Source: Corallium rubrum (taxonomy: Eukaryota; Cnidaria; Anthozoa; Scleralcyonacea; Coralliidae). Taken from it: 64,000 nt of DNA. The notes under the pieces were generated by a model. It was not told where the DNA came from. It was given only the letters and a program-made list of their open reading frames with translations, and did not search any database. This document shows, piece after piece, positions 1 to 64,000 of this stretch. How positions within the stretch are numbered: the first letter of the stretch is position 1; each line of letters starts with the position of its first letter. Made by a program: the position numbers and the translations under genes. The stretch covers positions 220,649 to 284,648 of the forward strand of contig CAXIUP010000033.1 in assembly GCA_964035015.1 (NCBI GenBank), in the 5' to 3' direction.

Positions 1-68
1 ATATACCACCCAGCTTTAATAGATACACCAGTTACCCCATTTACAATACCTTTACGATATAGTGTCTG

Positions 69-2037
69 CTAATTAGTATGCTGTAAAGCAATAAACACAA
101 TCTTGCTTGGTTCAAGAACAACCTTCATTGCCTTTCTGTTCAGAAGCTGTGAAGAAAGTACTTTCATACTTGTCCATCGCTGATTTCCCTTGTGTACCCC
201 AATAATGCGAGAATCACATGGACTTGTAAACAGACTTTCAGTTTTTTCATAAACCCGGCACACAAAATGTTCATTGCCATTTTCATCAACATTACCAGCC
301 TTATCAACAACTTCACAACAAGATGAATCACTTAAAACATAAACATTGTCTGGATTCTTTAAACTGATGGCAATAGCTTTGCAATTTGGTTGAATGACTG
401 CAGATGATTCACTCAAACGTTTTGCAATCTGTGCAATGGGATTCTTTCCCGATCGCACTAATTTTTTCAATTTTTGCATGTAATTCTCAAATGGAAAAGC
501 ACTACATGCATCCAAGCTCCCATACTCTTCCACCTTATCCGCCAAATGGACCATACTATGGACATTATACACTAAAAACTCATCACCATACAAAAGCTTA
601 CCCTGTTCAACAAAATATTCCATTAATTGCTTTGCATAGTTTCTATGAGCTAGAGCTAGGGTAGGACATACCAAAATGGAACTAGCAACACTTAGACACA
701 AGAAGTGATCATATAGATCAGGCCGTAGAATGCCACTAAGAACAATCTTCCCTGTGTACAGAAGAAATTGCCTGTACTCGGTTGCCTTCCACCTGTCAAT
801 TTCTGCTAAACCTCTTGGTTTACGTGCAAATGTGCTTGGTACAAATGATTTTAAACCAGCTAACTTAATACTGATCTCCTCCACCTGACCAGCTGACATT
901 TTCACTTCACGATTTCCCCTCATCCATATCAAAATTAATTTCTTCATGACTCCTAAACACAGTTGGTGCATGTAGTCAATGGGAAATTTCTTAACCATAT
1001 CAACAGGTAAAGCACAGAAAGGACTTGTACGTATATGGTGCTCTTCATTAACCTGCTGCCTGAAGGATAAATCAGTACGCAGTTCAATATTCCTAATATT
1101 AGGATATACCACTCTGCCAAGCCACCTGCCTTTTTGTGGACACTTGTCACACCCAAAATAGCCCGAACACAACTTAGTGCCTTTTACAAGGGGCATCACA
1201 GACAATACACCTCAGTGAAACGGAAAGAATCCGGTCCCCATGTTGCAGACCATGCTGCAGAACAATACCTAAATCTCTGATTAGGTCTTCCAAAAATTCT
1301 AAATCTTTAGGTTTGGATGCACCATATGTCAGAACAACAGGAAATACAGTTACAGGTTTTATGTTTACGATTGCACACAAAACTGGTCATAAAGATTTGT
1401 TTGAACTCTTAAATAATGGCAGGCCATCAATATTTAAAGAAATTTCAAGTGAATCAGTTCCACTAACTTCACCTGGGGGATATTTCTTAAAATTCTTCCA
1501 TAACTCACTAGCAAGAGGAAGATAAACATATTCCATTCCAGACCTAGTCTGAATATTAATGTTTCTTGCTGTGTGTAGCAAAGTGCGTGCAGAAGCAGGC
1601 AAATTTGGATGACCATTTTGCTTTAAAAGATCAAGCAGACCATCCAGTGCATTTTGCTTAATCAGAAACTTATTGGCCCAATTTCCTAACCCCTCTTCAA
1701 GAGAATTATCCTCACAATTATCATCTTCAGAATCAGAAGAACAACAACCATCATCATTTCCCATCATACCCAAATCAACCTCATTTTGCACATGAAAGGC
1801 CAAACAGTTGTCTTCTGAATAGGTGCAACTACGTTTTGCTCTAGGGTTGGGTTGTTCTGTAACACTTTCATTAGCATTACTCTCTGGTAATGTATCGTTA
1901 AAAGGAAGTTCAATAAATTCATCCTTGTCAGATTGGGCAACATTAGTATTTCTTAAAGATCTGGCTGCAGCAGCCCAATGTCTCTTGTACTGTGCCCAAT
2001 TTGCTTTCATATTAAAAACACAAACTATAATAAACAA
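69..2037 (-). pseudogene. CACTA/EnSpm (Tnp2-like) transposase, broken
   Basis: This is a degraded transposase of the invertebrate Tnp2/CACTA-like type. Three open pieces on the minus strand join into one protein of about 650 codons. An acidic N-terminal part (2037-1390) ends in GLPLFKSSNKSL. A middle piece (1386-1174) carries CAIVNIKPVTVFP and CIVCDAP. The C-terminal part (1205-69) carries SGYFGCDKC, the core motif DYMHQLCLGVMKKL and VYNVHSMVHL. Two lesions are visible. One is an in-frame TGA at 1387-1389, where the family usually has a Trp. The other is a one-base frame change near 1185-1195. The first likely Met is near 2010, and a possible AG acceptor lies just upstream. The metal-binding D-x-MH core resembles the gene at 40995-48980. 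Family identity is inferred from remembered motifs. I am fairly sure of a transposase, less sure of the CACTA label. Confidence 0.72.
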
Positions 2038-2161
2038 AGTTGGGTAATAATTAGACTTCTGATTAAGATCGGTCTAATCATCATAAACTGATTATAGCAG
2101 CTTAGCTAAAAGACATGGCATAAAGAAACCTTTTATTAGAGTCTAATGGGTATACTTGTTT

Positions 2162-2924
2162 ATATGGAGGTGAGCTATCCTACCCGAGTCACGAGCCAGC
2201 CTGGGTACCCAAGCCACAAGCCAGCCAGCCTGGGTACACGTACCTGAGCCAGTGATGATTTTCATTTATGTTTATATTAATAGACGGGCTAGCTCACCTA
2301 CAATCAATTTCAAAAGTAGTTGGGACACTTGAACTTTTCTAAATATACTCGTTCAACATCATCTATTTTGCGATATGTACACAATCCCTCCCTCCCCCTC
2401 CCTTTACAATGTTGTCTAATGAAACAAATTAACAATTCCAGAAAAATTCACCGTAAACATGGTATACAAAATTGAACAGAGGGCCGGGGGAGTTGGAAAA
2501 CTGAAAAAGGAAGCAAATGTCCCAAGACTTTTGAAAATGATTGTTGGCTTGCTTGTTGTGCAAATTGTAATTTATCAGTTCTCGCAAGACATGAAATCTC
2601 ATTGTTTAAATATGAACTGTGCGTGAACAAATTGAATTTGTGAATCCTGTAAGAAAACCCTGATAAAACAAATTTTGTCATGTGTATGTAGCTTTTAGTG
2701 CCAGTCTGGGTTGATGAGCCAGCCCAGTAAATATGTCTACATGGGAAAAACCCAGCCCGGATAACCAAGATCCCAGCCACACAAAGCGAGATCTCAGCTA
2801 AGTGGGCTAGCTCGGCTCTCATATAAACACAAAATGAAAATTAACAAGAAATAATAGCATGAGCAAGATCTTGGCAAAGCAGGCTAGCCTGGGTACCCGG
2901 CTGCCTTACCTCCACATACACACA
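2162..2924. repeat. Non-autonomous repeat with CCAGCCTGGGTACC motifs
   Basis: The two ends carry an imperfect inverted match (GGAGGTGAG near 2167, its complement CTTACCTCC near 2906). Copies of the CCAGCCTGGGTACC motif cluster at both ends (near 2197, 2227 and 2888). No coding capacity is visible. It looks like a MITE or a solo non-autonomous element, but the boundaries are approximate and no target duplication was established. Confidence 0.42.
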
Positions 2925-3481
2925 CCCTAAGGCTATTTAATTCAGTATCTGTTTAAACAGACATTTCAAAAATTTGTCTTCAGCAAGAAGACAAGGTCAT
3001 ACAATTATATAGTTTTAAGGGAATTACATGAAAATTTTAATGTATACTCAAAACATTAAATCCCAATGCATGGTAAATGATCACATGGACTAATGCATCA
3101 ACATGTATTACATCTAAAATTTTAAGACCGGTATATAGTCTTTCAAATTATGCTCATAAAACTTTGAATGCGATATCCAACTAAAGGTTAACCGGTTCAA
3201 TCTTATTAATCACTAATATGTGTCAGAAGTCGCTTAACGTTTAGCAGTGTCAATAAACATAAAGTTGAGATTAGAGTTAGTTTTAGGGATTCAACTTCGC
3301 GAATGAATTCACAACTTCTTTTCAATTTTGTTTGGAATTCACATTACAAGAATGGCGGCCATCTTGAAAATAATATTGAAGACTTTGCCCTTTAGACCCC
3401 TTTCCTTCTATTCGCAAAATATGTTAATCGAGTCCCCTTAGCTTTGCGCTTTTCTTTCTGTAAACTACTAGTAGGTAATCG
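2925..3481. other. AT-rich intergenic stretch, nothing recognised
   Basis: No open frame, repeat or regulatory signal was recognised between the upstream repeat and the foldback element. Confidence 0.5.
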
Positions 3482-3661
3482 AAATATAGTAAGGTTAAAT
3501 ATACTGCCGAAACGGAGAACGTTGTAGTCTAACGTTTCGAGCGAAGGCCCTTCGTCAGGGAGAAACGTGGTCTTTCTCTCTGACGAAGCCGAAGGGCCTT
3601 CGCTCGAAACGTTAGACTACTACGTTCTCGGTTTCGGTAGTATATCTAACCTTACTATATT
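3482..3661. repeat. Foldback element with hammerhead-like core (copy 1)
   Basis: The two halves are near-perfect inverted copies. The outer ends read ATATAGTAAGGTTA and its complement TAACCTTACTATAT. Inside, CTAACGTTTCGAGCGAAGG appears in both orientations. The right arm contains CTGACGA followed by CGAAAC, the order of the two conserved boxes of a hammerhead ribozyme. A second copy lies at 42675-42834. It may be a terminal relic of a Penelope-like or retrozyme-like element, or a simple foldback MITE. Confidence 0.7.
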
Positions 3662-4330
3662 TGGATTGTTGTTTTCAACACTGCCTTAACACATCTTCGT
3701 TTGATAAACAACGGGGACAACTCAACAACATAAAACTTGAAACTGCTCGATCGCCGATCGGCCTCGGGTATCAAAAAAAAAATTAATATACGATTATCTT
3801 TGACCCGACAGAAAAATAATGATAGGACAATCTTGTAAACATAAGTGATAAAATGTCTACTTACTTTATAAACGATGATGACCTTTTACGAATGCAGGTA
3901 GACAAGGATTAAAAACCAAAACTGAACAACTCCAAAGACACTTTCGAACGCGATCACAGACACTGTGGAAAAGACAGTTGGCGTGGTGGAGTGCAAGTGA
4001 CGTAATTCCGATGAGTTGGTGATTATTGCGCATGAGCACGTCCACGGGCATTACTAGCACCCATACTCTTGCTCGATCAATCTCAAGTTTCCGGTTCATT
4101 AATAAAGACTAATCAACTGCATTAATTTGGCAAGTATTAGGCCAGTTTATGCAAATTATAAGTTGCTTTTAAAACTTTTGTTCAAGCAGTTTTTATAATT
4201 GTTCGTTTATTGGCCTATTATTACAGGCGAATATACCAATCTAAATATCCAACTAATTAATAAAAAGACACAAAGTGAATACGTGATTGCCGCAGTTGGA
4301 TATATAGTTCCACTTCTCATTTTCACTGAA
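3662..4330. other. Intergenic stretch, nothing recognised
   Basis: AT-rich sequence. The only open frame (77 codons on the minus strand near 3866-4099) has no recognisable family and no coding-like composition. Confidence 0.45.
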
Positions 4331-4686
4331 CGCGTACTTTGAGATCAGAAACGCCGTTTTACAACGTTTCTCAAATGCGATGTTGCAAAGTTACCCAAAA
4401 GTCGTTTTACAACGTTCCTTAAACGTGATAGAGCAACGTTCTGTCGCTTTGGGGAAAACAACACAATAATTAAATTAAGATGCAACATTGCAGAGACGTT
4501 ATATGAACGTTTCTACCGTACGTTACAGCTTTATGTTGCGACAACGTTTATCTACGATTTTCACAACAACGTTTGTTCTGGCAAAGAAAAAGAAACGTTG
4601 AGGCAACGTTGTTGTAAAGTTACGTCCGATCCAACGAAACCACAACATTTTCCCAACGTTGCGATTACGTTTTGTGCTAGCTGGGA
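4331..4686. repeat. AACGTT-rich irregular repeat at the PolB 5' break
   Basis: The palindromic hexamer AACGTT and close variants recur many times in about 350 bases, at irregular spacing. The PolB frame that follows has its first 29 or so codons inside this tract. Those codons do not resemble polymerase, so the apparent start Met at 4598 is an accident of the junction. Confidence 0.65.
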
Positions 4687-6289
4687 TGACCTGTACGTGA
4701 AGTCAGATGTGCTGCTGTTGGCTGATGTTTTCGAGAACTTTAGGAAGACCTGCCTACAGTACTATAAGCTGGACCCATGTCACTACTTCTCCAGTCCTGG
4801 GTTGTCCTGGGATGCAATGCTAAAAATGACTGGCGTGAAAATTGAACTTATGACTGATATCAATATGTTCCAGTTTATTGAAAAGGGTTTGAGGGGTGGT
4901 ACGTCATATATCGCGAACAGGTATGGGGCGGCTAATAACAAGTACATGAAAAATTATGATGAGAAGCTGCCCAGTAAGTATCTTATGTACCTAGACGCGA
5001 ATAACCTCTATGGATGGGCCATGAGTCAGTACCTACCGACTGGTGGGTTTAAATGGATTGATGCTGACACGGTTGACCTAAGTAAGTATGGTGATGAGTC
5101 TGACCGGGGTCTGATACTTGAGGTTGATCTGGAGTACCCGGACGAACTGCATGAGAAACACAATGACTTTCTTCTAGCCCCAGAAAAGCTTAAAGTTGAA
5201 TCGGATATGTTGTCAGACTACTGCCGCAACATAAAGGATAAGTATAACATCTCCATAGGAACAGTCCACAAACTGATCCCCAACTTAATGGACAAGAGTA
5301 AGTACGTTCTACATTATAGGAACTTGCAGTTATACCTGGAACTAGGGATGAAGCTGAAGAAAATCCATAGAGTATTGGAGTTTGATCAGTCCCCATGGCT
5401 GAAGAAGTATATTGACTACAACACACAGAAGAGGGCTCATGCGAGTAATGCGTTTGAGAAATACTTCTTTAAACTAATGAATAATAGCGTCTTCGGTAAG
5501 ACCATGGAAAACCTAAGGAAAAGGGTGGACGTTAGACTAGTGACTAGTCCGGGTAAACTACTTAAACTAGTGTCTAAGCCAACATTCGTCAGCAGTAAGA
5601 TATTCAATGAGAACCTGGTTGCTGTACATAAAATTCAGGAGTGTCTGACACTAAACAGACCCGCCTTCGTTGGGATGTGTATACTGGACATGTCTAAGAC
5701 TCTGATGTACGACTTTCACTACAGATACATAGGAAATCTATATGGTCCCAGGGCTAAGCTGCCGTTCACAGACACTGACAGTCTACTCTATGAGATCTCT
5801 GCTGGGGATGTTTATAGGGACTTCCACTCTGACCGTGCCAAGTTTGACAATAGTGACTACTCGATGGACTCCGAATATTACTTTGGAGAAAATAAGAAAG
5901 TCATAGGTAAGATGAAGGATGAGACAGCTGGGACTCCCATCGTAGAATTTGTTGGGTTGAAGAGTAAGATGTACTCTTACAAGAAAGATGATAATAAAGG
6001 GGATAGGAAGGCTAAGGGTATAAAGAAGGTTGTCATAAGTAAGGACATGAAACATCACGACTATAAGGACACGCTACTGGGGCAAAAGCAGCTAATGCAT
6101 AAAATGAAAACTATAAGAAGTGTTAATCACCAGTTAGGTTCCTATGAAGTGAATAAAGTTTCGCTGAGCTGCTTTGATGATAAGAGGTACATACTTGATG
6201 ATGGGGTTAGCAGCTATGCTTATGGACATAAACTCATCAGGGTTTTAGATGAGTGGTTTTACAACTGTGGATTTGCTTTTATCGACTGA
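4598..6289 (+). pseudogene. DNA polymerase B of Polinton/Maverick type, 5'-truncated
   Basis: A family-B DNA polymerase of the protein-primed kind carried by Polinton/Maverick elements and related DNA elements. Clear homology begins near codon 30 with DDLYVKSDVLLLADVF, the last exonuclease motif; the rest of the exonuclease and N-terminal regions is missing. The polymerase motifs are all present: motif A as YLDANNLYGW (about codon 131), motif B as NNSVFGK (about codon 292) and motif C as DTDS (about codon 391). The frame stays open to the natural-looking end at 6289. No integrase, ATPase, protease or capsid gene of a Polinton lies nearby, so this is an isolated fragment fused to an AACGTT-rich repeat. 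Polymerase identity is firm; assignment to Polinton rather than a related virus-like element is inference. Confidence 0.8.
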
Positions 6290-6479
6290 TGGGGAATATT
6301 GATTAAATTTCCCACATTTGCATGTGTTTATACAGGGTGGAAATACCGGGTGTCTACGGAGCCGGCGTTTAGCATGTGGTCTCCCGTATGGAGCAAAATG
6401 AATAAGTTTTCTGATTCTTAGTACTTATAAAAGTGTGCTAGGTGTAATTACACTTCATAGAATTTATGTTGGATTCTGT

Positions 6480-6720
6480 AAAGACTTAATTGATGGTGAT
6501 GAGGTCAGCAGTTGGGTTAGTGATGGAAAAAAAAAAGTGATGCAACCGACGACTTTATCAACAGTTGGGCCAGTGATGGGAAAAAGTGATGCAACCGACG
6601 ACTTTACCAACAGCTGGGCCAGCAGTTAGACCAACAGCTGGGTCAGAAGTTGGGTCAGGGCTTGGGTCAGCAGTTGAGCTAGCAGTTAGGCTAGCAGTTA
6701 GGCTAGCGATGGGGGTTGGT
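6480..6720. repeat. Degenerate tandem repeat upstream of the Harbinger ORF
   Basis: Two copies of a unit of about 55 bases (containing GTGATGCAACCGACGACTTT) are followed by decayed short repeats of the type CAGCAGTTAGGCTAG. It ends a few bases before the Harbinger frame. No function is evident. Confidence 0.6.
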
Positions 6721-6728
6721 AAGGGCTT

Positions 6729-7931
6729 ATGGAGGTTCTGACAGAGGTAAACATGACCGCATGCAGACAACTCTCAAAAGTCCCCGTATTAGACAAAAAC
6801 CTCGTCTGCACGTCAAAATGGAGAAGTTTGCTGCTAACTGTGAAAATCAAAATGCGCTGGTACCCGCATATCCTATACTACTATGCTGTTTATTTTTTAT
6901 TAATACTTTCAAGGACCTACAGTGATGCTGACTGGATTCGAAACTTCCGACTCTCGAAGGATACATTCACTTTTCTATGTAACCAATTACGGCCTGACAT
7001 CTCAAAGAAAACAACAAATATGAGAAAACCATTATCTGTTGAGTTACGTGTTGCTATAACCTTGTGGGTGCTAGGAACTACAACTGACATGCGCAGTGTT
7101 GGAGAATTAATGGGTGTGGCAAAATCAACTGTGAGCAAGGTGGTGTTAGAAGTGATTACCGCAATTGTTCATATTCTCAAGGGAAAATATATTTGCTTCC
7201 CAAAAGGAGATGAACTAAAACGTGTCATTCAGCCATACAAAGAGAAGTGGGGATTTCCAAACTGTGCTGGGGCTGTCGATGGTAGCCATATACCTATTAT
7301 TACTCCTACATTTAAGCATGTGGACTACTTTAACCGGAAAGGCTGGCATTCAATTATTTTACAAGCAGTGGTAAATGATAGATATGCATTTACAGACTTG
7401 TGTGTAGGTTGGCCAGGCAGTGTTCACGATGCTCGTGTGTTTGCTAATTCAAGTTTGTACCACAGAGGTGAGGAGGGGGTGTTATTTGGCGGTGCAACTG
7501 TTGAGATAAGAGGGGATACCAAACCATTGGTTCTTCTTGGGGATCCGGCATACCCCCTCAGACCATGGCTTATGAAAGGGTACATCGACAATGGACACCT
7601 CAGTGAAGAACAGCAACGGTTCAACTATTACCTCAGTAGATCAAGAATGACTGTTGAAAATGCTTTTGGCAGATTAAAGGGACGTTGGCGTTGTCTACTG
7701 AAACGCCTTGATATAAAGACAGATAATGTGCCGATACTGATCACAGCATGTTGTATTCTTCACAATTTATGTGAGGAAAGGCATGATGCATTTGATAATG
7801 AATGGTTTGTTGAACCTAATGAGGGTGACATGGAACTAGCAGGACCTGCCCCCCAAGTAAGAGGTAATGAAGAAAATGAGAAACAATTTCAAGATTATTT
7901 ATGTGAATATATTAATACAGTGTTCCAATAA
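6729..7931 (+). CDS. PIF/Harbinger (HARBI1-like) DDE transposase
   Basis: An open 400-codon frame for a Harbinger-superfamily transposase (DDE_Tnp_4 type nuclease). The helix-turn-helix region RSVGELMGVAKSTVSKVV lies near codon 120-140. The catalytic residues are visible: first Asp in GAVDGSH (about codon 182), second Asp in LLGDPAYPL (about 271) and Glu in VENAFGRLKGRW (about 309). The conserved HNLCE motif follows. The first 60 codons are hydrophobic and less convincing, so the true start may be internal, or an upstream exon may exist. Harbingers normally need a second Myb-like protein. One such gene lies at 26072-28347, but nothing ties the two together. Terminal inverted repeats were not found. 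The intact frame suggests a recent copy or a domesticated gene. Confidence 0.88.
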   Translation: MEVLTEVNMTACRQLSKVPVLDKNLVCTSKWRSLLLTVKIKMRWYPHILYYYAVYFLLILSRTYSDADWIRNFRLSKDTFTFLCNQLRPDISKKTTNMRKPLSVELRVAITLWVLGTTTDMRSVGELMGVAKSTVSKVVLEVITAIVHILKGKYICFPKGDELKRVIQPYKEKWGFPNCAGAVDGSHIPIITPTFKHVDYFNRKGWHSIILQAVVNDRYAFTDLCVGWPGSVHDARVFANSSLYHRGEEGVLFGGATVEIRGDTKPLVLLGDPAYPLRPWLMKGYIDNGHLSEEQQRFNYYLSRSRMTVENAFGRLKGRWRCLLKRLDIKTDNVPILITACCILHNLCEERHDAFDNEWFVEPNEGDMELAGPAPQVRGNEENEKQFQDYLCEYINTVFQ

Positions 7932-8620
7932 AATACATGTTAGCACTAATAACAATGATGCCATTTCAGTTTCAGGCACAAACACGAGCAATAAAAAAAC
8001 AACAACTTTGTACTGTAACTTATAACATTAATTTAAAATATTTCAAAATCCAATAATAAAATGACATAATTTTACTTTGTGACAATCATATTACTATTAC
8101 TATTAATGTTGATTATTTCTCTGCCAAACATACAACGCAATGAGCTAGTAAACTACAACGAACATTTGTTTAGCATAAGGGTGAAACATAGGCGAGGGTA
8201 AAGTGTTTAATAGGGAAGGATTTGTGGGTCCTAGATTTAAAAGGATTTTTAATAGAACTTAGTTTATATATTATAATCCTTTGGCATCTTTAAAGAAATT
8301 GCTTAACAGTAATCATCAGGTGAAGTTTAATGTTTGTACCATTTTCTCTTGCTAAAGTTTTTCACTCTTCACAGGAAGTGATATTGAAAAAAGTTCTCTA
8401 ACTAAATTAACTTTTTCTAAACAACCCATTGAAGCCAATTTAAATTTTTCCATTTCTCAGAATAATCAACCATCTAGCTGTAGCAGGAAAAATGGCTTCT
8501 CAAACTCATTAATAATTCATGAGCTAATTATCCAATAATAAAGACCCATCTAGTCACGGGATTGCATTTGGATAACTAAGTCAAACACGGTGTCTCAGAA
8601 CACTACAATACATTTGATCG
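7932..8620. other. Intergenic stretch, nothing recognised
   Basis: AT-rich sequence after the Harbinger stop codon. No gene or clear repeat was recognised. Confidence 0.5.
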
Positions 8621-8688
8621 GCATACGTAATTAGGATATTTGAGGAAGATCACTAGTGATCTTCCTCAAATATCCTAATTACCTATGC
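8621..8688. repeat. Near-perfect 68-bp palindrome
   Basis: The arms meet without a loop at ATCACT|AGTGAT (centre 8654/8655) and pair for 34 positions with one mismatch (8626/8683). It would extrude as a cruciform. Confidence 0.92.
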
Positions 8689-8716
8689 AAACTATACTTG
8701 TGTTCATTTGAGAAGC

Positions 8717-8866
8717 TATTTAAACAACTCGAGCTCGTGTCCCACCGGGATATCCAAACACTCGAAAACAATTAACAAAAACACTCGGCCTTCGGCCTCG
8801 TGTTTTCATACATTGTTTTCTCGTGTTTGGATATCCCGGTGAAACACTCGCTCTCGTTGTTCAAAT
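8717..8866. repeat. Foldback element with CGGCCTTCGGCC loop
   Basis: Outer arms share CCGGGATATCCAAACAC in inverted orientation (near 8737 and 8825), and AACAAC/GTTGTT lies at the ends. The centre is ACTCGGCCTTCGGCCTCGTG. Similar stem-loop cores occur at 25629-25726 and 42537-42668. Confidence 0.78.
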
Positions 8867-8898
8867 ATTACGTCAAGATTGAACTTTAGCTAGCTAAA

Positions 8899-9005
8899 TG
8901 AATGAATGAATAAATAAATGAATAAATAAATAAACAATAAATAAATACATAAATAAATAAATAAACAATAAATAAATAAACAAAAAATAAATAAATAGAA
9001 TATGT
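8899..9005. repeat. (AAAT)n-type microsatellite
   Basis: Runs of AAATGAAT, AAATAAAT and AAACAATA. The following bases to about 9180 hold several GACCGGTCA-like motifs of unknown meaning and no gene. Confidence 0.85.
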
Positions 9006-9290
9006 GGTGATAATGTTAAGCAATTTTATGAAAAAAGGCCAAAAATTATATAAATAATTATATACTACTGTATACAGTAGAAAATCTAAATATGAGCTAA
9101 ACACTTAGGGCTCAAAATAACGTTTCATGTTACACCGGTCATGGTGACTGGTCAGTTCCAATTGTGACCGGTCAAAGGTGATTTTTGAGCGGTCAAATTT
9201 CACGACCCCCCTCCCCCCCAAAAAACCAAACCCAACAACCAACAAACCAAAAACAACAAACAAACAAACAAACCCCCAACAAAACAAACA

Positions 9291-9321
<31 letters not shown>

Positions 9322-9360
9322 TACAACAACAAAACAAACAAAAAAACCCAAACGCAACAC

Positions 9361-11896
9361 AACACGACACGACACGCCACGCCACGACACGACACGCCAC
9401 GCCACGCCACGCCACGCCACGCCACGCCACGCCACGCCACGCCACGCCACGCCACGCCACGCCACGCCACGCCACGCCACGCCACGCCACGCCACAACAC
9501 AACACAACACAACACAACACAACACAACACAACACAACACAACACAACACAACACAACACAACACAACACAACACAACACAACACAACACAACACAACAC
9601 AACACAACACAACACAACACAACACAACACAACACAACACAACACAACACAACACACCACACCACAACACACCACAACACACCACAACACACCACAACAC
9701 ACCACACCACACCACACCACACCACACCACACCACACCACACCACAACACACCACACACACAACACACCACAACACACCACAACACACCACAACACACCA
9801 CAACACACCACAACACACCACAACACACCACAACACACCACAACACACCACAACACACCACAACACACCACAACACACCACAACACACCACAACACAACA
9901 CAACACAACACAACACAACACAACACAACACAACACAACACAACACAACACAACACAACACAACACAACACAACACAACACAACACAACACAACACAACA
10001 CAACACAACACAACACAACACAACACAACACAACACAACACAACACAACACAACACAACACAACACAACACAACACAACACAACACAACACAACACAACA
10101 CAACACAACACAACACAACACAACACAACACAACACAACACAACACAACACAACACAACACAACACAACACAACACAACACAACACAACACAACACAACA
10201 CAACACAACACAACACAACACAACACAACACAACACAACACAACACAACACAACACAACACAACACAACACAACACAACACAACACAACACAACACAACA
10301 CAACACAACACAACACAACACAACACAACACAACACAACACAACACAACACAACACAACACAACACAACACAACACAACACAACACAACACAACACAACA
10401 CAACACAACACAACACAACACAACACAACACAACACAACACAACACAACACAACACAACACAACACAACACAACACAACACAACACAACACAACACAACA
10501 CAACACAACACAACACAACACAACACAACACAACACAACACAACACAACACAACACAACACAACACAACACAACACAACACAACACAACACAACACAACA
10601 CAACACAACACAACACAACACAACACAACACAACACAACACAACACAACACAACACAACACAACACAACACAACACAACACAACACAACACAACACAACA
10701 CAACACAACACAACACAACACAACACAACACAACACAACACAACACAACACAACACAACACAACACAACACAACACAACACAACACAACACAACACAACA
10801 CAACACAACACAACACAACACAACACAACACAACACAACACAACACAACACAACACAACACAACACAACACAACACAACACAACACAACACAACACAACA
10901 CAACACAACACAACACAACACAACACAACACAACACAACACAACACAACACAACACAACACAACACAACACAACACAACACAACACAACACAACACAACA
11001 CAACACAACACAACACAACACAACACAACACAACACAACACAACACAACACAACACAACACAACACAACACAACACAACACAACACAACACAACACAACA
11101 CAACACAACACAACACAACACAACACAACACAACACAACACAACACAACACAACACAACACAACACAACACAACACAACACAACACAACACAACACAACA
11201 CAACACAACACAACACAACACAACACAACACAACACAACACAACACAACACAACACAACACAACACAACACAACACAACACAACACAACACAACACAACA
11301 CAACACAACACAACACAACACAACACAACACAACACAACACAACACAACACAACACAACACAACACAACACAACACAACACAACACAACACAACACAACA
11401 CAACACAACACAACACAACACAACACAACACAACACAACACAACACAACACAACACAACACAACACAACACAACACAACACAACACAACACAACACAACA
11501 CAACACAACACAACACAACACAACACAACACAACACAACACAACACAACACAACACAACACAACACAACACAACACAACACAACACAACACAACACAACA
11601 CAACACAACACAACACAACACAACACAACACAACACAACACAACACAACACAACACAACACAACACAACACAACACAACACAACACAACACAACACAACA
11701 CAACACAACACAACACAACACAACACAACACAACACAACACAACACAACACAACACAACACAACACAACACAACACAACACAACACAACACAACACAACA
11801 CAACACAACACAACACAACACAACACAACACAACACAACACAACACAACACAACACAACACAACACAACACAACACAACACAACACAACACAACAA
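9361..11896. repeat. Pentanucleotide array (AACAC)n with variant blocks
   Basis: A period-5 satellite in ordered variant blocks. GACAC and GCCAC units run to about 9491. AACAC units follow to about 9655. A mosaic of ACCAC and AACAC units runs to about 9893. Then about 2 kb is made of pure AACAC units with no visible substitution. From 9492 the plus strand contains only A and C. Because the unit holds no stop codon, all frames stay open on both strands for about 900 codons; these are not genes. The perfect block may reflect very recent expansion or consensus smoothing in the assembly. Confidence 0.95.
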
Positions 11897-11923
11897 AAAA
11901 GGTAAAAGTGTTCTCTCTATATG

Positions 11924-12115
11924 TGTTCTCCGGATTATATAATTAAAGTTTTGAGCTTTAATTATAAAAATTAACTTTAATTATATAATCCAGAGAACAC
12001 TTACCTATATCGTATGTACGTATGTACGTATATATGTATATATATGTATATATATATATGTATATATATGTATATATATGTATATATATGTATATATATG
12101 TATATGTATATATGT
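11924..12115. repeat. AT-rich hairpin and (TATATG)n microsatellite
   Basis: The first part is an inverted repeat around TTATATAATTAAAGTT (about 11924-11999). It is followed by TACGTATG and then TATATG microsatellite to 12115. Confidence 0.8.
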
Positions 12116-12348
12116 TTAAAACACTCATTAATAATTCATGAAGAAAACACAAAAGAAATCATGACCGTGAAGGAGGTTGTATATCTGATGATACAAACCA
12201 CACGTGGTTGTGTCACATATAATATACAACCACTAGTGGTTGTATATCAGGTCACTATCTCCGCTCTAAAACATTGAAATTGAGCTTTTTCTGAATTAAT
12301 ATGAACAAATATTACTCATATTAACATCAAAGACTCAGCGTGTTTTAA
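12116..12348. mobile_element. MITE with TTAA flanks abutting the large element
   Basis: The ends read TTAA|AACAC at 12116 and GTGTT|TTAA at 12348, so a TTAA duplication and a 5-bp inverted end are both visible. The interior holds an imperfect hairpin around ACCACTAGTGGT and the string TTGAGCTTTTTCTG. A diverged relative lies at about 44430-44640. TTAA targeting is typical of piggyBac-like elements. The right TTAA is also the first four bases of the large inverted repeat that follows. Confidence 0.62.
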
Positions 12349-14316
12349 GAGGCTATCTCCCTAAAAACCGACCAACGGTTTTTGAAGGCAAAAATGAATT
12401 TCGTTTGTTTTTCGCCCATTATTTACCTTTACCTCACTTATTATTAAACCGCTATGAAAATTGCCACTTGATAATTTGTTCTTCATTTTTGACACATTTT
12501 TTATGCTTCGGCGGGAACGGCTAAGATTCGAGCGGAAATGAGAACTGACACTACCTCGAAATGATCTTGTTATTTCTCCACCAATTTAGATTTGAATTTC
12601 AAATTTTTTTCTTGCAGTGCAATATATAGACCTTGTGTTTCATCTGGGTTGAAGGTACAAGCTCTTTGTTTTGTTTTGTTTTGTTTTGTTTTGTATCAGA
12701 TATGGTCTCTTTCTTTTGACTTACTTTTTAAATTCGCTTACGGCACCTGATTAGTCAAGTTTTATAAATTAAGATTTCTCTGAAGTGGCACCTGGCCTGG
12801 AAATGTCGTGTGTATTTCGTCGTAATATAATACCGTAAGTTTAGTAATCTTTGAAAACACTTGTCGGCAAACGTATTTTGTAAGCGCACGAACCGCTCAA
12901 AGTTAAGCTATTGTTTCACTTTGTTTACATTGTCAGAACCGGAAATGCCTTACGCTTTGCAGATAAGGCCGTTTTCGTTTCTCAATATTACATAAAAACA
13001 ACTTCTTTTTATTTGAACTTATCCCTAGAAAGCGAACGGGGCATAATTTATACGTCTATTCGGTTTTTAGGGTAAAAATGATTAAATATTCTATAGCCGA
13101 TTCTTCATATATACTCATATACAATAGGAGCAGACATGTCGCAGCCTCCTAAGTGACACTTAAATAATTATAATTCATGAGCAACTGAAAGTTTATCATT
13201 TTCTCTGTTTATTTCGGTGTACTGTTCATATTTTTATAGCATGAAAAGGTGGCAGCATCTTATACTCTGGAAGAATCGATTAAACGTCTTAAGAATTTTT
13301 TAGACTTCATGAACAAATTAAATCGCTTTTAAGGCCTGGCTCATACGTTCATTCGAATTTAATTCGTTTCATACGTCGCTGTATCGTCGCATTTAATTAA
13401 TTAATTGATTGAGTTAAATTCGTCTGAATTAAATGCGACGATAAAGCGACGTATGAAACGAATTAAATTCGACTGAAGAGTTGAATTCGTCTGAGACGTT
13501 GTATCCGTCACGGTGAGAAGGATACAACGTCTGAAATGCGTGTTCGTTTCAGACGTCGCTGTACCGTCGCATCGAATTAAATGCATAAATTATGATAACA
13601 TATTTTTTGAGGCAGTGATCAGATTTTTGTTCACTTCACATGCGTATTGGACGTTTTTGGCGCGATCTAGCGGGGTTTTTCTTGCTCGTCACTGAATTAA
13701 ATTCGTCGCATGAAACAAATTCGAGTTTACGTCGACTTTAACTATGAATTAAATTCGTCTGAATTAAATGCGACGTATGAACCAGGCCTTAAAAGCGATT
13801 TAATTTGTTCGTGAAGTCTAAAAAATTCTTAAGACGTTTAATCGATTCTTCCAGAGTATAAGATGCTGCCACCTTTTCATGCTATAAAAATATGAACAGT
13901 ACACTATGGTGGCCCAGCGTTACCATAGCGATATACCTGTACTATTTACAATAATATGTAATAAAAATATATAAAATTAAAATAAATAAAAAAGAAGTAA
14001 AATTTAAACCAAGAACAAAAATAAATTAAGAAAAAAACAAAAAAAAAATCGAACAAAAAAACAAATTTAAAAATTTATGAAAAAACTGAAAAAATAATTA
14101 AATGCATAATAAAAAAACTAAAACATAAAAAACAAAATAAAAAACCGATTAAGAAAACAACTTTGAAAATTTCAAAACATTTGATTTTCAATTTGATTTT
14201 GATTTTGCTATGATAACGATGGGCCATCGAAATATGTCGATATCAAATTGAAAAACAATTTCGAATGTTGTGATGGCCCAGCGTTTCCATAGCCCAGGAT
14301 ATCGTTGGTCAGCGGC
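12345..14316 (+). repeat. Left long terminal inverted repeat
   Basis: It matches the reverse complement of 24340-25620 along its full length, with few differences (for example five versus three TTTTG units near 12670). The match is broken by a MITE at 13219-13902. Its inner third ends with an A-rich tract and two ATGG-GGCCCAGCGTT boxes in inverted arrangement. No coding capacity. Confidence 0.88.
13219..13902. mobile_element. MITE with ~118-bp inverted repeats inside the left TIR
   Basis: GTAC stands at both edges, and the ends read TGTTCATATTTTTATAGC in inverted orientation. The arms match for about 118 bases with one or two changes, up to AAGGCCTGG. The interior holds a second nested palindromic repeat rich in GAATTAAATTCG and CGACGTATG. 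The right copy of the host repeat lacks it, with only a two-base difference at the junction, so this is an insertion that postdates the repeat pair. TA or GTAC could be the target duplication. Confidence 0.85.
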
Positions 14317-14394
14317 GGTCTCTCGGGACAAAAATCACAAAATCATTCCGTAAACTCTCTGTGGGACTGTGACCATTTGTCGAGACCTTAGAAG

Positions 14395-14413
14395 AAATAT
14401 AAACTATAAAAAG
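14395..14413 (+). promoter_or_regulatory. Possible TATA region of the integrase-like gene
   Basis: ATATAAACTATAAAAAG lies about 55-65 bases before the start codon at 14464, just inside the left terminal repeat. The position fits a core promoter with a short leader, but the sequence is AT-rich, so the call is weak. Confidence 0.3.
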
Positions 14414-14463
14414 AGAATTTGTGCCAAGAGTTGACAGGTATACATTCATAGAAAGCTGTAACT

Positions 14464-17147
14464 ATGAATAACAGAATTCGAAATTCAGATTGGGAGACTG
14501 ACGAAGATTTAAAATCGGATATTCAGCGGTACGTATTGCAAAACCTGAGTCGCAAAGAACTTTTAGACTTTGTGCAACGAGATTATCCACAATACGTGTG
14601 GAGTTTAACAACGCTAAGTCGAAGGATGGCTCATTTTAATATTAAATATATCGACTATGATATCGATGTGGAAGCAGTTGAGACAGCTGTCAGGGAGGAA
14701 ACTGAAGGGCCAGGACAATTGCTTGGATATAGGTCATTGCACAAAAAGTTACGTGAACAGCATAATTTAGCAGTACCACGTGGTTTAGTTTACGATGCGA
14801 TGACTCTGGTTGACCCAGAAGGTCTTGAACGTCGAAGTAATGTAGGGAGAAAGAAACGTCACCGTGGACCAACTGGAACATTTACATCATTGGTAAGATA
14901 TTTTACATTCAAGTGCATTCGAAACTAACACCATACCCACAACCTTAACATTTGATTGTCTTGCAAATTAATTTAGGGACCCAACCACACTCACTCTGGC
15001 GACGGACATGACAAGCTAATGGATTTCATGAACTACACTTTCCCTTTGGCAGTATATGGACTTCAAGATGCATTCAGTGGTTATATTTTATATTTAAAGC
15101 TTTGGACTTCTAATTCTGACCCTAAACTAATAGGGCGTTGGTATTTGGAGCACCTTTACCAAACAAGAGGTGTGGACTACTACTATAGTCGATATAAACT
15201 AATGCAATCCCACCATTGGCCCATCATGACTTACCAGGGAATGTATACTTCAAATGCTGTTCCCCCAGTTTAAAAACGAGGGAGTTTGGGCAGATGTCAA
15301 AATAATGGGATGATGCCTCCAATGAGTGGAGTAATTTTCAACTACTCTTTAAAAATCATCATCTTTAAAATTTAATACCTGTAGTGGTAAATTTCAATGA
15401 GAACTGCATCAAGTTAATAAGGGACAGACCATTGAAAAGTAATGGAAGGGGTGGGGGAAAACAAAAAAAAATCATACAAGGGAAATAGAAAGAAAAAGTT
15501 TGTGCAAGGAGGAAAGCAAATTAAAGTAAAAACCTTTAAAATTCTGCAAAAAAATTCCTTCACAAGCTGAAGGCTGAAAACGATTCATGCAAGCTGAACC
15601 CCCCTCCCCCCATCACTTTAATGGATAACAGCAGGTGTGCACTTTTGTTTAAAAATATTGTGAATTATGGAATGTTGCAAATAAGTTGTACGTTTTTTTG
15701 TTTCAGTGATCGGTGAGAATCTTCGATTAGATAAGGGGACCGAGACTGGCCAAATGGCTACAATTCATGCGTGTTTGAGACAAACACATGGAGATGGACA
15801 AGCAAATCAGGATGCTGTTGACACAGTGCAATATGGTCCTTCCACAAGCAACAAGGTAATGATAAGAATATTAATGCAATTCATTTGGCTGAGCCTGAGA
15901 GGTTGTTTGTGGCTTCGATAATGCAGATTGAAAGGTGGTGGCGTGAGCTGCATCATCGTTTTGAAAAATTCTTCAAAAGGCAACTGAGGATGCTATTAGA
16001 AAGAGGATATTATGATCCAAATAACCAATCTGACAGGTGCAGTGTTTATTGAATACACAACATTTCTAAAAATTTAAAAAAGTAACATAACTTCTATTTG
16101 TTAAATTATTCATTTTTAACAGGGATCTACTTGCATTTATTTTTATTCCTGTTATCCAAAAGGAAATGAACATATTCAGGGAAACTATATGGAACTCTCA
16201 CAGGGTCAGAAGTCAGAAAGAGGCACAAATGCCTAAAGGAATCCCTAATCATTTGTATTCCTTTCCAGAAAAATATGGGGCTGAGGAATGTGGTATGGAA
16301 AAAGTACAAAATTTTACTTACCTCATTAATTAATGTACATGGGCATATCAAGTCATCTTATTAGTGTTAGTCTTAGAGACATTAATTCCAGCTACAGTGT
16401 GGTTAAAATTACCTCAACATATTATTCTTAAAACTGCATTATTTTAAATTTAATTGCCCATACAGGCTTCAGAAGAGGCCTGCCCTCCCCTCTGGACAGC
16501 TATATGTAAAAGTTTCCCTGACATTTTGACACTTCTGTTATACGAAACTTTCAGCTGCTGTGTACAACTTGGTTTAGATATATCATTGATTCCCCTTTTA
16601 CCCCCATTTAGAATAGACTGAAAGTATATTAATTTACAAGCATTTAATTTTATGCGTTGTACATATACCTCAGTGACAATATTTGTGGGCTGAACAGGCT
16701 GAAACTGGCAGTAAACACCCATCCCTCACTTCACTGTTGTGAATCGAAAACAAAATTAAGAAAATTGGATGATATGGTCTCCCTGAAGATTATTCTATAA
16801 ATATCTCTACATTGAAAGGGGGAATGAGGGTTTATATGTTAATATGCATGGCTTTATCTCAAAATTGTTGTTCATTTTAAGTTTCCTTGTCCCACTGCTC
16901 AATGTCATTGAGTGTTGCTTAATCCTGTAAAATGCTTTTTGACAAAAACATATTATTTTCAGGATTACCTGTCACTAAAGAGGCGCTAGATGAGGTGGCA
17001 CAATTATCAAGTGTCATGACTGTTGGAGAGGACTTTTTATCTCCCAATGTAAGAGCTGAGTGTGAACGAATTATTCCAGACATAGATGGGGTGAAACCCA
17101 TGGATGCTGCTGATGCCTATCTGTTCCTCAAAGCCCATTATCAATAA
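14464..17147 (+). CDS. Integrase-like DDE protein, six exons, 411 aa
   Basis: Six exons join with consistent phase and GT-AG borders: 14464-14892, 14977-15169, 15707-15855, 15927-16036, 16123-16292 and 16963-17147. The total is 1236 bases, with no internal stop. Exon 1 encodes a helix-rich N-terminal part that probably binds DNA (LSRKELLDFVQRDYPQY, then basic GRKKRHRG). The catalytic core starts with GDGHDKLM (Asp152/Asp155), then LRLDKGTETG (Asp216) and IERWWRELH (Glu259). That gives the DDE layout of retroviral-integrase-like nucleases. The downstream ETIWNSHR and IPNHLYSFP motifs belong to a family I recall from fish and cnidarian genomes under the label integrase core domain. It lies 148 bases inside the left terminal repeat, so it is the natural candidate transposase of the 13-kb element. 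Function is not demonstrated. Confidence 0.82.
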
Positions 17148-17748
17148 TTTTAATGTGCCAGTGCCAATATACACTAATTGCATTTAAGGATAGAAACTGT
17201 GGATAAAAGCATTGCCTAATGAGTAATGGTTGCACAAACTTAATGGCAGTATAGTGGCAAGTTTGAAAAGTATCAATTAGCTCATAACCAAATAATGACA
17301 CTAGTTAACTCATTAAACAGCAAGGCATCTTAATGGCCTTACTTCTGTAATTTTGCATTGTCTAATACCAGACGATTTTACTGACCTTGGGAAAATTGTT
17401 GGACTTTTGTGAGCTGAACATGATTGGTTGAGCTAATTGAATACTTGATATCATAGCAAGAACCACTGAAAATGTAATTAGTTATTCTCATGCAAACAAA
17501 GCATCACATTCGATTAACATTAGCAGTAAAATAGTGTTTAGTGATAAAAACAACTATATAAATAAAAGTGTGAACAATAATTGCTAAAGCTTACTTTTCA
17601 ATCAGCAAATATGATTCCAAATTCATGAATATAACCAAGAACCGAAATAAACAAAACTGTATTTATAAAGTGCTAAAAGTGCCAGTTTATGTCATTCACT
17701 GTCTGCATAGTTTTTGTTTCAATAGTTTGTGGATACTGTTCTTGAACT
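17148..17748. other. Spacer between convergent genes
   Basis: It separates the 3' ends of the integrase-like and alpha-kinase genes. It contains CCAGACGATTTTACT near 17370, close to the core of the satellite at 50.4-64 kb. No gene was recognised. Confidence 0.5.
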
Positions 17749-18205
17749 CTATTCACCTGACAAGACTGGCAAACCCATCAGTTTGCAGAACTTGTTACAC
17801 GTATGGTCATGTATGAACTTCTCCATTCCCACAGTAGTGCAGTTACCACAACAAAAATACATTTCATTCGTTTCAATATCTAAAACATTATCTGTGGCTA
17901 TTTCTGGATCGTACAATGTGAAATCTGAGCCCTGAATATCAAGAAGCATAAGTTTCTTCTCAGAGGAGTGATAGGTATAGTGCACCAAGCACTGTGCCTT
18001 GGCAAATATCTCATTGCACTGATCGCTTGCTCCCTCTGGTGGTTTTATACACTGGCCATCGTTGTTGACAATCTTGGCAAATGTGCCCGGCACATACTCT
18101 TCAATCGTTGCAGGCTCACCATTATATGAGGTATAGAAACAGCGGTCATACTTAAAACACTTACCAAAACTGGATGGGGCTTTTGATTGAAATTTCTTTG
18201 TGAGG

Positions 18206-21200
18206 TGCCTTGCCAGGCACGTAGCCAGGAATTTGAAAGGGGGGGAGCCGTCAAGTGACAACACATTTCTAGGGGGTGCGTGGGCACGCTTCCCCGGAAA
18301 ATTTTTTAATTCTGTATCCATTTTGAGGCCATTTTTGAGCAGAACACAGAGGACTTAAATTACATTTACATTACCAGTTTGTCCCACCATTTTTAATAAA
18401 TATTTCTGTCCAAATGAGATTAGTCATTGTGGACGCAGTTTTCTTGAAAACAAAAACTTCGTCTAATTGTTAAATAGTGAATCCTTAGTCCTTACAACCC
18501 TAACACGAACATGGATCTACTACTAAACTGCACACTCTTCACTCACTCGAACATCGTTCACCAACCATGTCCATGGAGACGTTTCGTGAGATGCAAGGGG
18601 TCTGAAGCCATCCTTCCGTCCAGGGCATGCATTTTAAGATTGTACCACAGATATCATAACTCATACAGAGGGATATAAAGCCTGTCTTCTTTTTGTTTTA
18701 TTATATCAGAAAAGAACAGGGAAGTACTTATAAATTCCAAGACTAGTTTGAGTGTGGGTTTGATGCAGGTTAGATGAATCATGAACATCATAAAAAGGCA
18801 AATGGTTATAATACAAAAATATCACTCAAGTCATTCAGACAAGCTACTGTACTGTTGTTGAAATAGTCAACGATTTCCTTAATACGTCATTAGATTAATA
18901 ATAAACGTCGATTCTTTGAGCTTGCAAAACGCTCCATCACCCGGTCAACATCAATTGGTTCAGTGTTGTAAATGTACATCATAGCCAAGCCATTCAAGCG
19001 TGCTTCACATGTTCGATTGCGCAGGTATGTTTTGAGTAGTCGTAGCGATGAGAAACTGCGCTCAACGGTTGCTGTTGAGATTGGCAAGATGCTGGCGATC
19101 GATAGAAGGGCACGGATGCTCGGAAAGACACTGGCATCGCAATACTGTAACGCGGCTATGTGATCGGAGGGTGACTTGTCCGAAAATTCTCTCTTCCATT
19201 TGATAACCCACATTCGGTATTGTGCGAAGGCATTCATGCCATGGACATCACCAGGCTGAACATTATTTGCACTAAGGACTGAAGAATAGTTCCTCCAAAG
19301 TTGCATGAATTGCTCCTCCATTACACCATCCTTGACGCAACTGGCAGGTAGTAGGGTGTCAAACAATCCGACAAACTTTGTTTTTTCATTGAAACGAAAT
19401 CGAAGCTGCTGAAGAACTGTATCCAAAAAGGGGATATACACCGTCACACGAAAATAATCAAATTCGTTAGTAGAATCGACGTCTGGGTTAGCTCTGTGCA
19501 CCGACCTTTTGCAAACTCTTGGCGGCTCAATCTTTATCTCCAGACATGCTATGGTGTCCAGAATCCACTTCGTTATTGTTGAAAAACGATGCTCTGCGTT
19601 TTTCCGATCTTCGTCGAGGACAGTTATAATGTCCTGGATCTGGCTCATGGCTTCCTTTAAGCAAGTGTTTTTCTGTTGGAGACTCTTGGATAGAAGATCA
19701 ACATTATTAGTCACTGCCACACAGCTGAACAAAGTGACAATAAAAGTGCTGCTTGTCACTGACTTGATGAGCGCCGTCGCCTTCGATTTTGCATCAGTAT
19801 CCTTCCATCGACTGACGGCCATTAGTGCCCTGACAATTGCGACGTAATTTGATACAAAATTTTCAAGGGCAGTAACTCTTTCAACCCACCTTGTCTCGCA
19901 CAAGGACTGGAGGTTACCCGTACCACAATGTCCACTGGATAAGCTAAGAGCACATCTTAACGTAACTCTTTTCTTGTTACTTGTGGACATAAACGTTGTT
20001 ATTGTTTTGACAGTGCTTATCATGTCGCGGACAGCGGGGAGCTTTGACGCATGCACAAGTGTTAGATTAAGGGCATGGGCAGAACAGTGATAATACTCCG
20101 CATAATCGCAATGCTTCTTTACAACAGAGCATGTTCCCACAGAGCTTGAACTCATGACACTTGCTCCATCATAACTTTGTGCAACAGCTGCTTTCAGAGA
20201 CAAGCCACACTTTTCAAGTTCTGTCACAATTGCCTTTCCAATGACCTCTCCAGTGAGTTTTGGCTCTTCAATTTCAAACGCCTTTTGATTTTCTTCTTCA
20301 CATCTCTTAAGGTACTCCTCCATTGTCTTCGGAATGCTTTCTTCGCTTACATGTACTTCCTGGCTCGAATGGTCATACGCCTGGTCTAAAACGTCTATAA
20401 AAGAAACAAAATCTTCGCAAATTGCTTTCTTATCTTGATCGTAGTAGCGCAAGCAAAGTGAAAGCTGTTCGGTGGAAGAGATGTCTGTTGTCTCGTCTGC
20501 CATAATCACATAAAAATCAGACTTCTTCACACGGGATATAACTTTATCTCGTAACTCGTTTCCAATACACTCGATTACTTGATTTTGAATGTCACCAGAT
20601 GTGTAACATGCATTTCGTGGGGCTGTTTTAATGTGATCTTCTAAATTTGTATCACCAGCTTGTACACGAAACCTAAGAAGACGCTTGAAATTCCCCTCAC
20701 CCATTTGTAGCTTCGCTAGATCGATATCGCCGCTGTCAGCATTACCTCGAAGAGCAATGTTATTCTGTCCACAAAAAATAACTGTCTCGACAACAGGTCT
20801 AAGAATTTTACGATTTTTCTCGCAGGCCTTTTGGTGTTGGGTATTAATCAACTTGTACACGTCAGTTTTCTCCTTTTGGTTTGTTAAAAATGCTTGGCAC
20901 CGAACTGCAGCACACTTGTGGTATTCGTTGTTAAGATGCCTATTCAGATCTCCTTTTTCTCCAGTCAGTCTGTCGTAGCGATTTAGTGGTTTTGTGACCA
21001 ACTTTCCAAGACGAGCCTCTGTGCGGTAATGAACATTTTCTGTTTCAGAAAGTACGCAATTCTTACAAAATAGTCCGCCCGCTGTCTCACTATAAGCAAA
21101 ATCTGGGAACAGATCAATATGACTTTGTTGTAGACGCCTCTTGTACTGATTTTTGCCTTGATTTTTCAAAGAAAACGGCCATTTGAATCCTGGCGATGCC

Positions 21201-22443
21201 TGCCATTTGTTTTCAAGCATGTGACTTTTCTCCAGATCAGTTGCCTTTCTTGAAATGAAATGGCCAATATCGTAATCAGATGTTAGGCAGGAGTTGGGAT
21301 AAGTCGGCCCTTTTGTTGTATTTGGTATTGAACTTGAATTTTTTTCACGCATATCCTCACACTGCATTTCAATTTCATGATCCGGGACCGTAGCGATTTG
21401 TACGTGAGGAAGGGTGGACGTTGATGGGTTGCAAGTGGCAGTTGAAATGGAAGATATGTTATTTGTCTCTTCCGATTCAATGCTAGTGTCGATATTTTGT
21501 GACGTGGATGGTTTAGAACTGGCTCGAGATGCGAAATTTAGTGTTGTTTGTTTTAATTTAGCGATTTTCTTCGGTGGGGGGCCTGGGGTCACGTCAGTAA
21601 TGTCTTTTAGATGTCGCTGGTTACACGATTTCTCTAGTAGAGATTCCTTTGATCTTTCATTATCACAAGCAAATTGAGAATCTGATCATATAAGATAATA
21701 AGAAACCAAATTTTAAATTAAATTTAATAAAACTGTTACCTAAATTATGGAAAATATATCGCGGGTCCGCAAAACACCCATAGCGGGCATCGAAATATAG
21801 AAAAAAAGTATATACTTAACACTAAATATTATTTTGCATGCAATACATTTATACAGATTAAAGAATGACGATTGGTTAATTGATGCATCATAGCCCAGAT
21901 CACATACCGGTAAGATTTTTGCTGCAATTTTTGCATATGGTGCTCTGTCCATAACCCTCAGCTTCGTCATCTTCAGAAGAAACTCCGCAGATTATATGCA
22001 CATACTGAAAGCATTTCTTGCATCTATGTGCACTTCCAACTTCATTCCCACAGACAGGACAAATAGTTTCCATTGGATACTTACTCTAATTCAATCAACA
22101 TACTGAAAGGATATGAAAGATAATGAAGGTGAAGGTCCAATATTCGTTTGAAATCAGTCATCAGAAAATGGGACATCGAACATTGTTCGAAGATTCGAAG
22201 TTCGAACATCCCACCGATCGCAGGCTCGCAGCGGTCAACTTGGGAATACTTTGTGTAATGGCGAGCAATGAGTATTTGGAAAGGTGGTGTTACAAGCACA
22301 ATATTTCTTCACATTTATGAACTATGAGTTGGTGAATTGTAAAGATTAGAGTTAATCATTGAAAAAAATCTTACTTACATGTCTTCAAAGGGGGGGAGCC
22401 GCGGCTCCCACGGCTCCCCCCTGGCTACGTCCCTGTGCCTTGC
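18206..22443 (-). mobile_element. hAT transposon with 8-bp target duplication
   Basis: The element spans 18214-22435 (4222 bp), flanked on both sides by TGCCTTGC (18206-18213 and 22436-22443). Terminal inverted repeats read CAGGCACGTAGCCAGG on the left and, inverted on the right, CAGGGACGTAGCCAGG. Subterminal GGGGGGAGCCG boxes are repeated near both ends. Removing the element and one duplication restores the alpha-kinase reading frame exactly across the site. The 8-bp duplication and CAGG ends fit the hAT superfamily. Confidence 0.95.
18890..22073 (-). CDS. hAT transposase (ZMYM/DUF4371-like), two exons, 985 aa
   Basis: Exon 1 (22073-21908) encodes a small zinc finger, CPVCGNEV...CKKC...HIICG...CKNC. 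A GTATGT donor joins it in phase to exon 2 (21681-18890, AG acceptor), giving 986 codons including the stop. After a low-complexity segment come a TTF-type finger region (SETAGGLFCKNC, then HLNNEYHK), the DUF4371/RNase H core with MADETTD (about residue 449) and SYDGASVM (about 560), the HCSAHALNL motif and the C-terminal dimerisation block TATVERSFSSLRLLK (about 924). All three acidic catalytic positions appear present. With the terminal repeats and target duplication intact, this looks like an autonomous, possibly recently active copy. An internal Met in exon 2 (21592) would give a 900-aa form without the first finger. Confidence 0.9.
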
Positions 22444-24339
22444 CACAGCATGCATTTGCACCTGTTTGCGACAGTGGTCTTCAACTGATGTGCTTGCAGC
22501 CCCTTCAATTGTGCTTTTAGCCCTTGCATTATAGGTTTTCACAACCCATTCTGTTGGTTGGTGGTTTTAGCACTTTTCTTGCCAGTTGCATGGAAAGCAT
22601 CCCTGAAGGCACCAGAAGCAAATTTCTTGGTGTCGACCAGAAGTTCTTCCTCCATGACTTCCGTCCACTCTCTTGATTTAATGTCAAATGTTTCAAAAGT
22701 AATGGTTACTTTGTTTTTCGGTTGTGGTTTTGCTAGTTTACCAGCTTTTAGTAAAACATCTATTGATACTGAAGCTGGATAAGCTGTTTCTATAGTCTTA
22801 CTTTTGGTTGGGCTGCATGTGGCAGTTGCACTTTTACAATTTCTAGAGGTGTGTGAAGTTGATTTGCTGTCATCAAAATAATCTTCAAATCGGTCTTCAG
22901 ACGATGGCTGGTCAACATCCTGCATCACCACAAATCTTACCAGGTAAACCTGTTTAAGAAATCTGATTATTGTACTTCTAATACTTTTTTCCACAATAAT
23001 ATCATATATATTATAATACATGTACTATAAATCCATACAAGAATAAAGATGATGAAGAATTTCAGACGTTTCCTCTCTTTTGGAACTATGAAAAAATGGG
23101 ATGATCCTAGCCACCTATTTTCAGAGGAAATCACGGGTGTGACATAATAATCTGTGTATTCAAACAACAGTTTTTGAGAAACAGAACTTGTTTATTTATA
23201 TTACTCATGGTCAAATTGAACTGGTCCTAAAGCCTGTGCTACGCCCCTGAGAAATGCTACATATACACTGTAAACAATTTTCAGACTGTAACTTGTCCCC
23301 CAAATCTCTAAATTTCATTGCTTTTAATACCTAATTGGTCACTTGTGTGCCCTTGACTGCGTCTTCATGTGCTCTTGAAAACTGTCTTGCCCCCCTGTCG
23401 ATAGATTTGTAGCTTTTGCGCCCTAGAGATCTTGTTGAAAACTGCCCAACTATGCAGTATGGGGTTAAATCGAGTCTGAAAATTGTTTATAGGAAGCACT
23501 TCGAAGGGGCACTAAACATTTCCTGAAAAATCTTGGCCTGCCAGGGCAGAGGTAGCTGACTGGAAATCTGGTAGTAAATATATAAAAATGTATCACAACT
23601 GCCCGCAGCCCGCCTGAGATGTCGTATGTGGGATACAATCCACTTGGGGGGGGGGGGGGGGGTATGAGAAAAAACTATTTTACATGAGAAAACTATTCAA
23701 TTTAAACCATTCTATTTGAGATGTTAAGACTCACAAAATTTTAATTTTACCTTATCTTTCCGGTGTGGAATTTGTCCGATGTTTGTGCATGAAGGTCCTT
23801 TGTTTGTAACTAACACATCGCACGTGCTCGCTGGTAAATTGAAGTGGGCTGCGCACGCTTTCTTTAAGTTTACCAACGAAAGTTCTTCGTACTCAAAGTT
23901 AACAAACTCCCTAGGTTGCACAGGTCTAAATGTCTGCTTAGTGTCTGGCTCGGACGCTAGCCGTTGCACTATAATCTCATGAGGAGCACTCGATCCGGAC
24001 TTCTTCTTTCGTCCTGACATGGCATCATTACGAGTTCTCTTTCCACCCATTTTTGCTTGAAGATCATTCCAAACTGCTTGCCTTATTTTATTATTTTATT
24101 TTATTTTATTTAACTTTACCTTGACTAAATAAATAAATACAAGGATAGGAACACCGCAACAGCTGAGGCCAATTACTGCGGGTCCTTTTCATAGTTCTTT
24201 ATTTAATCAACAAAAAACCTCTCGAAGAACGGCGACAGATAGATCACGGAATGAAAATCGATAAAATAAATGCGTAAAACTTTCTTGTATTTGCATTATT
24301 TGCATTGCATTTGCAGTAATTCCATGTGACAAGTGGGAG

Positions 24340-25620
24340 GCCGCTGACCAACGATATCCTGGGCTATGGAAACGCTGGGCCATCACAACATTCGAAATTG
24401 TTTTTCAATTTGATATCGACATATTTCGATGGCCCATCGTTATCATAGCAAAATCAAAATCAAATTGAAAATCAAATGTTTTGAAATTTTCAAAGTTGTT
24501 TTCTTAATCGGTTTTTTATTTTGTTTTTTATGTTTTAGTTTTTTTATTATGCATTTAATTATTTTTTCAGTTTTTTCATAAATTTTTAAATTTGTTTTTT
24601 TGTTCGATTTTTTTTTTGTTTTTTTCTTAATTTATTTTTGTTCTTGGTTTAAATTTTACTTCTTTTTTATTTATTTTAATTTTATATATTTTTATTACAT
24701 ATTATTGTAAATAGTACAGGTATATCGCTATGGTAACGCTGGGCCACCATAGTACACCGAAATAAACAGAGAAAATGATAAACTTTCAGTTGCTCATGAA
24801 TTATAATTATTTAATTGTCACTTAGGAGGCTGCGACATGTCTGCTCCTATTGTATATGAGTATATATGAAGAATCGGCTATAGAATATTTAATCATTTTT
24901 ACCCTAAAAACCGAATAGACGTATAAATTATGCCCCGTTCGCTTTCTAGGGATAAGTTCAAATAAAAAGAAGTTGTTTTTATGTAATAATTGAGAAACGA
25001 GAACGGCCTTATCTGCAAAGCGTAAGGCATTTCCGGTTCTGACAATGTAAACAAAGTGAAACAATAGCTTAACTTTGAGCGGTTCGTGCGCTTACAAAAT
25101 ACGTTTGCCGACAAGTGTTTTTAAAGATTACTAAACTTACGGTATTATATTACGACGAAATACACACGACATTTCCAGGCTAGGTGCCACTTCAGAGAAA
25201 TCTTAATTTATAAAACTTGACTAATCAGGTGCCGTAAGCGAATTTAAAAAGTAAGTCAAAAGAAAGAGACCATATCTGATACAAAACAAAACAAAACAAA
25301 GAGCTTGTATCCTTCAACCCAGATGAAATACAAGGTCTATATATTGCACTGCAAGAAAAAATTTGAAATTCAAATCTAAATTGGTGGAGAAATAACAAGA
25401 TCATTTCGAGGTATTGTCAGCTCTCATTTCCGCTCGAATCTTAGCCGTTCCAGCCGAAGCATAAAAAATGTGTCAAAAATGAAGAACAAGTTATCAAGTG
25501 GCACTTTTTATAGCGGTTTAATAGTAAGTGAGGTAAAGGTAAATAATGGGCGAAAAACAAAGGAAATTCATTTTTGCCTTCAAAAACCGTTGGTCGGTTT
25601 TTAGGGAGATAGCCTCTTAA
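24340..25620 (-). repeat. Right long terminal inverted repeat
   Basis: The uninterrupted 1281-bp partner of the left repeat, in opposite orientation. Its inner end (GCCGCTGACC at 24340) leads into 289 bases of leader before the alpha-kinase start. Its outer end GGGAGATAGCCTCTTAA stops at 25620, beyond which the two flanks share no sequence. It serves as the empty-site reference for the MITE in the left copy. Confidence 0.9.
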
Positions 25621-25628
25621 GCTGTTTA

Positions 25629-25724
25629 CAACATTCACGTCCGTGTTGTATCGAATATATAATCACTCGCCTTCGGCTCGTGATTGTATATTCGATACAA
25701 CACGGCCGCTCATGTTGTAAACAT

Positions 25725-25785
<61 letters not shown>

Positions 25786-26060
25786 TATATATATATATAT
25801 ATATATTGGATAAAACTTGTTGACAAAACTCGAAAAATCTTGATCGAAGCTCTTTGAAATTGACGAAACCTTGTTTGAAAACCTCCTCAATCGTGATATA
25901 AGTCAGTTATATACCTCGAACTCAGGACCTTTGGCCCCTCAGGTCAATATATAACTTATATTCCGCATTCTCGGTATATAACCTATATATATATATATAT
26001 ATAGCATATCACGTGTGTGTGTGTGTGGTGTGTGATATGCTAGACTGCTAGTGCATTTTG
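25629..26060. repeat. Stem-loop repeat, (TA)n tracts and short hairpins
   Basis: A palindromic element at 25624-25726 has arms GTGTTGTATCGAATATA and loop CTCGCCTTCGGCTCG. Then come a (TA)n tract of about 80 bases, and near 25995-26042 a second (TA)n and (GT)n hairpin around AGCATATCAC. No gene. Confidence 0.82.
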
Positions 26061-26071
26061 TTACTTTAAAA

Positions 26072-28347
26072 TTAGGGCAATTGAAAGTGACTTGGTGGTG
26101 ATGATGAGGAAGATGGAATTTCAGACATCAAATTTTCTCCCATTTGTAATGGATTTACTGGCATCATTACATGCAATTGTGGAATCTGTCTTCCAGTTAC
26201 TGCTTGTCCAGTTTCTAATGGATTTACTGGCATCATTCCATGCATTTGTGGCATCTGTCTTCCAGCCGTTGTTTGCATTATCATACTCATTATTCTATAT
26301 TCATGTTCGCGTTCTTCTCTTTGGCGTTGTTCAGTCATCCTATCATGCCTGATGTCTGCTTCTTCTTCCAGCTTCATTCTTTTCTCTTCAAATTCCACAA
26401 ATCGACACTCAGCTTTCTTTTGTTCTTCCAAAAATCTGTCTACACTCAATGACATGGATTCAGCTATTCGGTCACTCTTTGTTTTTCTCTTGCGCTTATT
26501 AGTTGTGCCACTTTTAGTGGCAAGTGTAGATGGTTTTTCTGAGGTTCCTGCTAAATAGAAAACAAGAAGTTTAACAAAATATTTACAATACATTTATGTT
26601 AAAATTAGTATAGGTAATCATATGATAGTGAGTACAATTAAGGATTTACACTACAAGTGATATTTGAAAATTTTGCGGAAATTGCACGAGCCATTAAGCG
26701 AGTGCAATTTGGCATAATTTTCAAATATCACAAGTTGTGTAAATCCTTAATTGTATGAGCAAAATCATGATTAATTACTCATTTCTTATATCATGACAAA
26801 ATTACAACATGTACGCTTCGTACTCACCCATACCTTTAAAAACAACTTATTTCATTACTTGACAAGAAACATTTTCACTCTGGGTGTTCTCCATACTCAT
26901 TTCAAAATATTTACATGGAATTTTTAGTTCATAGTTTACCACAAGTCATAGGAAATGTGAAAACTTTCCATGGCAGAATTGGCCGCCATTTTGAATTTTA
27001 TTGTCAACGTCGTTCCCAGGGCCTTGGGAGCAGTACAATTAATAAAATAATTGTACTCCTCTCAACCAATCAGAATGTAGTAATTTTGTCATGCATATAA
27101 TAAATTATGTAATTAATGTAGGATTTGCAAATACACTGAGAATGACCTGAACTTCGTTGAGTTGTTACACTAGAGCTAGAGGACTGTACGCTTGTTGTTG
27201 AGCTGTTCTCATCAGATATATAGCTGTCTTCATCTACCTCCTCTTCTACTTCTTCTGGTCTTTCTTCCTCTTCATTTAAACCGGTGTCAATTACAACTGG
27301 TGGAGTGGTTGCTGGTCTGGATACAAAAATGAAATTAAGGAAATAATAAGCAGTTGTAGTATTTTCTCTGAAAATCAAAGAAATGCCGAGGAGAGGGGTG
27401 AATGAAAAATTTGTCACGAGTGTGTGTGGGAGGGGTGGTGGATGAGAAATTATTCAGGACAAACAAATTTTTTTAGTGCCCAGGCATTTCATTAGAGCCG
27501 GCAACCGCTGAACTCTGGCAGCTACTTTCAAGATCGCAGCCACATACTTTTAGAATTTCATACATGAATTTATGTTCACTTGATGAGTTCAGCTGTCTAC
27601 TTCTTCAAGTGAGTCTGCTATTTTCAAAATTAATGAAACCTCTGAGTGCCTGCAGAGGTCTCTACAGGAAAGACATGCAAAAGATGCCGGTTACCTCCAT
27701 TCTCTTTACCTCTGCCAGCAGGGATGTACCTCCACGAACTATTTTTTTTATTACAGTAGTTATTTTTGATCTATTTAATATGTTTGCAATTTTATCAACA
27801 TATTTGCAAACTTTTTTTTTCAACCTTTTTCACACCTGGTTTGTATATTACATCATCTTCAGAGTTAAGAATTAAGCATGTTAAATTATACAATTATACA
27901 ATTTAAATTGTATAATGCAGATAAATTACCGTATTCCAAGTATGTTGTCGAGAAGGTCAAAGTATCTGCATACAGATTTCCCTCTTCCAGACCTTGCGTT
28001 TGTGTCTTTGGTCCGTTTGTAGTTGCTTTTCAGGCTCTTAATTCGGGTTTTACATTCTTGGGGAGATTTTTCAATTGAATATTCATCCTTTAATTCAAGG
28101 CAACATGAAGTTTAAAACAAAGCAGAGCCCATACACTTAAAAAACTTACTACAGCACAGCATTTTACGTTTATGTTATAAATAAATAATCATACCGTGAG
28201 TCGCTTGGAAATCTCTTTATATACCAGCTTATTCCACGTACAGCCGTCCATTTGATTTTGAATATTTTTGTCGCCCCACACAGCTATAAGGCAACGCGTT
28301 TCATGATCATTCCAATTTACTCCTCTTGCAGCCATGTTTGCAGCCAT
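26072..28347 (-). CDS. Myb/SANT-like (trihelix) DNA-binding protein, four exons, 319 aa
   Basis: Exons 28347-28195, 28087-27930, 27316-27147 and 26550-26072 join in phase with GT-AG borders (960 bases, no internal stop). Residues 8-105 form a Myb_DNA-bind_4 type domain: NWNDHETRCLIAVWGD, then CTWNKLVYKEISKRL, then SPQECKTRIKSLKSNYKR and RYFDLLDNILG. An acidic Ser-rich linker, a basic KRKRKTK nuclear signal and a long charged helix (FLEEQKKAECRF onward) follow, probably a coiled coil. The tail holds two copies of a MMPVNPL motif. Such proteins often serve as the DNA-binding partner of Harbinger transposases or are TE-derived regulators. No transposase is linked here. Intron 3 contains a palindromic element. 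Start codon alternatives: Met at 28335, or an upstream in-frame Met at 28398. Confidence 0.82.
26636..26760. repeat. Palindromic element in intron 3 of the Myb-like gene
   Basis: Arms ATTAAGGATTTACAC and GTGTAAATCCTTAAT, with further pairing through GATATTTGAAAATT. The centre is GCACGAGCCATTAAGCGAGTGC. Confidence 0.85.
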
Positions 28348-28395
28348 GTTGTTTGTACTTTCCACGCATGTGTAAAACGTCAAAAAAGCGTTTTT

Positions 28396-28800
28396 CAATC
28401 CCGTTTCGTTTACACAGCCAACTTAAGCGCGATTAACTGATCGGGCTCAGTTTAATCCACCTCCTTGAGGTGGTGCAAACTGATCGCGATTAATTTACAC
28501 CGATCTGTTTACACGGACATTTTAAGCCCGCTTAAAGTCAGATGTGGCTCAGATCCCGCTTAAATTGTGTCCGTGTAAACAGGGCTGAAATGTTCAGAAG
28601 TTCATTCCGAACTTCAGAAGTACATTCGGAGGTTCACAAGTTCGTACTGACATAGGCATTTGATTGGCTACTAGCAACTAGCAGCCAATCAAATGCCTAG
28701 TTCAATACGAACTACTAGTAGCCAATCAAATGCCTATATCAATACGAACTTGTGAACTTCCGAACAAACTTCTGAACATTTCCGTTCAAAGTAACCTGAA
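28396..28800. repeat. Two adjacent foldback elements upstream of the Myb-like gene
   Basis: The first (about 28403-28590) has ends CGTTTACACAGCC and GTGTAAACAGGGC and an inner CTTGAGGTGG hairpin. The second (about 28594-28775) has TTCGGAGGTTCACAAGTTCGT inverted ends and repeated CAATCAAATGCCTA arms. They occupy the putative promoter side of the 28347 start codon. Confidence 0.75.
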
Positions 28801-28892
28801 ACCGACTGTAATATGTTATCATTTCAGAATTGTAAACATCCCAATATTTACTGTTAATAATTACATGAAACTACCGTAGTAGCTATACTTAC

Positions 28893-29108
28893 AGAGTGTA
28901 CTGTGAGAAGTGGTCAAAAATCCTTGTGACAAAAACCTTTCTCATTTTTTTTGTCATCAACTGTCCATCATCCTTTCCTTTGAGTATTTTGGCCAACTCG
29001 GGTCTGAAATTGGTTGGTAATGTTATATTTGACGGCCACAGCTTTTTAGCATTTAGGACAACAAGATCACGTGTAGTTCCAATAGGGCTAGTCACCACAA
29101 CATTTTCT
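28893..29108 (-). CDS. Orphan coding exon, SAMD3-like region
   Basis: A 72-codon stretch bounded by a TCTAG acceptor and a strong GTAAGT donor. It encodes GTTRDLVVLNAKKLWP, then NFRPELAKILKG and KKMRKVFVTRIFDHFSQY. I recall similar segments in large uncharacterised fish and cnidarian proteins related to SAMD3. Neighbouring exons on this strand were not found: upstream lies an intergenic stretch and downstream the foldbacks. It may be a lone remnant, or part of a gene spread beyond the repeats. Family placement is tentative. Confidence 0.4.
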
Positions 29109-29217
29109 CTAGAAAAAATTAAATGACAGAAGTGGTGAACTGTTTACACACCCAACTTTATGCTACATACATGTAATTACATAAACTTTAAATGTATATA
29201 TATATATATATGTATAT

Positions 29218-31003
29218 ACGTGTGGGTTTTGGTCTACGAAACGCAAAGAGTGCTCGATAACATATAGTTAGAGCAAATATAGATTTTCGCTTACCTCAAA
29301 AGTCTGCTACAGGCTGTTTCATCTAAAAAAGAATCTTCAGGCAGATGACAATTTTCGAAAACAGGGGGTGCTTATATCCTTGTTGTCGGAACGTGGGAGT
29401 GTGGGGGCGAAGCAATACATGCATTCATGGCTTTGTTGCGCTGTTTGCGCGGAATTTGTTTCGATGACGACATTGACTGATAATTTCTGCTCTTTTGTTG
29501 AGTAAACAATTCTTGTTTTTATCTTTCAAAATATAAAATTTTTCTTCTAAACATAAATTACATCGTTTTGAACCTCCCGTGTACGAAATGGAATGTTTTA
29601 AAATTTGCCAATTAATACTAAAATCCTTATTGTTTTCTTTCAATGCCCAAATATATTTCGAAAGTTCGGTGTCGTTTGCATGCTTTTTATGCTGAAAAGA
29701 TTTAGTGTGGTTGCCCAATCGCTCTTTGAATGTGGTTGAAGTCATGCCAATGTAATTCTTGATCGTGTTTGTGTTGTTTACTGTGACTGTTGTTTTGTAT
29801 ACTATGTCCCTAGTCATGCATTGTTTTCTAAGTGGACAATTCGTGTTTTTCTTACAGTTGCAACTGCTAGTGTCCTTATCCTGTGGCATGTTATTCCTAG
29901 ATATGTGTGCATTGTGTTTAGTGATTATTGACTTAACATTGTTCATGCAGCTGTAACTTACTTTGACTGTGTTTCTGTTAAAAATCTTATGGAGCTTGTG
30001 GTGTGGTGTGGTGTGGTGTGGTGTGGTGTGGTGTGGTGTGGTGTGGTGTGGTGTGGTGTGGTGTGGTGGGAAGTGCTTGTCAATTAGGTTTAGGAAATTA
30101 CGTCCTACGTTTGTGCTTACACTCTTGCTAAAAGGTGGGTTGAACCAAGTGGTGTTGCGTTGCCTATTCCTGCGTGGTTGCTGTGCTGTGTGTTGAGTGT
30201 AGCTAAGATCATGATCAAAGTTGCTGTGCCTAAGTGCGTTCTGATATATGGGTGCAGATTCCTGAAAAACTTGTTCATCTGATGAGAGAAGTGCAATGCG
30301 CTTGTTGATTGATGTAGGTAACTGTCTTGTGATGCTTGGTGGGTGGTTAGAGTGCTTATTTATGTAAAGCGGATCGTCATTGGGCTTCCTATAGGGCCTG
30401 TAATTTCCATTGTTAAGGTCGAAAGTTACATCTAAAAAGTTTACTATGCGTAAATTTGATTCGGCGGTAATTTTTAGGTCAAACTGCTCGAAAATTTTGT
30501 GGAGTTCTTTCCTTGTTTTGTCTGCTAAACGTGCTGATTTACTTTTTATAATAGCTAAACCGTCATCTCTATATAGGCCAATGCTTTCTTTGCCAAATTT
30601 CTTACTTAGGTGATTTAAGATGAAAAGGTCTACTAACTCACAAACTTCCGCGCCGTCGAAACAACCCATGGTAACGTCAAACAAACTATTGCTATCTTTT
30701 TTTATCCATGAAATTCCGGTATTGAAAAGGAGAGATTTTCTAGCGTGTTTTATTATTGAAATGTTGTTTTCAGTTATAGTAGCCAAATTCGAAGCCCAAG
30801 ATAATGCTTGGTCCAATAGTTTTTCAGAAATAGACGGATAGAAATCGACAATGTCAAACGAAATAAAACTATGTCTGTCCTTATCTTTTATATTGCCAAA
30901 CCACTCGATTACTTGTTTTGTATTTCTCCATTGGTTTAAATTCAGTTTTTGTCTCAAATTAGAATTAATTTTGTCCAAAATCACCTTACTTAGTTTTCCA
31001 GAC
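29218..31003 (-). mobile_element. Penelope-like element family 1, left copy (RT + GIY-YIG)
   Basis: Coding spans 31005-29425 (526 codons, open). Reverse transcriptase motifs: FISFDIVDFYPSI (motif A), DVTMGCFDGAEV (motif B) and IGLYRDDGLAI (motif C, with YRDD). A C-terminal GIY-YIG nuclease follows a Cys cluster (CNCKKNTNCPLRKQC), with IVYKTTV and NYIGMTSTTFKERL. RT plus C-terminal GIY-YIG is the Penelope-like layout. The 5' part is missing: the copy stops at 31003, where the inverted second copy begins. The 3' region runs to a (TA)n tract near 29200. A (CCACA)n expansion lies inside the frame at 30000-30066. Confidence 0.8.
30000..30066. repeat. In-frame (CCACA)n expansion inside the RT-GIY frame
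   Basis: Twelve extra pentamers (60 bases) are present compared with the right copy at 31786-31800. They add 20 residues of the pattern HHTTP without breaking the frame, because 60 is a multiple of three. Confidence 0.93.
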
Positions 31004-32503
31004 ATTGTCGATTTCTATCCGTCTATTTCTGAAAAACTATTGGACCAAGCATTATCTTGGGCTTCGAATTTGGCTACTATAACTGAAAACAACATTTCAA
31101 TAATAAAACACGCTAGAAAATCTCTCCTTTTCAATACCGGAATTTCATGGATAGAAAAAGATAGCAATAGTTTGTTTGACGTTACCATGGGTTGTTTCGA
31201 CGGCGCGGAAGTTTTTGAGTTAGTAGGCCTTTTCATCTTAAATCACCTAAGTAAGAAATTTGGCAAAGAAAGCATTGGCCTATATAGAGATGACGGTTTA
31301 GCTATTATAAAAAGTAAATCAGCACGTTTAGCAGACAAAACAAGGAAAGAACTCCACAAAATTTTCGAGCAGTTTGACCTAAAAATTACCGCCGAATCAA
31401 ATTTACGCATAGTAAACTTTTTAGATGTAACTTTCGACCTTAACAATGGAAATTACAGGCCCTATAGGAAGCCCAATGACGATCCGCTTTACATAAATAA
31501 GCACTCTAACCACCCACCAAGCATCACAAGACAGTTACCTACATCAATCAACAAGCGCATTGCACTTCTCTCATCAGATGAACAAGTTTTTCAGGAATCT
31601 GCACCCATATATCAGAACGCACTTAGGCACAGCAACTTTGATCATGATCTTAGCTACACTCAACACACTGCACAGCAACCACGCAGGAATAGGCAACGCA
31701 ACACCACTTGGTTCAACCCACCTTTTAGCAAGAGTGTAAGCACAAATGTAGGACGTAATTTCCTAAACCTAATTGACAAGCACTTCCCACCACACCACAA
31801 GCTCCATAAGATTTTTAACAGAAAGACAGTCAAAGTAAGTTACAGCTGCATGAACAATGTTAAGTCAATAATCACTAAACACAATGCACACATATCTAGG
31901 AATAACATGCCACAGGATAAGGACACTAGCAGTTGCAATTGTAAGAAAAACACGAATTGTCCACTTAGAAAACAATGCATGACTAGGAACATAGTATACA
32001 AAGCAACAGTCACAGTAAATAACACAAACACGATCAAGAATTACATTGGCATGACTTCAACCACATTCAAAGAGCGATTGGCCAACCATACTAAATCTTT
32101 TCAGCATAAAAAGCATGCAAACGACACCGAACTTTCGAAATATATTTGGGCATTGAAAGAAAACAATAAGGATTTTAGTATTAATTGGCAAATTTTAAAA
32201 CATTCCATTTCGTACACGGGAGGTTCAAAACGATGTAATTTATGTTTAGAAGAAAAATTTTATATTTTGAAAGATAAAAACAAGAATTGTTTACTCAACA
32301 AAAGAGCAGAAATTATCAGTCAATGTCGTCATCGAAACAAATTCCGCGCAAACAGCGCAACAAAGCCATGAATGCATGTATTGTTTCGCCCCCACACTCC
32401 CACGTTCCGAGAACAAGGATATAAGCACCCCCTGTCATCTGCCTGAAGATTCTTTTTTAGATGAAACAGCCTGTAGCAGACTTTTGAGGTAAGCGAAAAT
32501 CTA
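31002..32503 (+). mobile_element. Penelope-like element family 1, right copy, 5'-truncated
   Basis: A near-identical inverted partner of the left copy. The coding match begins at 31004 with DIVDFYPSI and ends at the same stop (32371). The 3' region matches through TGAGGTAAGCGAAAATCTA and then meets a (TA)n tract. The 143 bases between the arms (30861-31003) are extra 5' sequence of the left copy. Differences include FELVGLF against CELVDLF. The upstream frame that reads into it from 30851 is antisense sequence of the left copy and is not part of the protein. Confidence 0.82.
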
Positions 32504-32599
32504 TGTATATATATATATATATATATCTTCTTCACAGCATGCGTAAGATGCACGCAACCTATTTTATAAATATATATATTTATAAACTAGGTTGCACGT

Positions 32600-32800
32600 G
32601 TCTTACATATGCTGTGATTGGTCAGTTACTGTGTTTATATTGGGCCATGCAAACACTCGAAAATTGAAAGTACTTACTGTATGTAAATCCTTGCCTATGG
32701 CTCAGGTTTTGAATAAACTGTCATTGAAATTCCCCCAACTCACTCTGGTGTTTGCATTAGGCTGTATAAACACAGGCAGCCATTTTCTATTTCTTTCTTA
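32600..32800. repeat. Dispersed repeat (relative at 48420-48590)
   Basis: It shares the ordered strings CCTTGCCTATGGCTC, GGCTGTATAAACAC and GCCATTTTCTATTTC with 48490-48575. No coding capacity. A (TA)n/(CA)n tract follows at 32810-32870. Confidence 0.6.
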
Positions 32801-32824
32801 TACTGTATATATATACATATACAT

Positions 32825-32870
<46 letters not shown>

Positions 32871-32875
<5 letters not shown>

Positions 32876-32970
32876 GTGCGGTTATAGAAACTAGCAGTTT
32901 CAAAATCATATGGATAGAGTGCTCAATGCGTAAGCAGAGCTATGTAATACAAAATGAAAACTCGAGTTAC
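32871..32970 (-). repeat. Direct terminal repeat of Penelope-like family 2, 3' copy
   Basis: About 100 bases from TATAAGTGCGGTTATAG to AACTCGAGTTAC are identical to 35260-35359. The two copies flank the left family-2 element in direct orientation, like the pseudo-LTRs of Penelope-like elements. Confidence 0.9.
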
Positions 32971-32984
32971 TTCATTGAAGATTT

Positions 32985-33035
32985 ATTCACGACAAATTTG
33001 TTTCGTATGGCATTTGCCACACTCATCAGGTGAAT
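32985..33035 (-). ncRNA. Hammerhead ribozyme, left copy
   Basis: Read on the minus strand: stem I ATTCAC pairs with GTGAAT. The core box is CTGATGA. Stem II GTGTGGCA pairs with TGCCATAC (8 pairs including one G-U). The second box is GAAA. A minimal stem III ACAAA/TTTGT closes it, and the predicted cleavage lies after GTC, between 32991 and 32990. Hammerheads with very short stem III are known from Penelope-like elements. It lies 3' of the GIY-YIG stop codon. Confidence 0.85.
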
Positions 33036-33110
33036 GATTGTTTACAGCGTTAGCGTATCATATATTACAAGAGATGCGTTGTGAGTTCGTATTACAGTTG
33101 GTGAGTAAAG

Positions 33111-35297
33111 TCAAAATTTGCATAATAGGTGTTTCTTCCGATGTCGGCACGTGGATATAAGTTCGTTGCGCTTGTTGAGAGAGCTCAGTTGGGGTTGGTA
33201 GATAATTAGATACTTCTCGTGTTGGGATAAGTTGCACCGCTTCGTCTGATTGGAATAAGGTTGACATTTCTTTATAATTCTCCAACTGATTGTGTGAGGG
33301 GTGTTCGAATCTTTCAATTTCCAAATGTGTTTACTTAATTCGGTGGCATGTTTTTTGTTTTTAATTCTGAAAGAACTGGTGTGGTTAAGGTATCTTGTTT
33401 TGAATGATGTTTCTGTCAGCCCGATATAGGTATGTTCTTCGTTGGTAACTGTGTTCTTTACTGTGGCCTGGTAGACTATTCCTTTAGTCTGGCATTTTCC
33501 TTCCAATGGGCAACAGTTTTTCTGGCGACAATTGCATTCGGCTACGGGGAACGTTCAGCTTTTGTGCTTCTCTTTTCAGGACGGCTTTGTTGTGTGAAGA
33601 GATTATACTTTCTACGTTTGGCATGCAGCTATAGCTTAGCTTCAAAGTATTTCGGTTGAATATCTTATGTAAAGCGTGTTTTTTTGGGAAACATTCATCT
33701 ATTGCTCTTATGAATTTGTGCCCGATATCTGTGGCAACATTAGCGTTGTATGGCGGATTATACCAAATGACGTTTCTGCTTCTACGGCGATCATTGCGCT
33801 TGGGTTGCGGGTTGTAATTTAATTCGTAGTTGTAGCCGCTTTTCTTGAGTGCTTCTTGGTAGGGTTGTGAAGTGCTGTCGAATGATTCTTTGTTGGACGA
33901 AATTTTTGAGAGGCGAGAGTTGATGGTTTCTGGAATTCTGCGTAGGATTGATGGGGGATGGTTGCTGTGAATGTTTACGTATTGAGGTATGTTGCCTGGT
34001 TTTGTGTATGGTTTGAACGTGCCGGATCGTAAGTCAAAGGTAATATCGAGGAAATTTACACACTTTTTGTTAGCTTCGATTGTTAGTTTCAAGCCGTGAT
34101 CGCCAAATGTTTTGCAATTTGCTTTTTAATGTTCTCGATAGTTTTGGGAGGGTCGTCGAAAGCGCCTAGTCCATCGTCTCGGTAGAGGCCGATTCTGTTT
34201 CTGTGTTCTGGTGATAGCTGTGACAGGAGGTAAGATCCAACTAGTTCGCACGTTTCCGCTCCGTCGAAAGAGCCCATTGTGACATCGAAATTCGAGTTGC
34301 TATTCTTTTTGCACCACGCTTCGGTTTTATTGAACAACAAAGAGTTCTTAGCCTGTATGATGATGTGTTTCTCTTGATCGGTGATCTCGTCAAACTGGGA
34401 AGCGAATGCGAGGGCTTTTGTCAGTAGGTTATCCGTTATTGAGGGATAAAAGTCAACTACGTCAAAGCTGATAAACGAATGCGCGGGTTTATTTGGGATG
34501 TTTTTAAACCATTCTATGACGGCGTCGCTATTTTTCCACTGGTTCACTCCGGTGGCTTCCACTATTTTCTTGTTGATACGCTCTAGAATCTGTTTACTAA
34601 TGATGCCTATCTCGGATTTGGTAGGGTTGATTAGGCGCGATGTTGGGTTGTTTTGAAAGTTTGGTTTATGATCTTTCAGGGTGATGAAACATTCCTTTTC
34701 TGCTAGTGCGTCGATTCGGTTGTCTAGGTTTAGACTCTTGGCAATTTTGCTTTCTTCGGCTATTATTTTGGTTGTGCTCTTGTCTGGCGCTTTTTTGTAG
34801 GCTTTGTTGATGTTGGCATTCAGTAGTTGCTGGTATGGTTCGGGTTTCACACGGTAAAAATTGGTCGTTTTGTCAGCGGGGACGAATAACTCATCATCTT
34901 TCCGTATTTTCTTGATATCTTGCGAAAGTGTGTTTTGAAACGTAGTGTTCGTGTTCTTAAATTCGATGTTCTGGATGACCGTTAGCATTTTCTCTTCAAA
35001 TTCGCGTAGTTCGTCAATTGGCGGCGGGGAGTTTGTCGTTTTAAATCCAAATGTTGCTTTCTTCGTCGTGGAGTCAGTTGGTTTCAGGAAGTGGTAAGCT
35101 TTCCATCTCATTCGTTGTAGGAAGGTTTGTGTCTTGTCCAGTAGGCATCTCAGGTATACGTTTGGTTGCGCTGTCGGTATGTTCTTCGTGGAGTAGCCGA
35201 GGTTGATAGGTTCCATATTGACTTGTAGAGTGCTCAACAATGAAGGAGCGAAATATATTATAAGTGCGGTTATAGAAACTAGCAGTTTCAAAATCAT
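33111..35297 (-). pseudogene. Penelope-like element family 2, RT + GIY-YIG, two frameshifts
   Basis: Nearly full-length. The frame opens in the terminal repeat (Met 35297, with a likelier Met near 35216 at MEPINLGYS). It runs through the N-terminal region, LKDHKPNFQNNPTSRLI, motif A (FISFDVVDFYPSI), motif B (DVTMGSFDGAET), motif C (IGLYRDDGLG), the C2C2 cluster and GIY-YIG (IVYQATV, TYIGLTETSFKTRYL) to the stop at 33111. Two one-base shifts break it: one near 34112 in an A-rich run before [11 protein letters not shown], one near 33550 (an extra base compared with the right copy). One Cys of the distal CNLC motif is also changed (CNLS). The element is fixed as a relic unless these are assembly errors. 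Confidence 0.85.
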
Positions 35298-35359
35298 ATG
35301 GATAGAGTGCTCAATGCGTAAGCAGAGCTATGTAATACAAAATGAAAACTCGAGTTACA
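35260..35359 (-). repeat. Direct terminal repeat of Penelope-like family 2, 5' copy
   Basis: Identical in sequence and orientation to 32871-32970. The 5' copy is cut at GTAACTCGAG by the head-to-head right copy, so the hammerhead that would precede it is absent here. Confidence 0.9.
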
Positions 35360-35363
35360 TAAG

Positions 35364-35915
35364 ATATTCAACCGAAATACTTTGGAGCTAAGCTATAGCT
35401 GCATGCCAAACGTAGAAAGTATAATCTCTTCACACAACAAAGCCGTCCTGAAAAGAGAAGCACAAAAGCTGAACGTCCCCGTAGCCGAATGCAATTGTCG
35501 CCAGAAAAACTGTTGCCCATTGGAAGGAAAATGCCAGACTAAAGGAATAGTCTACCAGGCCACAGTAAAGAACACAGTTACCAACGAAGAACATACCTAT
35601 ATCGGGCTGACAGAAACATCATTCAAAACAAGATACCTTAACCACACCAGTTCTTTCAGAATTAAAAACAAAAAACATGCCACCGAATTAAGTAAACACA
35701 TTTGGAAATTGAAAGATTCGAACACCCCTCACACAATCAGTTGGAGAATTATAAAGAAATGTCAACCTTATTCCAACCAGACGAAGCGGTGCAACTTATG
35801 CCTACACGAGAAGTATCTAATTATCTACCAACCCCAACTGAGCTCTCTCAACAAGCGCAACGAACTTATATCCACGTGCCGACATCGGAAGAAACACCTA
35901 TTATGCAAATTTTGA
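35364..35915 (+). pseudogene. Penelope-like element family 2, right copy, 3' part only
   Basis: It begins abruptly within the region just after the RT, near ATTCAACCGAAATACTTTG, and continues in one frame through [28 protein letters not shown] and the complete GIY-YIG domain to the stop at 35915. It is inverted against the left copy and keeps the unshifted reading, which shows where the left copy has its extra base. The 3' region with the ribozyme continues to about 36078, then (TA)n. Confidence 0.85.
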
Positions 35916-35990
35916 CTTTACTCACCAACTGTAATACGAACTCACAACGCATCTCTTGTAATATATGATACGCTAACGCTGTAAACAATC

Positions 35991-36041
35991 ATTCACCTGA
36001 TGAGTGTGGCAAGTGCCATACGAAACAAATTTGTCGTGAAT
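35991..36041 (+). ncRNA. Hammerhead ribozyme, right copy
   Basis: Same architecture as the left copy: ATTCAC/GTGAAT stem I, CTGATGA, stem II GTGTGGCA-AG-TGCCATAC, GAAA, minimal stem III, predicted cut after C36035. The only difference between the copies is in the stem II loop (A to G), which leaves all pairs intact. Confidence 0.86.
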
Positions 36042-36076
36042 AAATCTTCAATGAAGTAACTCGAGTTTTCATTTTG

Positions 36077-36112
<36 letters not shown>

Positions 36113-36241
36113 ATAATAATAACAATACAATATAACATGTATCGTATATATAATTATCACCAATATGATACAGTATGTTATAATGATGCATTAATTATTT
36201 ACAGATTCTTATACACAGGTTAAATCTGAATAGTCACTGAT

Positions 36242-37273
36242 TCACAGCTTTCTGAAATTGTCTATCAGATCTGTCAGCTGTTCTGTAGTACATCTGACTG
36301 AAAATGTTTCCTGACAGTGTTCTGCAATTTCTTTCAGTGGTTTGTATTTACAAAATCTATATACATTTGCAAAAACAACACCAATAGAGTATACATCACT
36401 CTTAACTGACTGTGGGTGTGACCCATTAACAATCTCAGGTGCAATATGACAATGTTCCTTGCGATATTTATGTTGTTCCTCCTCCGAAAGATTTTTCTTC
36501 TTTGCCTCACTGAATTGACATGCTTTCCCAAAATCGATAAGTATCGGAGAGCAAAAGCCAGACTGTTTTACAACTAGAATGCTATCACATTTAATGTCAT
36601 TGTGCAGAATTTCCTTTTTATGCAAATAAGCTAAGGCATCGACAAGTTGGGAAATAATTAGTAGCCAGTGCTCATGCCCAGACATGATAAATTCCTTTGT
36701 TTTACCATGTAAAATACCATGCGATGTGGCAGGTATGTGATCTTGGTTTCCGCAAACTTGGGTTACAATAAAGTAAGGTGTTTTGTACGTGTTCATGCCA
36801 TAAATAATTGGCAAATTAATATGGCAACACTGTCGTAAACATAATGCCTCCTTTTTAACCATTGCTGATGTTGTTGTTTGTTCAAAGTATTTAACAGCAA
36901 CAGGTATGGATCTAAACTTCTTCAGAACAACAGTCCCAAATCTTCCTTTCCCAAGTATGTTACCGCTCTCTACATCTTCCAACAATGAAGGATCAATATT
37001 TAGAATTTCTTTTGATTTTGTTTGCTGATTCAGCATAAAATGACCAGATTGAACATTCTTTGAAGTTCTCAGTTTGACTTTTTCATTTTCTGATTTTTTC
37101 CACATTTTATAGTACTTTTCTTTCATAGATTTCTCTATCCCAATTGACTCATTTAAGTGTTCATTCTCTTTCTTAAGATTTAGAAACTTGTGATTCAAAT
37201 CAATAGTGGATTGCCGTTTAGAATGAAGCTTCCTTTTCTTCCGGGCCTGACGTTGTTTCCTTTTATTTTCCAA
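36242..37273 (-). CDS. Protein kinase with HND catalytic loop and basic coiled-coil N-terminus
   Basis: An exon with an open frame to its stop codon. The N-terminal 85 residues are very basic and helix-forming (KRKQRQARKKRKL, then a charged coiled coil). The kinase domain has GKGRFGTVV (Gly loop), VAVKYF (ATP Lys), LHNDIKCDSIL (catalytic loop, HND in place of HRD), LIDFGKA and IAPEI, with KSDVYSIGVV. Loss of the HRD Arg is usual in kinases that do not need activation-loop phosphorylation. The frame continues upstream to a CAG acceptor at about 37299, so earlier exons exist. The SAM exons at 38933-40349 are candidates, but the phase of that join does not work directly. It may act in immune or stress signalling; this is speculation. 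Confidence 0.78.
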   Translation of the reverse strand: MENKRKQRQARKKRKLHSKRQSTIDLNHKFLNLKKENEHLNESIGIEKSMKEKYYKMWKKSENEKVKLRTSKNVQSGHFMLNQQTKSKEILNIDPSLLEDVESGNILGKGRFGTVVLKKFRSIPVAVKYFEQTTTSAMVKKEALCLRQCCHINLPIIYGMNTYKTPYFIVTQVCGNQDHIPATSHGILHGKTKEFIMSGHEHWLLIISQLVDALAYLHKKEILHNDIKCDSILVVKQSGFCSPILIDFGKACQFSEAKKKNLSEEEQHKYRKEHCHIAPEIVNGSHPQSVKSDVYSIGVVFANVYRFCKYKPLKEIAEHCQETFSVRCTTEQLTDLIDNFRKL

Positions 37274-37335
37274 TGAATGCTTACGCTTTTTTTTAGATCT
37301 GAAAGATATTGTGGTACAGTGGTAATAAATTTAAT

Positions 37336-38520
37336 CTCCTCTTTGTCAGGTGCCTCACATAAGCATGCCACCCAAAAGAGGTGCTGGTAAAAGGCACCCA
37401 TAGGCCACCTTGCCAACAACAAATAACTTGCATCAACGTAAATGTATAGGTGTCTTTAATCCTGGCTTTGCAGCACTCACCTACAGGTGGCTCCTTAAAA
37501 AGTGCCACCTGGATGAGCTAATGGGAAAAGGCAGCGTGAGCCCCCCTCCCAAAAAGCTGATAAACAACACTGCCAGTGCAGGATCAAGCCACTGTATCCA
37601 CAATATCTATTAATTTTAGTGATTGGCAATTCAAATCTTATATTTCCAATAAAATTAATTGGCCCTTTGCTCTCAAGAAAGATTTGTAATAATCACACTG
37701 TTTAAAATTCAAATTAAGTGAACTTGATTAATTTACTTTTCCAACTCTAAACACAATATTTGATTCTTTAGTTTATAGTGGAAAGGTGTTGAAATGTTTT
37801 TCCTCTCGAAAAAATAGATCATTGCCGATTGCTATAAATTTATGTATCTCCTCTTTGTCAGGCGGCTTACATAAGTATGCCACGCAAAAGAGGTGCTGGT
37901 AAAAGGCGGCCATAGGCCACCTTGCCAACAACAAATAAATTGCATCAACATAAATGTATAGGTGTCTTTAATCCTGGCTTTGCAGCACTCACCTACAGGC
38001 GGCTCCTTAAAAAGTGCCACCTGGATGAGCTAATGGTAAAAGGCGGCATTAGCCACCCTCCCAAAAAGCTGGTAAACAACACTGCCAGTGCAGGATCAAG
38101 CCACTATGTCCACAATATCTTTTAATTTTAGTGATTGGCAATTCAAATCTTATATTTCCAATAAAATTAATTGGCCCTTTGCTCTCAAGAAAAATTTGTA
38201 ATAATCACACTGTTTAAAATTCAAAATTATCTTTAAGTGGACTTGATTAATGTACTTTTCCAACTCTAAACACAATAATTATTTGATTATTTCGTTTATA
38301 GTGGAAAGGGTTGAAATGCTTTTCTTCTCGAAAAAATATTCATTGCAGATTGCTATAAATTTATGTATCTCCTCTTTGTCAGGCGGCTCACATAAGCATG
38401 CCACCAAAAAGAGGTGCTGGTAAAAGGCATCCATAGGCCACCTTGCCAACAACAAATAAATTGCATCAACATAAATGTATAGGTGTCTTTAATCCTGGCT
38501 TTGCAGCACTCACCTATACA
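37336..38520. repeat. Tandem triplication, unit about 512-521 bp
   Basis: Copies start at 37336, 37848 and 38369 (each with CTCCTCTTTGTCAGG). The third is cut after about 150 bases. Each holds AAAAGAGGTGCTGGTAAAAGG and TTTAATCCTGGCTTTGCAGC. The two full copies keep a 67-codon plus-strand frame (KCIGVFNPGFAALTYR, then KKCHLDELM) and, on the minus strand, a CAG...GTGAGT pair about 28 bases apart that could bound a microexon. It lies between the SAM exons and the kinase exon. Confidence 0.8.
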
Positions 38521-38932
38521 GGCTTGCAAAATAAAGCTGGCCCATTATACACAGATTGGACTGGTGATCACTTTTTAATAAACTATATTTTTGGAAGGGA
38601 CTGGTCATTTATGGGGTGCACGAGATTGGATAAAATTGATTCGAGGTCATTACAATTTTTTCATCATTTATATAGATTAGATGATATATAGAACATTTCA
38701 GTTTGAAAATGTCAGACGGTGTGATTGCACAAATTAGGCGAACTGTAATTTTAGATCTGTAAAGAAAATTTGAGCACTTGTTTGGATGTGCTTGGAATTT
38801 TTGGTTTTTTGATACTGGATCATGAAAATTTTTAATTCCAGAGAAAAGATTTTCCCAACCAGCTACACCCCATAAATAATAACCTGGTCCCTAAAGACTT
38901 CTGGTTATTTTATTTTAATTAATTGCACAAAC
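38521..38932. other. Intergenic or intronic stretch, nothing recognised
   Basis: Between the triplication and the second SAM exon. No gene or repeat was recognised. Confidence 0.5.
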
Positions 38933-40349
38933 CTGACTCCATGATCATTTCCCTAACAGTACCCTCATCTACATCGCTTTGTTCGTTGTTGTCATTGGCT
39001 ATGGTGCTATCTTCTTCAGTGTTCTCTGGATTTATTATGTTGTTTTGTTGGTCTTTTAACTTTTGCAAGACCTGAAGGAATTTCATCCTATCACCAATAA
39101 CTGGTATCATGAGCTCAAGTGCTCTCAGTTAGAACAGTTAAAGAAATTCCATCAATCTTGTTCTCTGTATTTGTATAAATTTAAAACAGAATAAGCTTCA
39201 GCATACTGTAACTCTATAATCAACTAGCTTGTTTGGTGCTATTATGATTAAAGTAAAAATAGAGTCTGCATCAACAGTGCTTAAATTCAAAATGAAATAT
39301 ACCAAGGTCAGTATACTGTTGAAACATGGGAATACAGTTGACTAACATTTTGAGCAAAGGCACTTGGGCTTTGTTAGTCAAAGGCACTTAATAGGTCTTT
39401 GTTAGTCAAAGGCCATTGGCCTTTGTGAGATGGAAATGTTTCCCTCTGACTAAGAACCTGCGGTTGAAATGATAAACATCTACATTCCATGTTTCGACAG
39501 TACACTAACAATGCAATACGGTATTTTGAGTTATATTAATATATGGCTAGGTTCGCGCGCGGTTTTAACTTTTTCTACAATTTGACTGGTTCTTTGATTA
39601 AGCCGATTCTGCCATGTTAGCTAAGCAAAATGTATGGGCCTGAAGATAATTTTCATAAAGACTTCGCAAACAAATCTACACTAGTCTAAAGTATTACTAT
39701 TACTATTCTAAACTTACGATAAAAGAGCAGAAAAAAAAATTAGTACGAAAAGAAATACACGGAAAAAGTCTTCTGAGCGATTGAGCGGGTTAAAATTGAA
39801 CAAGATTGAACCCGATAGCTAAAGTATTTTTATACGGACATGATACCTCAACACTACGAATGAAAAGCCTTCCAAGAAAGCGAAAAAACAGCAAATTCTT
39901 AGCTCTCGTTTATGAACATAAGCCGGGTAGGCATAAAGTTCAACGATGGCATTAATCATGTTAGTTGTTTCCTCAAAATTGGTATAAATGAACGACGAGA
40001 GAGTTTTCCACGTGCTGAACTTTGATCTCCGTATAAAATAAAATCTGGCACAATTCCGAAGTGACACGCATTGAATGTCTGTTGCGCTTTTCTCATGGTT
40101 AAGATTTGTGTTTCAACTGTTGGGTTGTCTGTTCCGTTTTGTTACAATATTTTAAGCGTCCGATTCGTTCAATCAGAGCAGGTTTGCAAATTGCTCTATT
40201 AAAATAGATCCACCATGCTTTGACAATTGCTTTGCATTTAGGTTAGTTATTTCTCAAAGATATTTACAAGACATACCTTCAAATATTTTGCAATATTCTT
40301 CAAATCCATTGCCCACTAACCATTCTTGGACTTCCTGAATCGATTTCAT
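38933..40349 (-). pseudogene. SAM-domain exons, frameshifted
   Basis: Exon 1 (40349-40277) encodes KSIQEVQEWLVGNGFEEYC and ends with a GTATGT donor. Exon 2 (39164-38933) starts with a CAG acceptor in matching phase (ENKIDGISLTVLTE) and, after a frame change near GAGAGCA (about 39122-39130), continues as LELMIPVIGDRMKFLQVL, the last helices of a SAM domain. The shift looks like loss of a GA pair. An acidic tail and an AG|GTTTGT donor follow. SAM domains mediate protein-protein oligomerisation. It is likely the 5' part of the kinase gene downstream on the same strand, but the connection is unproven. Confidence 0.66.
39305..39515. repeat. Foldback repeat in the SAM gene intron
   Basis: Ends GTATACTGTTGAAACATGG and CCATGTTTCGACAGTACAC are inverted partners. 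Inside are three GTTAGTCAAAGGC-like boxes. Confidence 0.7.
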
Positions 40350-40746
40350 CGTTTTGTAGTCTTTATACTTTGCTCAAGAGAACGCGCACTTGAACACTGG
40401 ATGCCGTCAAGATGGGAGGCAGAGAAAGAATGAATCAATGAAACCAACGCCGTGACGCCGATTGGTGCTGGTCAGGTGGCGCGGCAGATTTAAAAAGAGT
40501 AATTGACGGATGTTTTGAATTGGCGCGGATGTTTTTGGATGCAATGATTGGTTGACGCACCAGAGTGTAGCGTTACTAACGTCATCGCATCCTGTTAAAA
40601 CAACACTTGGTGATAGATTCATCGAATGAAGAAAATAAAAGTCAGGTCCTCAGGAGAAATACGAAATTATATATGGCGTGGTTAACACGATAGTTCTTAC
40701 ACGCTAACTGAACATAGTTAAATACCAAAATGATAAGACGTATAAC

Positions 40747-40777
<31 letters not shown>

Positions 40778-40994
40778 GCATTTTTAACGCAACATGTTAC
40801 CGGAACAAAATTTCGCAAAACGTCACCTTACCCGTGCCATGATACAAACAGCTGAGTTGTCACCTGCCATAAGAAATGAGAAAAACCATTACCCACTGAA
40901 GCTGCGAAAGCAGGTGCATTTCCTAAGAATTTCCTAAGCCAGAGATCTTTGTCTTTTCATAACCTTAACATGAAAATATTAAGGTATATAAGTG
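40350..40994. promoter_or_regulatory. Intergenic region between divergent genes
   Basis: 645 bases between the start codons of the SAM gene (-) and the zinc-finger gene (+), so it probably holds both promoters. A (TA)n tract lies at about 40749-40777. GGTATATAAG sits immediately before the 40995 start codon. No defined element was recognised. Confidence 0.4.
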
Positions 40995-43900
40995 ATGTTT
41001 AGCTGCAATTACTGCGCTGACTTTTCAGTGCGTACTTTCCGAACATTACTACACCATATCAAGTTTATCCACAGCAGCGAACCAAATTTTCAAATATCAT
41101 GCGGACATTGTGGCCAGTCGTTTAAAAAATTCGAACCATTCAAATCTCATTTGAGGCGAAAACACAAAGAGAACAATGAAGAAAATGCCATCAATTTAGA
41201 AGTTCCACAAACACACGAACCTGACGATAGTGAAGAGCCCGAAAGTGACATCGATGGCGATGGAATCGAAGCCGAAGGGGGAAACTTAATCGAGAAAGTG
41301 ACAAGGTTTATAGCTTTATTCATCTTGAAAACCAAAGAAGAAAACCAGTTGACTCAACCAGCTGTAAATTCAATCCTTAACAACACTGAGTGTTTTTTGG
41401 AACAGAGTTTACAAGCTTTCAAGGATGAAGTTAGATCATGCCTAAATGAGAGCGGCATTGACGTCGCACGAGTGGAGGGATTGAACGAAACATTAGAAAA
41501 CCCAAGCACGTTTTCCAAGGCCGTAGCCCCAGTTGCTAATGAATACCTTCAATTCAAGTATTTTACGGAAAATTTTAATTTCGTAGTAAGTAGAAAATCA
41601 GTTGTTTAATATGGCATCGGGGTTTTATTTTTAAAGTCAATTTCTATTATTATGTTTTATTTTCATTTAAACAGGTGCCATTAAGTGTAGTGCTTGGTCA
41701 GAATGCTGATTATAAGATGCGAAAAGGTCGTATGAAATTAACTCTCGTCACAGAAACGTACCAATATATCCCCATCCTAAAAACACTGAAGGCTTTGCTT
41801 AATCACCCTGACATACTTGACGAGGTATATATTATACTATACATAATAACATTTAAAAAATAGAAAACATTTTCCGTGTTTCGGTCCGTATAGGCATATA
41901 AGGCTCATTTCCACTCAGGAAAATGTTCCTTGGACAGAAATTTTTTCTTTGTCTTGTGAGCTCTCGGGTGAAACTAATGAACTTAAGACAAAAAAAATTT
42001 TTTTGTCCAAGGAAAATTTTCCTGAGTGGAAATGAGCCTTAAGTTATAGATTTTGAAACACTTGTGGAATGGAACTTTAAGAGAACGAGAAATTGCAGTG
42101 GAACACGAACCCGAAGGGCGTGTTTCCACACTATTTTGAGTTCTCCTAAACTTCCACAAGTGTTTCTATAACTGTATGGAAATACGGAAAAGATGTCTTC
42201 CATTTCGTTTATAAAATAACCCATAGAAAATGAGTTATAAAAGTAGCGTGCTGCGTACGCAGTGTAGAAACAACATTCTCAAACTCATTAATAATTCATG
42301 GGATAATCAATCAATCAGAAGCGCTGAATTGCACCACGTGAAGGGACTTGAAATACCAGGGAAGTACTGGGCAGAGGACTTGAAATATTATTTCCAGTCC
42401 AAGGACTTGAAATAATATTTCAAGTCCTTGGACTTGAAATATTACTTCACACAATCGGTTATTCATCCATACACTAATTACTAATGCACTAATTCATTTT
42501 GGAAATACACTAAGTGATTTTGAGAAGTCATGTAAAGGCCTCCAATTCGGACTAGACCGGGTGTTCAAGTACTCGGAATTCGTTCCAGTCCTCGGCTTCG
42601 CCTCGGACTGGAACGAATTCCTCGTACTTGAAAACCCGGTCTAGTCCTCATTGTCGGCCTTTACATATTACATCGAAATATAGTAAGGTTAGATATACCG
42701 CCGAAACAGAGAACGTAGGAGTCTAACGTTTCGAGCGAAGGCCCTTCGTCAGAGAGAAACGAGTTACGAAGGGCCGTCGCTCGAAACGTTAGACCCCCAC
42801 GTTCTCTGTTTCGGCAGTATATCTAACCTTACTATATTTCGAAAATGAGTTAGGCGTGAAAATAAACATTGCATCAAAGTGTAAATTCTCGTTACTGTTT
42901 ATAGTGGCGTTCCTATGTGGTGGCGTGGAGATTTTTCTATGTTCCGTATACTTCTAGAAACACCGCACTAATTTGTAAAATATTATGTTATAAGAAATAG
43001 ATGTCATGGGAACATCTGTGCAGCTTGAGAACATCTGAGAGTATGCACGAGAGCCGCCTCCTCGGTTAATTATATTTCCTTTATTTAGTTCGAGGAAAAT
43101 TTATAAAATTGGTCAATCCGAAACACGGAAATGTTCTCCACTTGCTAAATCTATTTTTATCTGAATTGTGTATATGTATTTTGACTTTAGGTTTACAACA
43201 CACATGCAAGCACAGATGGGTTACTTAGGGACTTCTGTGGTGATGATTTCAAGGAACATCCACTGTTTGGCCAAGTAGCCAAAGCTCTTATTCTGCATGG
43301 ATACTACGACGAGTTTCAAGTGACCAATCCACTGGGATCAAGAACAAGAACCCATAAATTAGGTAATTCTTGAATTTACATGTATATGCCAGTATAAATT
43401 TCCGAATAAGTTGTGTATTATTCTAATATTCTATACATGCACATGGTTTGCAACCATTTTAATTAAAGTTTAATTTATTTCATCTTATTGCAGGTGCATT
43501 CTACTTCGCGCTTGGCAACATAAGACCTTGTTTTCGGTCTGCTGTTGATAGCATACAATTATTTGCATTGTGCAAGGTTGTGTTGATAAAGAAGTATGGC
43601 ATTGACAAGATTTTGCAGCCTTTTATAGAAGATATAAATCGTCTTGAGTCGGTACGTTTAATAGAAGACAGGAAAGAGTTAATTGTTTGTGAGGAATTAC
43701 TAGTTCCCCTGGACTGTGAACAGAAATCCTGAACAAACTTTAGCATTCTGGTCAAAGCAATTTGTAAACTTGTGATAATTAAAATTACATTGTTTTCGTT
43801 ACATTGTACATTGTTTTCTTTTCAGGAAAATGGTGTCCAAGTGAATATTGGTAACATCAACAAGACATTCAGAGGGAGCATTGGACCATTCTCTGGTGAC

Positions 43901-46476
43901 AACCTTGGGTCGCATCTAATTGGTGGTTATACAGAATGTTTTAATTGTTTAAGAATTTGTCGAATATGTATGGCATCCAAGCAAGATATTCAAGAGAAGG
44001 TAACTAGCTAATTACTTTAAGTATACTTGGGCAGAATTATACTGTACCAGTAATTAGATGATTTAGTATTATAATACAAGGAAATTCTACAAACTCCTTG
44101 ATTGCATTCATGCACGAGCTTCGTTGAACATGTCTCCTTCAGCTGGTGACAAAAAAGCTCTTATTTTTATCCATTGTCAACAGAAAATAGCCAAAGCTGG
44201 ATTGTGCCAAAGTTTTGTTTTAGTTTGACCAGTCTAGTATTACAGGAATTTATTAGAAGCCAGCAACTGGCGAATTCCAGTGGATACTTTCTAAATCATC
44301 ACCACCTACTTTTGAAATTTCATATGATGCAGTTTACAGTATGTGTTCACTTAATGAATTCAGCAATATGCTTCTTTTGAAATTAATGAAACCCCTGATA
44401 GTGGTTTGAGTAAGGACCACATTGTATATGAAATTAAAAAATTCAATAATTCAGGAAGAAAATTCAAAAGAAATTTATTAATATTTAATCAGTGCATGTA
44501 AATGTGATACAGTCACATGTGGTTGACAATGATCACTAGTGGTTGTATTAGATTCACATATCAGCTCTGTCTCACCTCTTAAACACTGATATTGAGCTTT
44601 TTCTGGATTTATCTGAGTGAACAACAAAGTAATTTTCAATATTTAGCGGCTGCAGAGGTTAGATGTATTGCCAATAACATACTGGCACGAAGTCCAGGAC
44701 TTAGTCTTGTTCTTTCGAATCCTTTTGGGGAAAGTTCACATTATAACCGAAGGTCTGGTTCAGATTAAGCAGCAGTTACGAACAACACGTCAACACAATT
44801 CCCAGTCAGGAACATTGATAAACATTCCTCGATGTAAATCATTGTCATTTCAAAACAGCTACTTTGTACGCACTGGTCGTGTATGGAACTGCTTGTCAGC
44901 AGAGTAAAGAGATCTCTCACAAAGCGTAATGACTTTTAAACGCAAACTTATAATAAAAAACCAAAAATGCCTTATGAGCATTTACGATCCGGACAATCCA
45001 ATAACATATAAATCTGTATGTGTAAAATGTCACTCCGCCAGAAACCTTGATCAGCTTAACATAAAAGTGTGCTGTTTTTAAGTTTTTAATCTCTCTTTTA
45101 TATGTTTGTATCTAATGTATTTGTGTAAGGGCTCATCGTAATTGGCTCCTGTGGATACATCCTACGGAGCTGTGATGATAACCCAGCCAGGTCCTTTCGT
45201 CTCTCTCTTGTGACACTGTGTAATCATATTGCGTAATTTGGCAAAGTTTAATAAATATTTGTGTCTGTGTTGTATCGGATATCACAAGCTCTCGCCTTCT
45301 GGCCATTATGTCTGTTTTGACATCTCTTCTTGTAGCAATTTTGACATAATATATCATACATGAGGAGGAGTGTTTCATCAGGATATCCAAACACCAGACA
45401 TCTCAAACAAATCAGTATTTTAAGAGAAAGTTTGCTTAAGTTATGTAATTTCTTCCTCCTATATCCAAACCAGAGATTTCCTTTGTTTTTGGTTCATGAA
45501 TTATTATTTAATGAGTTTGAGATAGCCAAAGGGCCATGAAGAAATATGAATATGTAAAACCTCCAAACATGGCGTACATGTACTGTACTTGTAGCCACTT
45601 CATTCTAATAGTGCATTCTTATTAGTTTACAGAAGAACAGTTTCAGTTGAGGACAAGGGAAAGTTACAATAGGCACTGCAGACTAGTGCAAGATGACCCA
45701 TCGTTGTCAAGTGCATATGGAGTGAAGAGGGACTCTGCCCTAAATCAGTCTCTCTATTTCCATGTCGTCGATGGTCTTGACCTGGATGTCATGCATGATC
45801 AACTCGAAGGTGTTCTTCCTTTGGAAATAAAGATGCTTTTGCATAAATATATTCAGTGTGACAAAGCATTCACGCTTAAAACTATAAATGAGAGGATTGA
45901 ATCTTTTGACTATGGCCCAGTTGACACTAAGAACAAGCCAAGTCCCCTGAAAGATCAAATCCTCTCATCAGATTCTGCATCAATAAGTCAGACAGGTACT
46001 GTAGTGCAAAATAGTTTTGGTCATCAATCACACACATGGCATTCAAGATGGTGGGAAACCCAGTTATGTTGTTCTGGTTGTGGTTCCAATTTGAGAGAAC
46101 TACCACATTTGGGCTATTATAATTTCATGCCATCAGAATTGTTGGCTCCGAAAGAAGCGGTGAAACGTGTGCATTTGCTGGGCAGCTGCATGATATAATT
46201 ATTACTAAGACTTCAGATGGCCCAATTTTTTTAACCCAATTCTACTTAATAGTTAAGTAGACTCACAAACACACAAACTTTGTGCACACACAATTTTTTC
46301 TTAAAATAAGAGGGAATTTTTAAATATATTTTATATTGACTTGCATATCTTATATGAAGGAACATTAAGTAAACATAATTTGTATGTCTCATATGTTAAT
46401 GTTCATGGGCCTTAGAATCATAAGCAAATCAATCGCATCATAATCTACGTTTAAAATTGTTGAGAGGTTGAATTTG

Positions 46477-46543
<67 letters not shown>

Positions 46544-47379
46544 TTAAAGGGCAATAATTAACCTTTTTTAAATTCTATTTTCACATAAAGCTGCACAGAT
46601 GTGGTGCCTTGCTCGAATGTTTCCCTTACTGATTGGCGACAAAGTCCAGCATGAAGATGAGAATTGGGACAATTTTCTGAGATTGTTGCAAATCGAGGAA
46701 ATTGTTTTTGCACCAACGACAAGCACTCAACTGGCTGCTTATCTTGCTGTTTTGGTTAGAGACTATCTAGACACGTTTAGTGAACTCTATGATAGAAACC
46801 TCATTCCAAAACAGCATTACATGGTCCATTATCCGAGACAAATTATAAGGTAAAACACTATAGTCGAATTAGTTTTTATGCTGCTCCCACTCTGAAATTT
46901 GCTTGGCTGTTGATATTTGGGTTTATGCATTCTTGGACCCTTGGTTTACTTGTTTTCTTTTGTTGAATTTTATTGCTTGCATTTTTGATGATGCTCTCTG
47001 GTTTGCTGTTTGTGGTTGATGCGATCATAAATTCATAGTTGACTTGTTTTCGTTACTCTGGATTAATTATGTTTCCGAATGGTATGTGTATGTGTATGTG
47101 TATGCGTATGCGTATGCGTATGCGTATGCGTATGCGTATGCGTATGCGTATGCGTATGCGTATGCGTATGCGTATGCGTATGCGTATGCGTATGCGTATG
47201 CGTATGCGTATGCGTATGCGTATGCGTATGCGTATGCGTATGCGTATGCGTATGCGTATGCGTATGCGTATGCGTATGCGTATGCGTATGCGTATGCGTA
47301 TGCGTATGCGTATGCGTATGCGTATGCGTATGCGTATGCGTATGCGTATGTGTATGTGTACGGTATATGGTATGGTATG

Positions 47380-47435
<56 letters not shown>

Positions 47436-48980
47436 CAAATGGTTATATATGGGTTCAATTTTTATCAGCAGCTAAGGGTTTTGCTTACTTGAGTATTAAT
47501 GCAGTTTAACTAACAAACTGAAATTTTAATATACTTTACTTTTTAGGAGAGGGCCATTGGTACGGTCTTGGGCAATGCGTTTTGAAACGAAGCACGGCTA
47601 CTTCAGAAACCTTGTAAACAAAATCAACAATTTTAAAAATATTGATTTATCATTGGCTAAGCGTCATCAAAGTCTACAAGCATATCTACTGCAGGGTTCA
47701 TCAGGGAGTCTTACCAAACCTTCACTAGAACTTGGACCAGGTATCTCCTCTATACAGTATAAATTTGTCCCATATAATTTGATATAATGATTTTGTATTA
47801 TATAGATGCTATTGAGATACATGTAACTTACTGTAGTTTATATGTTTGTTGGTTTGTGTGTTTACATGTATTTATGTGTTGATGTATTTAATGTACTGAT
47901 TAATTTAATTAATTAATTTATTTATTTATTAAAGGTCAAACTACAACAGTTGGTAATTCAGGCATTGGAGATAAACTACTAGAGTTGAATTGTGGAATCC
48001 ATCCGACATCCTTTTTAAGAACGTATGTATTGACTATTCACTCAACCGTATTCTATTTCAACTTTATGTTTTTGATGGCTTTTTTTGTTATATTTTTGAA
48101 TTATTGTTCTTCTTGTGTCCTAACTCTCGTGCTGGCATATCACAAACTATAAATAAGTATATACATCTGTGCCATTAATATCTCTGGATGATAATTATGA
48201 CATGTGTTGGTATAATTTTTGTTTATAACCAGTATTGACAAGACATTCTCAAAATGTTTAATTAACCAATTCTTGACAAGGCTGGCCTTATAACCAGCCC
48301 TTTCCCTCTGCTGAATGAAATCATGTGACAATATAAGATAGAACAAAAATAACAGAGATTCTGCTTGACAGGAATGGGTTAATTCAAATGTACTATAATT
48401 GTATTATAATTGTTTTTATATAACCTGATGCAAGCACTCAAATGACTTTGGGAATATTTGAAAGGGTTTAAATATACTTATGTGAACCCTTGCCTGTGGC
48501 TCTGGTTCACATAAACTTTCTAATTTTCTCCTGTTTGGATCAGGCTGTGTAACACGGGTGGCCATTTTCTATTTCATTATGACATTTTAATACAATTCGG
48601 CTGTTTTCTTCTTCTCCATGGTTTTAATATGATACTCTATTTTTTTATGCAGAAGTTCCTGGGCAACAGTTCTTGGAACTAAGTATGCTGTTGGTCATGT
48701 GGTAATAACTGGCTTGGATCATGGACATCCCGGATTTGTCAAAGTTGATCAAGTTATGATTGTTGATGGAAGTATTGTCATACTTAAATACAAATCATTG
48801 CATGTTGTTGAGTATGAAGAGCATCTCAATGCTTACCAAGTGGAGCTGGGTGATCATGTCAATTTAGTTGAGCAAGAAAGCCTTGTAGATTTCCACCCTC
48901 TTGGGCTGCATAAAGGGTTTGGTTGTAATACCAACAAGCGATTTGTTGTCCTACGATACAGAGTTGACTGTATGCAATGA
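40995..48980 (+). CDS. C2H2 zinc-finger / Tnp2-like core protein, ten exons, 827 aa
   Basis: Exons: 40995-41585, 41675-41824, 43191-43362, 43494-43651, 43826-43999, 45626-45995, 46591-46849, 47547-47740, 47935-48022, 48653-48980. All joins have GT-AG borders and matching phase; the sum is 2484 bases with no internal stop. Residues 4-26 (C4, C7, H20/21, H26) and 36-57 (C36, C39, H52, H57) are two C2H2 fingers. A later Cys cluster reads CFNCLRICRICM. The core has DLDVMHDQLEGVLP (D469, H472) and, further on, HYMVHYPRQIIRRGPLVRSW and RFETKHGYFRN. These positions parallel the DYMH and VHSMVHL motifs of the CACTA-like relic at 69-2037. I recall such multi-exon proteins in fish and cnidarians without known function. 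The gene is either a domesticated transposase-derived DNA-binding protein or the gene of a large element whose ends I cannot see. Confidence 0.8.
41896..42180. repeat. Two foldback elements in intron 2
   Basis: The outer pair is AAGGCTCATTTCCACTCAGG (41898) and its complement near 42023-42042. Right next to it, a second pair CACTTGTGGAA...TTCCACAAGTG spans 42060-42163 with centre ACCCGAAGGGCGT. Confidence 0.82.
42340..42672. repeat. Foldback repeats in intron 2 (GGACTTGAAATA and GGCTTCGCC types)
   Basis: Repeated CAAGGACTTGAAATA units in both orientations occupy 42340-42440. A long palindrome at 42537-42668 has ends AAAGGCC...GGCCTTT, arms GACTAGACCGGGT and centre CCTCGGCTTCGCCTCGG. Confidence 0.82.
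42675..42834. repeat. Foldback element with hammerhead-like core (copy 2)
   Basis: Second copy of the 3482-3661 element: ATATAGTAAGGTTAGATATA and its complement at the ends, CTAACGTTTCGAGCGAAGG inside. The CTGACGA box survives only in the left arm (as CGTCAG); the right arm reads GTTACGA instead. Confidence 0.82.
44420..44640. repeat. Diverged relative of the TTAA MITE, in intron 5
   Basis: It shares CACTAGTGGTTGTAT, ATTGAGCTTTTTCTG and surrounding order with 12130-12300, but with many differences. Target duplication not visible. Confidence 0.58.
44646..45081 (+). pseudogene. LINE (non-LTR) reverse transcriptase C-terminal fragment in intron 5
   Basis: The frame reads RLQRLDVLPITYWHEVQDLV, then FFRILLGK, SFQNSYFVRTGRVWNCL, a stop at about 44905, then TFKRKLI and IYDPDNPITYKS to a natural stop at 45081. 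This order is the usual C-terminal end of CR1/RTE-like LINE proteins. 5'-truncated and carrying at least one nonsense codon. The following 3' region contains GGGCTCATCGTAATTGGCTC. Confidence 0.72.
46474..46545. repeat. (TTTA)n microsatellite in intron 6
   Basis: About 18 uninterrupted TTTA units. Confidence 0.95.
47085..47431. repeat. (GTATGC)n hexanucleotide array followed by (TA)n in intron 7
   Basis: About 42 perfect GTATGC units are bordered by GTATGT variants on both sides, then GGTATGGTATGG and a (TA)n tract. The long open frames over it (alternating Tyr-Ala, Cys-Val, Met-Arg) are artefacts of the period-6 unit. Confidence 0.96.
48420..48590. repeat. Dispersed repeat in intron 9
   Basis: Relative of 32600-32800 (shared CCTTGCCTGTGGCTC, GGCTGTGTAACACGG and GCCATTTTCTATTTC). 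Just upstream, TTGACAGGAATGGGTTAA resembles the end of the satellite unit. Confidence 0.58.
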
Positions 48981-49144
48981 ATATGAACAGTATATAGCTA
49001 GTGAACTTTTACATATAATAGATTTATTTTACATAGTATAGTTTTTTACATATATTAAACATTGCTTGTATATACTGTATATAATTATGTATATATTTAT
49101 GTTATGATAAAATGTCTCATTGTTCAATATTAAACCATTGCTCA

Positions 49145-49985
49145 CCTCTCGGAATTCGAGTAATGTATTGACTCAACTAATTTTAGTCAACATTTCACTT
49201 TACTCAGAGTTGAGTAAAGTTCTTCACTCAACTTTTCAGTTTACTCAGGGTTTGAGTAAAGTGATTTGTTTTACTCAGGCCGTCGAGTAAAGTGAATATA
49301 ACTTACTCAAGACGTGAGTGAAGTGATGTATTTTACTCAAAATATCAGATTACTCAGAGTTTGAGTTAGGTATTTTACTCAAAGTTTTACTTTACTCAGA
49401 GTTTGAGTAAAGTATTCTACTCAACATTTCAGTTTACTCAGAGTTTGAGTAAAGTGTAGTCAATTTACTCAAGACTTGAGTAAAATGAAGTATTTTACTC
49501 AATATTTCACTTTACTCAGAGTTTGAGTAAAGTAGTTTACTCAATATTTAGTTTACTTAGGGTTTGAGTAAAGTGGTTTTGTTTTGCTCAGGTCTTGAGT
49601 AAAGTGAAATCAATTTACTCAAGACTTGAGTAAGTTGTCTAAGTCAACATTTCACTTTACTCAGAGTTTGAGTAAAACTAGTATTTTACTCAAACGAATG
49701 CGTAATTTTACTCACTTTTGCTTTACTCATGCATTTGCGTAAAGTTAAACTGATGAATTACTCAGTTCGTGAGTCAACTTACTCAAGTATTTGAGTAGAA
49801 ATACTCATCGAGTCATTTGACTCAATACGTGAGTTAAAATTTACTCAAACGACTGAGTAGAAATACTCATGCATTTTCTGTCTGAGTAAAATTACTCAAA
49901 ATTTTGAGTAAGACTTCAACTTTACTCATTAATTGAGTAGTTTTACTCAAAAATTGAGTAATTTTACTCAATTGCGAAAATGCTT
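49145..49985. repeat. ACTCA/TGAGT palindrome-rich element
   Basis: Some 840 bases are built from TTTACTCA and TGAGTAAA boxes in both orientations, typically CTTTACTCAGAGTTTGAGTAAAG, at irregular spacing. The ends are poorly defined. The right end passes TTTTTTTGCAGTG and then enters Gypsy pol sequence at about 49999, so the element probably inserted into or broke that retroelement. Confidence 0.8.
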
Positions 49986-49998
49986 TTTTTGCAGTGAA

Positions 49999-50440
49999 GG
50001 AGAGCTCCAATTGCTTTTACTGGGTTCAATAAGATCGTTCTCTCAGAGATATTGAACTTCTTGTTGCAAGTACTTCTGCTTAGCTGGATTAAGCCGGTAA
50101 GGATGTTGTTTAATCGGCGAGGCGTTGTTAATTATATCCACTTCGTGGTAAATCATATCGGTTCTCGATAGTACGTCTGGGAATAACTCCTTGTGTTCAG
50201 TCAAAATCTTCTTCAAATCTTCTTGATGAGATGGCGGTAGATGTTTCAGTTTGTCATCCAAGTTGTTTAGAATGTCAGAGTTGTTTAGCTTTATTGTGTC
50301 TGACAGATCTGACTGTTGGCCTAACTCATTCTTAATGATCGTTTCCTTAGATGGTTCTACATCACTAACTACATTTACAGGTCGTTTAAAAACTATCTCT
50401 TTAACTCTTTCTTGTCCGAATTGGTGTTTAGTATTTTATT
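49999..50440 (-). pseudogene. Ty3/Gypsy pol fragment (start of reverse transcriptase)
   Basis: On the minus strand a frame reads HQFGQERVKEIVFKRPVN, then LPPSHQEDLKKILTEHKELF and YHEVDIINNASPIKQHPYR, followed by a TGA at about 50043 and then ENDLIEPSKSNWSS. This is the linker and first RT segment of a Gypsy-type Pol. The nonsense codon stands where the family has Leu or another residue. The fragment is cut by the ACTCA element on one side. On the other it runs into the first unit of the satellite, whose units repeat the HQFGQERVKEIV-coding bases. Confidence 0.85.
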
Positions 50441-53400
50441 CTGGCTAACGCCAGACGATTTTATTCACCTCTGGGGAAGCCCCCGGACAGGAATGAGTTA
50501 TAAACTATCTCTTTAACTCTTTCTTGTCCGAATTGGTCTTTAGTATTTTATTCTGGCTAACGCCAGACGATTTTATTCACCTCTGGGGAAGCCCCCGGAC
50601 AGGAATGAGTTATAAACTATCTCTTTAACTCTTTCTTGTCCGAATTGGTCTTTAGTATTTTATTCTGGCTAACGCCAGACGATTTTATTCACCTCTGGGG
50701 AAGCCCCCGGACAGGAATGAGTTATAAACTATCTCTTTAACTCTTTCTTGTCCGAATTGGTCTTTAGTACTAATTTTATTCTGGCTAACGCCAGACGATT
50801 TTATTCACCTCTGGGGAAGCCCCCGGACAGGAATGAGTTATAAACTATCTCTTTAACTCTTTCTCGTCCGAATTGATCTTTAGTATTTTATTCTGGCCAA
50901 CGCCAGACGATTTTATTCACCTCTGGGGAAGCCCCCGGACAGGAATGAGTTATAAACTATCTCTTTAACTCTTTCTCGTCCGAATTGGTCTTTAGTATTT
51001 TATTCTGGCTAACGCCAGACGATTTTATTCACCTCTGGGGAAGCCCCGGACAGGAATGAGTTATAAACTATCTCTTTAACTCTTTCTCGTCCGAATTGGT
51101 CTTTAGTATTTTATTCTGGCTAACGCCAGACGATTTTATTCACCTCTGGGGAAGCCCCCGGACAGGAATGAGTTATAAACTATCTCTTTAACTCTTTCTC
51201 GTCCGAATTGGTCTTTAGTATTTTATTCTGGCTAACGCCAGACGATTTTATTCACCTCTGGGGAAGCCCCCGGACAGGAATGAGTTATAAACTATCTCTT
51301 TAACTCTTTCTCGTCCGAATTGGTCTTTAGTATTTTATTCTGGCTAACGCCAGACGATTTTATTCACCTCTGGGGAAGCCCCCGGACAGGAATGAGTTAT
51401 AAACTATCTCTTTAACTCTTTCTCGTCCGAATTGGTCTTTAGTATTTTATTCTGGCTAACGCCAGACGATTTTATTCACCTCTGGGGAAGCCCCCGGACA
51501 GGAATGAGTTATAAACTATCTCTTTAACTCTTTCTCGTCCGAATTGGTCTTTAGTAATTTTATTCTGGCTAACGCCAGACGATTTTATTCACCTCTGGGG
51601 AAGCCCCCGGACAGGAATGAGTTATAAACTATCTCTTTAACTCTTTCTCGTCCGAATTGGTCTTTAGTAATTTTATTCTGGCTAACGCCAGACGATTTTA
51701 TTCACCTCTGGGGAAGCCCCCGGACAGGAATGAGTTATAAACTATCTCTTTAACTCTTTCTCGTCCGAATTGGTCTTTAGTATTTTATTCTGGCTAACGC
51801 CAGACGATTTTATTCACCTCTGGGGAAGCCCCCGGACAGGAATGAGTTATAAACTATCTCTTTAACTCTTTCTCGTCCGAATTGGTGTTTAGTATTTTAT
51901 TCTGGCCAACGCCAGACGATTTTATTCACCTCTGGGGAAGCCCCCGGACAGGAATGAGTTATAAACTATCTCTTTAACTCTTTCTCGTCCGAATTGGTCT
52001 TTAGTATTTTATTCTGGCCAACGCCAGACGATTTTATTCACCTCTGGTGAAGCCCCCGGACAGGAATGAGTTATAAACTATCTCTTTAACTCTTTCTCGT
52101 CCGAATTGGTCTTTAGTATTTTATTCTGGCCAACGCCAGACGATTTTATTCACCTCTGGGGAAGCCCCCGGACAGGAATGAGTTATAAACTATCTCTTTA
52201 ACTCTTTCTCGTCCGAATTGGTCTTTAGTATTTTATTCTGGCCAACGCCAGACGATTTTATTCACCTCTGGTGAAGCCCCCGGACAGGAATGAGTTATAA
52301 ACTATCTCTTTAACTCTTTCTCGTCCGAATTGGTCTTTAGTATTTTATTCTGGCTAACGCCAGACGATTTTATTCACCTCTGGGGAAGCCCCGGACAGGA
52401 ATGAGTTATAAACTATCTCTTTAACTCTTTCTCGTCCGAATTGGCCTTTAGTACTAATTTTATTCTGGCTAACGCCAGACGATTTTATTCACCTCTGGGG
52501 AAGCCCCCGGACAGGAATGAGTTATAAACTATCTCTTTAACTCTTTCTCGTCCGAATTGGTCTTTAGTACTAATTTTATTCTGGCTAACGCCAGACGATT
52601 TTATTCACCTCTGGGGAAGCCCCCGGACAGGAATGAGTTATAAACTATCTCTTTAACTCTTTCTCGTCCGAATTGGTCTTTAGTAATTTTATTCTGGCTA
52701 ACGCCAGACGATTTTATTCACCTCTGGGGAAGCCCCCGGACAGGAATGAGTTATAAACTATCTCTTTAACTCTTTCTCGTCCGAATTGGTCTTTAGTACT
52801 AATTTTATTCTGGCTAACGCCAGACGATTTTATTCACCTCTGGGGAAGCCCCCGGACAGGAATGAGTTATAACCTATCTCTTTAACTCTTTCTCGTCCGA
52901 ATTGGTCTTTAGTAGTAATTTTATTCTGGCTAACGCCAGACGATTTTATTCACCTCTGGGGAAGCCCCCGGACAGGAATGAGTTATAAACTATCTCTTTA
53001 ACTCTTTCTCGTCCGAATTGGTCTTTAGTAGTAATTTTATTCTGGCTAACGCCAGACGATTTTATTCACCTCTGGGGAAGCCCCCGGACAGGAATGAGTT
53101 ATAAACTATCTCTTTAACTCTTTCTCGTCCGAATTGGTCTTTAGTACTAATTTTATTCTGGCTAACGCCAGACGATTTTATTCACCTCTGGGGAAGCCCC
53201 CGGACAGGAATGAGTTATAAACTATCTCTTTAACTCTTTCTCGTCCGAATTGGTCTTTAGTTTAATTTTATTCTGGCTAACGCCAGACGATTTTATTCAC
53301 CTCTGGGGAAGCCCCCGGACAGGAATGAGTTATAAACTATCTCTTTAACTCTTTCTCGTCCGAATTGGTCTTTAGTAATTTTATTCTGGCTAACGCCAGA

Positions 53401-56400
53401 CGATTTTATTCACCTCTGGGGAAGCCCCCGGACAGGAATGAGTTATAAACTATCTCTTTAACTCTTTCTCGTCCGAATTGGTCTTTAGTATTTTATTCTG
53501 GCTAACGCCAGACGATTTTATTCACCTCTGGGGAAGCCCCCGGACAGGAATGAGTTATAAACTATCTCTTTAACTCTTTCTCGTCCGAATTGGTCTTAGT
53601 AGTAATTTTATTCTGGCTAACGCCAGACGATTTTATTCACCTCTGGGGAAGCCCCCGGACAGGAATGAGTTATAAACTATCTCTTTAACTCTTTCTCGTC
53701 CGAATTGGTCTTTAGTAATTTTATTCTGGCTAACGCCAGACGATTTTATTCACCTCTGGGGAAGCCCCCGGACAGGAATGAGTTATAAACTATCTCTTTA
53801 ACTCTTTCTCGTCCGAATTGGTCTTTAGTAATTTTATTCTGGCTAACGCCAGACGATTTTATTCACCTCTGGGGAAGCCCCCGGACAGGAATGAGTTATA
53901 AACTATCTCTTTAACTCTTTCTCGTCCGAATTGGTCTTTAGTATTTTATTCTGGCTAACGCCAGACGATTTTATTCACCTCTGGGGAAGCCCCCGGACAG
54001 GAATGAGTTATAAACTATCTCTTTAACTCTTTCTCGTCCGAATTGGTCTTTAGTATTTTATTCTGGCTAACGCCAGACGATTTTATTCACCTCTGGGGAA
54101 GCCCCCGGACAGGAATGAGTTATAAACTATCTCTTTAACTCTTTCTTGTCCGAATTGATCTTTAGTATTTTATTCTGGCTAACGCCAGACGATTTTATTC
54201 ACCTCTGGGGAAGCCCCCGGACAGGAATGAGTTATAAACTATCTCTTTAACTCTTTCTTGTCCGAATTGATCTTTAGTATTTTATTCTGGCCAACGCCAG
54301 ACGATTTTATTCACCTCTGGGGAAGCCCCCGGACAGGAATGAGTTATAAACTATCTCTTTAACTCTTTCTTGTCCGAATTGGTCTTTAGTATTTTATTCT
54401 GGCTAACGCCAGACGATTTTATTCACCTCTGGGGAAGCCCCCGGACAGGAACGAGTTATAAACTATCTCTTTAACTCTTTCTTGTCCGAATTGGTCTTTA
54501 GTATTTTATTCTGGCTAACGCCAGACGATTTTATTCACCTCTGGGGAAGCCCCCGGACAGGAATGAGTTATAAACTATCTCTTTAACTCTTTCTTGTCCG
54601 AATTGGTCTTTAGTATTTTATTCTGGCTAACGCCAGACGATTTTATTCACCTCTGGGGAAGCCCCCGGACAGGAATGAGTTATAAACTATCTCTTTAACT
54701 CTTTCTCGTCCGAATTGGTCTTTAGTACTAATTTTATTCTGGCTAACGCCAGACGATTTTATTCACCTCTGGGGAAGCCCCCGGACAGGAATGAGTTATA
54801 AACTATCTCTTTAACTCTTTCTTGTCCGAATTGGTCTTTAGTATTTTATTCTGGCTAACGCCAGACGATTTTATTCACCTCTGGGGAAGCCCCCGGACAG
54901 GAATGAGTTATAAACTATCTCTTTAACTCTTTCTTGTCCGAATTGGTCTTTAGTACTAATTTTATTCTGGCTAACGCCAGACGATTTTATTCACCTCTGG
55001 GGAAGCCCCCGGACAGGAATGAGTTATAAACTATCTCTTTAACTCTTTCTTGTCCGAATTGGTCTTTAGTACTAATTTTATTCTGGCTAACGCCAGACGA
55101 TTTTATTCACCTCTGGGGAAGCCCCCGGACAGGAATGAGTTATAAACTATCTCTTTAACTCTTTCTCGTCCGAATTGGTCTTTAGTACTAATTTTATTCT
55201 GGCTAACGCCAGACGATTTTATTCACCTCTGGGGAAGCCCCCGGACAGGAATGAGTTATAAACTATCTCTTTAACTCTTTCTTGTCCGAATTGGTCTTTA
55301 GTATTTTATTCTGGCTAACGCCAGACGATTTTATTCACCTCTGGGGAAGCCCCCGGACAGGAATGAGTTATAAACTATCTCTTTAACTCTTTCTTGTCCG
55401 AATTGGTCTTTAGTATCTTTTTCTGGCTAACGCCAGACGATTTTATTCACCTCTGGGGAAGCCCCCGGACAGGAATGAGTTATAAACTATCTCTTTAACT
55501 CTTTCTTGTCCGAATTGGTCTTTAGTATCTTTTTCTGGCTAACGCCAGACGATTTTATTCACCTCTGGGGAAGCCCCCGGACAGGAATGAGTTATAAACT
55601 ATCTCTTTAACTCTTTCTTGTCCGAATTGGTCTTTAGTATTTTATTCTGGCTAACGCCAGACGATTTTATTCACCTCTGGGGAAGCCCCCGGACAGGAAT
55701 GAGTTATAAACTATCTCTTTAACTCTTTCTTGTCCGAATTGGTCTTTAGTATTTTATTCACCTCTGGGGAAGCCCCCGGACAGGAATGAGTTATAAACTA
55801 TCTCTTTAACTCTTTCTTGTCCGAATTGGTCTTTAGTATTTTATTCTGGCTAACGCCAGACGATTTTATTCACCTCTGGGGAAGCCCCCGGACAGGAATG
55901 AGTTATAAACTATCTCTTTAACTCTTTCTTGTCCGAATTGATCTTTAGTATTTTATTCTGGCTAACGCCAGACGATTTTATTCACCTCTGGGGAAGCCCC
56001 CGGACAGGAATGAGTTATAAACTATCTCTTTAACTCTTTCTTGTCCGAATTGGTCTTTAGTATTTTATTCTGGCTAACGCCAGACGATTTTATTCACCTC
56101 TGGGGAAGCCCCCGGACAGGAATGAGTTATAAACTATCTCTTTATAAACTATCTCTTTAACTCTTTCTTGTCCGAATTGATCTTTAGTATTTTATTCTGG
56201 CTAACGCCAGACGATTTTATTCACCTCTGGGGAAGCCCGCGGACAGGAATGAGTTATAAACTATCTCTTTAACTCTTTCTTGTCCGAATTGGTCTTTAGT
56301 ATTTTATTCTGGCTAACGCCAGACGATTTTATTCACCTCTGGGGAAGCCCGCGGACAGGAATGAGTTATAAACTATCTCTTTAACTCTTTCTTGTCCGAA

Positions 56401-59400
56401 TTGGTGTTTAGTATTTTATTCTGGCTAACGCCAGACGATTTTATTCACCTCTGGGGAAGCCCCCGGACGGACAGGAATGAGTTATAAACTATCTCTTTAA
56501 CTCTTTCGTGTCCGAATTGGTCTTTAGTATTTTATTCTGGCTAACGCCAGACGATTTTATTCACCTCTGGGGAAGCCCCCGGACAGGAATGAGTTATAAA
56601 CTATCTCTTTAACTCTTTCTTGTTCGAATTGGTCTTTAGTATTTTATTCTGGCCAACGCCAGACGATTTTATTCACCTCTGGGGAAGCCCCCGGACAGGA
56701 ATGAGTTATAAACTATCTCTTTAACTCTTTCTTGTCCGAATTGATCTTTAGTATTTTATTCTGGCTAACGCCAGACGATTTTATTCACCTCTGGGGAAGC
56801 CCCCGGACAGGAATGAGTTATAAACTATCTCTTTAACTCTTTCTTGTCCGAATTGGTCTTTAGTATTTTATTCTGGCTAACGCCAGACGATTTTATTCAC
56901 CTCTGGGGAAGCCCCCGGACAGGAATGAGTTATAAACTATCTCTTTAACTCTTTCTCGTCCGAATTGGTCTTTAGTACTAATTTTATTCTGGCTAACGCC
57001 AGACGATTTTATTCACCTCTGGGGAAGCCCCCGGACAGGAATGAGTTATAAACTATCTCTTTAACTCTTTCTCGTCCGAATTGGTCTTTAGTACTAATTT
57101 TATTCTGGCTAACGCCAGACGATTTTATTCACCTCTGGGGAAGCCCCCGGACAGGAATGAGTTATAAACTATCTCTTTAACTCTTTCTCGTCCGAATTGG
57201 TCTTTAGTATTTTATTCTGGCCAACGCCAGACGATTTTATTCACCTCTGGGGAAGCCCCCGGACAGGAATGAGTTATAAACTATCTCTTTAACTCTTTCT
57301 TGTCCGAACTGGTCTTTAGTATTTTATTCTGGCCAACGCCAGACGATTTTATTCACCTCTGGGGAAGCCCCCGGACAGGAATGAGTGATAAACTATCTCT
57401 TTAACTCTTTCTCGTCCGAATTGGTCTTTAGTATTTTATTCTGGCCAACGCCAGACGATTTTATTCACCTCTGGGGAAGCCCCCGGACAGGAATGAGTTA
57501 TAAACTATCTCTTTAACTCTTTCTCGTCCGAATTGGTCTTTAGTACTAATTTTATTCTGGCTAACGCCAGACGATTTTATTCACCTCTGGGGAAGCCCCC
57601 GGACAGGAATGAGTTATAAACTATCTCTTTAACTCTTTCTCGTCCGAATTGGTCTTTAGTACTAATTTTATTCTGGCTAACGCCAGACGATTTTATTCAC
57701 CTCTGGGGAAGCCCCCGGACAGGAATGAGTTATAAACTATCTCTTTAACTCTTTCTCGTCCGAATTGGCCTTTTAGTATTTTATTCTGGCTAACGCCAGA
57801 CGATTTTATTCACCTCTGGGGAAGCCCCCGGACAGGAATGAGTTATAAACTATCTCTTTAACTCTTTCTTGTCCGAATTGATCTTTAGTATTTTATTCTG
57901 GCTAACGCCAGACGATTTGATTCACCTCTGGGGAAGCCCCCGGACAGGAATGAGTTATAAACTATCTCTTTAACTCTTTCTTGTCCGAATTGATCTTTAG
58001 TATTTTATTCTGGCTAACGCCAGACGATTTGATTCACCTCTGGGGAAGCCCCCGGACAGGAATGAGTTATAAACTATCTCTTTAACTCTTTCTCGTCCGA
58101 ATTGGTCTTTAGTACTAATTTTATTCTGGCTAACGCCAGACGATTTTATTCACCTCTGGGGAAGCCCCGGACAGGAATGAGTTATAAACTATCTCTTTAA
58201 CTCTTTCTCGTCCGAATTGGTCTTTAGTACTAATTTTATTCTGGCTAACGCCAGACGATTTTATTCACCTCTGGGGAAGCCCCCGGACAGGAATGAGTTA
58301 TAAACTATCTCTTTAACTCTTTCTTGTCCGAATTGGTCTTTAGTACTAATTTTATTCTGGCTAACGCCAGACGATTTTATTCACCTCTGGGGAAGCCCCC
58401 GGACAGGAATGAGTTATAAACTATCTCTTTAACTCTTTCTCGTCCGAATTGGTCTTTAGTACTAATTTTATTCTGGCTAACGCCAGACGATTTTATTCAC
58501 CTCTGGGGAAGCCCCCGGACAGGAATGAGTTATAAACTATCTCTTTAACTCTTTCTTGTCCGAATTGGTCTTTAGTATTTTATTCTGGCTAACGCCAGAC
58601 GATTTTATTCACCTCTGGGGAAGCCCCCGGACAGGAATGAGTTATAAACTATCTCTTTAACTCTTTCTTGTCCGAATTGATCTTTAGTATTTTATTCTGG
58701 CTAACGCCAGACGATTTTATTCACCTCTGGGGAAGCCCCCGGACAGGAATGAGTTATAAACTATCTCTTTAACTCTTTCTTGTCCGAACTGGTCTTTAGT
58801 ATTTTATTCTGGCTAACGCCAGACGATTTTATTCACCTCTGGGGAAGCCCCCGGACAGGAATGAGTTATAAACTATCTCTTTAACTCTTTCTCGTCCGAA
58901 TTGGTCTTTAGTAATTTTATTCTGGCTAACGCCAGACGATTTTATTCACCTCTGGGGAAGCCCCCGGACAGGAATGAGTTATAAACTATCTCTTTAACTC
59001 TTTCTCGTCCGAATTGGTCTTTAGTAATTTTATTCTGGCTAACGCCAGACGATTTTATTCACCTCTGGGGAAGCCCCCGGACAGGAATGAGTTATAAACT
59101 ATCTCTTTAACTCTTTCTCGTCCGAATTGGTCTTTAGTAATTTTATTCTGGCTAACGCCAGACGATTTTATTCACCTCTGGGGAAGCCCCCGGACAGGAA
59201 TGAGTTATAAACTATCTCTTTAACTCTTTCTTGTCCGAATTGGTCTTTAGTATTTTATTCTGGCTAACGCCAGACGATTTTATTCACCTCTGGGGAAGCC
59301 CCCGGACAGGAATGAGTTATAAACTATCTCTTTAACTCTTTCTCGTCCGAATTGGTCTTTAGTAATTTTATTCTGGCTAACGCCAGACGATTTTATTCAC

Positions 59401-62400
59401 CTCTGGGGAAGCCCCCGGACAGGAATGAGTTATAAACTATCTCTTTAACTCTTTCTCGTCCGAATTGGTCTTTAGTACTAATTTTATTCTGGCTAACGCC
59501 AGACGATTTTATTCACCTCTGGGGAAGCCCCCGGACAGGAATGAGTTATAAACTATCTCTTTAACTCTTTCTCGTCCGAATTGGTCTTTAGTACTAATTT
59601 TATTCTGGCTAACGCCAGACGATTTTATTCACCTCTGGGGAAGCCCCCGGACAGGAATGAGTTATAAACTATCTCTTTAACTCTTTCTCGTCCGAATTGG
59701 TCTTTAGTATAATTTTATTCTGGCTAACGCCAGACGATTTTATTCACCTCTGGGGAAGCCCCCGGACAGGAATGAGTTATAAACTATCTCTTTAACTCTT
59801 TCTTGTCCGAATTGGTCTTTAGTACTAATTTTATTCTGGCTAACGCCAGACGATTTTATTCACCTCTGGGGAAGCCCCCGGACAGGAATGAGTTATAAAC
59901 TATCTCTTTAACTCTTTCTTGTCCGAATTGGTCTTTAGTACTAATTTTATTCTGGCTAACGCCAGACGATTTTATTCACCTCTGGGGAAGCCCCCGGACA
60001 GGAATGAGTTATAAACTATCTCTTTAACTCTTTTCTTGTCCGAATTGGTCTTTAGTACTAATTTTATTCTGGCTAACGCCAGACGATTTTATTCACCTCT
60101 GGGGAAGCCCCCGGACAGGAATGAGTTATAAACTATCTCTTTAACTCTTTCTCGTCCGAATTGGTCTTTAGTACTAATTTTATTCTGGCTAACGCCAGAC
60201 GATTTTATTCACCTCTGGGGAAGCCCCCGGACAGGAATGAGTTATAAACTATCTCTTTAACTCTTTCTCGTCCGAATTGGTCTTTAGTACTAATTTTATT
60301 CTGGCTAACGCCAGACGATTTTATTCACCTCTGGGGAAGCCCCGGACAGGAATGAGTTATAAACTATCTCTTTAACTCTTTCTCGTCCGAATTGGTCTTT
60401 AGTACTAATTTTATTCTGGCTAACGCCAGACGATTTTATTCACCTCTGGGGAAGCCCCCGGACAGGAATGAGTTATAAACTATCTCTTTAACTCTTTCTC
60501 GTCCGAATTGGTCTTTAGTACTAATTTTATTCTGGCTAACGCCAGACGATTTTATTCACCTCTGGGGAAGCCCCCGGACAGGAATGAGTTATAAACTATC
60601 TCTTTAACTCTTTCTCGTCCGAATTGGTCTTTAGTACTAATTTTATTCTGGCTAACGCCAGACGATTTTATTCACCTCTGGGGAAGCCCCCGGACAGGAA
60701 TGAGTTATAAACTATCTCTTTAACTCTTTCTTGTCCGAACTGGTCTTTAGTAATTTTATTCTGGCTAACGCCAGACGATTTTATTCACCTCTGGGGAAGC
60801 CCCCGGACAGGAATGAGTTATAAACTATCTCTTTAACTCTTTCTCGTCCGAATTGGTCTTTAGTACTAATTTTATTCTGGCTAACGCCAGACGATTTTAT
60901 TCACCTCTGGGGAAGCCCCCGGACAGGAATGAGTTGTAAACTATCTCTTTAACTCTTTCTTGTCCGAATTGGTCTTTAGTACTAATTTTATTCTGGCTAA
61001 CGCCAGACGATTTTATTCACCTCTGGGGAAGCCCCCGGACAGGAATGAGTTATAAACTATCTCTTTAACTCTTTCTTGTCCGAATTGGTCTTTAGTATCT
61101 TTTTCTGGCTAACGCCAGACGATTTTATTCACCTCTGGGGAAGCCCCCGGACAGGAATGAGTTATAAACTATCTCTTTAACTCTTTCTTGTCCGAATTGG
61201 TCTTTAGTACTAATTTTATTCTGGCTAACGCCAGACGATTTTATTCACCTCTGGGGAAGCCCCCGGACAGGAATGAGTTATAAACTATCTCTTTAACTCT
61301 TTCTTGTCCGAATTGGTCTTTAGTATTTTTTCACCTCTGGGGAAGCCCCCGGACAGGAATGAGTTATAAACTATCTCTTTAACTCTTTCTTGTCCGAATT
61401 GGTCTTTAGTATTTTATTCTGGCTAACGCCAGACGATTTTATTCACCTCTGGGGAAGCCCCCGGACAGGAATGAGTTATAAACTATCTCTTTAACTCTTT
61501 CTTGTCCGAATTGATCTTTAGTATTTTATTCTGGCTAACGCCAGACGATTTTATTCACCTCTGGGGAAGCCCCCGGACAGGAATGAGTTATAAACTATCT
61601 CTTTAACTCTTTCTTGTCCGAATTGGTCTTTAGTATTTTATTCTGGCTAACGCCAGACGATTTTATTCACCTCTCGGGAAGCCCCCGGACAGGAATGAGT
61701 TATAAACTATCTCTTTAACTCTTTCTTGTCCGAATTGGTCTTTAGTACTAATTTTATTCTGGCTAACGCCAGACGATTTTATTCACCTCTGGGGAAGCCC
61801 CCGGACAGGAATGAGTTATAAACTATCTCTTTAACTCTTTCTTGTCCGAATTGGTCTTTAGTACTAATTTTATTCTGGCTAACGCCAGACGATTTTATTC
61901 ACCTCTGGGGAAGCCCCCGGACAGGAATGAGTTATAAACTATCTCTTTAACTCTTTCTTGTCCGAATTGGTCTTTAGTATTTTATTCTGGCTAACGCCAG
62001 ACGATTTTATTCACCTCTGGGGAAGCCCCCGGACAGGAATGAGTTATAAACTATCTCTTTAACTCTTTCTTGTCCGAATTGATCTTTAGTATTTTATTCT
62101 GGCTAACGCCAGACGATTTTATTCACCTCTGGGGAAGCCCCCGGACAGGAATGAGTTATAAACTATCTCTTTAACTCTTTCTTGTCCGAATTGGTCTTTA
62201 GTATTTTATTCTGGCTAACGCCAGACGATTTTATTCACCTCTGGGGAAGCCCCCGGACAGGAATGAGTTATAAACTATCTCTTTATAAACTATCTCTTTA
62301 ACTCTTTCTTGTCCGAATTGATCTTTAGTATTTTATTCTGGCTAACGCCAGACGATTTTATTCACCTCTGGGGAAGCCCGCGGACAGGAATGAGTTATAA

Positions 62401-64000
62401 ACTATCTCTTTAACTCTTTCTTGTCCGAATTGGTCTTTAGTATTTTATTCTGGCTAACGCCAGACGATTTTATTCACCTCTGGGGAAGCCCGCGGACAGG
62501 AATGAGTTATAAACTATCTCTTTAACTCTTTCTTGTCCGAATTGGTGTTTAGTATTTTATTCTGGCCAACGCCAGACGATTTTATTCACCTCTGGGGAAG
62601 CCCCCGGACAGGAATGAGTTATAAACTATCTCTTTAACTCTTTCTTGTCCGAATTGATCTTTAGTATTTTATTCTGGCTAACGCCAGACGATTTTATTCA
62701 CCTCTGGGGAAGCCCCCGGACAGGAATGAGTTATAAACTATCTCTTTAACTCTTTCTTGTCCGAATTGGTCTTTAGTATTTTATTCTGGCTAACGCCAGA
62801 CGATTTTATTCACCTCTGGGGAAGCCCCCGGACAGGAATGAGTAATAAACTATCTCTTTAACTCTTTCTTGTCCGAATTGATCTTTAGTATTTTATTCTG
62901 GCTAACGCCAGACGATTTTATTCACCTCTGGGGAAGCCCCCGGACAGGAATGAGTTATAAACTATCTCTTTAACTCTTTCTTGTCCGAATTGGTCTTTAG
63001 TATTTTATTCTGGCTAACGCCAGACGATTTTATTCACCTCTGGGGAAGCCCCCGGACAGGAATGAGTTATAAACTATCTCTTTAACTCTTTCTTGTCCGA
63101 ATTGGTCTTTAGTATTTTATTCTGGCTAACGCCAGACGATTTTATTCACCTCTGGGGAAGCCCCCGGACAGGAATGAGTTATAAACTATCTCTTTAACTC
63201 TTTCTTGTCCGAACAGGTCTTTAGTATTTTATTCTGGCTAACGCCAGACGATTTTATTCACCTCTGGGGAAGCCCCCGGACAGGAATGAGTTATAAACTA
63301 TCTCTTTAACTCTTTCTTGTCCGAACTGGTCTTTAGTATTTTATTTTGGCTAACGCCAGACGATTTTATTCACCTCTGGGGAAGCCCCCGGACAGGAATG
63401 AGTTATAAACTATCTCTTTAACTCTTTCTTGTCCGAATTGGTCTTTAGTATTTTATTCTGGCTAACGCCAGACGATTTTATTCACCTCTGGGGAAGCCCC
63501 CGGACAGGAATGAGTTATAAACTATCTCTTTAACTCTTTCTTGTCCGATTTGGTCTTTAGTATTTTATTCTGGCTAACGCCAGACGATTTTATTCACCTC
63601 TGGGGAAGCCCCCGGACAGGAATGAGTTATAAACTATCTCTTTAACTCTTTCTTGTCCGAATTGGTCTTTAGTATTTTATTCTGGCTAACGCCAGACGAT
63701 TTTATTCACCTCTGGGGAAGCCCCCGGACAGGAATGAGTTATAAACTATCTCTTTAACTCTTTCTTGTCCGAATTGGTCTTTAGTATCTTTTTCTGGCTA
63801 ACGCCAGACGATTTTATTCACCTCTGGGGAAGCCCCCGGACAGGAATGAGTTATAAACTATCTCTTTAACTCTCTTTCTAGTCCAGACGATTTTATTCAC
63901 CTCTGGGGAAGCCCCCGGACAGGAATGGTCGAATTGGTCTTTAGTAATTTTATTCTGGCTAACGCCAGACGATTTTATTCACCTCTGGGGAAGCCCCGGA
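50398..64000. repeat. Satellite array, 112-116 bp units, about 120 copies, open at window end
   Basis: The unit is made of two parts. One is ACTATCTCTTTAACTC...GTCCGAATTGGTCTTTAG, about 42 bases identical to antisense Gypsy pol in the flank. The other, about 70 bases, contains CTGGCTAACGCCAG (a hairpin), ACGATTTTATTCACC, GGGGAAGCCCC and GGACAGGAATGAGTTAT. Length classes come mainly from TAGTATTTTATT, TAGTAATTTTATT and TAGTACTAATTTTATT. Point variants (CTTGTCC or CTCGTCC, GGTCT, GATCT or GGTGT, GGCTAA or GGCCAA) occur in runs. No gene lies in the 13.6 kb. It is not a CRISPR array: units are contiguous, with no unique spacers. Confidence 0.97.

Follow-up and report, generated by a model that had tools for sequence, protein, structure and literature searches.

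An alpha-kinase gene in a probable IS3EU transposon nested among other mobile elements of the cnidarian Corallium rubrum

Positions 13905-24751 of the window, a 64,000-nucleotide stretch of Corallium rubrum DNA, very probably form an IS3EU cut-and-paste transposon with convergent transposase and alpha-kinase genes, which lies within a TTAA-flanked element and was subsequently hit by a hAT element. The block 12345-25620 is three nested mobile elements and not a single transposon with 1.28-kb ends. The outer TTAA element is the oldest, the IS3EU element jumped into its right end, and the hAT element later struck the kinase gene. What appears to be new is the standing of the kinase, which has likely long belonged to the element and been kept there by selection. 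The features of the block are as follows (TIR, terminal inverted repeat).

12345-13904, no strand: outer element, left part, with left TIR about 12345-13348, then a spacer and, at about 13773-13904, the innermost remnant of the right TIR (from inverted arms, genomic matches and TTAA)
13899-13904, no strand: left copy of the target duplication GTACAC; the site is unbroken elsewhere
13905-14316, plus strand: IS3EU left TIR, 412 bp, beginning TATGGTGGCCC (inverted match; second genomic copy on C82)
14464-17147, plus strand: transposase gene, six exons (14464-14892, 14977-15169, 15707-15855, 15927-16036, 16123-16292, 16963-17147), coding sequence 1236 nt, 411 aa, PF24764 integrase core
17749-24050, minus strand: alpha-kinase gene; the N-terminal domain lies in the first exon (about 23724-24050), inner exon borders approximate
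About 22950 to 22444, then past the hAT element 18205 to 17749, minus strand: kinase domain
18206-22443, no strand: hAT element (18214-22435, 4222 bp) plus its 8-bp duplication TGCCTTGC on both sides, interrupting the alpha-kinase gene
18890-21592, minus strand: hAT transposase ORF, 900 aa, with DUF4371 and Dimer_Tnp_hAT (the latter at E 1.6e-8)
24340-24751, minus strand: IS3EU right TIR, ending GGGCCACCATA (inverted match)
24752-24757, no strand: right copy of the target duplication GTACAC
24752-25620, no strand: outer element, rest of the right TIR, beginning with the IS3EU target duplication (from inverted arms, genomic matches and TTAA)

A sequence-only reading had taken 12345-25620 for a single transposon with TIRs of 1.28 kb. 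Inverted copies are indeed present, the two pairs of TIRs abut at the right, and the gene distances were given correctly, with the transposase ATG 148 bases inside the left repeat and the kinase ATG 290 bases inside the right repeat. However, the repeat is not one unit but two: the 412-bp IS3EU TIR and, abutting it, that of a TTAA element which is older and unrelated. The arms pair in segments: 13903-14316 with 24340-24753 (414 nt, 100% identity), 12986-13223 with 24751-24988 (100%), 12675-12986 with 24989-25300 (99%), and 12345-12609 with 25356-25620 (97%). Relative to the right arm, the left arm holds approximately 680 additional bases (about 13224-13902), some of which repeat the outer element's own end once more in inverted orientation (13217-13348 with 13773-13904).

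The outer and inner parts of the repeat behave independently across the genome. Right-arm bases from about 412 to 1281, which exclude the inner part, have at least 44 further genomic matches without it, a lower bound because 40 of 261 candidates were scored; 42 of these cover the full stretch, one covers 725-1281, and one just 412-465. In many copies the arms are only about 0.8-1 kb apart, leaving room for neither gene, so the occurrence of the repeat genome-wide without its genes, which the same reading had named as a point against itself, is found for the outer part. On C82 the inner element stands complete with no outer part around it, and the GTACAC site duplicated around the inner element remains intact in 19 different outer-element arms, one of which is the window's own left arm. 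These observations leave a single transposon with 1.28-kb TIRs next to no probability.

The outermost element is about 2.4 kb long, with inverted ends of about 1 kb and flanking TTAA. All 14 matched outer-element ends (12 distinct) have TTAA, and one of the 12 loci (L017) lacks an exact match; because TTA was built into the search pattern, the final A alone counts as independent evidence. In a 5.7-kb copy, the only one scanned, all ORFs of at least 120 aa look repeat-like. The TTAA target is piggyBac-like; the element is not filed as piggyBac.

The IS3EU-type transposon is complete, with identical 412-bp TIRs, termini TATGG..CCATA, and the 6-bp duplication GTACAC, a fixed target duplication of the kind that the sequence-only reading had suggested looking for. 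At 97-100% identity, the inner 414 bp occur in only four genomic places, which represent two elements. The second, on C82, has the same termini and GAGGAG on either side. Matches at 66-85% also occur, among them the ends of related elements with a kinase, such as C49 and C90. Four more families have TIRs of 250-341 bp, TAYGG termini, and exact 6-bp duplications. In total, the duplication is exact in six of the seven elements with both ends read, and the seventh, which lies beside an AC microsatellite, is without an exact one. An internal second candidate, AAATTT, inside the TIR of one element was set aside. The C82:1511k element was assembled from two loci despite 856 missing bases, and its length and ORFs across the gap were disregarded.

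Matching the TATGG..CCATA termini, the 6-bp duplication, and the integrase core to published descriptions places the inner element, with good confidence, in the IS3EU superfamily. IS3EU elements have TA..TA termini and a duplication that is usually 6 bp (PMC10045372), and those of rust fungi have termini TAYGG..CCRTA (PMC12730594). Another integrase-type superfamily, whether GingerRoot, Ginger, IS481EU, or a new one, is unlikely. GingerRoot is handled together with IS3EU and likewise has TA..TA termini and 6-bp duplications along with a DDE integrase-like transposase, whereas duplications are 4-5 bp in Ginger1/2 and about 4, 15, or 25 bp in IS481EU (PMC10045372). Moreover, TAYGG..CCRTA termini together with an alpha-kinase fit fungal IS3EU as described (PMC12730594).

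The transposase exon model is a prediction built from splice signals and reading frames. Its coding sequence has no internal stop, all five introns are GT-AG, and the 411-aa product matches the PF24764 integrase core (E 5.9e-16). This protein would bind the TIRs and cut with a 6-bp stagger. The convergent integrase-like transposase and alpha-kinase between long TIRs had been recognized from the sequence alone, and that description of a DNA transposon stands apart from its proposed ends and size. Besides these two, which had been described as the only native genes inside, the hAT transposase ORF makes a third.

Two lesions disrupt the window's kinase gene: the hAT insertion and a change of frame near 22550. 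The C82 copy is open for 348 codons and matches the full alpha-kinase domain (PF02816, E 4.9e-30, profile positions 1-185), which is the sole Pfam domain in this copy and in five homologues scanned. Each of nine checked positions, which we take to be catalytic residues and zinc ligands, is retained in all 43 homologues or in all but one. The N-terminal domain is well conserved; a Pfam search gave no match to it, and profiles from the PDB gave weak matches only (E 0.34 and up). Compared with the kinase domains of TRPM7, MHCK-A, and eEF2K in the PDB, the kinase scores phmmer E values of 2e-14 to 3e-13, with TRPM7 best. It shares the alpha-kinase family with these proteins, but differs by its own N-terminal domain.

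The gene pair is found repeatedly in the 474-Mb genome. Of 118 alpha-kinase loci, 89 are convergent to an IS3EU-type transposase within 12 kb, whereas random placement yields a mean of 0.7 and a maximum of 3 convergent pairs in 200 draws. Conceivably, the kinases could be host genes whose neighbourhood is preferred for IS3EU insertion, as 29 of the 118 kinase loci have no convergent transposase within 12 kb and 25 of the 118 have no listed transposase there at all. However, 89 of the 93 loci that do have such a neighbour are convergent, and in elements with both ends read the TIRs and target duplications enclose the kinase. Two families comprise 13 copies with differing flanks, the closest of which are 99.9% alike over 2 kb, indicating recent activity; such copies at separate sites also oppose an explanation by host neighbourhood, which we consider extremely improbable.

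Host genes do get picked up by transposons, and the alpha-kinase might be a passenger of this type, caught and carried without use to the element. The broken kinase of the window would fit this possibility, as would the 40 of 128 transposase loci without a convergent kinase. These 40 comprise 22 of a diverged class (32-39% identity), which have no kinase match within 12 kb, and 18 closer relatives. In one 6.6-kb locus of the diverged class, no kinase was seen by eye among ORFs of at least 100 aa, and the block that it shares with a second site overruns the locus end.

In contrast to what a passenger predicts, the arrangement is identical at 89 loci, the catalytic residues and N-terminal domain are conserved, the same arrangement is stated for fungi (PMC12730594), and the kinase co-diverges with the transposase. 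Mantel r is 0.82 for 25 elements and 0.74 for 21 non-redundant ones, and in both cases none of 10000 permutations reached the observed value; C49 was left out of the 26 elements because it has just 64 transposase codons. The two trees have 8 of 22 splits in common (random mean 0.2), and they share a deep split. A passenger kinase is rather unlikely. Kinase dN/dS has a median of 0.30 and a maximum of 0.40 for the 16 of 300 pairs with dS between 0.02 and 2, and two near-identical pairs below this filter give 0.47 and 1.45 from a handful of changes. The transposase median is 0.11 (4 pairs).

The retention of place, orientation, and catalytic residues, along with divergence in step with the transposase, suggests that the kinase is not baggage, and it probably serves the element in some way. 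Made from the other end of the element, it would act as a dedicated helper that phosphorylates the transposase or else a host chromatin or repair factor. Each of these targets is only a tentative proposal, and neither is favored. Phosphorylation would perhaps tune how the element transposes or evades silencing. The idea that a transposon governs its own movement, or its host, through phosphorylation thereby becomes open to experiment.

Transposons with their own protein kinase are hardly described in the literature found, and for this pair there is one fungal passage. The sequence-only reading knew of no animal transposon with the two genes, and no printed report of an animal IS3EU with an alpha-kinase was found in the open-licence literature. 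However, a single sentence in the available text of PMC12730594, where "kinase" appears just twice, gives fungal IS3EU a transposase and an oppositely oriented alpha-kinase, and for this reason the coral element is an animal member of a kind already known from fungi. The TET-bearing fungal elements of that paper share the opposed genes and, as given for the rust families, the 6-bp duplications and TAYGG..CCRTA termini. Their host differs, and a TET/JBP gene separates their transposase from their kinase. In the window, the 601 bp between the transposase and kinase stop codons contain no ORF of 100 aa and thus no such gene; TET/JBP is a trait of the TET-bearing subset and not of IS3EU, and was looked for in the window's element only. 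The available text of PMC10045372 mentions kinase 0 times. Two other papers matching "alpha kinase" have no bearing as far as their available text goes: in a poplar-rust paper the term labels a single variable gene that is tabulated, and in a sea-anemone paper it belongs to an EIF2AK3 name.

In a broader reading, which we regard as evenly balanced, an entire clade of animal IS3EU transposons would be a two-component system, whose dedicated, selected alpha-kinase with its conserved N-terminal domain regulates transposition or counters silencing by the host. Much of the alpha-kinase annotation of Anthozoa and of certain other invertebrates ("TRPM6-like", "vwkA-like", "MHCK D-like", "eEF2K") would then represent transposon genes, and the pairing would be older than the animal-fungal split or horizontally spread. 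No such kinase was found in viral contigs by using patterns from one kinase.

Some homologues of the IS3EU kinase bear the name "TRPM6-like". Cnidarian kinase-only "TRPM6-like" genes, which similarly have an alpha-kinase domain without the channel, are considered wrongly annotated by the authors of PMC13143021, in whose available text the stem "transpos" is absent. These are presumably the same genes, and the element offers an explanation for them. Mobile elements can also inflate counts of invertebrate alpha-kinase genes, which calls for caution. The top rank of TRPM7 among PDB matches had prompted the idea that the TRPM6/7 kinase derives from the transposon, and this idea was rejected because PMC13143021, in the text available, derives that kinase from ALPK2/3 on the basis of intron positions and a tree.

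The inverted repeats of the window were confirmed, and they are divided between two elements, an outer element flanked by TTAA and an inner DNA transposon of the IS3EU type. The sequence-only reading took 12345-25620 to be a single transposon that carries an alpha-kinase between 1.28-kb inverted ends. The transposon and the kinase are both real, but nested elements had been misread as one. The 1.28-kb ends likewise do not form one repeat, because their outer part matches at least 44 other places in the 474-Mb genome (40 of 261 candidates scored), and the terminal inverted repeats (TIRs) of the inner element comprise 412 bp. Among the outer-part matches, 42 span the full outer stretch and one lies at query positions 725-1281, at 97-99%; one consists of 54 bases.

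24751-25620, with its mirror image from 12345: outer part of the repeat, forming inverted arms
13905-24751: inner IS3EU-type element, with a transposase gene and a convergent alpha-kinase gene
18214-22435: hAT element that interrupts the kinase gene and has a perfect 8-bp duplication

The inner element measures 10,847 bp, including the later hAT insertion (4,222 bp plus the 8-bp duplication), and its two TIRs are identical to each other. Among the 40 of 68 candidates scored, just four places hold the 414-bp inner repeat at 97-100%, two of them in the window and two on contig C82, where the pair spans 7.0 kb. The remaining matches listed from these candidates are at 66-85% and mostly partial, and some are the ends of related kinase-bearing elements on contigs C49 (66%, 2-412) and C90 (69%, 2-345). 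The inner element of the window is flanked by GTACAC. This site is single and unbroken in 23 hits from the window and 12 loci, which represent 19 distinct outer-element arms and include the window's own left arm; the inner element therefore inserted itself into the outer element's right end. The C82 copy is approximately 98% identical to the inner element and has GAGGAG at either flank, and the genome search with the outer part (40 of 261 candidates scored) gave no outer-element match beside it.

The transposase gene, according to our own model, comprises six exons with GT-AG introns, totals 1236 nt and is free of internal stops. Its product matches the integrase core PF24764 (E 5.9e-16). The kinase gene runs in the opposite direction, starting at 24050, and in the window it is doubly broken: the hAT element (whose 900-aa ORF is of the DUF4371/hAT-dimerisation type) interrupts it, and the reading frame changes from one part of the kinase domain to the other. 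The C82 copy has 348 open codons that match PF02816 across the full profile (E 4.9e-30), and an element on contig C23 carries the entire kinase in one 416-codon frame. In both the window copy and the C82 copy, the N-terminal domain of the kinase occupies an exon of its own; two versions of this domain gave no Pfam match.

Genome searches, which scored 150 of 507 candidates for the transposase and all 134 for the kinase, revealed at least 156 transposase matches and 123 kinase matches. The 150 best transposase matches and the kinase matches were merged into 128 transposase loci and 118 kinase loci. Further blocks with both genes between inverted copies, which the sequence-only reading had proposed to seek, are represented by the C82 copy, and 89 of the 118 kinase loci are convergent with a transposase within 12 kb. 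One is divergent, three have the same direction and 25 have no neighbour; random placement yields a mean of 0.7 convergent pairs and a maximum of 3 (200 draws). Conversely, 88 of the 128 transposase loci are convergently paired. The 40 unpaired loci comprise, by our count, 22 of a diverged class (32-39% identity) and 18 closer relatives. In the one diverged locus scanned (6.6 kb), the transposase is a single ORF and no kinase was recognised, and the block shared with a second site overruns the locus end. Loci L091 and L092 have a diverged IS3EU-like transposase in a single 390-codon ORF, with no recognisable kinase close by, and the block that contains it is 99% alike at both sites.

Both ends were also read for five additional families, giving TIR alignments of 341, 326, 250, 255 and 243 bp. 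Exact 6-bp duplications occur in four of them (CACGTG, CACCTC, GTCGAG and CACTTG), and the fifth, which adjoins an AC microsatellite, has no exact 6-bp duplication. With the window and C82 copies, the fixed target duplication that the sequence-only reading had proposed to look for is thus exact in six of seven elements. In 13 copies across two families, the left flanks all differ and the nearest copies are 99.9% identical over 2 kb, so these two families moved recently. All 17 distinct 6-bp target flanks start with C or G, and 10 of the 17 conform to CACNNN or GAGNNN (for 11 of the 17, the left side alone was read), which suggests a target-site preference.

The two genes have diverged together. 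Amino-acid distances of transposase and kinase are correlated (r 0.82 for 25 elements, r 0.74 for 21 non-redundant), and 0 of 10000 permutations reached the observed r in either set. The 25 are drawn from 26 elements with both genes, the C49 element being too short. Quick trees of both genes have 8 of 22 splits in common, including a deep split of 12 elements, where the random expectation is a mean of 0.2 and a maximum of 3. Kinase differences average 0.38, 0.30 and 0.62 at codon positions 1, 2 and 3, and among 300 kinase pairs the 16 within the usable range have dN/dS values of 0.40 or less; two near-identical pairs beyond that range give 0.47 and 1.45. Nine kinase positions are kept in 42 or 43 of 43 homologues, which we picked out of 120 listed. 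We take these positions to be the ATP-binding lysine, catalytic or metal-binding residues, and zinc ligands. The same 43 homologues vary less in the N-terminal domain than in the kinase domain, the mean majority being 0.71 in the former, 0.62 in the latter and 0.31 in the linker.

The inner element very probably represents, in an animal, the alpha-kinase-bearing kind of IS3EU that has been mentioned for fungi. According to PMC12730594, every TET-bearing IS3EU family has its TET gene between an oppositely oriented transposase and alpha-kinase, and rust IS3EU elements have TAYGG..CCRTA termini and 6-bp duplications; these fungal elements are of the same kind as the inner element, whose host is instead an animal. 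PMC10045372 gives TA..TA termini for IS3EU and a duplication of usually 6 bp. Among the open-licence papers listed, no report of an alpha-kinase-bearing transposon in animals was found. What is new here is that the two genes are paired across the genome and diverge together, along with the N-terminal domain.

Protein searches found 325 kinase homologues. Most of the best 120 lack a species name, and those with one are from Saccoglossus, Actinia, Paramuricea, Desmophyllum, Dendronephthya and Exaiptasia; annotations among these 120 include TRPM6-like, vwkA-like, myosin heavy chain kinase D-like and eEF2K. PMC13143021, from which the word stem 'transpos' is absent, describes some 'TRPM6-like' genes of cnidarians as kinase-only and wrongly named. 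Among the best 120 of 984 transposase homologues, the species named are of Actinostola, Dendronephthya and Ciona, and among the matches listed the nearest species-named relatives are mostly anthozoans. In a comparison by eye, four of the kinases listed and four of the transposases listed have longest contigs of equal length (3650991, 969663, 171206 and 268778), and P0004, one of the 120 kinase models, starts with a transposase N-terminus. These observations hint, short of proof, that the gene pair is present in other animals.

The DDE transposase would act by cut-and-paste with a 6-bp stagger, and the alpha-kinase probably has a helper role in the element. Chromatin is a plausible target, because TRPM6/7 kinase domains are described in PMC13143021 as being cleaved, entering the nucleus and phosphorylating histones; the transposase itself is the second main candidate.

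Outer-element copies are frequently arranged as facing pairs, and three measure 2525, 2696 and 5661 bases end to end. TTAA continues 14 of 14 matched ends (12 distinct, two elements having been fetched twice), where the search pattern itself included TTA and an exact match is absent in one of 12 loci, L017. In the one copy scanned (5.7 kb), all ORFs of at least 120 aa are repeat-like. Two facing ends in locus G000 (contig C1, 96132900-96155600) lie approximately 21 kb apart, well beyond the length of the 2.5-kb copies. Immediately to the right of the outer element, 25623-25723 holds a 49-bp inverted repeat (86%, 3-bp gap), and a long TA tract comes after it; the repeat could be a small hairpin element in its own right. 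Positions 9178-11905 are occupied by approximately 2.7 kb of CACAA-type microsatellite, in which several frames are open through composition alone.
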